A stretch of DNA of 64,000 bases from NCBI GenBank assembly GCA_961205875.1, contig OY540810.1:20584001-20648000 (forward strand), read 5' to 3'. Source of the DNA: Sialis fuliginosa (taxonomy: Eukaryota > Arthropoda > Insecta > Megaloptera > Sialidae). The first letter of the stretch is position 1, and the number at the start of each line of letters is the position of its first letter. Shown in pieces: positions 1 through 64,000 of the stretch. Made by a program: the position numbers and the translations under genes. The notes beneath the pieces were generated by a model, which was given only the letters and a program-made list of their open reading frames with translations, did no database searches and was not told where the DNA came from.

Positions 1-239
1 GAGATGCTTTTATGAGTATTCTAGATTTTTTAAAGAGTTTTAGATACTCTAGTACGCAGGTCTTTGAAAAATCGAAAAAACACGTGTATTTTAAATGGGA
101 AAATCACCCCCTTCTGGTAATGTCCATTTTTTAAGATGGAGGGTTGAAACTTTTTCTACATTTTTTTTAAATTATTTGGAGCTGATTTGGGGGGCGACCC
201 GGTAAAAATTCTTCCTAACCCCATATAAGGACCACCCTA
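1..239. mobile_element. Right end of a TAGGGTG-ended DNA element, cut by the window edge
   Basis: The stretch ends in CCACCCTA, which on the other strand reads TAGGGTGGTCC. The same style of end (TAGGRYG) bounds the two foldback elements near 42.3 and 45.6 kb. The stretch also holds the phrase TATTTTAAATGGGAAAA, close to a phrase in the arms of the 45.6-kb palindrome. The other end lies outside the window, so no target duplication can be checked. I infer a non-autonomous hAT-like or foldback element; no coding capacity is visible. Confidence 0.4.
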
Positions 240-1281
240 ATGTACATATATAAAGTATATGTGTATAATCTCTCTCTATATGAATATAAATTGATTTTTG
301 TAAATCATATTTAAAATCAAATTAAAAATGAATTATTTACATGTAACGCCATCTAAATTCATAATAATAATCTATAAATAAACAGCACTATGTATAACGC
401 GTTAATAAATTAAATTTGACAACGAAACCTTTAAACTGATATCCGGTACATCAAAAACTGATTAAAACAAATTTTATGCTTGAAGATTTATTCCACACTT
501 GGTAACTTAATATCTATGGAGTACAGTTACATGATCTCAAAACAAGGGGGATGTGCTATATTGGTATCACAAGTATGGCTTCGTGTAAAGGAGGGGAATG
601 TTTTGGAATCGCTGACTTAGAGCAACTCGTTCATTGGTCAGTTCATTAGTGTGTTCTAAAGCTTCCTTTGGATGAGGGCGGGTTTTGTGACTACAGTGTG
701 ATATTTTTTTTGTTTTATTACAGGAAAAGTTTGACCGGATCTCTAAGCTCCAAAGTAAATAGTTAACAGAGTTTATATCCACTATTTGTTGGCGTGTGAA
801 TTTAAATACAACGTTGTTTCGTGTTTTTCTGTAAATAAATTTATAAACATGATGTCTTGCTTAATTTCAAATCAATTTAGTATTTTATATTGCATTACAG
901 TTGAGGCGCTCTGCGCCAAAACAGCCTAATTATTTTTTCGAACTGAGAAAAATCACTTGCGCAGCAATTAAAAAAAAAACGGATGTTTACTCTTGTCAAT
1001 TTTTGAATTGTTTAAAAAAAAATGTATTAGATAAAAAATGTCGGGTACGTTATTATCTGTATCAAATACAACACCCCCTAACCATAAAAATTATAAGTTG
1101 ATAGCATTGCTATTGAAACACGTGTAAGTCTAAACTCTTACAATTTTAATGATTAGGGGATTTGTATTTGATAAGTCATAACCATAGTTTTTGTCTTTTG
1201 TTTGTTATTATCTGTAATTTATTCCTCATACATTTTTTATGATTTAGTCAGAAAGATTTTTTTTTAATAATTATTTAGAAT
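240..1281. other. A+T-rich DNA without recognised feature
   Basis: Homopolymer-rich sequence with two short frames (minus strand 567-782, plus strand 901-1101) that have no recognisable domain and the composition of random A+T-rich DNA. I see no repeat structure or gene here. Confidence 0.6.
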
Positions 1282-1401
1282 CACCCACACTGTTCATTCT
1301 CAGTAGTACGTATAAGAAATTCCCATGGTACCTATGACAAACACGCACACTGTTCAATCTCTGTAATACGTATAAGAAAGTCCCATGAGATTCATGACAG
1401 A
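1282..1401. repeat. Two-copy 60-bp tandem duplication
   Basis: Two adjacent units of exactly 60 bp (1282-1341 and 1342-1401) share CACACTGTTCA, TACGTATAAGAAA and TCCCATG with scattered substitutions. It is a local duplication of moderate age. No function is indicated. Confidence 0.8.
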
Positions 1402-1555
1402 TATTTCTTCTCTGTGTTTTGAACCATTTGAATTATAATTAAATTTTTTTTCAAAAATTTGTTTTTTCGAAAAAATTAATAGTACAGAAATTATAGATAA
1501 TAATATTACATACAATTTTTAACTTGACTATTATTATCTAATTCGTAATGTTCCA

Positions 1556-1885
1556 AAGTAATTCGAAAAAATTAAAAAGTCGAGCTTATTGTTAGTAAAC
1601 ATACATAATAATACATATGTATCCGGTTGAAAGATCGTTTTAAAAGTAGGTTTTCTTCCCAGACAAAAATTAATCTTAAATATAAAGGTTAACCTTTTAT
1701 GATTTGTCGTATTTGAGTTACAGCGCTTACAGACAGTCAGACAGACACACAGACATCATGGCGAAAATAGTCAGAATGGATTCAGGGAAGATCAAAATGG
1801 ATAATTCCATCAAAATCTGGATTTCGAAAAAAATCGGCTTAACAATACTTATTTACTTTTACTACGATTATATTTCATATACATA
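1556..1885 (+). repeat. Dispersed repeat with GACAGACAGACA stretch, copy 1
   Basis: The block runs through AATTCGAAAAA, an ATACATATG-type stretch, CCGGTTGAAAGATCGTTTTA, TACAGCGCTTACAGACAG and CATCATGGCGAAAATAGTC. A second copy is interrupted at 45.58-46.93 kb and a short third piece lies at 61.1 kb, so it is a dispersed family. The short frame at 1704-1886 lies inside the repeat and is not a credible gene. Family unknown; a LINE tail or a non-autonomous DNA element are both possible. Confidence 0.6.
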
Positions 1886-2631
1886 GGTATAAGAATGTAA
1901 AAATAGTAACCTATTTTCCATTAAAAAGCACCAAAAACTTAAAAAAATATTTTTCTAACTCAGGTCTATTATTGGTCCATAATTTACTATATTTATACCA
2001 AATCTCAGCTCTATATCAAACAGTTCAGTAGCTAAAGAGCTGTGACAGACAGACAAACAGACATTATAGATGTCGCCATGGAATACAATTAAAATCAATT
2101 CGATATTTTTCGCGTTAAACCTTTAATTGAATACATCTTCGAATATACCCGAACGCCGAACATACATATAAATTGATAAACATTTCGTAAATCATCACAG
2201 CGTTGAAATTTTATTAACCAATTGGGGAAAAAATAGGTGTTCCCATGAAAATTCATTCGGAAATTCGCTGCGTTAGGATATGTTTATCAGCTTGGGACAG
2301 ACGTAGCGAAACTAAAATGTGTTGAATATTCAGCGATTCAATATTTAAATTGCAACATCTGCCGTGGTACAATAGTACAGTTGTGGGTAAAGGGTTGAGA
2401 GCTGAGGTCTGATCCGGATTATCCACCCCCTACCCTTCACACCGCACCAGATTCAGTATTTTAAATATGCGATCGAATTCTCATTGTTGTCTGTTTTGAC
2501 ACTCAGTTTTTTTAAATTACTAATAATATTTTTAAGATTTATTTTATTTAATGATTATTCAAAAGCGTCCATTGATTAGTACGTAAAGATGTTTTTTTGG
2601 AAAATTTCGACTCCGTTTCCCCTTAAAAGTA
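1886..2631. other. Non-coding A+T-rich spacer
   Basis: It contains a second GACAGACAGACAAACAGACA run near 2044, a known companion of old insect repeat ends, and a more G+C-rich patch at 2400-2460. No open frame of note and no clean inverted repeat were found. Confidence 0.5.
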
Positions 2632-2633
2632 TA

Positions 2634-3353
2634 GGGGAGAGTGGGGTAATCACGAACGCGGAGTAATTCAAGTGGTTTAGGTATGTTAGAAGAGGAAAGC
2701 TAATACTCTCTCTGAATTTACCGACAATTGGGCCTACGTCTAACGGTCAGTGCAGATTACGCTTACAGTACAAAGTAAGCTGAGTTACATTTTTATATCA
2801 TATTTCATTTTTATTAAAATAAATTCCATGTTATAACTGATATGTAATTAATACAAATGTGATTAAGTTATGCCCAAGTAAGCCTCGAAAAAACAGTATT
2901 TGATGTCATCCGTATTGTATATTATATTATGATCCTAACCTCAACAAAAATAATTTTTATTTTTTTCAAGCTCAAATTCCGAACGTTGTAAAAAAAGACT
3001 GATGAAAACAATAATTGGAAAAAGTGCGAGAACTCGCAGTCATTTTAAAGAAAATTATTAAAAGAAGAAGTGCGCCCAAGTAAAAAAGAAGACGAAAGGA
3101 AGATGTTGATAAATAAAATAACTATTTTTGTTATTATACTGAGAAATATCAAGATTCTCCTGTTGAAGACTTAGTAATGTGCTTCAAGTGCAATTTATGG
3201 GCACATGATAAGTGTACCAGTGATCAATGTATATTCAGAGGCTTTTGCTGCGAATTTTGAAACTTATTATTCCACTGTTATACTGAAAATGTATAACTAA
3301 AAGATTATTTAATAATAATACACAATACGTCGTAACTACCCCACTCCCCACTC
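2634..3353 (+). mobile_element. pogo-like (Tc1/mariner superfamily) internally deleted DNA transposon
   Basis: Both ends are bounded by TA (2632-2633 and 3354-3355), the usual duplication for this superfamily. The terminal repeats are GGGGAGAGTGGGGTAATCAC on the left and GAGTGGGGAGTGGGGTAG read inward on the right; GGGGAGTGGGGTAA-type ends are familiar from pogo/Tigger-like elements in animals. Inside, a frame from 3117 to the stop at 3258-3260 encodes what looks like the Cys/His-rich tail of such transposases. The DDE catalytic core is absent, so this is a non-autonomous, roughly 720-bp derivative. Confidence 0.65.
3117..3260 (+). pseudogene. Transposase C-terminal zinc-binding tail (pogo-like remnant)
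   Basis: The frame reads NYFCYYTEKYQ, then CFKCNLWAHDKC and a final CIFRGFCCEF before TGA. The layout (C-x2-C, W-A-H-x2-C, then F-C-C) matches the PHD-like Cys/His tail that pogo/Tigger/Jerky-type transposases carry behind the DDE domain, where CxxC...WAHxxC...CxxC is usual. The second cysteine of the first pair is replaced by tyrosine and a stop lies in frame directly upstream (3114-3116), so this is a relic. Assignment is by motif only. Confidence 0.6.
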
Positions 3354-3355
3354 TA

Positions 3356-4109
3356 TTTTTTACATAAAGATTTATCAATTAGTTTTACTACTAGTATATT
3401 GACGTAATTTTAAGGTTGATATTATGACAGAAAGCAAAAGTTTAGATATTTAGATATACCCACGTTTATTAAAAAATTGTATTTAATTTTGTATGACTAA
3501 TCTCATATAATTAAATTAAACCATGCAAAGAAGATATATTTGTGATATTTAAATAATCTAATAATAATGACTACATTTTTGAACCACATCCAAGAAAAAT
3601 GGAAAGAAAAAACATTTGTTATTTTTAAAGCATTAAATTTGATACTTGAACAAATTCGTTGTCTAAGAATGTCAAATTTATAAAATTATTTTAAATGCTT
3701 GTCATTTTGTAAACGTTTAATTTATTTATATAATTAATCTAAAATATTTATTAGCTGTAAAAACAAATCAGTAAAATATTATCTCTGAATATTAATTTTT
3801 ACTACTAATAATAAAAATTTATATCTTTTAAAAACAAACATTACAAATGTAATCAAAAACTTTAATTATAAGCGAACAAATACCATTAACTAAAGAACCA
3901 TAAATAGTCAAAAGGATATCAAAATATAATTACTGTTCAACATCATAAAAACAATATTTTCTTTCGATCTAAATAACTCACCCATTCAATTTTATTCAAT
4001 CTGAATAAAACCAATGAAAAATTATTTGTTTAACATTAGTCATGTTATTCCTGAACATAAAATATTCGTTTTTTTTTTGCTACAGAAACAATAATATTCA
4101 TATGTAAAA
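3356..4109. other. A+T-rich spacer, nothing recognised
   Basis: Very A+T-rich sequence between the pogo-like element and the next foldback. I see no open frame longer than background, no inverted repeat and no tandem array. Confidence 0.6.
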
Positions 4110-4118
4110 TGAAAATTT

Positions 4119-4789
4119 AATATATGCTAATTAATTAATTATTAAGAGGGAACATATGAGTAGACAGCGGAAAAATAGGTGAATTTTGGGAATTATTATC
4201 TCAAAAACTATTTTTTTGATTTCATCCAGGTTTGTTTTATTTTGAAATATATGTATACTGAGGTATATATAATTTTTTTTATGAATATATATGTATATCA
4301 ACTAGGAGCGCTGCTATCGTGACCGGCGTAAAACATGTCCTTCGATACAGTTCTCAGGATTACTGGCAGTCGGTTGATCTGCAACAGAAATTTCAAAGAT
4401 ATTCTTAGAAGTAAATACATGATGCCCTTCGCTACGTAGGATTTTTGAAAAAAAAAACTAATTGAGTAAAAAAAATCCTACTTAGTGAAGGGCATTACAC
4501 ATTAAAAAACTTCTAAGAAAATCTTTGAAATTTCTGTTTCAGATTAACCGACTGCTAGTAATCCTGGGAACCGCATCGAGAGACATGTTTTACACCGGCC
4601 ACGACAGCAGCGTTTCCAGTCGATAAATATTCATAAAAAAATTGTAAACATACCTCAATATATATATGTATACTTTAAAATAAAAAAAACCTGGATGAAA
4701 TTGAACTAACTAACATTCCCAAAATTCACATATTTTTTTCCGCACCGACTACTTATGTATATGTTCCTCTTTAATTAGCATGTGATTCT
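4119..4789. mobile_element. Foldback element with probable 9-bp target duplication
   Basis: Two arms of about 330 bp are imperfect reverse complements meeting near 4455-4465. Matching landmarks are GCTAATTAA at the outer ends, CATCCAGG, AAAACATGT, ATTTCAAAGAT and GCCCTTC near the centre. TGAAAATTT occurs directly outside both ends (4110-4118 and 4790-4798). A 9-bp duplication fits Mutator-like or Drosophila FB-type foldbacks, but the 9-mer is A+T-rich and could be chance. Several substitutions separate the arms, so it is not recent. No transposase is present. Confidence 0.65.
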
Positions 4790-5048
4790 TGAAAATTTTG
4801 TTTAGTTATTTTTTTTGTTTCAGTTAGTCTATTGAATTTTCTTCAAATATTTATATTTTTCAGATTTCTAATATTCCTAGACTCCTTATTTATACAATAA
4901 TTATTTATAAAATATTAAAGAAAATTTTATTAGATTAGTATAGCAGCAAATGACCATTGAGTATGCAATATTAGGTCTCTGAAATGTTAGAAATGTTGGA
5001 TTCGAAAGATTTTTCTGTAGAGACAAAGACCTCAATTTTCGTTTTAGG

Positions 5049-5105
5049 CTCCCCCCCCCCCCCCCTCCTCCAAGGATTCATAAGATTTTAAGAACCCCCC
5101 CTCCC
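5049..5105. repeat. Homopolymeric C tract and C-rich patch
   Basis: A run of about 16 cytosines is followed by CTCCTCC and a second C-rich patch (CCCCCCCTCCCC) some 30 bp on, in otherwise A+T-rich DNA. The complement could form G-quadruplex-like structure. Nearby TTACGTAATG is a phrase common next to old insect DNA-transposon ends, so the tract may be the edge of a decayed element. Confidence 0.5.
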
Positions 5106-6240
5106 CTATCTCCAAAAGCCTTACGTAATGAATGAACAGTTCCTTTATATCTATTTCAATTTATAGGCACAAAAATAACAATTTAAATAATATTTTGACA
5201 TCAAGTATTACAACATTGAAAAAAAACGAATAGTTAAAACTAGATAAAAATCAATATTGGTACCAAAATAACGCCTATTCATCACAACTTTATTGCATGT
5301 TAAATGTGTATCAATAGCATTTAATAGAATTAATTAAAACGTATTGTTGTTAACCAGAACGTGAGTAAACTAGGTGCGGATATATCGAAATGTATAAAAA
5401 TCATATAATCCGATTATTCCTCCTCGGGTTTCGTTCGGTTTTCAATTCATCATCAGCGACTATTGTCACACAGGTCTACAGTTTGATGTATTCAGCAATT
5501 TGTGTTATTTCACACGGTTACTTTTTTACTCTATATAAAATTAAAATAAACATTTTTTATTTGAAGATTTTAATGCACTAAATTGAGATATAAGATCCAT
5601 ATCAAGATCACCGCGGAAGCCTAAGAGTATCTGAAATCTATGTTCTTGTTTTATATTATTAAACTAGGCTGCGGAGATTAACACAGGTTTTTTTTAGGTA
5701 CAGTTTTGTTATTCACAGGATTTGTTACAAATGTGGTGTAGAATAATACCCTACGTTTGCTCCGATTGCAAAAATTTTCAGATTTTCAGATTTTTGCTAA
5801 ATATATGTCTAAATAAGTATTATACAAAAAAAGTTTCAAATAAAAGTTGTTTGCTATAAAATTTCCTATACAATTTCCGTTTTAAAAAAATTAAAAAAAT
5901 TCATTCGTTTATTCGCTATGCTGAAAAAACTTTTATAAAGCTTACTTTTTTAAAGCTAATAACTAATGAAGTTTAATGTTTTTTAAATTGATACTCCGGA
6001 AAAATACACATTTTGTAGTACAGAACATTTACTGAAAATTTGGATCTGATATCTTCAATTATTATCGTTTTATTAAATTGTTAATAAAAAAAAGTATTTG
6101 TAGAACCTTTATTTTTCCACAACTGTTTGTATGTGTTACCAAAGACTTATGTATATATTACGATATAATCGATTGCCACCATAAAAAAGTAGATTGTTAA
6201 ATTATTTGCCAAAAAGTAGCACTAAAATCTTATTATCTCA
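5106..6240. other. A+T-rich DNA, possible old repeat at 5740-6080
   Basis: No gene seen. The frame at 5390-5581 has no recognisable feature. The part from about 5740 (CAAATAAAAGTTGTTTGC and similar phrases) has the flavour of a decayed interspersed repeat, but I could not pair it with another copy in this window. Confidence 0.4.
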
Positions 6241-6600
6241 TTTATTTATTATAAACCAATTCAATTGTTTTATTTAACAAGCAATATTTATAAAAAATAA
6301 TAGCCAAAAATCCACTTTAAAAAATTATCTATTGGTGAAACCCACATAAAAATCGGTTCATTAGTTTTCGAGATTAGCGATAAAAGATACAAAAATAAGC
6401 TTTATTTTATATAGGCAGAGTAAATTAATTGTATAAACAATCAATTTTTGTAAAAATTGTGTAGTGTGTAATATACCTCAAAAACTCAAAAACTACTATT
6501 CCAATTTTAATACGGTTTTCACCAACCAATAAGTAAATAGTTTAAAAATATTGTTGGTTTTATGAAACAATTGAATTGGTTTATAATAAAAAAAATTAAT
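6241..6600. repeat. Old inverted repeat about 360 bp long
   Basis: TTATAAACCAATTCAATTG on the left pairs with CAATTGAATTGGTTTATAAT near 6569-6588. Farther in, ATTGGTGAAACCCACATAAA pairs loosely with the complement of the stretch near 6495-6535. The phrase AAAATCGGTTCATTAGTTTT is typical of decayed insect element tails. It is probably an eroded foldback or MITE; the ends and target duplication are unclear. Confidence 0.5.
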
Positions 6601-6609
6601 AATGTAACT

Positions 6610-7981
6610 CGTTCAAGAAAAATATCTGTCACGTTTTTTGATAAAAAATATCCTAAATCCATTGTTAATGTTTTTACATTTGTTGTGAATCAATCTGTAT
6701 ATCTATTTCAAAAATAAATATATATAATAGTACTGTAAGAACTGTGGGAAGAAAGTTAAAAATACAAAAACATGACGCCTGGTCAGCCTAATCATAGATA
6801 TTGATATTGATACAATTTGAGAAATAGTATTTATTTTAACTATATCAAATATAATTGGTTCGTATGAAACAGCCCTTATTTTTATTATGCCTATATTTAG
6901 TTAGAGCAGTATCCGCCACAAATAATCTGTGAGGTGAATTTTTATCTAATTTATATTATTCAGCGAACGTATTTTAACAATCCCAAATTAAATTTGTAGC
7001 TTTGTTCGGACTAACAAGATTTATTCATTTACTCGTATCTGTGGTATAGGAAACAAAAAATACATTTTATACAATTATATAGATACCTTGCCAGAAATGG
7101 CTTAAGCTGACCGACAACAAATTAGAGAAAAAAATAATATATATACCTACTTATTTTATTTATGATAACAAATCATTAGTGTTGTATGGTTTTATGTGAC
7201 ATAAAAAAAATTTCAGATCCTACAAGCGGAAGTGACGTAATACTATACATCTAGAATAACAAAGTTCTAAATTAAAAGTTATTTTTTAAGTTAGTACAAT
7301 GAGAAACTTATCTCAAGATATTTTTATTTAATCATCGCTAAATATACATGCACCAAAAACTACGTCTCTGGCTCAATACCCTTTTCTTTCGTGGTGCTCA
7401 TTGACTGAAGGCGCTCCCACCAAAATTGCTGATAGAAAAAAAAATGTATTCTCGAGGTGGTTAACCACTTTTGATAACTCACTATATGTAGGTATACTTA
7501 TAAAATAATACTAATACTACTTGTTATCATAGGTACAAGTTAAGATTTGTGTTATTTTAAATTGGGATAATTTAAAAAATCTTACGTCAACGTTGATGCT
7601 ATCTTAAGAATTTCAAGTAAGTACAAATTTTAATGATTTATTTTATTTAACTTTTTTATATTATATATGTCTTTCTGCACTTTCTACTTACTGTATATAT
7701 GATAATTTAATTCGCAGAAACATGATATGACAAAGAAATAATGAATGGTCAAGTATTGGTAACTGGCAGCAACATAAACAAGGTACAATATTAATATATT
7801 ATAAAAAATTATTACATTGCTTTGAACATTTATTTTACAACTTCTGTTTGTGTTGTCACATAAATGTGTCCTCATATATATGAATCTTGTCGTGTGTATT
7901 TAAATTAACAACGGTTTTATACAAATTAATAAAATATCTAGATGTAACAAACAATATCATAAATGGTTCTTTGTTATAATG
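6610..7981. other. A+T-rich spacer, nothing recognised
   Basis: Unique-looking A+T-rich sequence. The 63-residue minus-strand frame at 7684-7875 is hydrophobic by composition and has no start context, domain or partner to support it. Confidence 0.55.
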
Positions 7982-7985
7982 TTAA

Positions 7986-8723
7986 CCCTCCGTTGTGTGA
8001 AATGGCCTACGCAGGCCATTTCGATTTTCAAAGGTATATATCTTTTTTTTTTCGTTGTCTTATCCAAAAAAGGCAACAATATACCATTACATTCTACGAA
8101 CTGAAGAGATTTTGAATTTTATGACCATATCCGCCTATCAAGTAAAAAAAAAACAGTTTTTACTCAAAAACTTCATATGTGAGGGTAAATGGCCTACGCA
8201 GGCCACAAGTATTATTATGATTGGCATTGTTTGTATTTCTTGGATTTTTTTTTAGGTTTTCTCTGTATAAACTGTATAACTAGTTATTGTTTTGTTTTTT
8301 AGCTTGAATTAGATATTTATTGAGTGCGGACGTAAAGTAGAAATTTTTTAATATTATTATTGACATTGTTTGAATTTTTTGGAGTTTCATTATTGTTTGG
8401 TTTGCAACGCATATCTAGCCGCAGGACTATCGAACAAATAAATATTTTTTAGATGCTAAGTGTTTTACATTGTTTTACCCCTGTAACTAGTAGAAAAAAA
8501 ATATGAATTTTTTTTTTTTTTTTTTTTTTTAATTTGTTCTTTTATATTCATAGTCACATACAACATTTTTTGATATAGACGACATAAAAACCTGCTTAGA
8601 CACACTATTTGCACACCATCCTTTATCTAAAACACGTTTTAATAGCCTTTTCTCATATGTGGCCTGGTCAGGCCAGGCCATTTCACACAACGAAGGGTAC
8701 AAAAACTTTCACACAACGGAGGG
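7986..8723. mobile_element. piggyBac-like MITE, TTAA-flanked
   Basis: TTAA stands immediately outside both ends (7982-7985 and 8724-8727), the hallmark target of the piggyBac superfamily. The termini are perfect 17-bp inverted repeats: CCCTCCGTTGTGTGAAA at the left and its complement at 8707-8723. Next to the left end is a palindrome-like TGGCCTACGCAGGCCA, repeated near 8190. The right end carries a second, slightly diverged end (8681-8697, CACACAACGAAGGG). The interior is A+T-rich with a poly-T run near 8510-8531. The 66-residue frame at 8055-8255 shows no transposase motif. Confidence 0.85.
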
Positions 8724-8894
8724 TTAAATAAATATTATATTTCTTATAAACAAGTATTCATCTAATAAAATAAATAATTTAAGCAATCTCATAACTAAGG
8801 ATCATTAATAAATTAAATGTCTTCTGATTAAACTTAACTATTAATGTCTGTTAATTTTTTTTAACAAACTATATATATTTTTTCTTTTCATTTT

Positions 8895-9101
8895 TCACAA
8901 ATTTGACGTTGGCATTCTTAGATAGTTAAAATTTTGAAATACCTACTTGTTGTGGACGACTTTAAGAAGATATTTCTATGATAATCGCTAAAAATTATCT
9001 TATTTCTTCAATAAAGTTACTAAAAGTATTTCTAAAAAATACCTCTCCTGTAAAATTAACTTTTTGCCACTTGCGATAATTCGGCGATTAGAGCTCGATG
9101 T
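8895..9101 (+). repeat. Dispersed repeat, copy 1 (second copy at 63.5 kb)
   Basis: It shares an ordered set of phrases with 63472-63632: ACAAATTTGA, GTTGGCA, CGCTAAAAATTA, CTTCAAT(A)AAGTTACT, ATTTCTAAAA, CCTGTAAAATT, and a closing GGCGATTAGAGCTCGATGTT or its diverged partner. Both copies lie in the same orientation. The family is unknown; divergence suggests an old insertion. Confidence 0.65.
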
Positions 9102-9609
9102 TGTATTTTATTTATAGTAGTATCAATTAAATAATAATATATATAATTACAATTTATTTTATACTTATTCATACATTATATATATATAATTTAATTATAA
9201 ATATACATATATATTTAGGTATATGTACCTACTTATCTTTATACCATAGTTAGTAACATCACTTTATTGATGTAAGCTATACATACATATATGTATGTAA
9301 TGTAATATAATCCACAGTAGTTAAGCTTTGTGGGAATTTATATAACGATTGCAGATATCAACTCTATTATAGTTGAATATAATTCTATTTTCTTTGCGCA
9401 GCATTAAGAGCATTACATTGTAAATCTACTGTTGTATATTTATTAATAATGTACAATCATATGAACATATATGTACATACATGCTCTTTCTAGTTTCTAA
9501 AGTACTAACAGTGAAAATTCATCAAGAAATTTAATAATGGAACGATAACATGATATTTTAGAGTTATTATGTTACTAACACATAGAAATAAAAGAGTTAA
9601 ATATAATTG

Positions 9610-10008
9610 CACTAAAATTTTGATAGTATGCATTTTGTACACTCGAACATAAATTTTAATACTTTGCACAAATTTTTTTCTCGTATTGAAGAATATGCCG
9701 GTATGACATCACAGTAGTCAAAAATCACGAATATAAAGTTATTTAGAATAAAGTTGATGCTCTAATAATATACACGTTAACTGTCCTTTGTTAGAGAAAT
9801 CTATTGGAGTGAAGGGAGGTTGGTTAGTTTTGGTTAGGTTAATATATAGAAAATCACAAAAATTACAATAAGTATATCAAAAATATATAATGAATAATCA
9901 TTAAAAAATCACATTAAAAATTTCAAAACATCAGTGGGATCATTCAGTGCAAATTATTAAAATTTATGTTCGAGTGTATACAAAGTACATGCTATGAAAT
10001 TTTTAGTG
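9610..10008. mobile_element. Non-autonomous element with ~60-bp terminal inverted repeats (CACTAAAA ends)
   Basis: The left end CACTAAAATTTTGATAGTAT and the right end, read inward, CACTAAAAATTTCATAGCAT pair across about 60 bp including ACACTCGAACATAAATTTTA. CACTA-type ends suggest the CACTA/EnSpm superfamily, but the bases outside the ends (TTG and AAA) do not form the expected 3-bp duplication. The superfamily is therefore open; the inverted-repeat structure itself is clear. Confidence 0.6.
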
Positions 10009-10636
10009 AAATGAAAGTGCATTTAAATACTATACAAGCCAAAATAAAATACATTTAATTATTACCCAAACATAATATGTATTACATATACATTTAAATT
10101 ATATGAGGATTAAATGAAATATATTATTGAATGTACCCCCGTTCCACCAATCTATTTAAGAATGAGCAAGTGCTGAAATACTTAAAACGTGTTTGTAATT
10201 TAGAGAGTTAATTCAATTATTTGAAGCACACACTTAATGTAGACACAAACAAAGCATTGTTTAGAGATTACTTATAGTCTACAATTATTTATCAAGAGGC
10301 GCAGGACAGGAACTCTCACAGAAATCGTTGTCGAGTTTTACGTGAGAAATCACCTAAGGAATTGAGATTAAATTGGATTCACAGTATGTACCAGTGTGGT
10401 GATGTTTTCGGGTGATATAAAATAGTGCACATCATATTTCTTGTAAAGGCCTTTGTATTTCTTTTCGTAATTTTCATTTAAAGTTAAATTTGATATTACT
10501 TTTTTTTTATTAATAAATATTTATAAATATGATCATATTATATTCTTTAAAAATATTGATATAGTTAGTTAATTATAAATTTCTATGTCGACTGGATGCT
10601 GTCCTCTACTAACAGCTCCTTTGTGAAGTTCTTGAG
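10009..10636. other. Spacer without recognised feature
   Basis: A+T-rich DNA with a modestly richer patch at 10300-10430. No frame, repeat or splice-like structure convincing enough to annotate. Confidence 0.5.
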
Positions 10637-10654
10637 TTGGTGTGGATCTTGGCT

Positions 10655-10735
10655 TCTGGGTGTAAGCCGCGTCGGTTTGGTCGTGTTATCGGCCAACGTT
10701 TCGTCACACATTGCAGTGGAGATCTTCAGGGCTTT
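10655..10735 (-). repeat. Conserved ~65-bp repeat motif, possible eroded hammerhead-ribozyme region
   Basis: On the minus strand the block reads CCCTGAAGATCTCC, then GACGAAACGTTGGCC, then GACGCGGCTTACACCC. Two further copies lie at 29.95-30.07 kb. CTGANGA, a roughly 20-nt hairpin-capable spacer and GAAA is the order of the hammerhead core, known from Penelope-like elements and retrozymes. The spacer pairs only partly (CAC with GTG), so activity is not implied. That this is the tail of such an element is inference; the three-copy repeat is directly visible. Confidence 0.5.
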
Positions 10736-10739
10736 TCTA

Positions 10740-11436
10740 AAAGTACGTGTGTTTTTTATTTTTATTTTTTAGGGTTCCGAAGAAACCCTATTAATCTTAT
10801 TTTGTCGTCCGTCTGTCCTTTTCACTCAAAGCTAAATAGCTCGTACACTATACATATAAGCTAGAAACTTAAAATTTTTACTGAACATGTAAAATGACAC
10901 CCTCTAGTAAAATATGTACAAATTTATTGAATAAATAAATTTTTTTTTAATAAGGAATTAAAGCTAGGTAAAAAAAATATTTTTTTATACCAAGGCATGT
11001 GGCACGTTAAAATGTATAACCAAACAAGCGAAATTTGACCCTTTTTCTATTTTTTTTAAATCAAAATCAAAAGGGGGCTAAATCAAATAAAAAAAAAACT
11101 AAAAAATTGTATACCAAGACGGTGTGGTATGTCAAAATGTACATCTCAATTAGTAGAATTTGACCATATTTTTTATTTTTTTTCTAACTCAAAAATGGCG
11201 CCTGTAGGAGGCTAAAAGCAGTATTTTATTTTGACCCCCAACAACCCGGCTCCCTTGATGAAATATAATTCTATTTAAACTCACAATCAGTCACATTGAA
11301 TAACTAGAAGTAGAAAAATTTGCTGTACATTTTAAAAAATCCATTGATTCCGGAAACTTCATAATTCCAAATTGATAATATCTGGCAAAATTTCAAAAAC
11401 TTCCGGTTAATGTAGTGTCAGTTGACAATTGTTGTA
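10740..11436. other. Decayed repeat sequence
   Basis: Starts with AGGGTTCCGAAGAAACCCT, a phrase seen near many insect element ends, and continues with two loosely similar A+T-rich blocks (about 10950-11080 and 11090-11220), each carrying ATACCAAGRCR, a GT-rich phrase, AAAATGTA and GAATTTGACC. It is probably old interspersed repeat sequence; no coding potential is visible. Confidence 0.4.
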
Positions 11437-11439
11437 TTA

Positions 11440-11675
11440 GGGTCGATCCACACCAGAGCCGGCCTTTGCAATTCTGGCACCCCAGGCGAGATTTTTTTTT
11501 GACTGGAGCGAGATCGGCACGATACCTATAGTGTGGATGCTTTCATTGTTTATTTATATTTTGATTGGAGCGAGACCGGACCGGGACTGGCACTATAGTC
11601 TGGATCGACCCCTATACTCAATACTTGACTGGAGCGAGACCGGACCGGGACCGGCACGACAGTGTGGATCGGCCC
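11440..11675. mobile_element. PIF/Harbinger-like MITE, copy 1 (TTA-flanked)
   Basis: TTA flanks both ends (11437-11439 and 11676-11678). The ends GGGTCGATCCACACC and the complement of GTGTGGATCGGCCC pair. The interior holds repeats of TTGACTGGAGCGAGACCGGA and GGACCGGCACGAYAGTGTGG, so the right end is internally reiterated. A second member sits at 37243-37409 with the same TTA flanks. A 3-bp TTA/TAA duplication is characteristic of PIF/Harbinger elements. Its G+C-richness contrasts with the surroundings. Confidence 0.75.
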
Positions 11676-11728
11676 TTATTGTCTATTTTATTACAAAGAT
11701 AGAGATTTTTTAAAATTTATAATGATTT

Positions 11729-13360
11729 AAATCCTAATAGTGCGAGAGCTGATGACATATTTTTCTGCCCCATCTGAGCACTAGGCAGACTTACGAAAAT
11801 CGTTTATTTATATGTTGTACATCATGGGAAAAATAGTCCCAACCCCCACACCCGGGGATAAAGGGGTTTAATTCCTTAGTGAACATGTAAAGAAAAAGTG
11901 CATTTTTGCCCCGTGTGAGCACTAATAAAATCACCACAGGGAGTTAGTTTATGAAAAGTTAGATAGTGAAAGTGCAATGGGCAGACGCGTAGGGTGGGGA
12001 TAAGGGGCAGGCAGACGCACTCAAAGATGCAATATTTTTTTTGAAAATTGCCCCATTTGAGCATTGATGAATTTTGGAGGGATGGCAGTTTTTGATCTGT
12101 AGATGATCGAAAAAACAAAGGCAGACGCGTAGGATGGGGATAAGGGACGGGCAGACGCGCTCAAACATGTAATTTTTTTAATGAAAATTGTCTCATTTGA
12201 TCATTGATGAATTTTTTGAAGGATGACAGGTTTTGATCTGTAGATGACCGAAAAAACATAGGCAGACGCGTAGTGTGGGGATAAGGGATGGGCAGACGCA
12301 ATTGAAAGTGTTATCCTATTTTTTTAACTGGGTTGTTTTGTAATTATTTTTTTTGCTTGAAGTTGTCCGCAATGACTCTCTGGATAACACATTAGTTCTT
12401 TGAAAACACATTTGTTTACCCCCAACTAACACGAAAAGGAAAAATTTCATTAATATGAAAATTAAAAAAAAAATATTAAACGTGTAAAAAAGTAGGCGCT
12501 GAAATTTTTTTTTATTATATTTTGATTATATTCTTCTTATTCTGTGTAATAAACAAAAAACAAAAAATAAATAAATAAAACAGAACTCTTTGGGATTCGA
12601 ACTCAGGACCTTGGGACTTTGAGTTTTATAAATTTACATATTTCAGCAAAACGGTACTTGACATCAAAAAAACTACAAGAGACATATTTTCTTCTTACTT
12701 AGATGATTCTAAAACATATTTGATATCATCGATGGAATATTTAGTACCGAAGATACAATGTTTTTAAAAATTTTACAACCCTTTGCCACTTTCAATTGCG
12801 TCTGCCCTCCCCTTATCCCCACACTACACGTCTGCCTATGTTTTTTCGGTCATCTACAGATCAAAACCTGTCATCCTTCAAAAAATTCATCAATGCTCAA
12901 ATGAGACAATTTTCATTAAAAAAATTACATGTTTGAGCGCGTCTGCCCGTCCCTTATCCCCATCCTACGCGTCTGCCTTTGTTTTTTCGATCATCTACAG
13001 ATCAAAAACTGCCATCCCTCCAAAATTCATCAATGCTCAAATGGGGCAATTTTCAAAAAAAATATTGCATCTTTGAGTGCGTCTGCCTGCCCCTTATCCC
13101 CACCCTACGCGTCTGCCCATTGCACTTTCACTATCTAACATTTCATAAACTAACTCCCTGTGGTGATTTTATTAGTGCTCACATGGGGCAAAAATGCACT
13201 TTTTCTTTACATGTTCACTAAGGAATTAAACCTCTTTATCCCCGGGTGTGGGGGTTGGGACTATTTTTCCCATGATGTACAACATATAAATAAACGATTT
13301 CCGTAAGTCTGCCTAGTGCTCAGATGGGGCAGAAAAATATGTCATCAGCTCTCGCACTAT
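11729..13360. mobile_element. FB-like foldback element with tandem subrepeats in both arms
   Basis: Arms of about 575 bp (11737-12312 and 12785-13360) are near-complete reverse complements around a ~470-bp loop. Outer landmarks are ATAGTGCGAGAGCTGATGAC and its complement at 13341-13360. Each arm contains about three ~140-bp units opening with GCAGACGCGTAG (left arm 11981, 12121, 12262). TATAATGATTT recurs at 11718-11728 and 13358-13368, a possible target duplication overlapping the right end. Drosophila FB elements have this design of inverted repeats made of tandem units. Several short frames here are products of the repeats, not genes. Confidence 0.8.
12592..12622 (-). other. B-box-like sequence in the foldback loop
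   Basis: On the minus strand GAGTTCGAATCCC matches the RNA polymerase III B-box of tRNA genes and tRNA-derived SINEs. The flanking bases do not form a T-stem, and no A-box or cloverleaf is visible, so this is not a tRNA gene. A SINE fragment carried in the loop is possible. Confidence 0.3.
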
Positions 13361-13720
13361 AATGATTTTTAAGCAAGATACGATCGATAAATTATACATT
13401 TAAAAAAATAGAATAATGTATTCTGCAACCGATTTTAATTGAATTTTTTTTATGCATCTATAATTAATAATTTTCGGATATTGCAATTCATATTTTATTT
13501 TTTAATGTGTATTTAGTTCTAAAAAAGTTGACATTTTTATAAAAACATAGTTCATTTTATAACCAAGCCATGTTATTTTCAATTTTTTTTAATTTTTGGT
13601 ATCTATTGTAGTAAGATCTCATTAACCTCTCTCATGAAACTACACGGTTTTGGGTGTATTAGTACACATTTGATTTACATTTGAATAGTATCTGCATCGA
13701 AACACGTAAACGACTATAAT
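13361..13720. other. A+T-rich spacer
   Basis: Nothing recognised between the foldback and the richer patch that follows. Confidence 0.5.
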
Positions 13721-13724
13721 GAAA

Positions 13725-14115
13725 CTGTACGTACACACAGACAACGAACTCAATTGAAATAAGTTACAATAGAACGTCATCAGCAGAGGAAGCAATCAGT
13801 GGTTTCATACTAGCCACCGGAAGTCTCTCTTTGTGCACAGTCACATCCGGTCGCGTCGTTTTAATTTTCGCCGTCCACTGGCAGAATTATTGCGGTAGTG
13901 TCATAAAAATTGTCAGATGAGCCTTGTGATTCGATCAAAGTGCCCATTGCCTGGATTGTACCAAACAATCTACTCGACTGAGTGGCGCGATGCCTCCCCC
14001 CCACCCCCTTACTCTTCTACCCCATCCCTTTTTCAGCACCCGGAGGCGCTGTAAATTCGGAACGAGTGCTGAAATTGGATACCCGCTATTATTCTTCCGG
14101 GGTTAGGGTTGAACG
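13725..14115. other. G+C-richer island with acceptor-like pyrimidine tract
   Basis: The patch stands out from its surroundings by CpG-containing phrases such as CCGGTCGCGTCG and by a long pyrimidine run TTACTCTTCTACCCCATCCC that ends TTTTTCAG (to 14035), a good 3' splice-site shape. Downstream a short plus-strand frame runs to TAA at 14113-14115 and AATAAA lies near 14209. I see no family resemblance in the peptide, so a host exon or a regulatory region are equally possible and neither is established. Confidence 0.3.
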
Positions 14116-14894
14116 ATAACGGTTTTAATAGACGTTTTTTACCATAGTTATAAAAATATATTTTATCTTAAGTACAAATTCTATAAATTGTAAATGTTTT
14201 TTTAGTGCTGCGTAATAAATGTTCCTATTAATTTTATGTTTGTATTATTTCTAACTAACAATAAGTAAGAAATATTGTTTTGGAATGTCACTATTTTTGA
14301 TAAAAAAATCTCTTGTTTTGCGACATAGTACTTTAGAATTATAAATCTTATAGAAACTTTGGATAGGTCTTATGTTAATTATAAAATATAGCTTAGTTCC
14401 TCCACGGGCCCAAATACTACGAAGAGAGGGGTTGTGGGGTATGGTAAAAAAATTATTTTAAGCTTTGAAAAGTAAAAAAATTATGCGTACATACTATTTT
14501 TAAGAATTAAGTAGCAAAAATTGTTTAACGATCAGAAAAAGGTCATCAAGTATTACGTAGGCAATAATGTGGAGGGGCCGTATAACTAATATTTTACCCG
14601 GGCCGCAACCTTCCTTAGTCTGCAACTGATTTTACTATATATAAAATATAATATTAAAAAAAAGTTAAGTCACTGAGGAATCAAAGATTTTAGGTTTATT
14701 TACTAATGAATCATATTTTAAATTAGAATTGAATTTGGCCTGTAAGAAATATGATAGTTCCAAATAAAAGTTTCTCTGTCAAAAAAATTACAACATAAAT
14801 AATTTTAAAGGAAATTTATAGGTAATATTTAACAATAATTTTAATTTTAATAATTTTATAATTCCAAACAATTGATATTTTCTTGAGACCCTAA

Positions 14895-14978
14895 GAGCCA
14901 TTTCACACATACCCGGTCGCCGGATACGTGTGAAAGCATATGCTCGAGAACCGAGACCGGGTATGTGTGAAATGGCTC
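14895..14978. mobile_element. 84-bp TAA-flanked mini-MITE / hairpin
   Basis: GAGCCATTTCACACATACCC at the left pairs perfectly with the complement at 14959-14978. TAA stands just outside both ends (14892-14894 and 14979-14981), as for PIF/Harbinger-type insertions. The interior is a short loop. No coding capacity; a minimal derivative of an unknown parent. Confidence 0.65.
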
Positions 14979-14998
14979 TAATAAACTGGCGCGAGCGA

Positions 14999-15068
14999 TG
15001 ACTTTATGGAGCATATTTTTGCGGAGCACACTGGTAACAATCTTAGATAGGTTATTATATATTTTTTC
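14999..15068 (+). repeat. Fragment of the CTTAGACAAGG hAT-like family
   Basis: TGGAGCATATTTTTGCGGAG and the following CACACTGGTAAC parallel the stretch at 40628-40680 and the reverse complement of 53740-53820. This is a fragment only; neither terminus is preserved. Confidence 0.5.
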
Positions 15069-15228
15069 CATTATTTTGTATCTTCATATGAAAAGAGTAT
15101 GTTTACCATAATCTATTTATAATAATTAAAATAAAAACAATAATAAAGAAAATCCACGAAGGTGAATAACATTTTCAAAGATAAATTGCTGAGATTATAT
15201 TTACTCATCTTGCGTTGTTGGTAATAGC

Positions 15229-15254
15229 GTATTATTATTATTATTATTATTATA
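15229..15254. repeat. ATT/TTA microsatellite
   Basis: About eight uninterrupted trinucleotide units of TTA/ATT. A plain simple-sequence repeat. Confidence 0.85.
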
Positions 15255-17753
15255 ACAATTTAGCATTAGATATATACAATATACATATAGGAACACCTGC
15301 ATACCAATATAGAAATACATCAGTGTTAAGGCAATGGCGTTCAGTCCACCGCATCTACCGTGAATCGTTTGAACACGTTCACATAATGTTCAAACAGATA
15401 TACGTGCTGTTGAAATGTTTGTTCCAATAAATACGTCATTTCGCACGCCAGGATTACGCTGTCTTTATAATGTTAAATACAAATATTTTGTTTTGGTAGG
15501 TTTGTTGCTACGTGTCTTGTTTTTACGTTTTGTATTTGTGCTAGAAATGTATTTTGTTGAATGCATTTACTGGTGCTTCGTGATTTCAGTAATTAGATAA
15601 TAAGAAATAAATACTTATTTAGATTATGTATCTACTCATCCATATACATACATTAGATGTTCCGTACCGTTAATGTATTGTTAAATGACCCATATTGTTA
15701 ATTACCTCCATTCCGTATTGTTAATTTGGTTACCACTTAAGATTTTTTCGACCAATCATAAGTCCCCCGCCACCAAAATAAAAAAAATATTTGATGTTTA
15801 TATGTAATTTCTATAATTTTAACGATAATTTCATTTACTTCTCGTCGAGTTATTGAGCTGAAATTCAGTATACTAATAGATCTCGGATGTCAGTACAATT
15901 TTACACTTTTAGATAATATAAAATCAAAATGGCGGCGGCTCTAAGAAGGCGAACAATTTTTTAAAACATATTTTTTAAAGGTGCAACCAGGTGCAACTGA
16001 TAAAAATATTAAAGTATACTACTTACTATTAGGTACTAGAGGCTTTGCCTTTCGCGTCATATTTAGAAACTCAAAATTAACTCCGTATATATTATATAAT
16101 ACTCCTACCATTATTTTTAATGTTTTGCAAAAAAAGGCAAAAGATCATTGTAAACATTCATTTAGACATTTTTGCATTCAATGTATTCAAAGATGCATTT
16201 TCGATGTTATATTTAAATATTTATTTACTTTATAATGATTTTCTTTATTATATTTTATGTAATTTTTATAAAATTATATTATAAAATGTTAATTTTAATT
16301 TTATAATAATTATACCTCAATGATTTCCATGTTATTTTTATACAGTTTTATTAGAAACTACAAATTTTAAATTTTTTTAATACGCCCCTGACCTATTTAT
16401 TAAATAAAAATTTATGGATCCATAAATCTACAATACTCGTATAAATAATAAATACCAAAATTTTCATTTTAAATTAAACGAGTCAATTAAAAAATAAAAA
16501 TTCTAAATTTGTTTGGTATTAATTAATTTAATCATATTTACATATTTACATTACTAAATAGCGATATTTTGGGTCGTTATAAGCAAAAGCTGTTTTAAAA
16601 GCATTAAGTGTACAATATAGGATTTATTTTTATGTTAAAATAATGCTGCAGTTGTTAGATAATTGAAAATTATGTTTTTTTGGAGGTCCCATTGGATGAT
16701 CAGTGCAGGTCATACTTAATCCATATAAAAATTACTATACAGTTGTACTTCATACATTTTTTTTAAAGTTGTTAAATTGGTAATATTGTATCATGCCTAA
16801 TTACTATAGAAATATTTTTAAATTAAATTGTCAATAAAAATAAAAATAAAAGTTTTTCATTAAATTATTATAGGCTTTCTTACTTTATATTCAACCTGTA
16901 AATACATATGTAACATTAATTAAATATAAAAACATGAACATTCTTTACAATGCTGCCTGTAATTAGCAAATTACTGATTTAATAAATACGTTTAACTAAT
17001 AAAAATACTAGAAAAACGCTCTTTAAAATTATAAAACTAACTATAATTATATAGTTATTATATAAATGTACTCTCAGAATTAATTACTGTAAAATCTAGT
17101 TTAATTAAAAGCTTTGATTGTTAATTCCTTCATTGTACAATTTCAATTGTTACAAAAAAAGAATTAAATCACTTGAATCTTAAATCAAAATGGAATTATT
17201 TCTAGCAATCAGTAATAATTGTAAAAGCTATTCAATAGAACCAAAGTTGACATTTCATGAGAAGTTTCAGTATATTATATGAAAATAGAAAAAGGAAAAA
17301 AGCAACAAGCGTAGTTACTGACTTATGAACATTTTATTAGGAGCAAATTGAATTTCACAAACCTGGTATTTTAATAACAAAAGTTCATGTAACTAACTTC
17401 ACATAGTTTTGATGAAAACATTATACTGTTTAAATACAAAGGCTTTATGCAAACTGTTCACCAACTATTTGCAAGAAAATTACAGAAGTTGGTACCCTTC
17501 TTCTTATTTCTTCTCTCGAATATTGGTGGATGGATAAAATTCATCGTTATGCAATTTAAACTTTTTAGTTACTTTATTGAAATATTTTTGAATCAATATT
17601 GACGTTTAAGAGTTTTATTGGAGAAATATATAACTATATTTAGTTTGGAATTAAAACTTTATAATAGTTATGATGGAATGAATATTTTTCTGAGTGCTTG
17701 GGCATATAATTTATTACCTTATGCATAATGCAATAACTGCGAGAATGTTATTT
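15255..17753. other. A+T-rich DNA with scattered old repeat phrases
   Basis: No gene seen. The frames at 15415-15600 and 15981-16235 have the composition of random A+T-rich sequence and no domain. The part at 15830-15960 (TGAGCTGAAATTCAGTATAC, AAATCAAAATGGCGGC) resembles the tails of common insect repeats. The last five bases, TATTT (17749-17753), are the left target duplication of the BEL element. Confidence 0.5.
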
Positions 17754-18172
17754 TGTTTAAAGTATTTAAACTAAAACGAAATGAAACTTATCAAAAGTAA
17801 GAAACGGTTATGAATACTGTATGTAAGCTATTACCGATATAAATTTTTCAAATGTAAACATATAAACAGTCACGAAGTACGAGAGCGCTATCGCGACAAA
17901 TGAACAATGCCGTTATTATAAGAGTATTATAACATTCGGCGCTTGACCATGGGCCAATATCTAAGAACAAATACACGCATACGCATCACTAGCATTCATT
18001 ATTACATCACTGAACGATACGGCAGTTCTCAATAATACAGTGCGTATTAATAAAACAAATAAATGGCAATAAGTGAAATAAAAGCGTTTTATTAAACGAA
18101 AGTGCACATGTTGTGGTAATTGTGATAATCAAATTGAGTTCCTGTGATTGAATAACCTGTGTGCAAGAAATA

Positions 18173-18355
18173 GTAAGGCGCCCTCCAACGTGCAAGGTGC
18201 AAGCAACCACAGTAAGGTGCCCTCCAACGTGCAAGGTGCAAGCAGCCACAGTAAGGCGCCCTCCCACGTGCAAGGTGCAAGCAGCCACAGTAAGGCGCAA
18301 TACAACGTGCAAGTGGCAAGCAATCATAGTACGGCGCATTCCGACGTACAAGGTA
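18173..18355. repeat. 39-bp tandem array in the 5' LTR
   Basis: About four and a half units with period 39, each built on GTAAGGCGCCCTCC, ACGTGCAAGGTGCAAGC and CACA. The last two units are more diverged. The third carries CACGTG, an E-box. The array is repeated unchanged in the 3' LTR (22815-22997). Arrays like this in LTRs often act as enhancer or insulator clusters; that role here is inference. Confidence 0.85.
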
Positions 18356-18363
18356 TTAATTTA

Positions 18364-18605
18364 AGAATCACTTGATTATCTGCTAGTATCAACTACTAGC
18401 TCAATCATTTGATCAAGAAATCACTAAAATCAGAATCACTTGATTATCTGCTAGTATCAACTACTGGCTCAATCATTTGATCAATAAATCACTGCCAGTA
18501 TCAACTACTGGCCCTGTAACTGGATTCAACTCCTGGCTCAGTAACTGGATCAGTAATCGCCTGCTGGTATCAACTACGAGCTCGGTCACTTGATCAATAA
18601 TCGGA
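18364..18605. repeat. Second LTR array: 68-bp duplication and TATCAACTAC units
   Basis: A 68-bp block beginning AGAATCACTTGATTATCTGC is duplicated (18364 and 18432). Around and after it CTGSTAGTATCAACTACTGG-like units recur about five times together with TTGATCAA. The units are partly palindromic, so the transcript could fold extensively. Confidence 0.75.
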
Positions 18606-18865
18606 CTTGCTGAGAGTCATCATAGAGTCTATCTACGTGCTGAGATTCAGAATTGTATCAGTAACTAGGAAGGTAACTTTATCATTTACTAAACATACCT
18701 AGTTTACATATGTACTTGCCCATTAGCAGTATTACCTTTGAGACGTGTAAGTTGCCTTCTCAACGTGCATAGTCTCAAACGACATGTACAACCTAATTGT
18801 TCATATTTAACGACTTGCACGGTCTCAATACAATGACGATTTATAACTTCCTTTCAGCGACTCTT

Positions 18866-19043
18866 TACTATATAGATATTTGATTAACACTTGCAAAATA
18901 TCAATTTCAGAACCTGTTCGGTCATAAGGGAATTAAACTCCAGATGCCACGTTGGTCAAGATGAAAGGTCAAGTTTATCCTTTTGTTATTTCAAAACATT
19001 TGTTAACTGTCATCATAATTAATGTCTTATAATTCAAAATAAA
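18866..19043 (+). promoter_or_regulatory. Candidate TATA box and polyadenylation signal of the BEL LTR
   Basis: TATATAG near 18869 and AATAAA at 19038-19043 are placed as expected for the U3/R and R/U5 borders. The same pair recurs in the right LTR. The start site itself cannot be fixed from sequence. Confidence 0.45.
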
Positions 19044-19131
19044 GCAAAGTATACAGCAGAAACAAAATTTAGTATTCTTTCAATCCACCCGGCTTTTACC
19101 ATCCTTCTTCACACACATCAACTTTAACATT

Positions 19132-19149
19132 TGGTCCTTCGAGCCGGAT
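19132..19149 (+). promoter_or_regulatory. BEL primer-binding-like site
   Basis: TGGTCCTTCGAGCCGGAT begins two bases after the LTR end, where the minus-strand primer site is expected. It begins TGG, complementary to a tRNA CCA tail. I cannot name the tRNA with certainty. Confidence 0.65.
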
Positions 19150-19477
19150 GGTGGAGCCGGAGTGGATTAGTTTGAGATCCGTTTAGTTCATTAATAGTTT
19201 TTTTGCCACGAAACTTGACCACTTTCATAACAATATCGACCAACAACGGCATCGCATTGAATTTATAGCACACATTTAAAGCAACCTATTCATGGTTGTG
19301 TAGAAAATCATCCGCACTAATGAAAAGTTGGAACAGTTCCATACTTACGACAGAGCATTTAAACTTGCGATGTCTGAGATCGCTTTTAGTGATCCGCCAA
19401 ACCTAACTCAATTCATCTACGTCACGGAAGCTCTTTCCGTATTTACATACTAATGTTACCTTGAAATCATAGAAAAA

Positions 19478-19816
19478 ATGACGTCGTTGTTGAACAATCA
19501 TATCAACTCTTCATCCATGGCATCAACCGCAATGGTTTCATCAACTTTATGGTCGTCAATACTTATGACTTATTTCTCAAAATTACTAAGTATCAACATA
19601 ACAATTGTTGATGGAAATTACTCCGAAAGGCTTCCTTCCAAGGATCTCTTCAAGTCAGTTGTTCTCTCTATTTCATCAGCCTTTTCAATTGAGAAGCTTC
19701 AATACCAGAACAACAATTTATTTAGCTCCGTAGTCGAACTGCAAAATAACATTCCATTAACTGACATTTTGCCAAGGCTTAGGAGTTTCTTATCCTCTTC
19801 TACAAGAATACACTAA
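19478..19816 (+). pseudogene. BEL/Pao gag-like remnant
   Basis: The 112-residue frame contains DGNYSERLPSKDLFKSVV followed by an IEKLQY phrase. This recalls the BEL/Pao gag motif in which a DG-x-x-x-x-W/R-x-x-F/L-DLF block precedes an EKL-Y-L block. It is a fossil fragment and part of a broken interior. Confidence 0.6.
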
Positions 19817-20844
19817 TTCTAGCTCATTCTGCACTCAAATCTTGATTATCGATCAAGAAGTTGACCAGGAAAAGAATTAGAAACTTCTATACGATAATAA
19901 ATCAAATCTATCGAATCTTAGAAACATTAGAACGACCGGTTCTATAGTGAGACGACCTGGTCGTATTAGCATCATCGAGAAATTAGATCCCGAATCCAAC
20001 AAAGCTATAGAACGTCATTAAGGGTCTCCTAAAGACCCACTGACGTAGGGACAGCTAAAGGAATTCTTAATCACTCAAATGCATTCAATTCAAACTTTCG
20101 AAAATTCAGCATCATGAAAATCATCAAATCAGTCGCACCAACTTTCAGTACGAGGTCACTTCTCTAAAACACAATAGCATTCTAGTTAAGCATCATCATG
20201 TCCATTGTGTCCATCTTAACAGTATCTGGCACGTGTTTCACGTTAAATAAAAAATCAAAAAGGAAGCGACGAAACTTTGTCGCCTCACAAAGACTATGTT
20301 CTAATTGCGTCAGATCACATCGTATATCAACATGTCCTTCAACGCAACGATGAAAACAGTGTGAAAGGCATCATCATACTTCTCTTCATCTTTTTCATCT
20401 TTCATATTTTTTCTGTTTAAAAAGAGAAATTTTCCCTTCGTTCAGTAACCAATTAAACTATCAAATCCGAACATCTATACATACCAATCACGTCCATCAA
20501 GGTGCTTAACGACACAATCAAATGTTCTACTAGCTATAACTCAAGTAAATGTAGTTAATTCTCAAAGCCATACCATTTCAATTTGACTTCTTTTGCATCA
20601 AAGATTTTGAGTATCATGAGTAATAAAACTTCTTCGAAATGCTCGACAGTCATTATCAATGCCTTTGTTTAGAATTGGAGCAATGAACGATAGTAGGAAT
20701 ATAGGAATTGCTGCACTCAAAATTAGTCCATATCTAAATTCTTAAGTTAAAATCGATTCCAGAGCTCATATTCTTTCCAAATTGACTGCTATGATTCCAT
20801 CAGTAAACAAAACACAAACTACATTAGCACATCAAATGAATATA

Positions 20845-22075
20845 CAGCTAGCCGACCCTAATTTCGCGGAACCAGGGAACAGCGATATTATAACTATACG
20901 ACTAAGGAATCAGCCAATTTTCCAGTCGCTCATTCCAATCAATTTGAATGGGTAATTTTTCGGTAATCAAAATTCGAACTCGATAATCATGGTAATAACA
21001 ACTATCATTGCTCCATCAAGCAAGACTTGTTGAGCAATTTATCAGAGAAATTTTGACATCACCAAACACAACTTTATCGTCAATCGAGTAGTAGTGTGAA
21101 AAACATTTCATCAAACCAAAAAACGAAACTCAACCCGTCGATACATCTGTTACAACCTATCGATAGAAAAGATGATACGCATTTTATTGACGTATCTAAA
21201 CAAACTCGTTCAGAAATCGAGTTTTACTCTGTACTGTTTCTCAACTTGTCATTGCTTATACATTCTACATCAGGACATTAACATTCAATCAAAAAGGCAA
21301 CATATCAGAGAAAATCAACCCTAATGACTACTATGCACGGTGGTAAAATAAAACTTATATCACTTTACTACCTGAACCTTTTTTACATTTACATAATCAT
21401 ACATCGATGGTGCAAGCACTTCATGTAAGTGCCAAAAGCCTTACATTCAAATCAAAATATTACACTTTTATACATACATCACATTGTGTTCATTCAATCA
21501 GGTATTAACCTTATACCTTGTACCCTGGCTCTCTGACAGTCAATCAACGTGGAATTAACATCAATTTACAATTCTATCAACTTTCATAGTACTCCAGCAA
21601 TCTCTTGGTCTCTGCTGGATTGAGAATCATAATTGAGATGATTAATCAGAATTACATACAGCAAACGACTCATCCCACACTTCCGAAATCCAATCCTCTC
21701 GTTCGACTTCGTCCTTTTGTCGATAGTAATGGATTAGTCCAATTTGGTGAACGTTTTTTAACATCACAAACCCCACTGCTAAGCAACCATGCATTCTTCT
21801 TACAGATTCATATCGGTCTACTTTAATGAAACAGCATGCTCATCAATAAACACGACGTGGTTCTACGTAAGATACACACAGCTACATTCCTAGTAACATA
21901 AACATTGCATTACTATTGAACGAGTGTCTGTTCGTGCTGTTATTCTGAGAAGTTTAAAATGCACATGCGATCGTTACATTTAAGCTCAACAATTAATAGG
22001 ACAACGCCCCGCATTTCATAATCCTTCTCTGGTGTTTCTTCGTGCTGGAGTTGATTAGATCGGGCCTTTCTCCCT
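20845..22075 (+). pseudogene. BEL/Pao pol remnants (protease- and integrase-like stretches)
   Basis: Near 20845 a stretch reading LADPNFAEPGNSDI recalls the end of BEL protease domains. The 73-residue frame at 21605-21826 contains LRPFVDSNGLVQFGERF, like the segment before the BEL integrase zinc finger. Around 21990-22075 a further short stretch recalls the integrase core leader with its GVD motif. Order and spacing are right for pol, but the region is a fossil with many breaks and no working enzyme is visible. Confidence 0.55.
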
Positions 22076-22380
22076 AAAAACATGGCAAAATATAGCTAGA
22101 GCTGCTCGCCCATAAATCGTGGGTTATCCTAATTGTGTATTAAACTACCTGTTGATATATTTCTGGCAGGTTACAATAGATTTACTTCACGAAAACGAAT
22201 TTGTGAAAATCTCACAACTTTCATCTGAAAGTTCAAATGAACTCAAACCGTTTGTTGTGCCAATTACCAACAACAGTAACGCGTAACTATTCAATCCTTT
22301 ATGAAGAGTTCTTGTGAAGTTGAAACCTGTAAAGTTTAGAAGCAATATACCTTTGGAGAATATTCGTTGCCTGCGTCAAC

Positions 22381-22395
22381 GAAGGCGGGCGGTAA
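22381..22395 (+). promoter_or_regulatory. BEL polypurine tract
   Basis: GAAGGCGGGCGGTAA lies directly before the right LTR, the normal place of the plus-strand primer. Its G-richness stands out from the neighbouring sequence. Confidence 0.7.
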
Positions 22396-23771
22396 TGTTT
22401 AAAGTATTTAAACTAAAACGAAATGAAACTTATCAAAAGTAAGAAACGGTTATGAATACTGTATGTAAGCTATTACCGATATAAATTTTTCAAATGTAAA
22501 CATATAAACAGTCACGAAGTACGAGAGCGCTATCGCGACAAATGAACAATGCCGTTATTATAAGAGTATTATAACATTCGGCGCTTGACCATGGGCCAAT
22601 ATCTAAGAACAAATACACGCATACGCATCACTAGCATTCATTATTACATCACTGAACGATACGGCAGTTCTCAATAATACAGTGCGTATTAATAAAACAA
22701 ATAAATGGCAATAAGTGAAATAAAAGCGTTTTATTAAACGAAAGTGCACATGTTGTGGTAATTGTGATAATCAAATTGAGTTCCTGTGATTGAATAACCT
22801 GTGTGCAAGAAATAGTAAGGCGCCCTCCAACGTGCAAGGTGCAAGCAACCACAGTAAGGTGCCCTCCAACGTGCAAGGTGCAAGCAGCCACAGTAAGGCG
22901 CCCTCCCACGTGCAAGGTGCAAGCAGCCACAGTAAGGCGCAATACAACGTGCAAGTGGCAAGCAATCATAGTACGGCGCATTCCGACGTACAAGGTATTA
23001 ATTTAAGAATCACTTGATTATCTGCTAGTATCAACTACTAGCTCAATCATTTGATCAAGAAATCACTAAAATCAGAATCACTTGATTATCTGCTAGTATC
23101 AACTACTGGCTCAATCATTTGATCAATAAATCACTGCCAGTATCAACTACTGGCCCTGTAACTGGATTCAACTCCTGGCTCAGTAACTGGATCAGTAATC
23201 GCCTGCTGGTATCAACTACGAGCTCGGTCACTTGATCAATAATCGGACTTGCTGAGAGTCATCATAGAGTCTATCTACGTGCTGAGATTCAGAATTGTAT
23301 CAGTAACTAGGAAGGTAACTTTATCATTTACTAAACATACCTAGTTTACATATGTACTTGCCCATTAGCAGTATTACCTTTGAGACGTGTAAGTTGCCTT
23401 CTCAACGTGCATAGTCTCAAACGACATGTACAACCTAATTGTTCATATTTAACGACTTGCACGGTCTCAATACAATGACGATTTATAACTTCCTTTCAGC
23501 GACTCTTTACTATATAGATATTTGATTAACACTTGCAAAATATCAATTTCAGAACCTGTTCGGTCATAAGGGAATTAAACTCCAGATGCCACGTTGGTCA
23601 AGATGAAAGGTCAAGTTTATCCTTTTGTTATTTCAAAACATTTGTTAACTGTCATCATAATTAATGTCTTATAATTCAAAATAAAGCAAAGTATACAGCA
23701 GAAACAAAATTTAGTATTCTTTCAATCCACCCGGCTTTTACCATCCTTCTTCACACACATCAACTTTAACA
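22396..23771 (+). repeat. BEL/Pao 3' LTR
   Basis: Same length and, as far as I could read, the same sequence as the left LTR at a constant offset of 4642 bp. It ends TTTAACA and is followed by the TATTT duplication at 23772-23776. The identical LTR pair is the main evidence for a young insertion. Confidence 0.92.
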
Positions 23772-23776
23772 TATTT

Positions 23777-24650
23777 CAATGATTGATTTATATTTAAAAA
23801 TCTATATAAATCATATATTATGTCATTTATAAAAAAATCGAGAAAATTGGTGTTTTATAAATATTGTACTTATGTACAAGGAGTTAAATGGGTTTTATAA
23901 AAATATATAAAAATAAATATGTGTATATATTTTTTATATTTATATACAAGTGACTGAAAATTTAAAGTTTTTTATGCAGGTAGGTAAGCAGAAATATAAA
24001 AGTATACAATTTTTTTTAAATTTTGATAACTTAAAGAACCAATTTTAGTATTTTTGCATTAGTCAATAGCTATATTTTCTACACGATTTTTTTGTCAAAT
24101 GTAAATACCTAAGAATACTTAGGCATTTATTTTTTTCATTTTCATAGCAGAAACTAATCTAATATGGTTACAACGAGACTTTCTTATACGTTATAATGTA
24201 AGTGTATAGTGAAATATCAATGAAACCTTTCTGGCGACCTGATTAGATATAAAATAATGAATGGAACAGAAATTAATAAACACATTTTTTTCTTATATAT
24301 TTAAAAAAAATAGATTGTATATTTTTATAGGAAAAAACGGCTTTAGTATAGGTACTTTCTTTTATCATATACCTACATATCTGACCATAAGTGAAAAGGA
24401 TAGCAAGTCTGCTAATTATAAATTTAATTATACATAATATTTAAAATAAAACTTTATTGAACAAACCATGCTAATCCAATCATCTCGAAATTTACGTACA
24501 GGTACACAAAAAATACAAGTAAAATGTATTTAATTAAAATTAAAACCTCATCACGGTATATCATTATCTTAATTTAAAAAACCCACATAAAAATAAATAA
24601 GCACCTTGATATATAAAACGACACACATGTACAATGAAGATACGATATTA
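23777..24650. other. A+T-rich spacer
   Basis: Very A+T-rich, with TATATA-type runs. No gene or repeat recognised. Confidence 0.55.
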
Positions 24651-24995
24651 ATTTTATGAGACAGCTTGCAACCCATCAAAGAATATTATCGAGACTTTTT
24701 ATCAAATATCTGTGTGCGCTGCTCCACCCACACCACTCGTTTTCATTTCGCCGATTCTTCCGCCGTCGGCCAACAGATGGTGCATTTGACGCACACGTCA
24801 TGAACATGGGAGATAGAGACGTGAGCCCGACTCAATATCTGAGCAGCGATAAATTTTAAGAAGCGTCAGCTGTTCAAGAACAGGTACCTTGATAAATATT
24901 GTATTTGGATCTATTGGGTATGCGGGTGACATATTTGCACAGTTGGAATGGTTACAAGTGCATTCGACTTGTGAAGGATGATTTTCAAAAGTCAC
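24651..24995. other. G+C-richer patch, possible exon or regulatory region
   Basis: The patch contains GCCGATTCTTCCGCCGTCGG, CAGATGGTG (E-box-like) and ACGCACACGTCATG. It carries a 67-residue plus-strand frame (24656-24859) and a 65-residue minus-strand frame (24798-24995), neither with a recognisable domain. The base composition suggests constraint or a different origin. I cannot say more than that it differs from its surroundings. Confidence 0.3.
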
Positions 24996-25636
24996 AAAGC
25001 TTGAAGATGATTTTTAATATAGGTACATAAATGTGCGAATTTTTATTTTTCTTAATTTAATATCTGACAATGGAACATGTCTTCACTTAACTGTTTTTTA
25101 AGTTTTTCTAAAAAAATATACTATACGAGTATAATATGAAATATTGGAGAAAAATATCTACTGTATAAAATTTATTTTTATGATATTTTTCAGTTTTTAT
25201 TTTCCTTCACAGTGCGTATATAAACATGATAAAAAATATTGCCGTCAATTATAAGCTTGTTGTTAATATGTTTAAGTTGAAAATAAATACTTCAGTCATT
25301 TTTCAAGTTATTTTTATACTATTTTCACTCGCGCATATGTGTGTTCCTGAAAAATATATTTGAGTTTATAAGTAATGACAATTTTGTTGCATTTAATTAT
25401 TTTTATTTTAGACAAGTAAAGATAAAAGATTCATAACACACTACTTAAAACCATTATATTAAAATAATTTGGTCTAAATAATAGCGCTTTTTGAAAAAAA
25501 TATATCTCGACCGATTTTTTCAAATTTTGTGAGCAGAGCAATTAGTGGTATCATTAAGTAGATCACTCATTATTAATTAAAGTATTGTATCTTTATCGAT
25601 GTGTAGAAGAGATATAGGCAGCTAATAGTGATGCAG

Positions 25637-25765
25637 GTTACGCATTATGCCATATATTAGAGAGTAGAAAAAGAGGGAATGTGTTTTTCGGTTCGTTTAT
25701 GGCCACGTTTCACAGCATTCTCGTTTTTTCAAAACTTACTCCCTCTCTATTATGTCATATAATAC
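25637..25765. repeat. Small inverted repeat interrupted at its right edge by the Gypsy element
   Basis: TTACGCATTATGCCATATAT followed by TAGAGAG and AGAGGGAATGTG pairs with the complement of ACTCCCTCTCTATTATGTCA and the ATAATACGTAGGTA that is formed by 25760-25765 and 29054 onward. It looks like a MITE of roughly 135 bp into whose right terminus the Gypsy element inserted. The target duplication ATAC belongs to it. Confidence 0.5.
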
Positions 25766-26101
25766 TGTTGTGAACCGCACGCGTTGTATAGCCACGCGCT
25801 TGGATTATTGGCAAGTCATTTCCACAATGACAATTTGTTTCCCAAGCGCGTGTAAAAACGAATACTTTGCATAAATGTCGGCTATATAACGGTGCATGAA
25901 AATATGACAAATCAGTGATCTTGGAAGGAATTATTGATCTACGTCTGTATATTTTAATCAAATAAAGTAAGGGTATTTAAAATTAAATTTGTTATATCTA
26001 TTTTTGCACCTTTCTACATCATCAAGCTCCCTGGCCAACGTAGACACCGTAACTCACACCAGAGTATTAAGTTGTTGATTTTAGGCAACTAGGTCGCAAC
26101 A
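25766..26101 (+). repeat. Gypsy 5' LTR
   Basis: Starts TGTTGTGAACC and ends GTCGCAACA. It contains TATATAA at 25883-25889 and AATAAA at 25961-25966, giving a U3-R-U5 layout with a short R. The offset to the right LTR is 2948 bp throughout and I found no mismatch. Confidence 0.93.
25883..25966 (+). promoter_or_regulatory. Gypsy LTR TATA box and polyadenylation signal
   Basis: TATATAA and AATAAA are about 75 bp apart in the left LTR, and the same pair is in the right LTR. The spacing is consistent with transcription starting between them and ending just after the second. Confidence 0.6.
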
Positions 26102-26108
26102 AAATATT

Positions 26109-26120
26109 TTGGTGTCAGGT
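26109..26120 (+). promoter_or_regulatory. Gypsy primer-binding site, tRNA-Leu-like
   Basis: TGGTGTCAGG starts a few bases after the LTR end. From memory it complements the CCA-ended acceptor of insect tRNA-Leu (TCCTGACACCA) over its first ten bases. The tRNA assignment is tentative. Confidence 0.5.
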
Positions 26121-26266
26121 GAAAAGGGTTTGTGAATCAAACTCAAGTGCAAGTAGAGAAAAGCAAGTTTTTTTTTTGAAGACTCCGAAGAAAGAAGAAT
26201 CCTGTCAAAGAAGACAGAAGTGCACAAGTAAGTGTAATCCCAAATCACTCCTTATTATCATACCCC

Positions 26267-28510
26267 ATGGTGATAAGTACCCGGAACACTCCGAGAGAAA
26301 GCCTGCCTGGTGACCAGCCTGAAGAATCTAACCAGTCTGAGGAACCTGCAGAGATAGAAGAAAACAACATGAGTAAAATAAGCCTGGAACTAGCCAGCAG
26401 AATTATTCCTGAATTTGATGGGACGACCGACGAACTCAACAGATTTGTAAGTGCTTGCGACGTCTGTTTCAATGGAATTGAGACAGAACTAGCACCTATT
26501 TTATTTGAAATTGTAAGAGGCAAATTAAAAAAAGAAGCATATAGTTCAATACAACATCGACAAATTGCTGGTTGGACCGAATTGAAATCTCATCTACAAT
26601 CTCATTTTGTGGATCGGAGAAATTTAACCCATCTACAATCCGAATTCGTCAACACGCGGCAAGGAAGAAACGAAAGCGTCTCTCAGTATGTTCAGCGCCT
26701 AGAAAAGACAGTCAACGCCTTAAGAAACATTTCCACAGCCGGAAAATCGGGCACGAGTGTGACTGCAATTAATGACTTAATTGCGTCACAGGCACTAAAC
26801 GTTTTTTTAGAGGGTCTTCAACAACCTCTAAAATTAATGGTAAAGGCTCGAGGACACAACTCTATCGATGAAGCGATTTCAACAGCCCTAGCCGAGGAGG
26901 ATTCAGTTAAGAGAGATCAGAGACCGCAGCAAGAATCACGTTTTAACTATAGCGCTTCAAAATCCGTTCGTTTTGCTCGAAACGTACGATGCAGTTATTG
27001 TCATAATTTTGGGCACTATGAGAGAGAATGCAGAAAGAAAAGAAGAGAAGTACGAGTTCCAAAAAATTATCCTGCAACGAGTACAACCAAGGTGAAGGAT
27101 CTAAAATGTTACACAATTGCACATAAAGAAGACTACGACAGAGTTGAAATAAAAATGAGAGAGATGGAAACAGGGACAGCATTATTGTTCTTAGATTCAG
27201 GTGCCGACGTCAGCATTATGAAAATTTCTGACCTCGACAACAATACAGAGCTATGCACGAAAGAAAATTTAATCTTGAAAGGGATAGCCAAGGAAAAAAT
27301 CAAGACACTAGGACGATTTTACGCCCACATGAAAATCGGAGATACAGAACTCATACATCCTTTCTATGTAGTGAGTCATGATTTTCCACTCGCGTGTCAA
27401 GGCATATTAGGGCGAGATTTTTTCAATAAATATGGTGTGGTTATCAACTACAAGAAACATGTATTGGAAGTCGAAAGTGAAGACATCAAATTACGATTAC
27501 CAGAACGTGCATTGCCCCCGAAAAGCGAAGTGCTGGTATCAGCATTCACGAGTTCTACATGTGAAGGTGTGTGTGAAACACGAGAACTCACACAAGATGT
27601 ATTTGTCGGCAGATGTAACAGAAACGCCCTAATGAAGAAATCCCTTACTACGGAAAAATGTAATAAGGAAGTAGAAGCCGCATTATTAGAAATATGCGAA
27701 GAATACAACGATATTTTTGTTCTGGAAGAAGATTCGCCGAGTTTTGCGGAGAATGTGACACACACAATAACACTCAAGGATGGAGCGTCATTTTTAAACG
27801 TCAACCCTTATCGGATACCAGAGGCCCATAAGGACGAAATGAACAAGCAATTAAAGGATACGCAGAAACAATCAGGGAAGCCGGATACAAATACAGACGT
27901 ACTCAGCAGAAGGTACATGCTAGATACAGAAAAATTTAATTGTCAGCACGAATCAGCTGATCAAGCAACCTGTAATGTTATTGCAGAAGTGAGAGGTTCT
28001 CTAAAAGAAAGAGATAGCAAGGCGGTCGCGTGCTGTGTGTCGCGCGACGTATCAGATTTCAAAATATGCAGTAAGGTCGTACAAAAACTGCAGAATCAGG
28101 ATGTTGGTTCCGTATGTACAGTAAGCAAAGGCGGCAAGAATATATTTTATTTGATATCCAGGAAGAAGAAAACGGATATGGGACAGCCGCAGATACTGCT
28201 TAAATGTTTTCAAGTGTTAAGAGAACTCGTAACAAGGAATAAAATAAACAAATTATGTATGTCTAAACCAAATCTATTAGACAATAATTTAAATTGGCAC
28301 GAAATAAAGAAAATGTTGTGCTACGTATTTAAGGAAACAGAAGTGAATTTACTCATTCATGATGACGAACACTTCAGAAATTCTTTCGAAGGAACTCAAG
28401 GACCAGCGCCGATACCAAGGATATGGAAATGGACGGTCGGGACTATGCTACGTGCGACGAAACAATCCGCACCAATACAACTAAATCCCTGCCAAGTTTT
28501 GGAGGCTTAG
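26267..28510 (+). CDS. Gypsy gag-protease open frame with partial pol
   Basis: A 747-residue frame within the Gypsy element. Residues about 30-230 look like a retrotransposon gag (capsid-like) domain, with IIPEFDGTTDELNRFVSACD near its start and conserved Q-x-x-V-x-x-Y-V-Q-R-L phrasing. A single CCHC zinc knuckle, C-S-Y-C-x4-H-x4-C, sits at residues 242-255. The aspartic protease follows, with LDSGADVS at about 309-316 and ILGRDFF near 380. The remaining part has Gypsy pol character but the full RT, RNase H and integrase set is not visible. The start chosen is the first ATG of the frame. Product would act in particle assembly and maturation; as part of an incomplete element it is a fossil copy. 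Confidence 0.85.
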   Translation: MVISTRNTPRESLPGDQPEESNQSEEPAEIEENNMSKISLELASRIIPEFDGTTDELNRFVSACDVCFNGIETELAPILFEIVRGKLKKEAYSSIQHRQIAGWTELKSHLQSHFVDRRNLTHLQSEFVNTRQGRNESVSQYVQRLEKTVNALRNISTAGKSGTSVTAINDLIASQALNVFLEGLQQPLKLMVKARGHNSIDEAISTALAEEDSVKRDQRPQQESRFNYSASKSVRFARNVRCSYCHNFGHYERECRKKRREVRVPKNYPATSTTKVKDLKCYTIAHKEDYDRVEIKMREMETGTALLFLDSGADVSIMKISDLDNNTELCTKENLILKGIAKEKIKTLGRFYAHMKIGDTELIHPFYVVSHDFPLACQGILGRDFFNKYGVVINYKKHVLEVESEDIKLRLPERALPPKSEVLVSAFTSSTCEGVCETRELTQDVFVGRCNRNALMKKSLTTEKCNKEVEAALLEICEEYNDIFVLEEDSPSFAENVTHTITLKDGASFLNVNPYRIPEAHKDEMNKQLKDTQKQSGKPDTNTDVLSRRYMLDTEKFNCQHESADQATCNVIAEVRGSLKERDSKAVACCVSRDVSDFKICSKVVQKLQNQDVGSVCTVSKGGKNIFYLISRKKKTDMGQPQILLKCFQVLRELVTRNKINKLCMSKPNLLDNNLNWHEIKKMLCYVFKETEVNLLIHDDEHFRNSFEGTQGPAPIPRIWKWTVGTMLRATKQSAPIQLNPCQVLEA

Positions 28511-28700
28511 GAACCAGTTCAACATCGGTCGCAAATCCATGAAGCCTTGCATATTTATCTGAATAATTACATTTTATTATATTATTTTTGTATATGTTAC
28601 AGATATTATGACGACCTGGAGAACTGATTTGTCTTAATCGCCTTACCTCACTTAAATCAATTTTCGTTTTTTTTGCATCATTGGGGACAATGACAAATTT

Positions 28701-28713
28701 AAGGGGGGAGGTA
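28701..28713 (+). promoter_or_regulatory. Gypsy polypurine tract
   Basis: AAGGGGGGAGGTA directly precedes the right LTR, the expected plus-strand primer. It looks intact. Confidence 0.8.
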
Positions 28714-29049
28714 TGTTGTGAACCGCACGCGTTGTATAGCCACGCGCTTGGATTATTGGCAAGTCATTTCCACAATGACAATTTGTTTCCCAAGCGCGTG
28801 TAAAAACGAATACTTTGCATAAATGTCGGCTATATAACGGTGCATGAAAATATGACAAATCAGTGATCTTGGAAGGAATTATTGATCTACGTCTGTATAT
28901 TTTAATCAAATAAAGTAAGGGTATTTAAAATTAAATTTGTTATATCTATTTTTGCACCTTTCTACATCATCAAGCTCCCTGGCCAACGTAGACACCGTAA
29001 CTCACACCAGAGTATTAAGTTGTTGATTTTAGGCAACTAGGTCGCAACA
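28714..29049 (+). repeat. Gypsy 3' LTR
   Basis: Copy of the left LTR with no difference found by eye, followed by the ATAC duplication. The 85-residue minus-strand frame across it has an almost identical partner across the left LTR; both are repeat products, not genes. Confidence 0.93.
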
Positions 29050-29053
29050 ATAC

Positions 29054-29945
29054 GTAGGTATTCTCCATCATTACTTGGTATATCGTTTCCACAGATCGAA
29101 AAAGTGTTATTCTTAATAAAAGATTTGTGTAGTTGATCAAATTAATAACTAAGGCCTATTTTATGTAGAAAAAGTAAAATGTCCTTTTTGACTTTTGAAC
29201 TAAATTTATTTTAACCGTGAATGAAAATAGAGGCATTAATGAATATCTGTCTATAAAAAGGAAAGTCCTGAGTGACGGACTCATCAACGTCCAACTCTAA
29301 CCTAACTTACGATGAAGGGATTTTTTGAAATTCAAATCCTAAAATGAGTTTTCAAGGAACAATTATTCTATTAAAAAAGTGCCATTTTCTCGAATTTTGG
29401 TGTGTGAACACAACTATGTAGTAATTCCTTTTTCTAAAAAAAATATTTGACTTGTCAAATTTACCCCTTCTTGTAAAAATTTCCCCTTGAAAATGGGATT
29501 TTTACAAAAAGACAGCTAAGAATTAAGGATTAAATTTCAGCCTTTAGGATTACAATTAGGTAAAAATGCTTAAAAGTAATCTTGTAGAACGTTTTTTTCT
29601 GAACAATTTGCTTTTAGCTTCATGTTGATAGGATTAATATATGTTGAGATGTTCCAGTTTCCACAAACCCTTCAAAAAACAAAAAATGTTGCGAGCTGTA
29701 GAACAAATATGGCCAACACGCGAAAACAATAAAATTAAAATAATGGTCGTTCCGAACTACCATGTTCGGGTAATAACGTACAAAAAAAATCATTTTTTGG
29801 AATGGTCGAGCAACCAGTGTTAGATCACTTCATATGGATTGCCCCCTTATGGATTGTGTTAGATTTTATAAATTGTTCATTAAATCGATTACAAGTTACA
29901 ACGCATTTAAGGTCCTATAAAATGATATTTGTAAATGTGAATATT
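29054..29945. other. Spacer with old repeat phrases
   Basis: GGAAAGTCCTGAGTGACGGA and CATCAACGTCC near 29260-29290 resemble a phrase common in insect interspersed repeats. The frame at 29641-29823 shows no domain. No gene recognised. Confidence 0.45.
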
Positions 29946-29949
29946 GGCT

Positions 29950-30066
29950 TTTGGGTATAAACCGCGTCGATTTAATCGTACTATTGGCCAACGTTTCGAT
30001 GATATTCACTACAATGTGCGATGAACCGTTGGCCGATAGAACGACAAAATCGACGCGGCTTATTTC
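29950..30066. repeat. Inverted pair of the ~65-bp GACGCGGCTTA motif
   Basis: An inverted copy (left part, ACCGCGTCGATTTAATCG then GGCCAACGTTTCG) faces a direct copy (right part, GAACCGTTGGCCGATAGAAC then GACGCGGCTTA). The same motif is on the minus strand at 10.66-10.74 kb. The arrangement makes a roughly 115-bp hairpin. The short plus-strand frame over it (29951-30142) is not convincing as a gene. It may be a fragment of a Penelope-like or retrozyme-like repeat. Confidence 0.55.
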
Positions 30067-31533
30067 TCAGACCGATCCTGGCAACAAGTGCACTTCAGAA
30101 ACTTTACACTTTACTGGCACTGATTGCGGATGTTGCAGCTAAGTAAGTTCGTTAATTAGGTTAGTGTGTTGGTTACATGCTGCCCGTCACTGCTGGAAAT
30201 CTTTAGCAAAGTTATAACGACTTTATCGCATACTTTTTATTGTTATTATTTGCAAGGTTATTTGCGATCCTTTTTATGAAACCCGCCGATGTTGTTGTAA
30301 TTTTGTGCATCGAGTTTCAACATGATGTGCAAAGTTTACTAATGCAATAATTCATTCTGTAGTTTATACATTACCGTATTGTTTTATAAGTTTTGAGATG
30401 AAAATGTGTTATATAAGAAAATTCAATCTTAATATTGTTTCTTTAATTTAGTGTTCTACGTTTCATATAGTTTAATTATAGACTCAGTTAATAATAATAA
30501 AACGATACCAACAAAACACTTGTAAAAATATCGGTATGGAGAACCATATACATGACTTCCATGTTATTTAATATCTTTTAAAATAGTTTTTAATATATGA
30601 AAAATTACAACGTAATCACTGAAACAAACATTTTTTCCAAAAATAATTCAGATCGGTGCATTTTTACAGTAGTTATCGTGAACGAAAGAAAATTCTACAT
30701 CTGCACAGACACACAGAAACATGCACAGCTGCCATGCGGAAATTAAGTTTTGAAGTTAGTACATTCAGAATCTGTCATTATCTCGGACACGATTTATCGA
30801 CGGTATTACAATAATTTAATTTCTTTCAGAACATGCAAGTAAATGAGCCAAATCCTTTAATAACAAAAAGTTTAGCCATGAAAAGTAATAAAATCTAAAA
30901 TAGGACCAAGATGTAAGTTAAAGGTTACTCTTGCCATAATTTCAGGGCAATATCCACGTCCTTCTGTCATGTATGTGAAACTGACTGTATTTGTAAACAA
31001 AAAGCAAAAAAAACAAACAAAAAAACAATTGATAAGAGTAAAAACAGCATTAGTATTATCGTCCACTTTTCATCTGTACTCTTCACTAACTTAAGTTATT
31101 TGTGTACGTTTTTACATAATTTGCAGTGAAGTGTTTGTTTTTGTAATTTTATGCATCTAGTTTTAGCACTTCGTTCCTAAAGTTCGTTACGCTCTCGCAG
31201 TTGAGTTACAGTGCCAAACTTGTTTATTTTATATAAGTTATTTGTCTACTGTAGTGGTAAATAGGTTTTCTTGAAATTCAGGTCAAACAAGAAAATATAG
31301 ACGAGATTTATAGCTGCTGGTTTTATTAAAATTTAACAAAGAAAATTACTAAATGTTTTTCATATTTTATAGCATAATACTATATGTCTATAAAAGGTTG
31401 CAAATTCAAGTGTTGTGAACTCATATGAAGTATATTTGGATATTTTATGTGTTGTAAATAAAATACCGCACAAAGGGACACTATGCAATATACGACATTA
31501 TGTCGACACGAATATGAAACGTAAAAATATTTT
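30067..31533. other. Non-coding spacer
   Basis: Mixed A+T-rich sequence. I saw no long inverted repeat, no repeat partner in the window and no frame with a recognisable domain. The minus-strand frame at 30872-31066 is rich in Phe and Cys by composition only. Confidence 0.5.
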
Positions 31534-33522
31534 TAGTCCAGTAAAGGAAGCATTTTGACAGGAAATTAAGAGGGCAAGCAATTTTATGATTGATTCTTAT
31601 AGATTTTGAACCGGAGAATTCGAAAAAAATAACCCGGAATAGCGAAAAGTGGTGCAACACCCTTAAAAATGGGGTTTAAGGGTGAAAATCCTATTTCCAA
31701 CCGTTTTTTCAATTTATCACAAAATCTGAAGCGATGATGGTATATTTTTATGGTTGATACATGTTCAAGACACTCAGATGAATCGATTGTGACCACATAT
31801 ACTAAATTTGGCCCAAAATTATCTCTTCCAGAGGGTTTAAAAGACTTAAAAATGCATCTTTTCGGGGAAAATAGTTTAAAAATTAATAACTTTTGTTAAA
31901 ATCATCCAAATGACTCGTAACTAGGCTCAAATTGTTCCTGAAGTTCCAAAGAATAATAATGAACCATAATTTAAAAAAATATTAATAGTTTAACCAATAA
32001 AAATCGCTAATGTTTAAGGGTAAGTAACGTAAATTTTTGAAAAACTATCTTTTTACTAAAATTTAAATAAAAACATCAGGGTTGAATATTTTTTAGTGAA
32101 ACCAAAGTAGATACCTTCTGTTTGTACATACAAACAAAATGAGACCCCCCAAAATAAAATTCAATTATTAGAACGGGTGCAAGTGCGATTAGAAATACAC
32201 TGAATTTTTGTTGTATACAATTAAAAAAAATTACATTTTTCCAAACAAAATAATAGATTCAGTCCAGTAAAGGAAGCATTTTGACATGAAATTATAGGGG
32301 CAAGGAATTTTATGATTGATTCTTATAGATTTTGAACCGGAGAATTCGAAAAAATAACCCGGACTAGCGAAAAGTGGTTCAACACCCTTAAAAAAATTTT
32401 TATGGTTGATATATATTCAGGACACTTAGATGAATCGATTGTGACCACATATACTAAATTTGGCCAAAAATTACCTCTTCCAAAGGGCTTAAAAGACGTA
32501 AAAATGCACTTACCCTTAAACATTAGCGATTTTCATTGGTTAAACTACTAATATTTTTTTAAATTATGGTTGGTCATTATTCTTTGGAACTTCAGGAATA
32601 ATTTGAGCCTAGTTACGAGTCATTTGGATGATTTTAACAAAAGTTATTAATTTTTAAACTATTTTCCCAGAAAAGATGCATTTTTACGTCTTTTAAGCCC
32701 TTTTAAAGACGTAATTTTTGGCCAAATTTAGTATATGTGGTCACAATCGATTCGTCTTAGTGTCCTGAACATATATCAATCATAAAAATACACCATCGTT
32801 GCTTTAGATTTTGTGATAATTTGTAAAAACGGTTGGAAATGGGCTTTTCACCTTTAAAGCCCATTTTAAGGGTGTTGCACCACTTTTCGTTAGTCCGGGT
32901 TATTTTTTTCGATTTCTCCGGTTCAAAATCTATAAGAATCAATTCGTTTCACTAAAAAATATTTAACCCTGGTGTTTTTATTTAAATTTTAGTAAAAGGG
33001 TAGTTTTTCAAAAAATTATGTTACTTACCCTTAAACATTAGCGATTTTTATTGGTTAAACGATTATTATTTTTTTATTTATGGTTGGTCATTATTCTTTG
33101 GAATTTCAGGAACAATTTGACGCTAATTACGAGTCATTTGGATGATTTTAACAAAAGTTATTAATTTTTAAACTATTTTCCCGAAAAGATGCATTTTTCT
33201 GTCTTTTAAGCCCTCTGGAACAGGTAATTTTTGGTCAAATTAAGTATATGTGGTCACAATCGATTCGCCTGAGTATCCTGAACATATATCAACGATAAAA
33301 ATATACCATCGTCGCTTTAGATTTTGTGATAAATTGAAAAAACGGTTGGATATGGGGTTTTCACCCTTAAACCCCATTTTTAAGGGTGTTGCACCACTTT
33401 TCGCTAGTCCGGGTTATTTTTTTCGAATTCTCCGGTTCAAAATCTATAAGAATCAATCATAAAATTGCTTGCCCTCTAAATTTCCCTTTTTCTCACTTTT
33501 CACTGCTTCCTTGACTGGGCTA
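31534..33522. mobile_element. Nested palindromic element (four related arms)
   Basis: The outer ends TAGTCCAGTAAAGGAAGC and, read inward from the right, TAGCCCAGTCAAGGAAGC pair. Four copies of one arm sequence are present: two forward (about 31534-32095 and 32263-32510) and two reverse (about 32510-32942 and 32945-33522). Landmarks are AACCGGAGAATTCGAAAAA, GGTGTTGCACCACTTTTCG, GTGGTCACAATCGATTC and CATCCAAATGACTCGTAA. A third left-type end lies at 32262. It appears that one foldback was inserted in, or recombined with, another. The 60-70-residue frames are arm products. No clear target duplication. Confidence 0.75.
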
Positions 33523-34254
33523 TATATAGGAATGTTTATATAATAATTAACTAATTGATATTATTTTGTAAATTCATTAGTTAAACAATAAATTTATTTT
33601 TTTATCGATTTTTTTAACATACCCTTAGGAAGTTATTGTAATCGGTCCGAAAATCAAAATAAAAAAATTCAACATATTTTTATGTTTCAAAGTCACTATA
33701 GTATATTTAAACTATTTTCAGAAAGATGTATGTGTGTGTCTATGTACGTACGTGTGTGTCATTTTTTACGTGCATGAAATCTCGCGGCTTGTAACATTAA
33801 TTAATACAAAAACAAAAAATATAAAAACTATAGGTTTGTTTGATATTGATAATTTTTTTTAAGAAGTTTAGAAACATTGTTAAATTTAAATAGAGATACA
33901 TTTATTTGAGTTTGAGATTTGAGTTAAAAGGCTAACTACTGGAGTCTTTACTCAAACAATCAAACCATTCATCATAAATAAAAAATACATACTTTTATGC
34001 GACATATATATCATAATTACAAACAGATATATATCGTACTTTACATTACAAAACCATTACAAATGTAAAATCACGTACCCACCGTACAAGTTACAACTCT
34101 TCTTCATTATATCGAACTAAGTAATATATCTTGTTTTCCTTTTGATCCTGTTTGCAGTTTTCATATTTATGTTGAAAACGTAACTGTGCACATAGGTAAA
34201 TAAAAATACTAGAGTTAAATTGAAATATATTGCTTGCTGTTGTCCACGAACCTG
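33523..34254. other. A+T-rich spacer
   Basis: Nothing recognised apart from short GTGTGTGT-type runs near 33730-33760. Confidence 0.5.
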
Positions 34255-34450
34255 TAGAATTCTGTCGTGGGTACATTTCACTATGACCTGCTATGTCGGC
34301 ATTAATTAATGCACTGCAATATTAATAAATAACAGTGCAATAATGTATCTGATTCAGACGTAACTTTACATATTATAATATATAGTATGTGTGTGCACCA
34401 CATGTAATACATGCATGTAAAAGTATTGGTTCAATTGTGTTCTTTGTTAA
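34255..34450 (+). repeat. Old local duplication, copy 1
   Basis: GTCGTGGGTACA, ATTAATTAATG, CAATATTAATAAATAACA and CATGTAAAAGTATTGGTTCA recur in the same order at 35437-35580. The copies are direct and about 1.2 kb apart, with many differences. Confidence 0.6.
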
Positions 34451-34935
34451 TTTATAGTAATGATTGGTAAACTTTATGTACATAAGTGCCACTTTGGTTA
34501 AATTATTGTGCTGTTCGGAAAATTCGTAAGAATTTTAATTAAGATGATGTCTGCCATCTTTTGGGTAAATTTTAAGTAGCATTCACCTAAAAGTTCTCAA
34601 TTTTATAGATAATTCTATAAGGAATGAAATAGATGATAATCTAATTTTAAATAGATGGAGTAAGACACCTTGGCTTTATTGAAACAATTTTTGTAAGGTT
34701 TATAAGGAAACATAAGGTCAAACACTTTAACACTTTCATTAAATTCTGTTATTGGTACCAGCTATGTAAATTTCTAAATTGACCAGAACCCAGCATTTTG
34801 TATTTAATAGTAGCGTACTAATCTGTCGATACAAACAAAATGATAATTAAATGAAAAAAATTAAATAAAAATGAAATAATACTTCATTCCTAACCCCGAT
34901 TAGAAATATACTGAAATTGTGTTAAACAACTATTT

Positions 34936-35168
34936 TTAATATAATATTTAAGTTCCTCAAATCACTAGCTTTATTCGATACCCTACTTGGGTATTAATAT
35001 AATATTTAAGTTCCTCAAGTCACTAGCTTTATTTGATACCCTACTTGTTGGGTTGGGAATTTTTTTTATTAAACAACTATCCCAAATATACTGAAATTGT
35101 GTTAAACAACTATTTTTAATATAATATTTAAGTTCCTCAAGTCACTAGCTTTATTTGATACCCTACTT
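34936..35168 (+). repeat. Three-copy ~53-bp direct repeat
   Basis: TATAATATTTAAGTTCCTCA, TCACTAGCTTTATT and GATACCCTACTT occur together at about 34938, 34998 and 35118, in one orientation. The third copy is preceded by the same CTGAAATTGTGTTAAACAAC as the first, showing that a block of about 180 bp was duplicated. No function evident. Confidence 0.75.
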
Positions 35169-35436
35169 ATTGAGTTTGGAATTTTTTTATTGAACAACTA
35201 TCCCCCTCCTTTAAAAACCTTTTGTAAAAAAAATTCGTGTTTATTTTTTGGCGGTTCGAAAATTAGAAGACAGACCAGTTGTCCGTGTTTTACCGATTTT
35301 GGTGAACTAAAAATAGAAATTTAATTTAAATTTAATCTAGAATTTCGACTTAATCAAGTCCCACAGTATACAAATATGAAAATAAACAACATAATTCAAC
35401 ATTCTAGGTCCCACCAACATGAAAAACAAACAGAAG

Positions 35437-35580
35437 TTGTGAATTTTGTCGTGGGTACACCTCAACCATGTCTGTGTTAATTAATGTACAGTAATATTAA
35501 TAAATAACATCGTAATAAAATATCATATGCACATACCTACAGCATATACACATGCAAAAATATTATTTCAATTGTATGTT
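35437..35580 (+). repeat. Old local duplication, copy 2
   Basis: Partner of 34255-34450. Shared landmarks are GTCGTGGGTACA, ATTAATTAATG and AATATTAATAAATAACA. The 53-bp repeats lie between the two copies. Confidence 0.6.
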
Positions 35581-37239
35581 GCCTGTTGGAAGGTAATTCA
35601 AAACGATTCAATGGTTTATGTACTCTCGAATAAACGAGCCAATAATATATAGAGCAACATTTTTATAAGCAGAGATGAATCGTGTTATAAATTATTATAA
35701 CTAATGCACAATTCACGACAGGGAGTCACTGTTAACGTTCTTTTGTACGACTGTATGTGTGTGTTTAAATACAGTGGCGTACGTTTTATAGGTTGGATAA
35801 AATTGTATAAAATAAAATATAGGTATACATATATAAAAAATTATACCTTGATCAAACAAAAGACGGGCTATAAACTACACGTAGGTATGATTAGTTATTC
35901 ATTGTTTTGTTATCATCTGTTAAGTTTTTAATCTGGAATAAAGAATCATATATCGTTTTTACTTGTCTATATAAATTGTAAAGTAGATACAACAGAAACA
36001 TAAAAATCAAGAAATTATGTCTTATTGTTCGTTATGAAACATAAATATTCATAAAGACATTATTCATATTAATTATTTTTTAAATTAATTGTGTTCGCAT
36101 TTTATTATATAGACGCGTTTATGTGTAAAACTCTATATGGACTCAAAAAAATTAATACAGTCATAAAATAAATTCCATGTACAACTTTTTCTTTTTATAC
36201 ATGAATTTCTTATCCGCGAGTGTGTATATGTATGTGTTATTTAATGAATAATTGGTAAGAAAATACTGAATTTTTAATTTATTATAAGATATAAAAAATA
36301 TTCACATTGAACACATTTATTTTAAAAGTTTTGCTGTTTTGTAATATTTATTAGTAAATTTACATATTTCTTGTAACTAAGTTTGATAATTCGTAAAAAA
36401 GTTAATTAATAAACATATATACATCCCTTGATAATTAAAAAAACAACAGCAGAGGCGAAAAAACAAGGCTTGTTATTTAACAAAACTTTTATAAAAAGAT
36501 ATATATCTGAAAAAACAACCCTGTTGGTAATCAATAAATTCTGAACAACTTTAAAGTTAAACAAACTTTGGTATCAGAAGAATTGTATAGTTTCAAACCC
36601 TTATCGAAAACTGAATTTTTAGTTAGAACTTTGTTTCTTAAAAATAAAAAAGTTTCGTTCACTTTTTGTAGTGTTATAAATTGTGCTGTTGTTTTGCTGT
36701 TTTTGAACGTGTAAATTCACGAAATCTGTAAATGATGTGTTAGTTACTAACTGCAATAAATTTATTTTATAAAAAACATGGCATGTTTAGTAAATTTATG
36801 AAAATATACTTGCACATATATTTATAAATATATTTAATTTTTAAATGTTTGTTAAACTTTAATACTGTTACTTAAACTGTTTTAGGTAGTTAACAATGTT
36901 TGGTAGTGACCTCACCAGAGCTGTGCCAAAGTGTAAAAATGTACTTTAATTACAAGTACGATTAGTTTTACCAAAAAATTTACTTAAGTATAGGTAGCTG
37001 GTATAGTTACTCTACAAAAATATTATGATCTTAAGTACATATAGAGTCGCATGCAGAAGTGGTCGACCAGTTTTAATTCAAATATGTTAAACTTGATATT
37101 AAATTAATTAATGAAATGGACGTATATTTGTGTTTTTATTTAAAATGGTGTAAGTTACTATATAAGCTCCATCCTAGAAAAAGATAATCGATGATGTTTG
37201 TCTTAATATTATAGAATCTGATGTAAGCGATTCTGACCT
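35581..37239. other. A+T-rich spacer
   Basis: No gene. From about 36910 (AGCTGTGCCAAAGTGTAAAA, TACTTTAATTACAAGTAC) to 37560 (TACAAGTACTATTA, AGTACTTTC) the sequence may be a decayed element around the Harbinger-like MITE, but its ends are not clear. Confidence 0.4.
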
Positions 37240-37242
37240 TTA

Positions 37243-37409
37243 GGGTCGATCCAGACTATCGTGCCGCTCCAATTAAATATAAATATACAATAAACAATGA
37301 AATAATTCACACTATAGATATCGTACCAGTCTCGATCCAATCACGCTCCGATACAGTATTACTATACTGAATATTTGACCGAGACCGGCAAGATAGACTG
37401 GATCGACCC
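37243..37409. mobile_element. PIF/Harbinger-like MITE, copy 2 (TTA-flanked)
   Basis: TTA flanks at 37240-37242 and 37410-37412. The ends GGGTCGATCCAGACTATC and, inward from the right, GGGTCGATCCAGTCTATC pair closely. Same family as 11440-11675, with GCTCCAATTAAATATAAATA and CACACTATAGATATCGTACC recalling its interior. Non-coding. Confidence 0.75.
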
Positions 37410-37739
37410 TTAGGGTGGCAGACGATTTCTGAAGTCCATAGTACATTTCCAACAAAATAAACTTAAAAAAAGTATACAATCGATTTCTAAGTACAAGTAC
37501 TATTATTTTTCAATAAATATATTAAAAAGCACAAGAATATAGTACTTTCATTTGAAAAATAATTAAATATGATACGAGCATACATACCTACGAAATTATT
37601 TGCTAAGGTTGTTTCACGTGAAGAGATTCATTAATAAATATTTTAAGCAAAATCCTAAATTTTCAGTCGATCGACGGTTGAAATTGATATATTCAAAAAT
37701 AAACAAAACAAAGTGAGTAGTATCTTTGTTTCGTGAAGT

Positions 37740-38129
37740 TTTAACGTCCCCTATTTAACCGACAAATCTTTTAAAGTGCGCAATCAATACGTAGAACGAC
37801 AAATGTGCTTAAGTGAAGCGGGTCCGTACAACTACTTTGTGTACAGACCGTTATAGACATTACGTATTAATTCGAAGAGCTTCGTCATTGGGATCCGATG
37901 GGAAAATACACGCATGTGTTTGCAATCGATGTTGACCCCAGATCAGTTTCATCGGTTCGAGTGACTGTGCAGGGTCGATCAGAATCCTTCGGAGGACACA
38001 ACCTAGTTAATCCGATCACAAGAAGAGTGTATGAATAGGGTTGGCGAATTTGTTAGGGGTGCTAACTGCTAACCAATGTTTCTGATTATATACAGGACTG
38101 CCCAAGAGATGAGACGAAACTAGCGTCAG
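37740..38129 (+). other. G+C-richer island ending in a splice-donor-like site
   Basis: Non-repetitive, CpG-containing sequence (GAAGCGGGTCCGTACAAC, GATCGACG-type phrases) ends GCGTCAG followed by GTAAGT at 38130-38135, an excellent 5' splice-site match. No coding frame of length is present, so a host 5' non-coding exon with a promoter nearby is one explanation. A chance donor match is not excluded. Confidence 0.3.
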
Positions 38130-38135
38130 GTAAGT

Positions 38136-40509
38136 CTTGTCTCGGTTCTTAGAATTAAAATCTCGTCTCATAAGTAATCAAGCCGCTCTCGTTTTGTAGT
38201 TCTTGAAGACAGTTGCTTAAATTACTATATTCCGCAACACTGGTTCACTACTTTGTACGTATGTTTGGGACACCGTTTTCTAATGTAGAAGTATGTGTTA
38301 TAGATTCAAAGTTTAAATAGAACAAGCCATTTTCTAACAAAAAACAAACGGCTTAACTGAATTCGATTAAATTTCTTTCAGATCATATTAAGATGCTTCG
38401 ATTGACACCCGAACGAAGTCACTAGCATTTTTTATTTGCGAGATTTCGTGCAGGAAAAAAATGACCACGAACATAGGCACGTAAACACACCCATACACAG
38501 ACACATGTCTTTCTAAAAATAGTATAAATATACTATATTGACCTATTGGGAAGTTATTATGTGTAGGTGATGTAACGTTTTGCTAAATAAATTAAACTGT
38601 AGGTTCAATTTTCCTTTAATTGGAAGGTTGGAACAGACCTCAAGACCCAGAAACGTACATTGAAATAGAAATAGTTATATAATATATTTATAAATAATAA
38701 TTCTATCAAATTTTACTTACATTGAGCGTTTTACAATAACTACACTAAACATTAACTTACTAATTACACAATAACAAAATTTTTCACTAACACTTATACA
38801 TTACACTTAATTTATTAACCTATATTTATCTCGCTACCACAAGGCCTGTATACCTTAACGTGAATAACAGCGTTAAAGGGCAGAAATAATCAAAAACAGT
38901 TTTAGATTTTAACTTTTTAAAATTAATGAATCTTATATTCAAGACACTGTGATAACGACTGAAAGCTTCTCAATCTCTCGGTTGTCTTCGTCTGTATTAC
39001 GTAATGTCCCTTTTTGAAAATATGAATCAACAGAAACTTATAACTAAAGGGATTACGCAATGCTACATAGTTGCCATCGCTTACAAATTATATTATTTGT
39101 GCATATCGCTATAGTAGATCAGTATACCATATAAATTGTAGATGGTGATTTTATTATTGATTAAGTCTAGGAATATAGTTTATATATGAATGAATTTGTG
39201 TGAGCCAGATGTCTAAGCTTAGGTAATTATTTTTCATTCATATGTAGGTATGTGAAAGCCATATACATATGTAATATGTACTGATCTAATATTACAAATG
39301 TAGTTGGTTAGTAATTGAATTAAATTATATTTATTATTAACTATAATTATCTATTGGTACTAATATTCTTTATAGAGGAAGGTAGAGTAAATGTATAGAT
39401 TATTGACAAAATTTACATTGTTCCATGTAGTTTTATAGTATTATTATATATAGTATGTAAGTACGATATAGACAACAATGCAAATTATGATAATGGAATC
39501 TTTGATATTATATAAATAATTTTTAATTTTAACCTCATTTGAACAAAATATAACTGGAATTGTTAATTAGATTATTATTGATAACATTTACAATAAATGG
39601 TTTATATGTATAATGGTTTCCTTTAAAATAGCAGTGGTACGATTTAGGCTGTAGTACGATTATGGTTACTTTCCTTTATATTCTTATACACGGTTTTATA
39701 AAGGAACACTTTCTGCAGGGTATTAAATTTAAATAACAGTTGTATATTGATTATTGTGTTTATATATATGTATGTGAGTAGTAGTTATGTATAAAAAATG
39801 TATTTTAACCTATATCATTGCTGAATAATTACACTACTGACATATACAAACATGAATATGATGTTAAGTAGGCTAATATAGAGAAAAATAATAACTAATA
39901 TTGTATAATTAGGTGAGAGTATAATAATGATTTGGAGAAGTAGCGAATAAATTCTAGTAATTATTAATTTTTAAATATGATATGAACCTAATCGTACACA
40001 CAAATATTTGTATAATAATGTATACATACCTACTATATACGAGTATTATGTAAATATGAAACATGTTAATATAATTAGAACATACATCTGACATGAGATG
40101 TCTTCGACAATATATGTAGGTAATGATGACGTCAGCAACGTCTCTACATATTGTAGGATAGATTAACTGTCATTTGCAATCTGCTATTTTCAGAGAGTAC
40201 GAATATATTTTTTCTTTTACGGTTATTACGAAAAAACAAACATGACAAAATGTTTGTGTATATATGTTATATTTTCCTCTGACTAATTTGCTTACAAAGG
40301 TAATTTACATTTTAATTTAAAAATAAAATCTAGAAAATTTATTTTATAAACATATGGTAGACGAAGTAGAGAAGGTTATAAACATTATTTTTCTTAAATA
40401 AATATTTGCTTTTAAATAGAATATTAATATTGTAATTAATATGCATATGTTGATATAAGTGTCAAATACATACGTATAATATGATATAATATACATATAT
40501 GCTCAAAAT
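38136..40509. other. A+T-rich spacer, nothing recognised
   Basis: Long unique-looking A+T-rich stretch, with TATG/TACA microsatellite-like runs. I see no frame, inverted repeat or tandem array worth listing. Confidence 0.55.
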
Positions 40510-40712
40510 TATCTGTCAGAGAGATGATGTTTCCAATTATACGTTTCTCATAATCAGTTAATGAATTATCAGTGTAATTTCAAATAATTTATATTTATTC
40601 AAAGAACCAGATATTATGCTGCTACCATTTTGGAGCATATTTTTACGGAGCGCATTGGTTTCAGTGTTAAGTAGTGTGATATGAGTTTTAGTATATTTCC
40701 TTGTCTAAGCGA
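40510..40712 (-). repeat. Partial copy of the CTTAGACAAGG hAT-like family
   Basis: The right part (TTTCCTTGTCTAAG near 40697-40710) is the reverse complement of the left terminus of the family at 53.7 and 55.8 kb. Inward, TGGAGCATATTTTTACGGAG and GTTAATGAATTATCAGTGTA match the complements of the same copies. The far end is lost. Confidence 0.55.
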
Positions 40713-42329
40713 TAGGGTCACATTTTGTTTTATTTGATCTTTAACAATGGCATCTCTTGCCTCACTTTAAGGTATGTATATGTGTAAATTGATATCCCAC
40801 AGTTTAAGAACCACAGACATACATATCACGATTAAAAAAATTACTAAATGAGAAAATACATGCTTATCTATACGTCTATTACATCACATTAATTCTTCTC
40901 TGTAACTTGATATGTTTTATTTTAAACTAATTTATCGATCGAGTTAAAATATAAAATAAATTTAACATATGAATTGATGAGTTGAACAGCTGAACACTAT
41001 AAAATCAAAACATTAAAGCAATCACACTAAATATACGTAGGAAATTAAGCTATATATAAAGTATCAAGTAACACAAATATACATTTTCTGTGTAACTGTT
41101 GACATTTTGACTAGGCATTGACACATAACCGTCGGTTCTATAAATCTTCCTCTATGTTTTCTAAAAATCAACGATGTATCAAATAACCTGCAACGCGGCT
41201 TCTAAATATTTTACTTCTCATACATCACATTCTCTTTCTTTCGAATTTATATTGTCCACCTGTCCAATTGACAACAACTGATGCTATCAACATTTTTATT
41301 ATTTTTCGTATTTTCTCGGCATATCTAACATTCTTCTGTTTAATTGAAATCATAAAAAAGCGAGAGTATCTTGGATTTATTGAAGTTTTTATGAAATCGT
41401 GTTTTAAGATAAATGAAAATATTTATGATTTAATCTCAAACGATTAGAGTCCCCAGAGGTATAAAACCTATCACGAAATCCGACAAAAGTTTAGGATACT
41501 TTTTGGTTCTCTACAAAATTATAAAGAAAACAAATTAAATATTAACTCGTTACGCTATTTTGTATCGGAGATATGATAAATCAAAAATTGACCGAAAATG
41601 CTAAAAAATCACGGAAAGTGCCATTTTATATACCGTTTTGTACGTTTTTAGACTTTATTTAGATGGTTCAAATTTCAACTTGAATAGAAATATCAACTAA
41701 AAGTTGAGAAATAAGAAGGCAACACCATAACATACTACATAAACAATAAATTTCATGAAAAAATTTAAATCACATTTTTTCCTCTCCAAGGCAATTGATT
41801 TTTTTGCCCATAGCACAACTAGTTAAAAAACTCGTAATACCTACAATAATTTGAGTTGACGAAAATCACGAACATTTTTTTAGTAGTTTTAATAATTAAT
41901 TTTTTTTGATAAAAACTTACTTTATCTCAATACACGGACACTTATACGTCAATAAACTCTTCGCAATTAGTGCTAGGGTACAGCAATAGTAGGTCTATCT
42001 GCCAATTATCCAGTGACCCCAATTAAACCTTCTGTACCCGCATAAAGTATATAAAATAGATAACAATAAACTATAATTACAAAGTTTTAGATACAATTAC
42101 CACACCTCGTACAGTTATTCTAAATAATTGTTTAAATTTAATAAAGCGGAGGGGCGTAGTTGAGTATACGGAAACTGCTGCGCTAAATATTATGCGTTCA
42201 TCCAAACACACAGACATTTTATATGTAATTCGTATGTATATTGTATATGTTATACAGAACCGGCTTTAGAATGACTGCTATCTAAATAAACGCCTATTTT
42301 TTACTTTATTGTACTCATGTATATAAAAC
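40713..42329. other. Non-coding, possible decayed repeat at 41450-41990
   Basis: AGAGTCCCCAGAGGTATAAA near 41450 and the following block, including GTTACGCTATTTTGTATCGG, have the style of a decayed interspersed repeat. No partner was found in the window and no inverted-repeat ends were clear. Confidence 0.4.
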
Positions 42330-42338
42330 ATACATATA

Positions 42339-42945
42339 TAGGATGTTTTTTATTTATTTCTTATTTTGTCGGTCCCATTGGTCTATGCTTTAGCTTTGGA
42401 TCAAAAGTTAACTGTCCCAAAATTTCAGACTCATAGATCAAACCTGTGAACGGCGCAAACCGAGTATTTTTCCCATTTGATTAACATGGCAAAAATTACT
42501 TTTTTACTTATACGTGAAAATCTCGTTGAAAAATTTTTTTATTTTAATTTTTTACAGAAGTTAAATTTCTTACAAAAAGATCCCAAGTGCTCAATTCATA
42601 GATCCAGTATTTTTAAATATATGTTCGTTTAAACATTATCATAAAAAGTAAAATCCAATTTTTATGATAATTTTTAAACGAACATATATCTTAAAATTTA
42701 TTAGATTTTTGAATTGAGCACTTAATTCTCTACAAAATAATATTCTGAGATATTTAAAAAAAAATTGTTTCAACGAGATATTCACGCGTAAGTAAAAAAG
42801 TAATTTTTTTCCATGTTAATCAAATGGGAAAAAGACTCGGTTTGCGTCGTCCACAGGTTTGATCTACGAGTCTGAAATTTTGAGACAATCAACTTTTGAT
42901 TCAAAGCTAAAACATCGAGTAATGGGATCGAAAAAAAACGCCCTA
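42339..42945. mobile_element. Foldback element with 9-bp target duplication
   Basis: Arms of roughly 300 bp meet near 42645. The ends TAGGATGTTTTTTATTT and, inward from the right, TAGGGCGTTTTTTTTCG pair. Inner landmarks GATCAAACCTGTGAACGG, CATTTGATTAACATGG and TATATGTTCGTTTAAA have complements on the other side. ATACATATA stands directly outside both ends (42330-42338, 42946-42954); eight bases of it would suit hAT. The 86-residue minus-strand frame at 42782-43042 starts beyond the element and runs into its arm; it is not a gene. Confidence 0.75.
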
Positions 42946-42954
42946 ATACATATA

Positions 42955-44038
42955 GTATAAGTAGATTAAAGTCGGTATATATGGAACAAGAGGGTAATAT
43001 AGACACCTCTTTTTGCTGCTCTATTTTAAATTTTATAAACACAAAATTAATATGTATTTAAGCTTACACGTCTGATTTACTATGTCAGTTGACATGCTAG
43101 TGTTTGGATTACTGATATGTCATTGAGAGCAATTTAATGAATTTTTGATTATTTATGTTAAGATAAGATAGCTTTTTGTATTATACTTAATTGTTTCAAT
43201 TGCTTGTATAACTATTTCAAAATGCAGGTATAGGGTTCGACCGTATGAATAGTGCTTTTAATCCACGTAATAACTGTTGCCTCGGTAAAAAAATTATTTT
43301 TTTGCATTTTTGGACATTCATTTTTTTTAATTTCAATATTTTAACCCTAAAAGTGTACAAGTGTCAGCCTCCCCTCCTACAAGCCATGCATACACCCTTG
43401 AAGTTAAAACTAAACTTAAAAGTAAGCATTATTTGTATTATGTATTTAACATCAAATAAGTATGTATATAAATAAATAAAAAATGTTATTATTAAGAGAG
43501 CCGTTTTGACTATTAGTTGACTCCACTTTGTAGTTACGTTATTACACTTTTGAATCAAAACAAAAATATAAAGATGATCTAAGAGTTCATGTCTGGGTTG
43601 AACACCCTTATTGTCAGTTCAAGACAATGTTACATAGCAACATCTACAGATACATTAAATACAAAATAAAAATAAAACAACTTAGCTATATTTGTCACTT
43701 GGGAATCCATGAAATTATTACAACCAAATATACAACACCAATAACTGTGGAGTATTCCCAAGAAAATCTGTACTAAAACTAACAACTGGTCTACAAATAA
43801 GTACACAAACGTTGTATTTGTACATTCGGATATACGTATACACATATATATTTTGCAGACAGTGGAATAGTGTAGATAAACTTTAATTAGCGATGTTGAT
43901 AATTACATCTGAAACAAACGGAGATGCGAGGTTTTGTTACACCCTCATAGTTAACTGTTCCAATCCGAATGATAACACTGGATGATCATGCAATGTACAT
44001 TACAAACAACATATTCAATGCATTCGAAATACAGATCC
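42955..44038. other. Spacer without recognised gene
   Basis: The frames at 43245-43475, 43364-43558 and 43630-43845 have no recognisable domain and overlap each other on opposite strands. No repeat partner seen. Confidence 0.5.
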
Positions 44039-44040
44039 TA

Positions 44041-44741
44041 CACTGAAAAAAACAAATTTGGTTAAAATTAAACAAATACGTTTAGTTGAAAATTTTTGGT
44101 TAAAAATACTAAATACGGGTTGGCAGAAACAAATATAAGACATTTAACATTATTTGCTTATTTATACAACTAATTTTACTTGTTGAAGTTTTAACCAAAT
44201 ATTAGTTTGAAGTTTCCTTGCAATTATATTATGAAAATACAGGGTGTATAAAAAAAATGTACTCACACTTTTGTTTTCTGTATTCGAAGCTATTTCATTT
44301 CAATTTATGCTAATAAATAATATTTTTCTCGTCATTCGAAGTGTGAGTACATTTTTTTGAGACACCCTGTAGTAAGTTGTATTATTCTCACTAGGGATGT
44401 ACATTTTTTGATTATTTATATGGTCTATCAATAACATGTCTCTGTATTCTGGCCTTCCTCAGTATTAATAAATATTTCGTTTCTTACTCAAAATTTATGA
44501 AATAGTCCAGGTAAGATAATAAGTAATTCTGGCTCGCACTAATATTTGAGTTATCCATAATTATATGCAAATTACAAATTATATCACACAACATAATTGT
44601 TTTTTTATAACAAAACCGTTAAGTATTTATAACCAAATGTGGATCATTGACCAAATAATTTAGTTCACACAGAATATTTGGTTCAATTGAAAATATTTTG
44701 GGTTGATTCAATTATTAGTTAAAATTATTTTTTTTTCAGCG
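44041..44741. mobile_element. TA-flanked DNA element with CACTGAAAAAAA ends, carrying a nested MITE
   Basis: TA lies outside both ends (44039-44040, 44742-44743). The left end CACTGAAAAAAACAAATTTG pairs loosely with the right end read inward, CGCTGAAAAAAAAATAATTT, and the interior repeats AAC(C)AAAT phrases on both strands. The TA duplication fits Tc1/mariner-like or related superfamilies. A younger 130-bp MITE is inserted at 44238-44371. Confidence 0.5.
44238..44371. mobile_element. Short TA-flanked MITE with CAGGGTGT ends
   Basis: TACAGGGTGTATAAAAAAAA at the left pairs with the right end, inward TACAGGGTGTCTCAAAAAAA, and both continue ATGTACTCACACTT, giving about 35-bp terminal repeats. 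TA is the likely duplication, consistent with a mariner-type MITE. Non-coding. Confidence 0.8.
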
Positions 44742-45450
44742 TACCAATCATTTATTTGCTTAATTAATTTTTTTTTTACGCGAGAAGTAGAAAACACTGA
44801 GATGTTGATGCGACGAGGGATAAAACCCAAAAGTATGAAGTTTATGTTAGTAAACTATAACTTTTGAAGAGTCTTAAGTCTGAAGATGTCTAATGAAACT
44901 TTGTTGAAGAACATTTCATAAAGAAAAATACATATAAAGTTGGTAGGTACTCGAAGTAGCTAAACTCTATCATAATTTAAAAAGGTTGTCAAATGTTTGT
45001 TCATGTATACATGTAAAATGTGAACTACATAATAAAAGTTAATTTTACTTTAAAAATTGTGTTTTTTATTATTTCTCCAAAACTAGAAATGGTATAATGT
45101 TGATATTGCAACCAAATTTTTTTCATATTTTTTGAATCAGTACTTATCGAGATATATAAAGGGGATACATGAAAGTATCCCGAGCTCCTTGCTAGCGCAA
45201 TTTATGAGTAAAAAAATAGCTATAAAAAAGTTTTAGCCTTACTTTATATCTATTTAATTGTTTTGTCATTTTTTATTATATGATTTTTTAAATATAATGA
45301 AAATTGATATAGGTATTCAGTAACAAAAGCTAAACATACATATTAAAATATGTACGAGTATATACATAATAAATAGTGTGCCTATGTAATAAAATCGTGT
45401 AACAAAATTATAGATATATAATAACTTTTATTAAAAACATTTTTTCTATA

Positions 45451-45557
45451 CTCTATTTCATTTAAGAATGCAGTGGTTGCCGGGGTTTTGACGGTACGAA
45501 TCGTGCATTTTACCGTCCAAAACCACAGCAACCACTGCATTCTAAAATGAAATGGAG
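45451..45557. mobile_element. 107-bp TA-flanked MITE / hairpin
   Basis: CTCTATTTCATTTAAGAATG and, inward from the right, CTCCATTTCATTTTAGAATG open terminal repeats of about 47 bp that share CAGTGGTTGC and end at ACGGTA. TA flanks both sides (45449-45450, 45558-45559), suggesting a Tc1/mariner-type origin. It is almost wholly a hairpin. Confidence 0.75.
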
Positions 45558-45579
45558 TAAAGTTTGCATCATTTCAAAA

Positions 45580-45616
45580 GTAATTCGAAAAATTCTAATT
45601 TTACATTAGTATACAT
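45580..45616 (+). repeat. Dispersed repeat with GACAGACA stretch, copy 2, left part
   Basis: AAGTAATTCGAAAAATT parallels 1557-1574. The repeat is split by the palindrome and continues at 46737. See the uninterrupted relative at 1556-1885. Confidence 0.55.
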
Positions 45617-46736
45617 TAGGGTGTTTCGTTTGAAACGAATATTTTTTTTTTTCCTCCGACACTGTGAAATATTGTTCTCAACACTGAAAAAAAAATTCCC
45701 TGAAAATTTGAGCCCTTAATTTTAATTTAAAGTACTTCCTTTTTTATTTTGAATTTTTCCCATTTAAAATACATGTATTTTAAACCACGTTTTTTTTTAA
45801 TTTCTATATCTTGGCTGGATTTTAAACTATTATGTTGATAAGCATTGATATTTGTAGTATATTTAACGCTCTTTTGAAGACCTTAGGACAATTTCAACCC
45901 AACTTATTTCATATTATTTTTATTAGCCCTGTTAGTCATTTTTTTTATTTTTTTCACATATTTTTGAAAATATTGAGAAAATGGCTTGTCTGGCTGAAAA
46001 AATGTAGAGACAAAAATTGTAGGAAATCAAATTTTCTACAAAAATGATGTCTATAAATATGTCGCTCGAATGCATAGTTTCGGAAATATGAACAGTTGAA
46101 TATTTGAAAATCAAAAAAATATTAATTTTTTTGAGTTTTACTGTCTTAAATTCACTTTAGGCCTGTAGAGAAATGTCGTGAGAAAATTATAAGAAAAAAA
46201 TTTCAACAATAATAGGAAAGAAAAAAATTAATATTTTTTTGATTTTCAAATATTCAACTGTTCATATTTCCGAAACTATGCATTCGAGCGACATATTTAT
46301 AGACATCATTTTTGTAGAAAATTTGATTTCCTACAATTTTTGTCTCTACATTTTTTCAGCCAGACAAGCCATTTTCTCAATATTTTCAAAAATATGTGAA
46401 AAAAATAAAAAAAATGACTAACAGGGCTAATAAAAATAATATGAAATAAGTTGGGTTGAAATTGTCCTAAGGTCTTCAAAAGAGCGTTAAATATACTACA
46501 AATATCAATGCTTATCAACATAATAGTTTAAAATCCAGCCAAGATATAGAAATTAAAAAAAAACGTGGTTTAAAATACATGTATTTTAAATGGGAAAAAT
46601 TCAAAATAAAAAAGGAAGTACTTTAAATTAAAATTAAGGGCTCAAATTTTCAGGGAATTTTTTTTTCAGTGTTGAGAACAATATTTCACAGTGTCGGAGG
46701 AAAAAAAAAAATATTCGTTTCAAACGAAACACCCTA
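45617..46736. mobile_element. hAT-like foldback: 1.12-kb palindrome with perfect arms and 8-bp duplication
   Basis: Arms 45617-46132 and 46221-46736 are reverse complements of 516 bp in which I found no mismatch, including homopolymer lengths (11 T against 11 A, 9 T against 9 A). The loop is 88 bp. The ends are TAGGGTGTTTCGTTTGAAAC. GTATACAT lies directly outside both ends (45609-45616, 46737-46744); an 8-bp duplication with TAGGG ends fits the hAT superfamily. The two 71-residue frames (45832-46047 plus, 46306-46521 minus) encode the same peptide only because the arms match. No transposase. Confidence 0.88.
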
Positions 46737-46930
46737 GTATACATACGATTCCGGTTGTAAGATCGTTTTAAAAAATAGTAGGTTCAAAATCAATCCTAAA
46801 TATAAATTTTCGCCTTTCTATGTACTGTTGCTTTGGAATTACAGCGTCTACAGACATACATACATCATAGTGAAAATAGAAGTTAAAATTCTATTTCCAT
46901 CAAAACCTCAAGTTAAAAAAATCAGTTTAA
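46737..46930 (+). repeat. Dispersed repeat with GACAGACA stretch, copy 2, right part
   Basis: CCGGTTGTAAGATCGTTTTA, AATCCTAAATATAAA, TTACAGCGTCTACAGACATA and CATCATAGTGAAAATAGAAG follow the order of 1621-1790. This confirms that the palindrome landed inside a pre-existing repeat. Confidence 0.65.
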
Positions 46931-49900
46931 CAATAAGGGAACCTGTTGACTCGCCGCGCTAGACCCTCCTTGTCACCCACTCACCCGCTATTATACATAT
47001 AAGCGTACAAGAAAATAAAAATTATAATTCAAAAAAAACTTTTGCGTCAGTCGCCCCAATCCAAGTAAACAATACTAATCTTCACCTATATCACAACTCC
47101 ATTCACCAGCTTTTGCATTACCCAAATTGTCTCGGCTGGAACGCGTTAAGTTACTTCGTATGTCGCATGTAGTTTCCCATACTCTGCACAATTACTGTAG
47201 AATAACCTCAATCTCAATTGTACAAACAAGATGCATACAGAGATACTGTATTACATACTTGTACGTGCCTACACGCACTTGAATGTATGTATGTATGTAT
47301 CTTGCGTTTCATTATCTAATGCGGCACGCGGCGCGCTCTGCTCCACCTCCATGTTTCATAAATTAAAACAATTATTTAGAATTGTATATAGTATACATGT
47401 ATTTGCATGCGTATGAAACTCTATGCTCTTTGTTTTATATACATTTCAAGTAGATATATTTTGAATTGATGCTATATGTATTATCTGTATCATATTCGAG
47501 ATAATTATTTTGGTATAAGTACATAGGTATTGTTATTTTCTTCACGTTGAACGTATTTTATTTTTATGCATACAAATTTTATGTAAAAACATCTGCCAAG
47601 TAAATGCACAGTGCTTCCTCGTGTTGAATTCACTTAGGGTAGTTAATTATTTTATTTAAATAAAAACCGAAAATATGTTCAGATAAATTGCCTGGCATTG
47701 ATTAATCATTTAATTTTTATATAATTTTACTAAAAAACATTAGTTCGAAATTTTCCTTAAGACGAACTTGATTATTTTTACCTATATTTTAAATTTTTTG
47801 ACTATTTTAATCTAAATCTAAATTATTCTGGTATGCTAACATCAAAATGACATAATAATATGTGAAAGTAAATAGTAATTAAAAAAAAAAGATTTTTAAA
47901 GCAAAATGAGATAAATCTTTGTAAGGAAATATTTTACAGCAAACATTGTGGTGACCTATATTATAGAAAATTGAATACTATACAACAAAAATTCTATGAA
48001 ATTTTCAAGTTAAATTTGTCGTTCTTGAGATATCTTTAAAAATAGACAGACAGACTTACACAGATAGACAGACACGAGACGAAAAGTGTGTTTTGATCTG
48101 AAATGGAAAGATCAAGTTAAAATTTTGAAATCGGAGAGCAATTTTTTTTTTCATTTTAAAACGATCACAAAGCTTCTCGTATCTTCGATTTGGCGAGGAA
48201 GCAATATTATTGTGAAACTAAACAAAATAATAAATAAAAAAAGTTATCAAAAATTTCAGGTGGGTGCAAATAATTTTTAGGGAGCGTGATAGCAAAAAAG
48301 TCTTTAAAACTACAATAAAAAATAAAAAAGTATTCAAATCCCAAGTTTTTACTAGGGGCGCACCGACCTCTAACTACGCCACTGATTTAAGTTAAAGAAT
48401 TTTATAAAAATGTTGCTCAAAATATGAATACGTCAATTGACAAGAATTCTTTCAATATTTAACAGAAATGCAAGAATTTATTCTAATAAAAAAATATGTA
48501 GTTAGAATATTAAAATTTTGTTGCATAAGTTGTGTTCAGAACAACCGCATGAGAAAAAACTGTTCCCTGAAAAATAAAAAATAAATTCAATGTATTTAAA
48601 TGTCATTAAGTAGGTATTACTACACACGCTTATTTACGTGCTCGAAAAATATTTAAAATTATGATAATAATATTATCTGTCTTTTATCCGACATTCTAGA
48701 AATTAGTGCCTTTTTTGATCGTGAGAATAATTGACAGTCAATTTTTATCAAAATGTATATTTGCATTTTTCATATTCATGGACTTACAGGCTCAAACGTT
48801 TAAGATGTGGAAATTGCCAAAATGAATTCCTCAAACGAAAAAATACTACTAGGCCTCGAATATAAGTTATTAAATATTAAATCTGGCCTTCCCCAAAAGT
48901 ATTGCCCAAATTCCCATTCCTACTATAAAAAAATATTTTTTATATAATTAACATTGAAATTGTATCTTATACCAAAGAGAATATATAATTAAATAAAATG
49001 TTAAAAGTTCTGCTCTAAAATCTATAGCAATACAAGAAGTGAGTTGTAAAATTGTTTTATTTACATAAATGTATTTTATTTACATTCAAGTATTAACATC
49101 ACCTTTGAAATAAAGGACACGAGATATCTAACTGTTGGTAACATTATGAAAAATAAGTGGCATGTCTAAAACATTCTAAAATAATAACGCAAATCTGGAG
49201 GAAATTATGTATTTAAACATAAGTACGCAAATCTGTATATGTTTTTACACACAACAAGTATATGTCATATTTTAAAAGTGATTTGTGTAATTTTATGTGA
49301 AAAGGAAGTAGTTTTTGTATGAAATTAACCGTAACAAATTAATCTGACAAATTATGTTTCTTCCTTTATACGTTCAGATACAACCACATTATAAATATAC
49401 TTAATTAGTTCTAGTTTATATTTTGAAGCTATTTGTCTTACATAACGTAGACAAAATAATTAAAAATATGACTTTAAAGTCTGAAGGTAAGATAAGTTCA
49501 TTTGGCACGTAAATTCTTATTTTAAAAATTTGAATTAATAAAATAAAATACCGATTTCGCTTATCATTATAGAGAAAAAGCAAAATATTGCAAACAAATT
49601 CTGCAAGTTTTTTTTAATACATTTCAAACATGTAATTTATTTTTTCATAGTGTGCGATTGCTTATAATTTATAATTTAGGTATAACAATTAATATATAAC
49701 ATATAACAATTATAATTTATAATTGTTGTAGATTGTAGGTACTTTCAAATTCCAGTGAAAGTAATGTTTAATAATAGTAAAAATAAAAGTAGCATTAATT
49801 AGAGACATTTTTATTTGATATATGTTGATATATACTCCCCCCTAAATTAGAAATAAGAATTTTTTAAATAAGTATAATTGTTTTTTTATACAAAACATAT

Positions 49901-51131
49901 GAAATATGATAAAATTTTATGGGGCATTCCATGTCTGCATTTTTTTGTATAATATTTCTTACTCAAAAACAAATTTTCATCCTAAGATGGACTATAGCGC
50001 AAATATTAATATATTTTTTTTAATAAATAACGTCAAAATTATCATTTAAAACTCTTGTGTTTTCTATACACAATATTAATTCAATACTTTTTTAAATCCG
50101 AAAATAGTAAAAATAATTGCCCAACTATTGTCTAGGACTCAAAACCCTGAAACACACTTTTTGAAAGAGATAAAAATTAGATTAGTCGATTTGACTTTTT
50201 TGCGCTCGGCCGAGTGCTTATAGCTCGTCCCACCCTTCATAAAGTGCTGTATATAGAAAACAAAATGCTATTAATATAAATTAAAACAGCAATTAAAATT
50301 AAAATTAAAAATAAATAAAATACCATTATATATCTATATGTACATCTAGCAGTAGCATACCATCATGAATATTATTATTATGTATGTGTTTTTGCACCCG
50401 CTACCTGAGAAAGCTAAACTTTTGTTAGGTTTCCTATATATACTTAAACATAACAATTTCCGTTTTTGCTGAGTCGACACCGTTTCGTATAATTAGATGT
50501 TAATTTTTTATTGGGTACAAATTTAACATCCGGTGTTACAAGTTCACCAATGGGAATGCGAGTTGCTGTAAGTTGTTTTTATCTAGTTCACGTTTAAGTA
50601 GGAAGTAACGGGCGGGGCTTATTGCGTTATTTATTCGTGTGGAAATTAGAAGAGAATTAAATACACGTACCTTTATTTGTAAATGTCTTAAAAATGTCTG
50701 TTTCTTATTTTTTGTTACTAAAATATACCTCTTTGTGTGCAGTTGCAGCAATTTTTATGTTTTAAGACTGGAGTGGTATGTTATTTATATGTATACAATT
50801 AATATTTTATAATTTGTTATTATTATAAAAAAGAAATATGTAAACCTATTCAAATCATTAACAATAATTTTGTTTAAGTTTTTGGTTGTTGTCTTTAAAA
50901 TATAATTTATTTGTATATCTTGCTTTATAAAGAAATTGATAAAAAATGATTAGCTAACAAAACATCTTACACAAGATATTAACTATGTTATATTTTCTAT
51001 AGATTTATTTAGGAATTTAGAATAGTATTAAAATTCATTGAAGGATCATTTCCAATCGCGACCGAATTGTTTAAGATCAGATTTAATCACACTATTTTTT
51101 TTTATTTACCCTCCGTTCGGCGCGCGGATAC
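46931..51131. other. Long spacer with slightly richer patch at 46935-47360
   Basis: The patch includes TTGACTCGCCGCGCTAGACC and GCGGCACGCGGCGCGCTC, and a GTAT microsatellite near 47286. The 61-residue frame 47231-47416 and the 64-residue frame 48086-48280 have no domain. From 47500 to 51030 the DNA is A+T-rich with one GACAGACAGAC run near 48045. No gene recognised. Confidence 0.45.
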
Positions 51132-51132
51132 A

Positions 51133-51772
51133 TGCGTTGGGCGCGGGTTGTGATTTTTTCGGGTCAAGTCGAGTAACGACCGTGACACGACGTGAGCGTG
51201 AGCAATTTTCAAATTTTGAATCGTGCGTGACCGTGCGTTAGTACATTTTTCTCGTGCGTGAGTATATTTTGAACATAATTTTTTTCATAAACTTATTTGA
51301 TCCTTTTTTCAATATTTTAAAACGAATTTTGGCATTAAAAAATACAGTATAAAAAATAAATGTCAGTTTTAGAAGCACTTTCACATGGTCAGTATTGCCA
51401 ACTCAGAACTCTAAAAAAGATTTAAAAATGCAATGTAGTTTTATTTTCTTATCGTGTTGTTTGCTACAACTTGTATTAGAAATGTAGTTTAGAAGAAATA
51501 ATATGAATATAAAATATATACCTATATATGTATATAAAATATTGCACATAAAAAACATTATTTTCATCATTTCAAAATTTAATTTATATAACAATTACAT
51601 TAAATCGTGTCACGAGCGTGACCCACCGTGCATGATCGGGCGTATGTAAAAAATAGGATTCTTGAGTGTGCGTGATCGTGTATACTTTTTTGTAACCGTG
51701 AGTAAGCGGGCGTGAATAAAAAATTTTCTCTCGTGATCGTGAGCAAAAATTACTCGCGCGCCCAGCTCTAAT
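51133..51772. mobile_element. CGTGA-rich inverted-repeat element
   Basis: The left side (TTGGGCGCGGGTTGTGATTT) pairs with the right side read inward (CTGGGCGCGCGAGTAATTTT). Both flanks are studded with CGTGAGCGTGAG-type units: CACGACGTGAGCGTGAGCAA on the left and TCTCGTGATCGTGAGC on the right. ATGCGT occurs at both borders and may be part of the duplication. GGGCTGAGC-like ends are common in hAT MITEs. The 67- and 69-residue frames at 51038 and 51610 are repeat products. Confidence 0.55.
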
Positions 51773-52640
51773 GCGTAAACCACTCTTTTAAACACTGTAT
51801 TTGATTCGCTATAAGTCACGATATCGCTCTAAAACACATCAATTAACTCACTAAGAATATACAAGGAAGTGTTAGCTACTCAAAAGGGCACGTGTGTAAA
51901 TAGTGTATGAGTATTAATTGTAACAATTTTTAAAAGTGTAGTTTACGTATGTAATCCGCATAACGGAGGGTTAATTTCAAATGATTTAAATTTAAATTAC
52001 TACTTTATAAAAGATAAAAGTTTAAAAAATAATAAACGTGTATATAAAATTAATATTTCTTTTAATTTTTTATTTCAAATTAAATATCAATATTAAATTA
52101 AAATATAATTATATTTAAACAATACACCTACATATATAAACACCTACAAGTATAAGTGTCTTTTTTAGTATTTGTATTTCCAATTTATACATAATGTATT
52201 GTATTTTGAATAATTTAAAAGATTTGATTAAAATTAAAAAATAAATCGCATATTTATACAATCCCGCTTTTAAGACAAAATAACAACAGAACCTATACAT
52301 TTTTAAATACGAATTGTTTATGTTTTGTTTGTTTTGGTATACAATTTTAAAAATACATGTTACAAATATACAAGTAAAATCTTTTCCAAAATAAAAATCT
52401 TTACATTTAAATAAATACATGATTCTAGAACGATGTCACTGCTGTTTTCATATCAGTTGTCTAGTACAGTTGGTACGAATGTAAAAATGTAAATTAGAAT
52501 TGCACTTGTGTACCTGTCTGACACATGTCATATCCAATCTGACAACACATGCGTGCATCTTCAGTCGCGTCAACAAGCTACAGCATCGCGTTTACCTGGA
52601 AGTTTAGAGGCACTCGGAATTCATGTTATATACGTATATC
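51773..52640. other. A+T-rich spacer
   Basis: ATAACGGAGGGTTAA near 51961-51975 resembles the piggyBac-like end at 8 kb but has no partner. The 101-residue minus-strand frame at 52115-52420 is low in complexity, with no recognised domain. Confidence 0.45.
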
Positions 52641-52642
52641 TA

Positions 52643-53435
52643 TACAGGTGTCCCGTAAACATACCGACAAACTTTCAGGAGTTGTCGAGGACATTAAAAT
52701 AATCGCTTTTTGTTAATAAACCCATGTCCGCAAACGAGCCGTTTCAGCAGTAGTGGACCCCATACAAAAGCATTGGATTACTTGTCTTTTAGTTGATTTT
52801 TTTTTGTAATTTAGATAAATTATAGTTCAAAGTATGCTGATAAAAAGTTGTAATTGGTGCAACTTACGAAAATCGATAATTTTTGTTCTAGGGGGTACCC
52901 AAACAGTTTATATATTTTTATGTTTATCTAAAGGATCAACTTTTAGAAATTTTTACAAATTATAAAATGTTTTTAGAACCAGCAATTTTTTATAACATTT
53001 ATTAATTTTATAAAAAATGCCCATCCAAAAAACTAAAAAATCTCACCAAATGTTCTATAATTTTTTTTTGTATTTATTGATTAATTCGAAGCACTTTTAA
53101 TTCTTCTTTTCAAATTTTTCTAAAGTTTCATCATTTAGGGGATAAAAATAAAAACATATATTAACATAAAATCATGTATTAAGCATAAAATGTTTCGATG
53201 CCTCCTGGAGCAAAAATTATGGATTTTCGTGGGTAACGCCTTTTATAATTTTTGATCAGCACACTATGACCTATCATTCCCACAAAAAATTTCAATAAAA
53301 AGGCAAAATTCACAGGGTCCTTTTTTTGCTATACTGCTGAAACGACTCGTTTGTGGAAATGGGAGATGAAACATTCACAAAAAGCGATTGTTTTAATATC
53401 TTCGATAACTCGGTATGTTTACGGGATATCCTGTA
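52643..53435. mobile_element. Foldback element with TACAGG-TGTCCCGTAAAC ends
   Basis: TACAGGTGTCCCGTAAACAT and, inward from the right, TACAGGATATCCCGTAAACA open arms that continue ACCGA, ATTAAAA and AATCGCTTTTTGT on both sides. A further pair, CAAACGAGCCGTTTCAGCAG and its partner near 53335-53355, lies inside. The arms are diverged and the loop spans about 52900-53200. The target duplication is not clear; TA is possible. Confidence 0.65.
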
Positions 53436-53729
53436 TATTGTTTATCTGTGTATGTATTCAGAAGACAAACATAGAGACATGAATTGCGCAATTTGTATTA
53501 TATAATGTGTAAAATTTGGTTTACAAAAGTGAATATACTCGTATAACTCAAACAATTCTCTATCTTTTTTACATTCATGTTTAAATAAAGACAAGCACAA
53601 TACGTTCTGTAACCTTTTTATGAATTAGCATCGAATTAGATGCACAGTCCATGCTAATTTTTAAATAATATATAGACATTTTCTATTGTTTTCTTTAAAT
53701 AAGTTATGACTTATGATACTTATTATATT

Positions 53730-54089
53730 CTTAGATAAGGAAAGATATAAGACTCATAAGATACTACCTAACATTGTAACTAGTGTACTCCGCAAAAATG
53801 TGTTCCGTAATGTATAATAAAGTTAATTAACAATAAATGTTTTATATGACGTTTAAAAGTATTTAAGTGACGATTCATTAACACAGAAATGTATATTTGA
53901 ATATATAGTCTCTTTTATAGACCAAATTCAATTCATATTATAAATTTTCAACCGATGTCTATGGTATATATATTATGTATAAACACCGAAAATGACATTT
54001 GGAAAAAATAACCGCCTTCAAATTTTGGTTACAGTATGTATAATGAACAAGATGGTTTGTAATAAATCCATAAACTTTACTAATCGAAT
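53730..54089 (+). mobile_element. hAT-like MITE family CTTAGAYAAGG, copy A
   Basis: Starts CTTAGATAAGGAAAGATATA and ends with the eroded complement TTTACTAATCGAAT. The flanking octamers ATTATATT (53722-53729) and ATTGTATT (54090-54097) differ at one base, consistent with an old 8-bp duplication. It aligns in order with copy B at 55833 (CCAAATTCAAT, AATTTTCAAC, CAAATTTTGGT, ATCCATA). Confidence 0.65.
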
Positions 54090-55366
54090 ATTGTATTTTT
54101 TAAACTAACATATGTATGTAGCGTAAATGTAGTACCTAAAAAATGTGTAGAATCAAAAGATCTAAAATAAAGTTCGCAACACCATTATGTCTAACTTTTA
54201 TATTTATGCCACAATGACTGCTTTTATGTTACAAAGAAAATTTCAAAATGTTTGGGTTCTGTTTACGTGAACTTATGACCTGCAAAACATTAATCCTTAT
54301 CGAAATAAATGATTTCATCTTCTAAGTACTTAATAAAGCAAATAATTTGGTCATTTGGTTTAGGAAACAACTTGACATATACATACACAGATACAGAACA
54401 TAATCATTATTGATGAAGTGTCGCGGAACAGGGGGAAAGATTCTGCGCTCGGCCAGCAGTTGTTTATTTTGTTTTCAATTATTAACTTATAATTTTTAAC
54501 AGAACAAAAATTATTTCTAATATTTGTTTTGATTTGTTTTTTTTAAAGGTAATTTAGGTTTTGATTAGTTATTATTACAATAATAATTAATCGTGTTTGT
54601 ACTTGATTCAAGTATATTTTTCAAAAATTCTAAACAATAATTCCGCAGTCCACGCGAGCACAGCTAGTCTTTTATATATACATAATAGTTATGTCCAGAT
54701 TCAGAAATAATTACGGAAGCACAATACAATCTGTATATTTATATCTCAGGTACAGAACCCCGCACTGGTACCTGCGTGTGCATTTGGCGAAGTGCGTGAT
54801 TAATGATTGCCAGTGAACAGGTATTGAACCTTTCCTCAGAGAGAAGGGACATTTTGACCGCTGGCATTTTTTAAAGTTAGTTTCTTAATTCACATGTCGG
54901 CCACCTGACATGTTTTTTAATACAAAATACAATTTAATACTCTAATGGAATTGGCGTCAATCTGTTTTACTCAACACGCACGTTTGAACTCTAAACTCAT
55001 CTATTACTTTAAGACATAATATCAATGTGTGTTTACATAATTGTAAAATATTATGTAGATAAAACAATAATAATAAATGTATTAAAAAAATCTCAACTGT
55101 CTTTATTTGTATATCGCAGGTGTGTGAAAACTTTACGCCCCTTCTCCTTTGATGGTTTCAAATTTTGAAAGGTTTTTATTTCTAAGATAATTTTAAACAA
55201 TAAATATAATTTTATGTTAAATAATGGTATGGTTAATTAAAATTCAAAATATTGTAGAGTCTGTGCAGTCTACCGTCCGAGGGTTAATCATAATCACTAC
55301 TGATAATTAATGAATCAGTATATGAAAAATTGAAAGAACATCTATCTCTAAAGTCTTTAATTTACT
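54090..55366. other. Spacer with RTE/SINE-like tail phrase
   Basis: GTCCACGCGAGCACAGCTAG at about 54649-54668 closely resembles the conserved 3' tail found on RTE-type LINEs and dependent SINEs in insects. No upstream coding sequence is visible. CGTCCGAGGGTTAA near 55274-55287 is another lone piggyBac-like end. Confidence 0.4.
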
Positions 55367-55370
55367 GTTA

Positions 55371-55666
55371 GGGCGTTTTTCCACACACCGGCAAAACATG
55401 ACGGCACCGGTTGCAATGTAATCAAATCAGAGATTTTCCACGTAGACCGGCCCGGCTAATATGTCCAATATACCCAATACTGCCTTTTTTATATTTGCGA
55501 TTTATATACTTCCTTTACTGAACATTGCAGACATGTTTCTATCACCACAGCTAGAATTCAATTGCACCGGCACTGAGAATGCCGGTGTGTGGAAAAAGAG
55601 CCACGACAGATGCCGGTGCCGTCACCGACAACGGCGCCGGTTTTGCCGGTGTGTGGAAAAATGGCC
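55371..55666. mobile_element. G+C-rich MITE with CCACACACCGGC ends
   Basis: GGGCGTTTTTCCACACACCG and, inward from the right, GGCCATTTTTCCACACACCG pair over about 28 bp and run on through GCAAAAC. Near the right end the motif GCCGGTGTGTGGAAAAA is repeated (around 55580 and 55650), so the end is doubled, and GCCGGTGCCG phrases recur. TA flanks both ends; no longer duplication matches. The 77-residue frame 55461-55694 is a repeat product. Family uncertain. Confidence 0.7.
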
Positions 55667-55832
55667 TAAATATCTATTAATTTCTTATTGGTAATTGGAC
55701 ATAGTTGTGCACTAATGTATTAACCCACACAAAACTCATTTCGAGATATCAATATTTTTGATGATTTTGTTACATTTATTGTTATTGTAAAAAAGTAATT
55801 TGGTATTTTGTTGGTTAATTAGATACTTCACC

Positions 55833-56236
55833 CTTAGACAAGGAATGATATAAGACTAATAACACATTACCCAGCGTTGTTATCATATCGCTCCACATGC
55901 CATTAGCGTATCATTCGGATTTTAAAATAAATATCTATTGTTTTGAACTATAAAATGAATTAATAATAAATAATTTATATTGTCTTTAAAAGTATTTCAG
56001 TGATAATTGATTAACAGAGAAACGTCTATTTGAAATTTTCATCTGTCATACATACCAAATTCAATTGTAATTTAAAGCATATTATATATAATTTTCAACT
56101 AACGCCTCTGGGATAATATGCATGGAAATGACGAAAGTGACATTTAATAAAATATGGCCACTGTCAAATTTTGGTAAAAGTTTTATATACGGACTAGCAT
56201 TGGTTGTTATGTATCCATAGTCTTTCCTAATCTAAG
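55833..56236 (+). mobile_element. hAT-like MITE family CTTAGAYAAGG, copy B
   Basis: The left end CTTAGACAAGGAATGATATA and right end TTTCCTAATCTAAG are inverted repeats. CTTCACCC and CTTCATCC next to the ends differ at one position and suggest an 8-bp duplication, off by one base at the left. Together with copy A and the fragments at 15.0 and 40.6 kb it defines a family of about 400 bp. Non-coding. Confidence 0.65.
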
Positions 56237-56244
56237 CTTCATCC

Positions 56245-57305
56245 TTGTTGAATTATAATTATAATAAAATTTTAATAGCCATGATCTATTTTCTATAATG
56301 TTGGTATTTTATCATAAAATTAAATTCAATTGTCACTAAAAATACTGCTTGTAATGATATTAATAAGAAAGAAAGAGTAATTTAATATTGAGTAATCTAT
56401 ACACCATTAAATTGGCCACAAGCTTACAGGTATTATCGAATTATTAAATAACATATGCTCAGTAATTGTAGTGACCCTGAAAGTATAATACTTTCATATT
56501 ATATAACATTGCGTCCTTTTCTGTTTTTAGAACAACGACTTGACAGTCATCCACAACTAAAACCATCACTGATTAAAACTAATGATGTTGCACTTCTTTA
56601 GCGATTATTACTTTTTGGACAAGGAAGCGTTTCTTAGAAATATCTTTCAAAGCAAATTAAAGCAGGTGTTTTATATATTTAATGGAGCAGAAACACCGTT
56701 ATGTAATTTTAACGCGAAAAATTATTTCCATTAAAGTGCTTATTGGAATATTTTGCAGTAAATATTTTTACTGTTCTCCATTTATTGGCTGATAATTGGA
56801 TAAAATATATACCTATTCTTTATTATTACTTTAGTACTAATTAATAATTTTTATTTATTTATACTACACCTATTTCATGTTGAAATATATGAAGTAGTTA
56901 TTGTTTTAATATATATATTTATGTTTATAAATAATACTTGTCTATCTTTTATTGTACTTTAATAGTAATATACAATTAATTAATAATTGTATTAAATTAG
57001 AATCATAAATCATATCGATGCAATAATTTTTTAATGGTCGACATAAATAACAATGATATTTAATGATGTATTACATTTATTTAAAAAAAATCTATTAGGT
57101 GCAGTCAGGACGTATGTGTAGGTTGTACCTATATCTGTAAAAGAGAAATTATTTGTGTTGTGTAACTATTAAGTGACTCTTAAAATTTTTAATTAAAATG
57201 TTATTTTAAAAATTATTGGATTAAAATACATTTCTGACTTTTGGAACAAGACAAATTATTTTTTTTTAAAACTGTAAAATATGCTATGTAGAAGAGACCC
57301 AAAAA
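56245..57305. other. A+T-rich spacer
   Basis: No gene, tandem array or inverted repeat recognised. Confidence 0.55.
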
Positions 57306-57308
57306 TAA

Positions 57309-57493
57309 AGCTTTGGCATTTTACAGAAACGGTCTCCGTTACCGCTTCGACCTTGAAAATCTATGATATGTGATTTAATACAAGTGGCATGTTAGCTGCG
57401 TCGAAACGGCGCTATGTTTTGGCACAACTAACATGTAATAGATTTGCAAGGTCGAAGCGGTGACGGAAACCGTTTCTGTAAAGTGCCAAGGCT
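57309..57493. mobile_element. TAA-flanked MITE with 48-bp terminal repeats
   Basis: AGCTTTGGCATTTTACAGAA and, inward from the right, AGCCTTGGCACTTTACAGAA pair and continue ACGGTYTCCGTYACCGCTTC to GACCTTG. TAA stands outside both ends (57306-57308, 57494-57496), pointing to PIF/Harbinger. In the middle ACATGTTAG-type phrases pair as well, so almost the whole element can fold. Non-coding. Confidence 0.75.
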
Positions 57494-57513
57494 TAAAAAA
57501 GGGAACTGTAGAA

Positions 57514-57846
57514 CAGCGGTGGGTGAACCCAGCCTGACCCGTGTTAGAAATAAATTAATGTTAACAATTGGACCTGTTGGTGTTTGATGTAAGTTATTAT
57601 TTAAATTTATTTTCTAAAACTATTTTTTTCAAAATCAATTTTTTTTATTGAAAAAAAAACGGATGTTTCACACTAAAGGTGTGCTAGGTTAATAACCTTA
57701 AAATAATTTTTTATTTCGACTGATAATGAGTTATTTAATTTTAAAACATAAAAATAAATATAATAGGTGTATGTATATATACCAAAATTTTAAAATTATA
57801 TCTTTTAGTCCGCCGCGTCAACTAAAAAGGTAACCCACCCTTATTG
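57514..57846. mobile_element. Possible decayed hAT-like element
   Basis: CAGCGGTGGGTGAACCC at the left resembles the common hAT terminus CAGNGGTGGGCAAA, and the right end read inward, CAATAAGGGTGGGTTACC, pairs weakly. No 8-bp duplication is visible, so the call is weak. Confidence 0.3.
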
Positions 57847-58620
57847 TTAAATTTAAAAAAATCAAAACATTATTTTTACATTTATTAAACGTGGCATAAT
57901 ATATGTATGTGTCATGTGAAGTTACTGTAAATGACATATTCGTCATAATTGAAAATACAAAATCAGAAAGCTCATCAAGTAGAGTTGCTAAAAGTGGATT
58001 AATTTGGTAAATAGATTAGTCTTAGTGCTCTAAGTTCAAGTGTGATAACTTTGAGATTGCTTGTTTGAAATAGTTCGGTTGTATTTGACGCCAGAAATGA
58101 GACGGGATAGATTATCGCTGAAGTGTATAATTGACGCAGACTTAATTGGGCCAAAGACCGAAAATCTTACACATCTACAACAGTTTAATACTTATCAAAT
58201 TGTTTAGACTTCATTGTTGTTTGCTGACGTGTTGTTATATGTTTTGCTATTAATGAATGCAGTATTAAGTTAGAAATTCAAACAATCAAATCAAATCTGG
58301 TCCCATTTTTTATAGATTTGATTTCATTGGTTGCATTTTTAATTTTCAATAAATACTGCGTATATTAGCAGTAAATATGACTGCACTCTATCGTGTGGAA
58401 CATTCACATTGCATATTTCAAAACATATTAACATTTTTCTACGACGGCCAAAAAAAGTTTGTTGACTCGCCTTAACCCGGGCATCCAGGTTAGAGCCCTT
58501 TCTGCTCCCCCCCCCACTTATGGGGCCATGACTATGATTAAACGCTAAATAGAACAGCGATCTAAATGTAATGATAACTGGTATATTTACACCGTAGAAT
58601 GGATAACAGCTTTATTTTAA

Positions 58621-58965
58621 TACATATATAAAATGTTGGTGCATATGTATGTAACGTCGTCACGCCTAAACTATTGGACATATCGAAGCCATATTCACAC
58701 CATGTGTTCGTTTGGTGCTCCGATAAGTTTATATTATTTTTGGATCCGGTAGGTGGCGCTGGGATCGAGATATTTCGATAAAATGTATTTTTTTTATATA
58801 AATAATATTTTAAAAAGTTGGTACATATTTATGTAACGTCATCACGTCGAAACCACTGGACGTATCAAAGCCATATTCTGACCATATGCTCGTTATGTAT
58901 GTATATATATTTTTTTGGTCCCGGTAGGTGGCGTTAGGGTCGAGATATTTACGAAAATGTGTGTT
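58621..58965 (+). repeat. Two-copy ~172-bp imperfect tandem repeat
   Basis: Units starting near 58621 and 58796 share GTTGGTRCATAT, TATGTAACGTC, CACTGGACRTATC, AAGCCATATTC, CCGGTAGGTGGCG and GTCGAGATATTT. GGTAGGTGGCGCTGGGATCG is a familiar phrase in insect repeat tails, so this is probably a duplicated element tail rather than a satellite. Confidence 0.7.
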
Positions 58966-59002
58966 TATGGTTTGATTTTTAAATAAATTATTTTTGCACT
59001 TA

Positions 59003-59084
59003 AACTAAAAATATACACCTTAACCACATAAAACAATATCACTCGACATGTGTTTTATTGTGGTTAAGGTGTATATTTTTAGTT
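59003..59084. mobile_element. 82-bp TTA/TA-flanked hairpin mini-MITE
   Basis: AACTAAAAATATACACCTTA pairs perfectly with its complement ending at 59084, and the stem runs on through ACCACA to about 32 bp around a short loop. TTA occurs on both sides. Non-coding. Confidence 0.65.
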
Positions 59085-59086
59085 TA

Positions 59087-62000
59087 GTTGACTAAGAAAC
59101 CACAGTTTCTCCGTTTTTCCAGTAGTAAATTATTTTTGGGCAGAACAACTTTTGCGGGTTAGCTAGAATTGTTATAAATTTCTTATCACTGTTCGATTTT
59201 GATACCTAACAGAAAGTGTTTCTTATCTAATTATACAGGCCGTTATTTAATTAATGGTATATTTATATTCGTTTCAGGTCTCTAGATTCATATAACAATA
59301 TAGACATGCACATTTTAAGAGAGTTTAAAATATTCAGTTTGTATTGAAGTTTAGCTTTATGTTTCAGATAGAATACATAGATTCAGGGTTGGGGATGAAA
59401 CTTGCCAGAGAAGATTTGTCTTTTCAAGAGTAAAGGTGGTTCGAAGTTTACATAGGAACTGTAGTAGTTGAGGAAAGCCTTGATCCTAAAACTAAAAGTT
59501 TTATTTGATTAGGATAAATTGGGAATTACATTACAAATAACCAATAGGTGTTCTAATTTTAGAACTGTTTAGGGTTAGTTTACTTTACTTTGAATTTTTA
59601 ATTTTCATTTAGAGAGTAAATACAATAAGAATATCTCTTTTATACAAAAGAAAATTTTAGGTAGATAATATTCATTTAATATTTGTTGTAAAAAAATTCT
59701 GTAGGTATACGGGAAACTTTTTTTTTTTAATTCTGATTTATATTTTATTTTATAATAACTGTTCCAAATTACATTAATATTTATTCCTTAATTTAATTTT
59801 GAACATAAATATAAAATGTATAACAATAATTTAAAAGATTTTATTATTAAGATAAGATGAAACTTTCTTATACTTACAATAATATAAATCTAATCTTTGT
59901 GACTGAGAAAGAATAGAAAAAAATTAATGGAACATAAATTATAGAAAATAACGTTATGTGACTTGTATTTAAAAAATATGTTATGAACTATTACAAATAC
60001 ATATAATAAAAAAATCGATTATTTCCCTAACAAAATTAAAGACAAACTCACATGGTTAGGGAAGTGGTGGCAAAATGGGTATACGATTTGTACGTTGCTG
60101 ACAGCAACATATAATGAAGTTTTTGATACAAGGAATCGATCAAAGTAGATTCTGAGCTTGGAGACCTCTGATTTTATAAATAAATTAATATCAAAATTGC
60201 AAAAAAAGTTTCGTTTCTGTAATTGTTATAACATGTTAATTTATCAATATTAATAACAAAAATATGATATACTAGGTCTCTGAGTTTTTTTTTAATATGT
60301 GCTTATCGTTAAAGAATAGTTCTATTAAATCATTTGTTCGTATTTCTTTTAGTTTTTAATTTATTCGTATTTATACCCAAAATTAAAAAATAACAGTTGT
60401 AGAAGTGTGTGATGCTGATTTTTAGAAATATTCTTAATTTACTGCAAAGGGGAAAATTGGGTAATAGAAAAAAAAATTCAAGGGTATCGTGTGTGATGTC
60501 GAATGAAATCTTATTGAAGCACGAATTCAACAATATATGTATTATGTATATATGGTGTATTTTTTAAATATATTTATAAACATTTTTCAGGAAAAACGCT
60601 TAAAATCTTCTACATATGAAAAATCAGAACAGCTGACTTCTGCAACTATTATTCTCATATTTTTTACATATAAACGAAGCAGCTTGCAAAGCTGCAGAAG
60701 CGAACTAATGATATAGAACTTTTTTGCATTTTCAAAAATTAACCCCACTTAAACGCAGGGGTATACAAGCAGCAAACGTTTTTATTGTTGTTTCTAATGG
60801 CTTAAAGAACATTTCTGTACAAGATTGGTCGACGAAAAAATCGTTTAATTTTTGGTATATCATAAATTGATGGAAAAAAAATTAATTACTAATTAACCCA
60901 GAGACATACATTTCTGCAAACTGCATTTATATATAGTATTATATTGACGAACAACTTTTAGAACAAATGATATAGAAGAACTTTTTTTGCATTTTTAATT
61001 AACTATTAATTGAAAACGCAGAGATGCTGTAATTACAGAAATAGTATATAATATTTTTTATTGTTAGTCTTCAAACTTTTTTTTTCATTTAATTTTTTTT
61101 GCAATCGCAGCATCATGGTAAAAATAGTTGGAATGGATTGTGAGAAGGTAAAAATGGAATTGTTCAGTTCAATCAAATAAATAAATTTCAACATTATGAC
61201 TTTTAACGTTGATTTGGCATGAATCAAAGAACCTGGATGAATTTACTCATTTATATCACTAATTAGACATTCGGGCGTAAGAAGACAGAAGTGTGGGAGT
61301 CTGTATACTGTTGTCTAATATGAATTAAGTGTTAATAATTACATTTCATCCATTCACGTTGAAAGGTTCTGAAACTGTTGATGTAAATACAGAGTACTGT
61401 TTAATTACTCATAAACAGATATTGCGTCTCTGAGTTTACGAGGACACGCTAATGTATTAATAATAGGATTAATATATGTATAAATTGATTTGAATTATAT
61501 GTTATGAGTTACGACGTAAGATAAATTAACATAGAAAGTAAATTCAATTCGAAGATGGTTTTATCTTATTAAATTATCTTTGAATTGATTTAAATATTAA
61601 TATAGTTTACGCAATAGTATGTTAATTACATATGTTTTCTTTTCACTTTCTTATAGAACAGTCATATACTTATGTGTATGAAATTGGTATATATATAGTA
61701 TAAAAAATGTTATAAGTGCGAATATAACTAAAGTTCCGTAACGTTATATAAAATTTATTTATTATCCCAGTTTTACTTTGTTTATTAACAAAATTAAAAA
61801 AATATACAACTATTAAATAGTACATTTAAAAAAATAAACATCAAAAAAAAAATCCATAATATATGTATTTTATAGAAGTATACAAGTATATAGAATTATA
61901 CAATAAAAATTTAGTGTCGTGTGCTTCTTGCATAGTAAAGACTACCTATGTATATGTTGTTTATTGTTTATAATTCCACATGGAATTAGAAATTAATGAT

Positions 62001-63060
62001 TTTCGGAATTTTTTCTTCACTTGCGCTATACATAAGCCTAGACAGAAATGAAATCTAATGCCGTGTTTACACCAAAAATACAAAACAGCAAGACAGTGTT
62101 TTTTCGACAAAATGACTTAAACGATTTATGATAAAAAAATTATTATAAATAAAAGTTATAGAGAATAATATTATCTTTTTATAATATGTTGTATATTTAA
62201 TATAGGTATAATGTATATATTATATTCTATATTCCAATTATTTAACTTTAAATAAGTACAAAAGTACCTTTATGAAAATACAAAAACACACACAAAATGT
62301 ATTATTTAAATAATAATGTAAGTACATGTATAAATCTTCTATTTGCTAGTTTTTTGCACGATTTTTTAGAATGTAGTAATATAAGAAATATTATCTAAAA
62401 CTAATTAAAAAATACAAATTTTTAAATATATTTATACATACATAACAGATATACATACTGTAATTAAAATGTATACAGAAATAACTTAAATACTACTTAT
62501 TTATTTTTAACTATACTGTATTTTATATTAATAGTCTAGACATATTTCTAAAAAGCAATCAAAATTTGATATACTTTCTGGTATATATAATTGAAAACCT
62601 ACAATTTGTGTTCATTATGTAAGAAAGAATATTCCCCATAAACTTTTAAATTATCGGTGTAGAATTTTCATGAATAGACAATAGTATGCCGCTTACATTA
62701 TTCTCATAAATGTGTAGTAAATAACGAAATACAATGGGACAAGTAAAATGTGAAGCTAAGTTTAAGTACACCGACATAATAATAATAATAATACATATAT
62801 TCACATGCAAATATGCTTCCTTGCTTTTGAATACAGGCATGCTAAAAGTATTCCCCATTGCATTCGAGTACTCATTGATGTGAAACAATCAAACTGGCAG
62901 CTGAAGAAATGACATCACAAAACGAGAATTAGACATTACCTACTCAGCATACCTACGTTAATCTTGTCGCTGGACCAGTGGAGGATATCATACAAGTTTG
63001 AGAGTATGTACATAAAATCAAAACGATACTAATTACTTGACTACGCAAAGCCAAATGAAG
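59087..63060. other. Long A+T-rich spacer with small repeat pieces
   Basis: AATGATATAGAAC with TTTTTTGCATTTT occurs near 60708 and again near 60966, a short direct repeat in what may be an old element (60590-61190). CATCATGGTAAAAATAGTTG at about 61110 is a third piece of the GACAGACA family. An ATA microsatellite sits at 62778-62792. The frames at 60330, 61033 and 62646 lack domains. No gene seen. Confidence 0.5.
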
Positions 63061-63320
63061 GGTTATGATTCTGGTAGTAAGTATGTTTGTTTGTATGTGA
63101 GCTCATATATTCCCTCGCACTACTTGGCCGATTTCAACAAATAAGAAATCATTGGATTCATCTTGATTGCCCGTGGGTCATAGACTACAATGTTTTTTTT
63201 TATTCAAAACGGGAGCCGCGAAATGCCAGTTTGTTATAGATGAGAAAAAAATTTCATCAAAACCCATTATGTTGAGTATCAAATTAAAAAATTTCAAAAG
63301 ATAATTTAAAAAATGTTAAA
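63061..63320 (+). repeat. Decayed interspersed-repeat tail
   Basis: The order TATGTTTGTTTGTATGTGAG, CTACTTGGCCGATTTCAACA, TAAGAAATCATTGGATTC, CCCGTGGGTCATAGACTA and GCCGCGAAATGCCAG is the style of insect repeat tails, with GGCCGATTT a typical phrase. Only one copy is in the window, so the call rests on resemblance. Confidence 0.4.
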
Positions 63321-63471
63321 CGATAACCGCCGAATTATTGTAAGCGACAATTTTTTCGAAATTTAGTTTTGTATCTCGAATGACCTCATCATATACATTG
63401 AAACATAAAACTAATCCTTGTAACCCTGAGATTTACTCATAAAAAAATAAAATTACATTTCATTTTTATAC

Positions 63472-63632
63472 ACAAATTTGATGTTGGCAGTAGTTTAAAT
63501 TGTTAAACACTTAATAACCGCTAAAAATTACTTTAATTCTTCAATTAAGTTACTGAAACCATTTCTAAAATATACTTTTCCTGTAAAATTTATTTTTTGT
63601 CGATTACAACAATTTGGCGGTTAGGGTTCGAT
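63472..63632 (+). repeat. Dispersed repeat, copy 2
   Basis: Direct-orientation partner of 8895-9101. ACAAATTTGATGTTGGCAG, AACCGCTAAAAATTACTT, CCTGTAAAATTTATTTTTTG and GGCGGTTAGGGTTCGATATT are in matching order. The rest of the window to 64000 is A+T-rich without a recognised feature. Confidence 0.65.
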
Positions 63633-64000
63633 ATTTAACAGATGTAAGTGTACAAAATTTACAATATCCCTCATATATATGATTGACTGTCTTAAATAAA
63701 TAAAATATAGAATAAATTATAGAATACAGTATTGTATCAATTTACTCGATCTCCTAGACCCGTTTCTCCTCTCCTACGGACGCCCTTGCTCCAATAATTG
63801 TCTATTTAATGGTTAAAAACGAATCATCAGTCTAAATTTGAAAATTATTTATAAATCAATCTTAACACGACTATTTATTGTTTTTTTTTATTAATATTAT
63901 TCGTTGAAAACAACAAAACAATAATAAAACATTTTTTATACCGTAAGTAAAACAAGTTTAATGTAATTTAACGCAAAATTTTAATTTGAAATTACTTTAC

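Follow-up and report, generated by a model that had tools for sequence, protein, structure and literature searches.

A perfect 1.1-kb palindrome in Sialis fuliginosa, probably a non-autonomous derivative of a divergent hAT-like transposon with long terminal inverted repeats

Structure of the Palindromic Element

The window analysed here is a stretch of 64,000 nucleotides of Sialis fuliginosa (C2:20584001-20648000) within a 392-Mb assembly of 20 contigs. It contains an element of 1120 bp (45617-46736) that consists of two arms and a loop and is flanked by an 8-bp target-site duplication (TSD), GTATACAT, at 45609-45616 and again at 46737-46744. The left arm (516 bp, 45617-46132, plus strand) is equal to the consensus arm of the family described below. 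The right arm (516 bp, 46221-46736, minus strand) is the exact reverse complement of the left arm and the counterpart of the right terminal inverted repeat (TIR) of a 5.9-kb relative. The 88-bp loop (46133-46220, plus strand), which is asymmetric, corresponds to the bases immediately internal to the left TIR in that relative and so gives the window element an orientation. The termini read TAGGGTG...CACCCTA. The computed inverted repeat is slightly longer, 521 nt (45612-46132 and 46221-46741, 100% complementary, 88 nt between), and was trimmed to 516 bp because its outermost five bases at either end are part of the TSD, which has a palindromic GTATAC core.

These values agree with the first-pass annotation, which had given 45609-46744 with the TSDs included, 516-bp arms, an 88-bp loop, TAGGGTG ends and an 8-bp TSD. 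A base-level comparison of the arms, named beforehand as a place where that description could fail, found 0 mismatches over 516 bp. Chance is excluded as the source of an exact 516-bp inverted repeat combined with an 8-bp duplication. A separate short inverted repeat at 45446-45562, with 45-nt arms (89%) and a loop of 27 nt, sits ~46 bp to the left of the TSD.

Long perfect palindromes are prone to assembly error, so that a collapsed or polished inverted duplication has to be considered. Such an artefact is extremely improbable here and was rejected: the loop is asymmetric, a TSD is present, an identical copy lies on another contig, and the arms differ in 25 of the 28 complete two-arm copies of the same assembly, which makes a palindrome forced by polishing unlikely. 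It is also very unlikely that the element has been retained as a source of hairpin RNA (an siRNA locus). A perfect stem of 516 bp, which the first-pass annotation had suggested as a possible Dicer-2 substrate, does follow from the sequence if the element is transcribed through, but transposition alone accounts for many near-identical dispersed copies with TSDs. Rfam reported no family in the window at the gathering threshold, in a scan that would miss siRNA loci anyway, and an ARAGORN scan found no tRNA.

A Dispersed Family

The arm recurs throughout the genome, with at least 69 matches (40 of 333 candidates scored). The 25-bp end, allowing up to three mismatches, occurs at 108 places (53 forward, 55 reverse), and the reversed control pattern at none. 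The first-pass annotation had made its reading depend on the presence of the family elsewhere in the assembly; 57 family loci were read (L031-L087, the window copy being L034). Both ends are present in 52 of the 57, and all of these except L036, L062 and L080 carry an exact 8-bp TSD (49 of 52). The pattern nTnnnnAn fits 48 of the 49 exact TSDs, versus 12.5% of the 8-mers in the window.

The family falls into a class of ~1.1 kb (mostly 1106-1149 bp, some copies with insertions or deletions) and a class of ~0.65 kb (mostly 646-654 bp), with two long members of 5883 bp (L031) and 8198 bp (L032). The features that define a foldback element or palindromic MITE are all found: long inverted arms, noncoding sequence, a TSD, multiple copies and a matching coding relative. 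The window itself gave no match when searched for transposases of the group.

Probable Deletion Origin of the Palindrome

The full-length relative L031 (C14:5274852-5280734, 5883 bp) lies on a different chromosome from the window and has its own TSD, ATACGTAC. Its TIRs are 550 bp long and 99.3% identical. Positions 1-605 of the window element correspond to the left end of L031 and positions 605-1120 to the right end, with about one base common to both at the junction. Since one part aligns with each end of L031, the window element can be read as an L031-type transposon minus ~4.8 kb of its middle; on these alignments, it appears to derive by internal deletion (left 605 bp plus right 516 bp) from a transposon with long TIRs. 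In the 0.65-kb class, 340 bases from the start of the same element are followed by 315 bases from its end.

Foldback elements are often orphans without a known transposase. The first-pass annotation had described a foldback without stating its origin, and the feature is better explained by internal deletion of a long-TIR element. The search that it had proposed, for further copies and for an autonomous relative, yielded both copies and, in L031, a coding relative whose ends are the same. The window feature is very probably a palindromic, non-autonomous member of a divergent hAT-like lineage of cut-and-paste DNA transposons.

The history would begin with a full-length element that has inverted repeats of ~550 bp and a multi-exon transposase gene on the minus strand. 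Internal deletions of this type are usually ascribed to interrupted repair of the gap left by excision, and the middle was probably lost in this way, leaving a palindrome of 605 + 516 bp with an 88-bp loop. A second deletion step would have given the 0.65-kb class. As the TSDs and shared ends suggest, a transposase acting in trans would bind the TAGGGTG ends, excise the element and insert it elsewhere with an 8-bp nTnnnnAn duplication; the window copy would be a recent insertion of this kind.

The Transposase Gene

A relative elsewhere in the same genome (L101) has a single uninterrupted frame of 706 aa (L101:1477-3597, minus strand), which served as the reference. On its minus strand, L031 has four open pieces that match this frame in order: 4482-5132 (residues 2-104, E 2e-8), 3263-3979 (residues 181-344, E 4e-28), 2517-2852 (residues 343-413, E 3e-17) and 1129-1989 (residues 432-699, E 5e-63). 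Because of this order, they are read as putative exons. The last coding piece has 112 matches in all, many of them in relatives at lower identity; three copies at 99-100% identity are all on C14. This contig holds the three near-identical coding copies and many relatives, most between ~2.7 and 6.8 Mb. The 8198-bp member has the same coding pieces and, nested within it, a pogo/Tigger-type gene (6045-7880, minus strand, 611 aa, DDE_1 E 1e-42).

Pfam, NCBIfam, PHROGs and PDB sequences were searched with individual pieces, with complete frames and with an alignment of nine members, and returned sub-cut-off matches only; the best Pfam E value, from a scan of the nine transposase members, was 0.011. 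No transposase relatives were found among IMG/VR and GTDB contigs, where insect-like genomes are few, so that this says little about distribution. A literature search found no published description of the transposase lineage or of its ends; absence from print is not claimed.

Relationship to hAT and P Elements

The first-pass annotation had called the element hAT-type. The length and pattern of the TSD, the copies and the coding relative with the same ends speak for this assignment; against it, no hAT Pfam model (Dimer_Tnp_hAT or other) matches the transposase at cut-off. Pfam does find ordinary hATs in this genome, with at least 150 matches (150 of 613 candidates), and PF05699 matches other loci. 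Neither the L031 N-terminal piece nor the 706-aa relative matched a Pfam zinc finger, the BED type included.

The motifs HWD, CxDT..N, RDDY, H.ARW, HLWY and ND.AER are conserved across the alignments. Their order resembles, by eye, that of the sites D, D-C/H, RW and ER of hATs from the same genome. Aligned to a profile of four of these hATs, the transposase profile scored 33.1 at the second-D / C-x-x-H block (hhalign P 0.0047, probability 7.5%). None of 120 column-shuffled controls reached this score (best 23.9), and the reversed hAT profile scored 17.5, an unrelated pogo-type protein 23.1 and the P-type profile 14.2. Single hATs scored unevenly, with 30.0, 27.9 and 18.5, and with 14.8 at a different site. 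On these motifs and weak profile scores, the transposase is likely to be distantly kin to hAT.

The known hAT elements and MITEs Hermes, BuT2 and Mar share with the present family the 8-bp TSD, the nTnnnnAn pattern, non-autonomous copies derived by deletion and a multi-exon gene. Hermes prefers nTnnnnAn targets (PMC10368747). BuT2 has a five-exon gene and MITEs formed by internal deletion (PMC3942097), and non-autonomous copies of Mar likewise arose by internal deletion (PMC3517528). The present family departs from these hATs in that its deletion derivative is a near-complete palindrome, in the missing hAT Pfam and BED matches, and in the length of its TIRs. Those of hATs are usually 10-25 bp (PMC3942097), versus 550 bp in L031 and ~349 bp in a relative at C2:7640269.

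Long TIRs raise the alternative that the family belongs, like the foldback-like Galileo, to the P superfamily and does not stand near hAT. The TIRs of Galileo are long and 98-100% alike within a copy, derivatives made of two TIRs occur, and exchange or conversion between TIRs has been proposed (PMC3573991). P-type transposases also occur in this genome, and the P profile aligns at the same second-aspartate site as the hAT profile. However, P-element Pfam models do not match the transposase, although PF21787 finds P-type elements at 68 places in the genome. The P scores (14.2 with two sequences, 14.3 and 18.0 singly) lie within the shuffled range, in a comparison that is uneven because the P sample consists of two near-identical proteins. 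Furthermore, Galileo has a P-type transposase and a TSD of 7 bp (PMC4168063), versus 8 bp in the present family, and nTnnnnAn is the Hermes/hAT pattern (PMC10368747). Internal tandem repeats occur in the TIRs of Galileo, and none were seen in the family of the window element. Membership in P, with Galileo, is unlikely and was rejected on the missing P Pfam match, the scores at shuffled level and the TSD length.

Tetris is alike in being nearly all inverted repeat, without an ORF, with TSDs of 8-10 bp and with hints of repeat homogenization (PMC4079207). It has no known transposase or coding partner and is placed with Mutator by its authors, unlike the window family, where a coding relative shares the ends.

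Related Families with the Same Ends

TAGGGTG ends are common to two further families, one coding and one palindromic. The coding family has a transposase that is 39% identical, and its copies at C2:7640269-7644114 and C8:1363588-1367427 have TAGGGTGTCC ends, also given as TAGGGTGTCCGTTATTTCCC. Exact 8-bp TSDs, ATGTATAT and ATGAACAT, flank both of the loci read (2/2). The TIRs of the C2 copy are 96% alike.

The palindromic family, with TAGGGTGGTC ends, is older and has at least 81 arm matches (40 of 830 candidates scored). A copy of 1738 bp (L114, C1:21373045-21374782) has arms that match at 95% over ~820 bp and at 92.7% over the full length; the TSD of this copy, GCGTGTAC, departs from nTnnnnAn. 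Transposase matches are enclosed by ends of the TAGGGTGGTC type at C9:105179-107129, where the last 498 bases match the arm of the L114 family at 95%. TAGGGTG-type ends thus appear to travel with the transposase group. Since these related families have long TIRs or palindromes, long TIRs and palindromic derivatives recur within the group.

Age and Homogenization of the Arms

The window copy is identical over 1120/1120 positions to L039 on C3, and both its arms equal the family consensus. L051 differs from it at one place, and in L066 the arms are identical while the loop differs twice. Identity to a copy on another chromosome indicates that the window copy is recent.

Arm comparisons used 28 copies with both arms complete, namely 27 short copies and L031 (8 of the 36 long-class loci were dropped for incomplete or rearranged arms). 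Perfect arms occur in three of the 28 (L034, L039 and L066), and the mean divergence from the consensus is 2.8 substitutions per 516-bp arm. In the 1.1-kb class, with copies oriented by their loops, the two arms of one copy differ by 3.18 substitutions, versus 4.70 (a-b), 5.04 (a-a) and 4.29 (b-b) between copies. A within-copy value as low was reached in 0 of 20000 random re-pairings of the 28-copy set. Of the shared substitutions, 11 of 19 are carried twice, once per arm, by one or more copies; for example, T182A together with T330A marks both arms in seven copies and G393T in 4/4 copies. All 47 private substitutions, in contrast, are confined to a single arm.

The 0.65-kb class, for which 18 of 21 loci were used (three were omitted for incomplete or rearranged arms), gave a within-copy value of 3.11 versus 3.02 between copies, and 18932 of 20000 re-pairings were as low or lower. 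In this class, 12 copies carry C188T solely on the b arm, one carries it solely on the a arm and one on both. The right arms of L032 and L065, both long coding copies, and of L053 have it too, a shared marker that ties the classes together.

It could be that the arms are alike solely through the youth of all copies, with no exchange between arms. Divergence is indeed small, the 0.65-kb class is consistent with youth alone, and so are the private substitutions, none of them two-armed. Without exchange, however, within-copy differences should equal re-paired ones, as they do not in the 1.1-kb class, and the T182A + T330A and G393T markers require the same change on two arms. Youth alone was rejected for the 1.1-kb class on the re-pairing test and the two-arm markers; as a general account it keeps a small but appreciable probability. 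Homogenization occurred instead in copies ancestral to the 1.1-kb class, and it was episodic or old and not continuous, because no private substitution is two-armed and the 0.65-kb class gives no signal. In the ancestry of the 1.1-kb class one arm was sometimes copied onto the other, perhaps during transposition-linked repair, producing subfamilies with the same substitution on both arms. The first-pass annotation had offered a very recent insertion or conversion as alternatives; both hold, at different levels, the copy being recent and the ancestry of its class homogenized.

Implications and Other Features of the Window

With little divergence, one genome here contains the palindrome and the record of its deletion, a candidate coding relative and both size classes. 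Counts of one-arm and two-arm markers make it testable how long inverted repeats stay alike, with homogenization in one class only. The transposase group also illustrates that annotation based on Pfam can miss a transposon lineage of several families. Tentatively, the group may represent an undescribed, hAT-related, multi-family lineage that is invisible to Pfam, with habitual long TIRs and repeated palindromic derivatives, whose arms could be re-equalized in bouts of transposition or repair and not while resident.

The window holds other repeats. A large inverted repeat at 11729-13368 has 582-nt arms that are 98% complementary and a 476-nt loop; its arm has at least 42 matches in the genome (40 of 504 candidates scored). 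Overlapping inverted repeats are clustered at 31561-33485, with arms of up to 365 nt at 91%. Identical frames of 114 aa at 18007-18351 and 22649-22993 (minus strand), 4642 bases apart, suggest a direct duplication.
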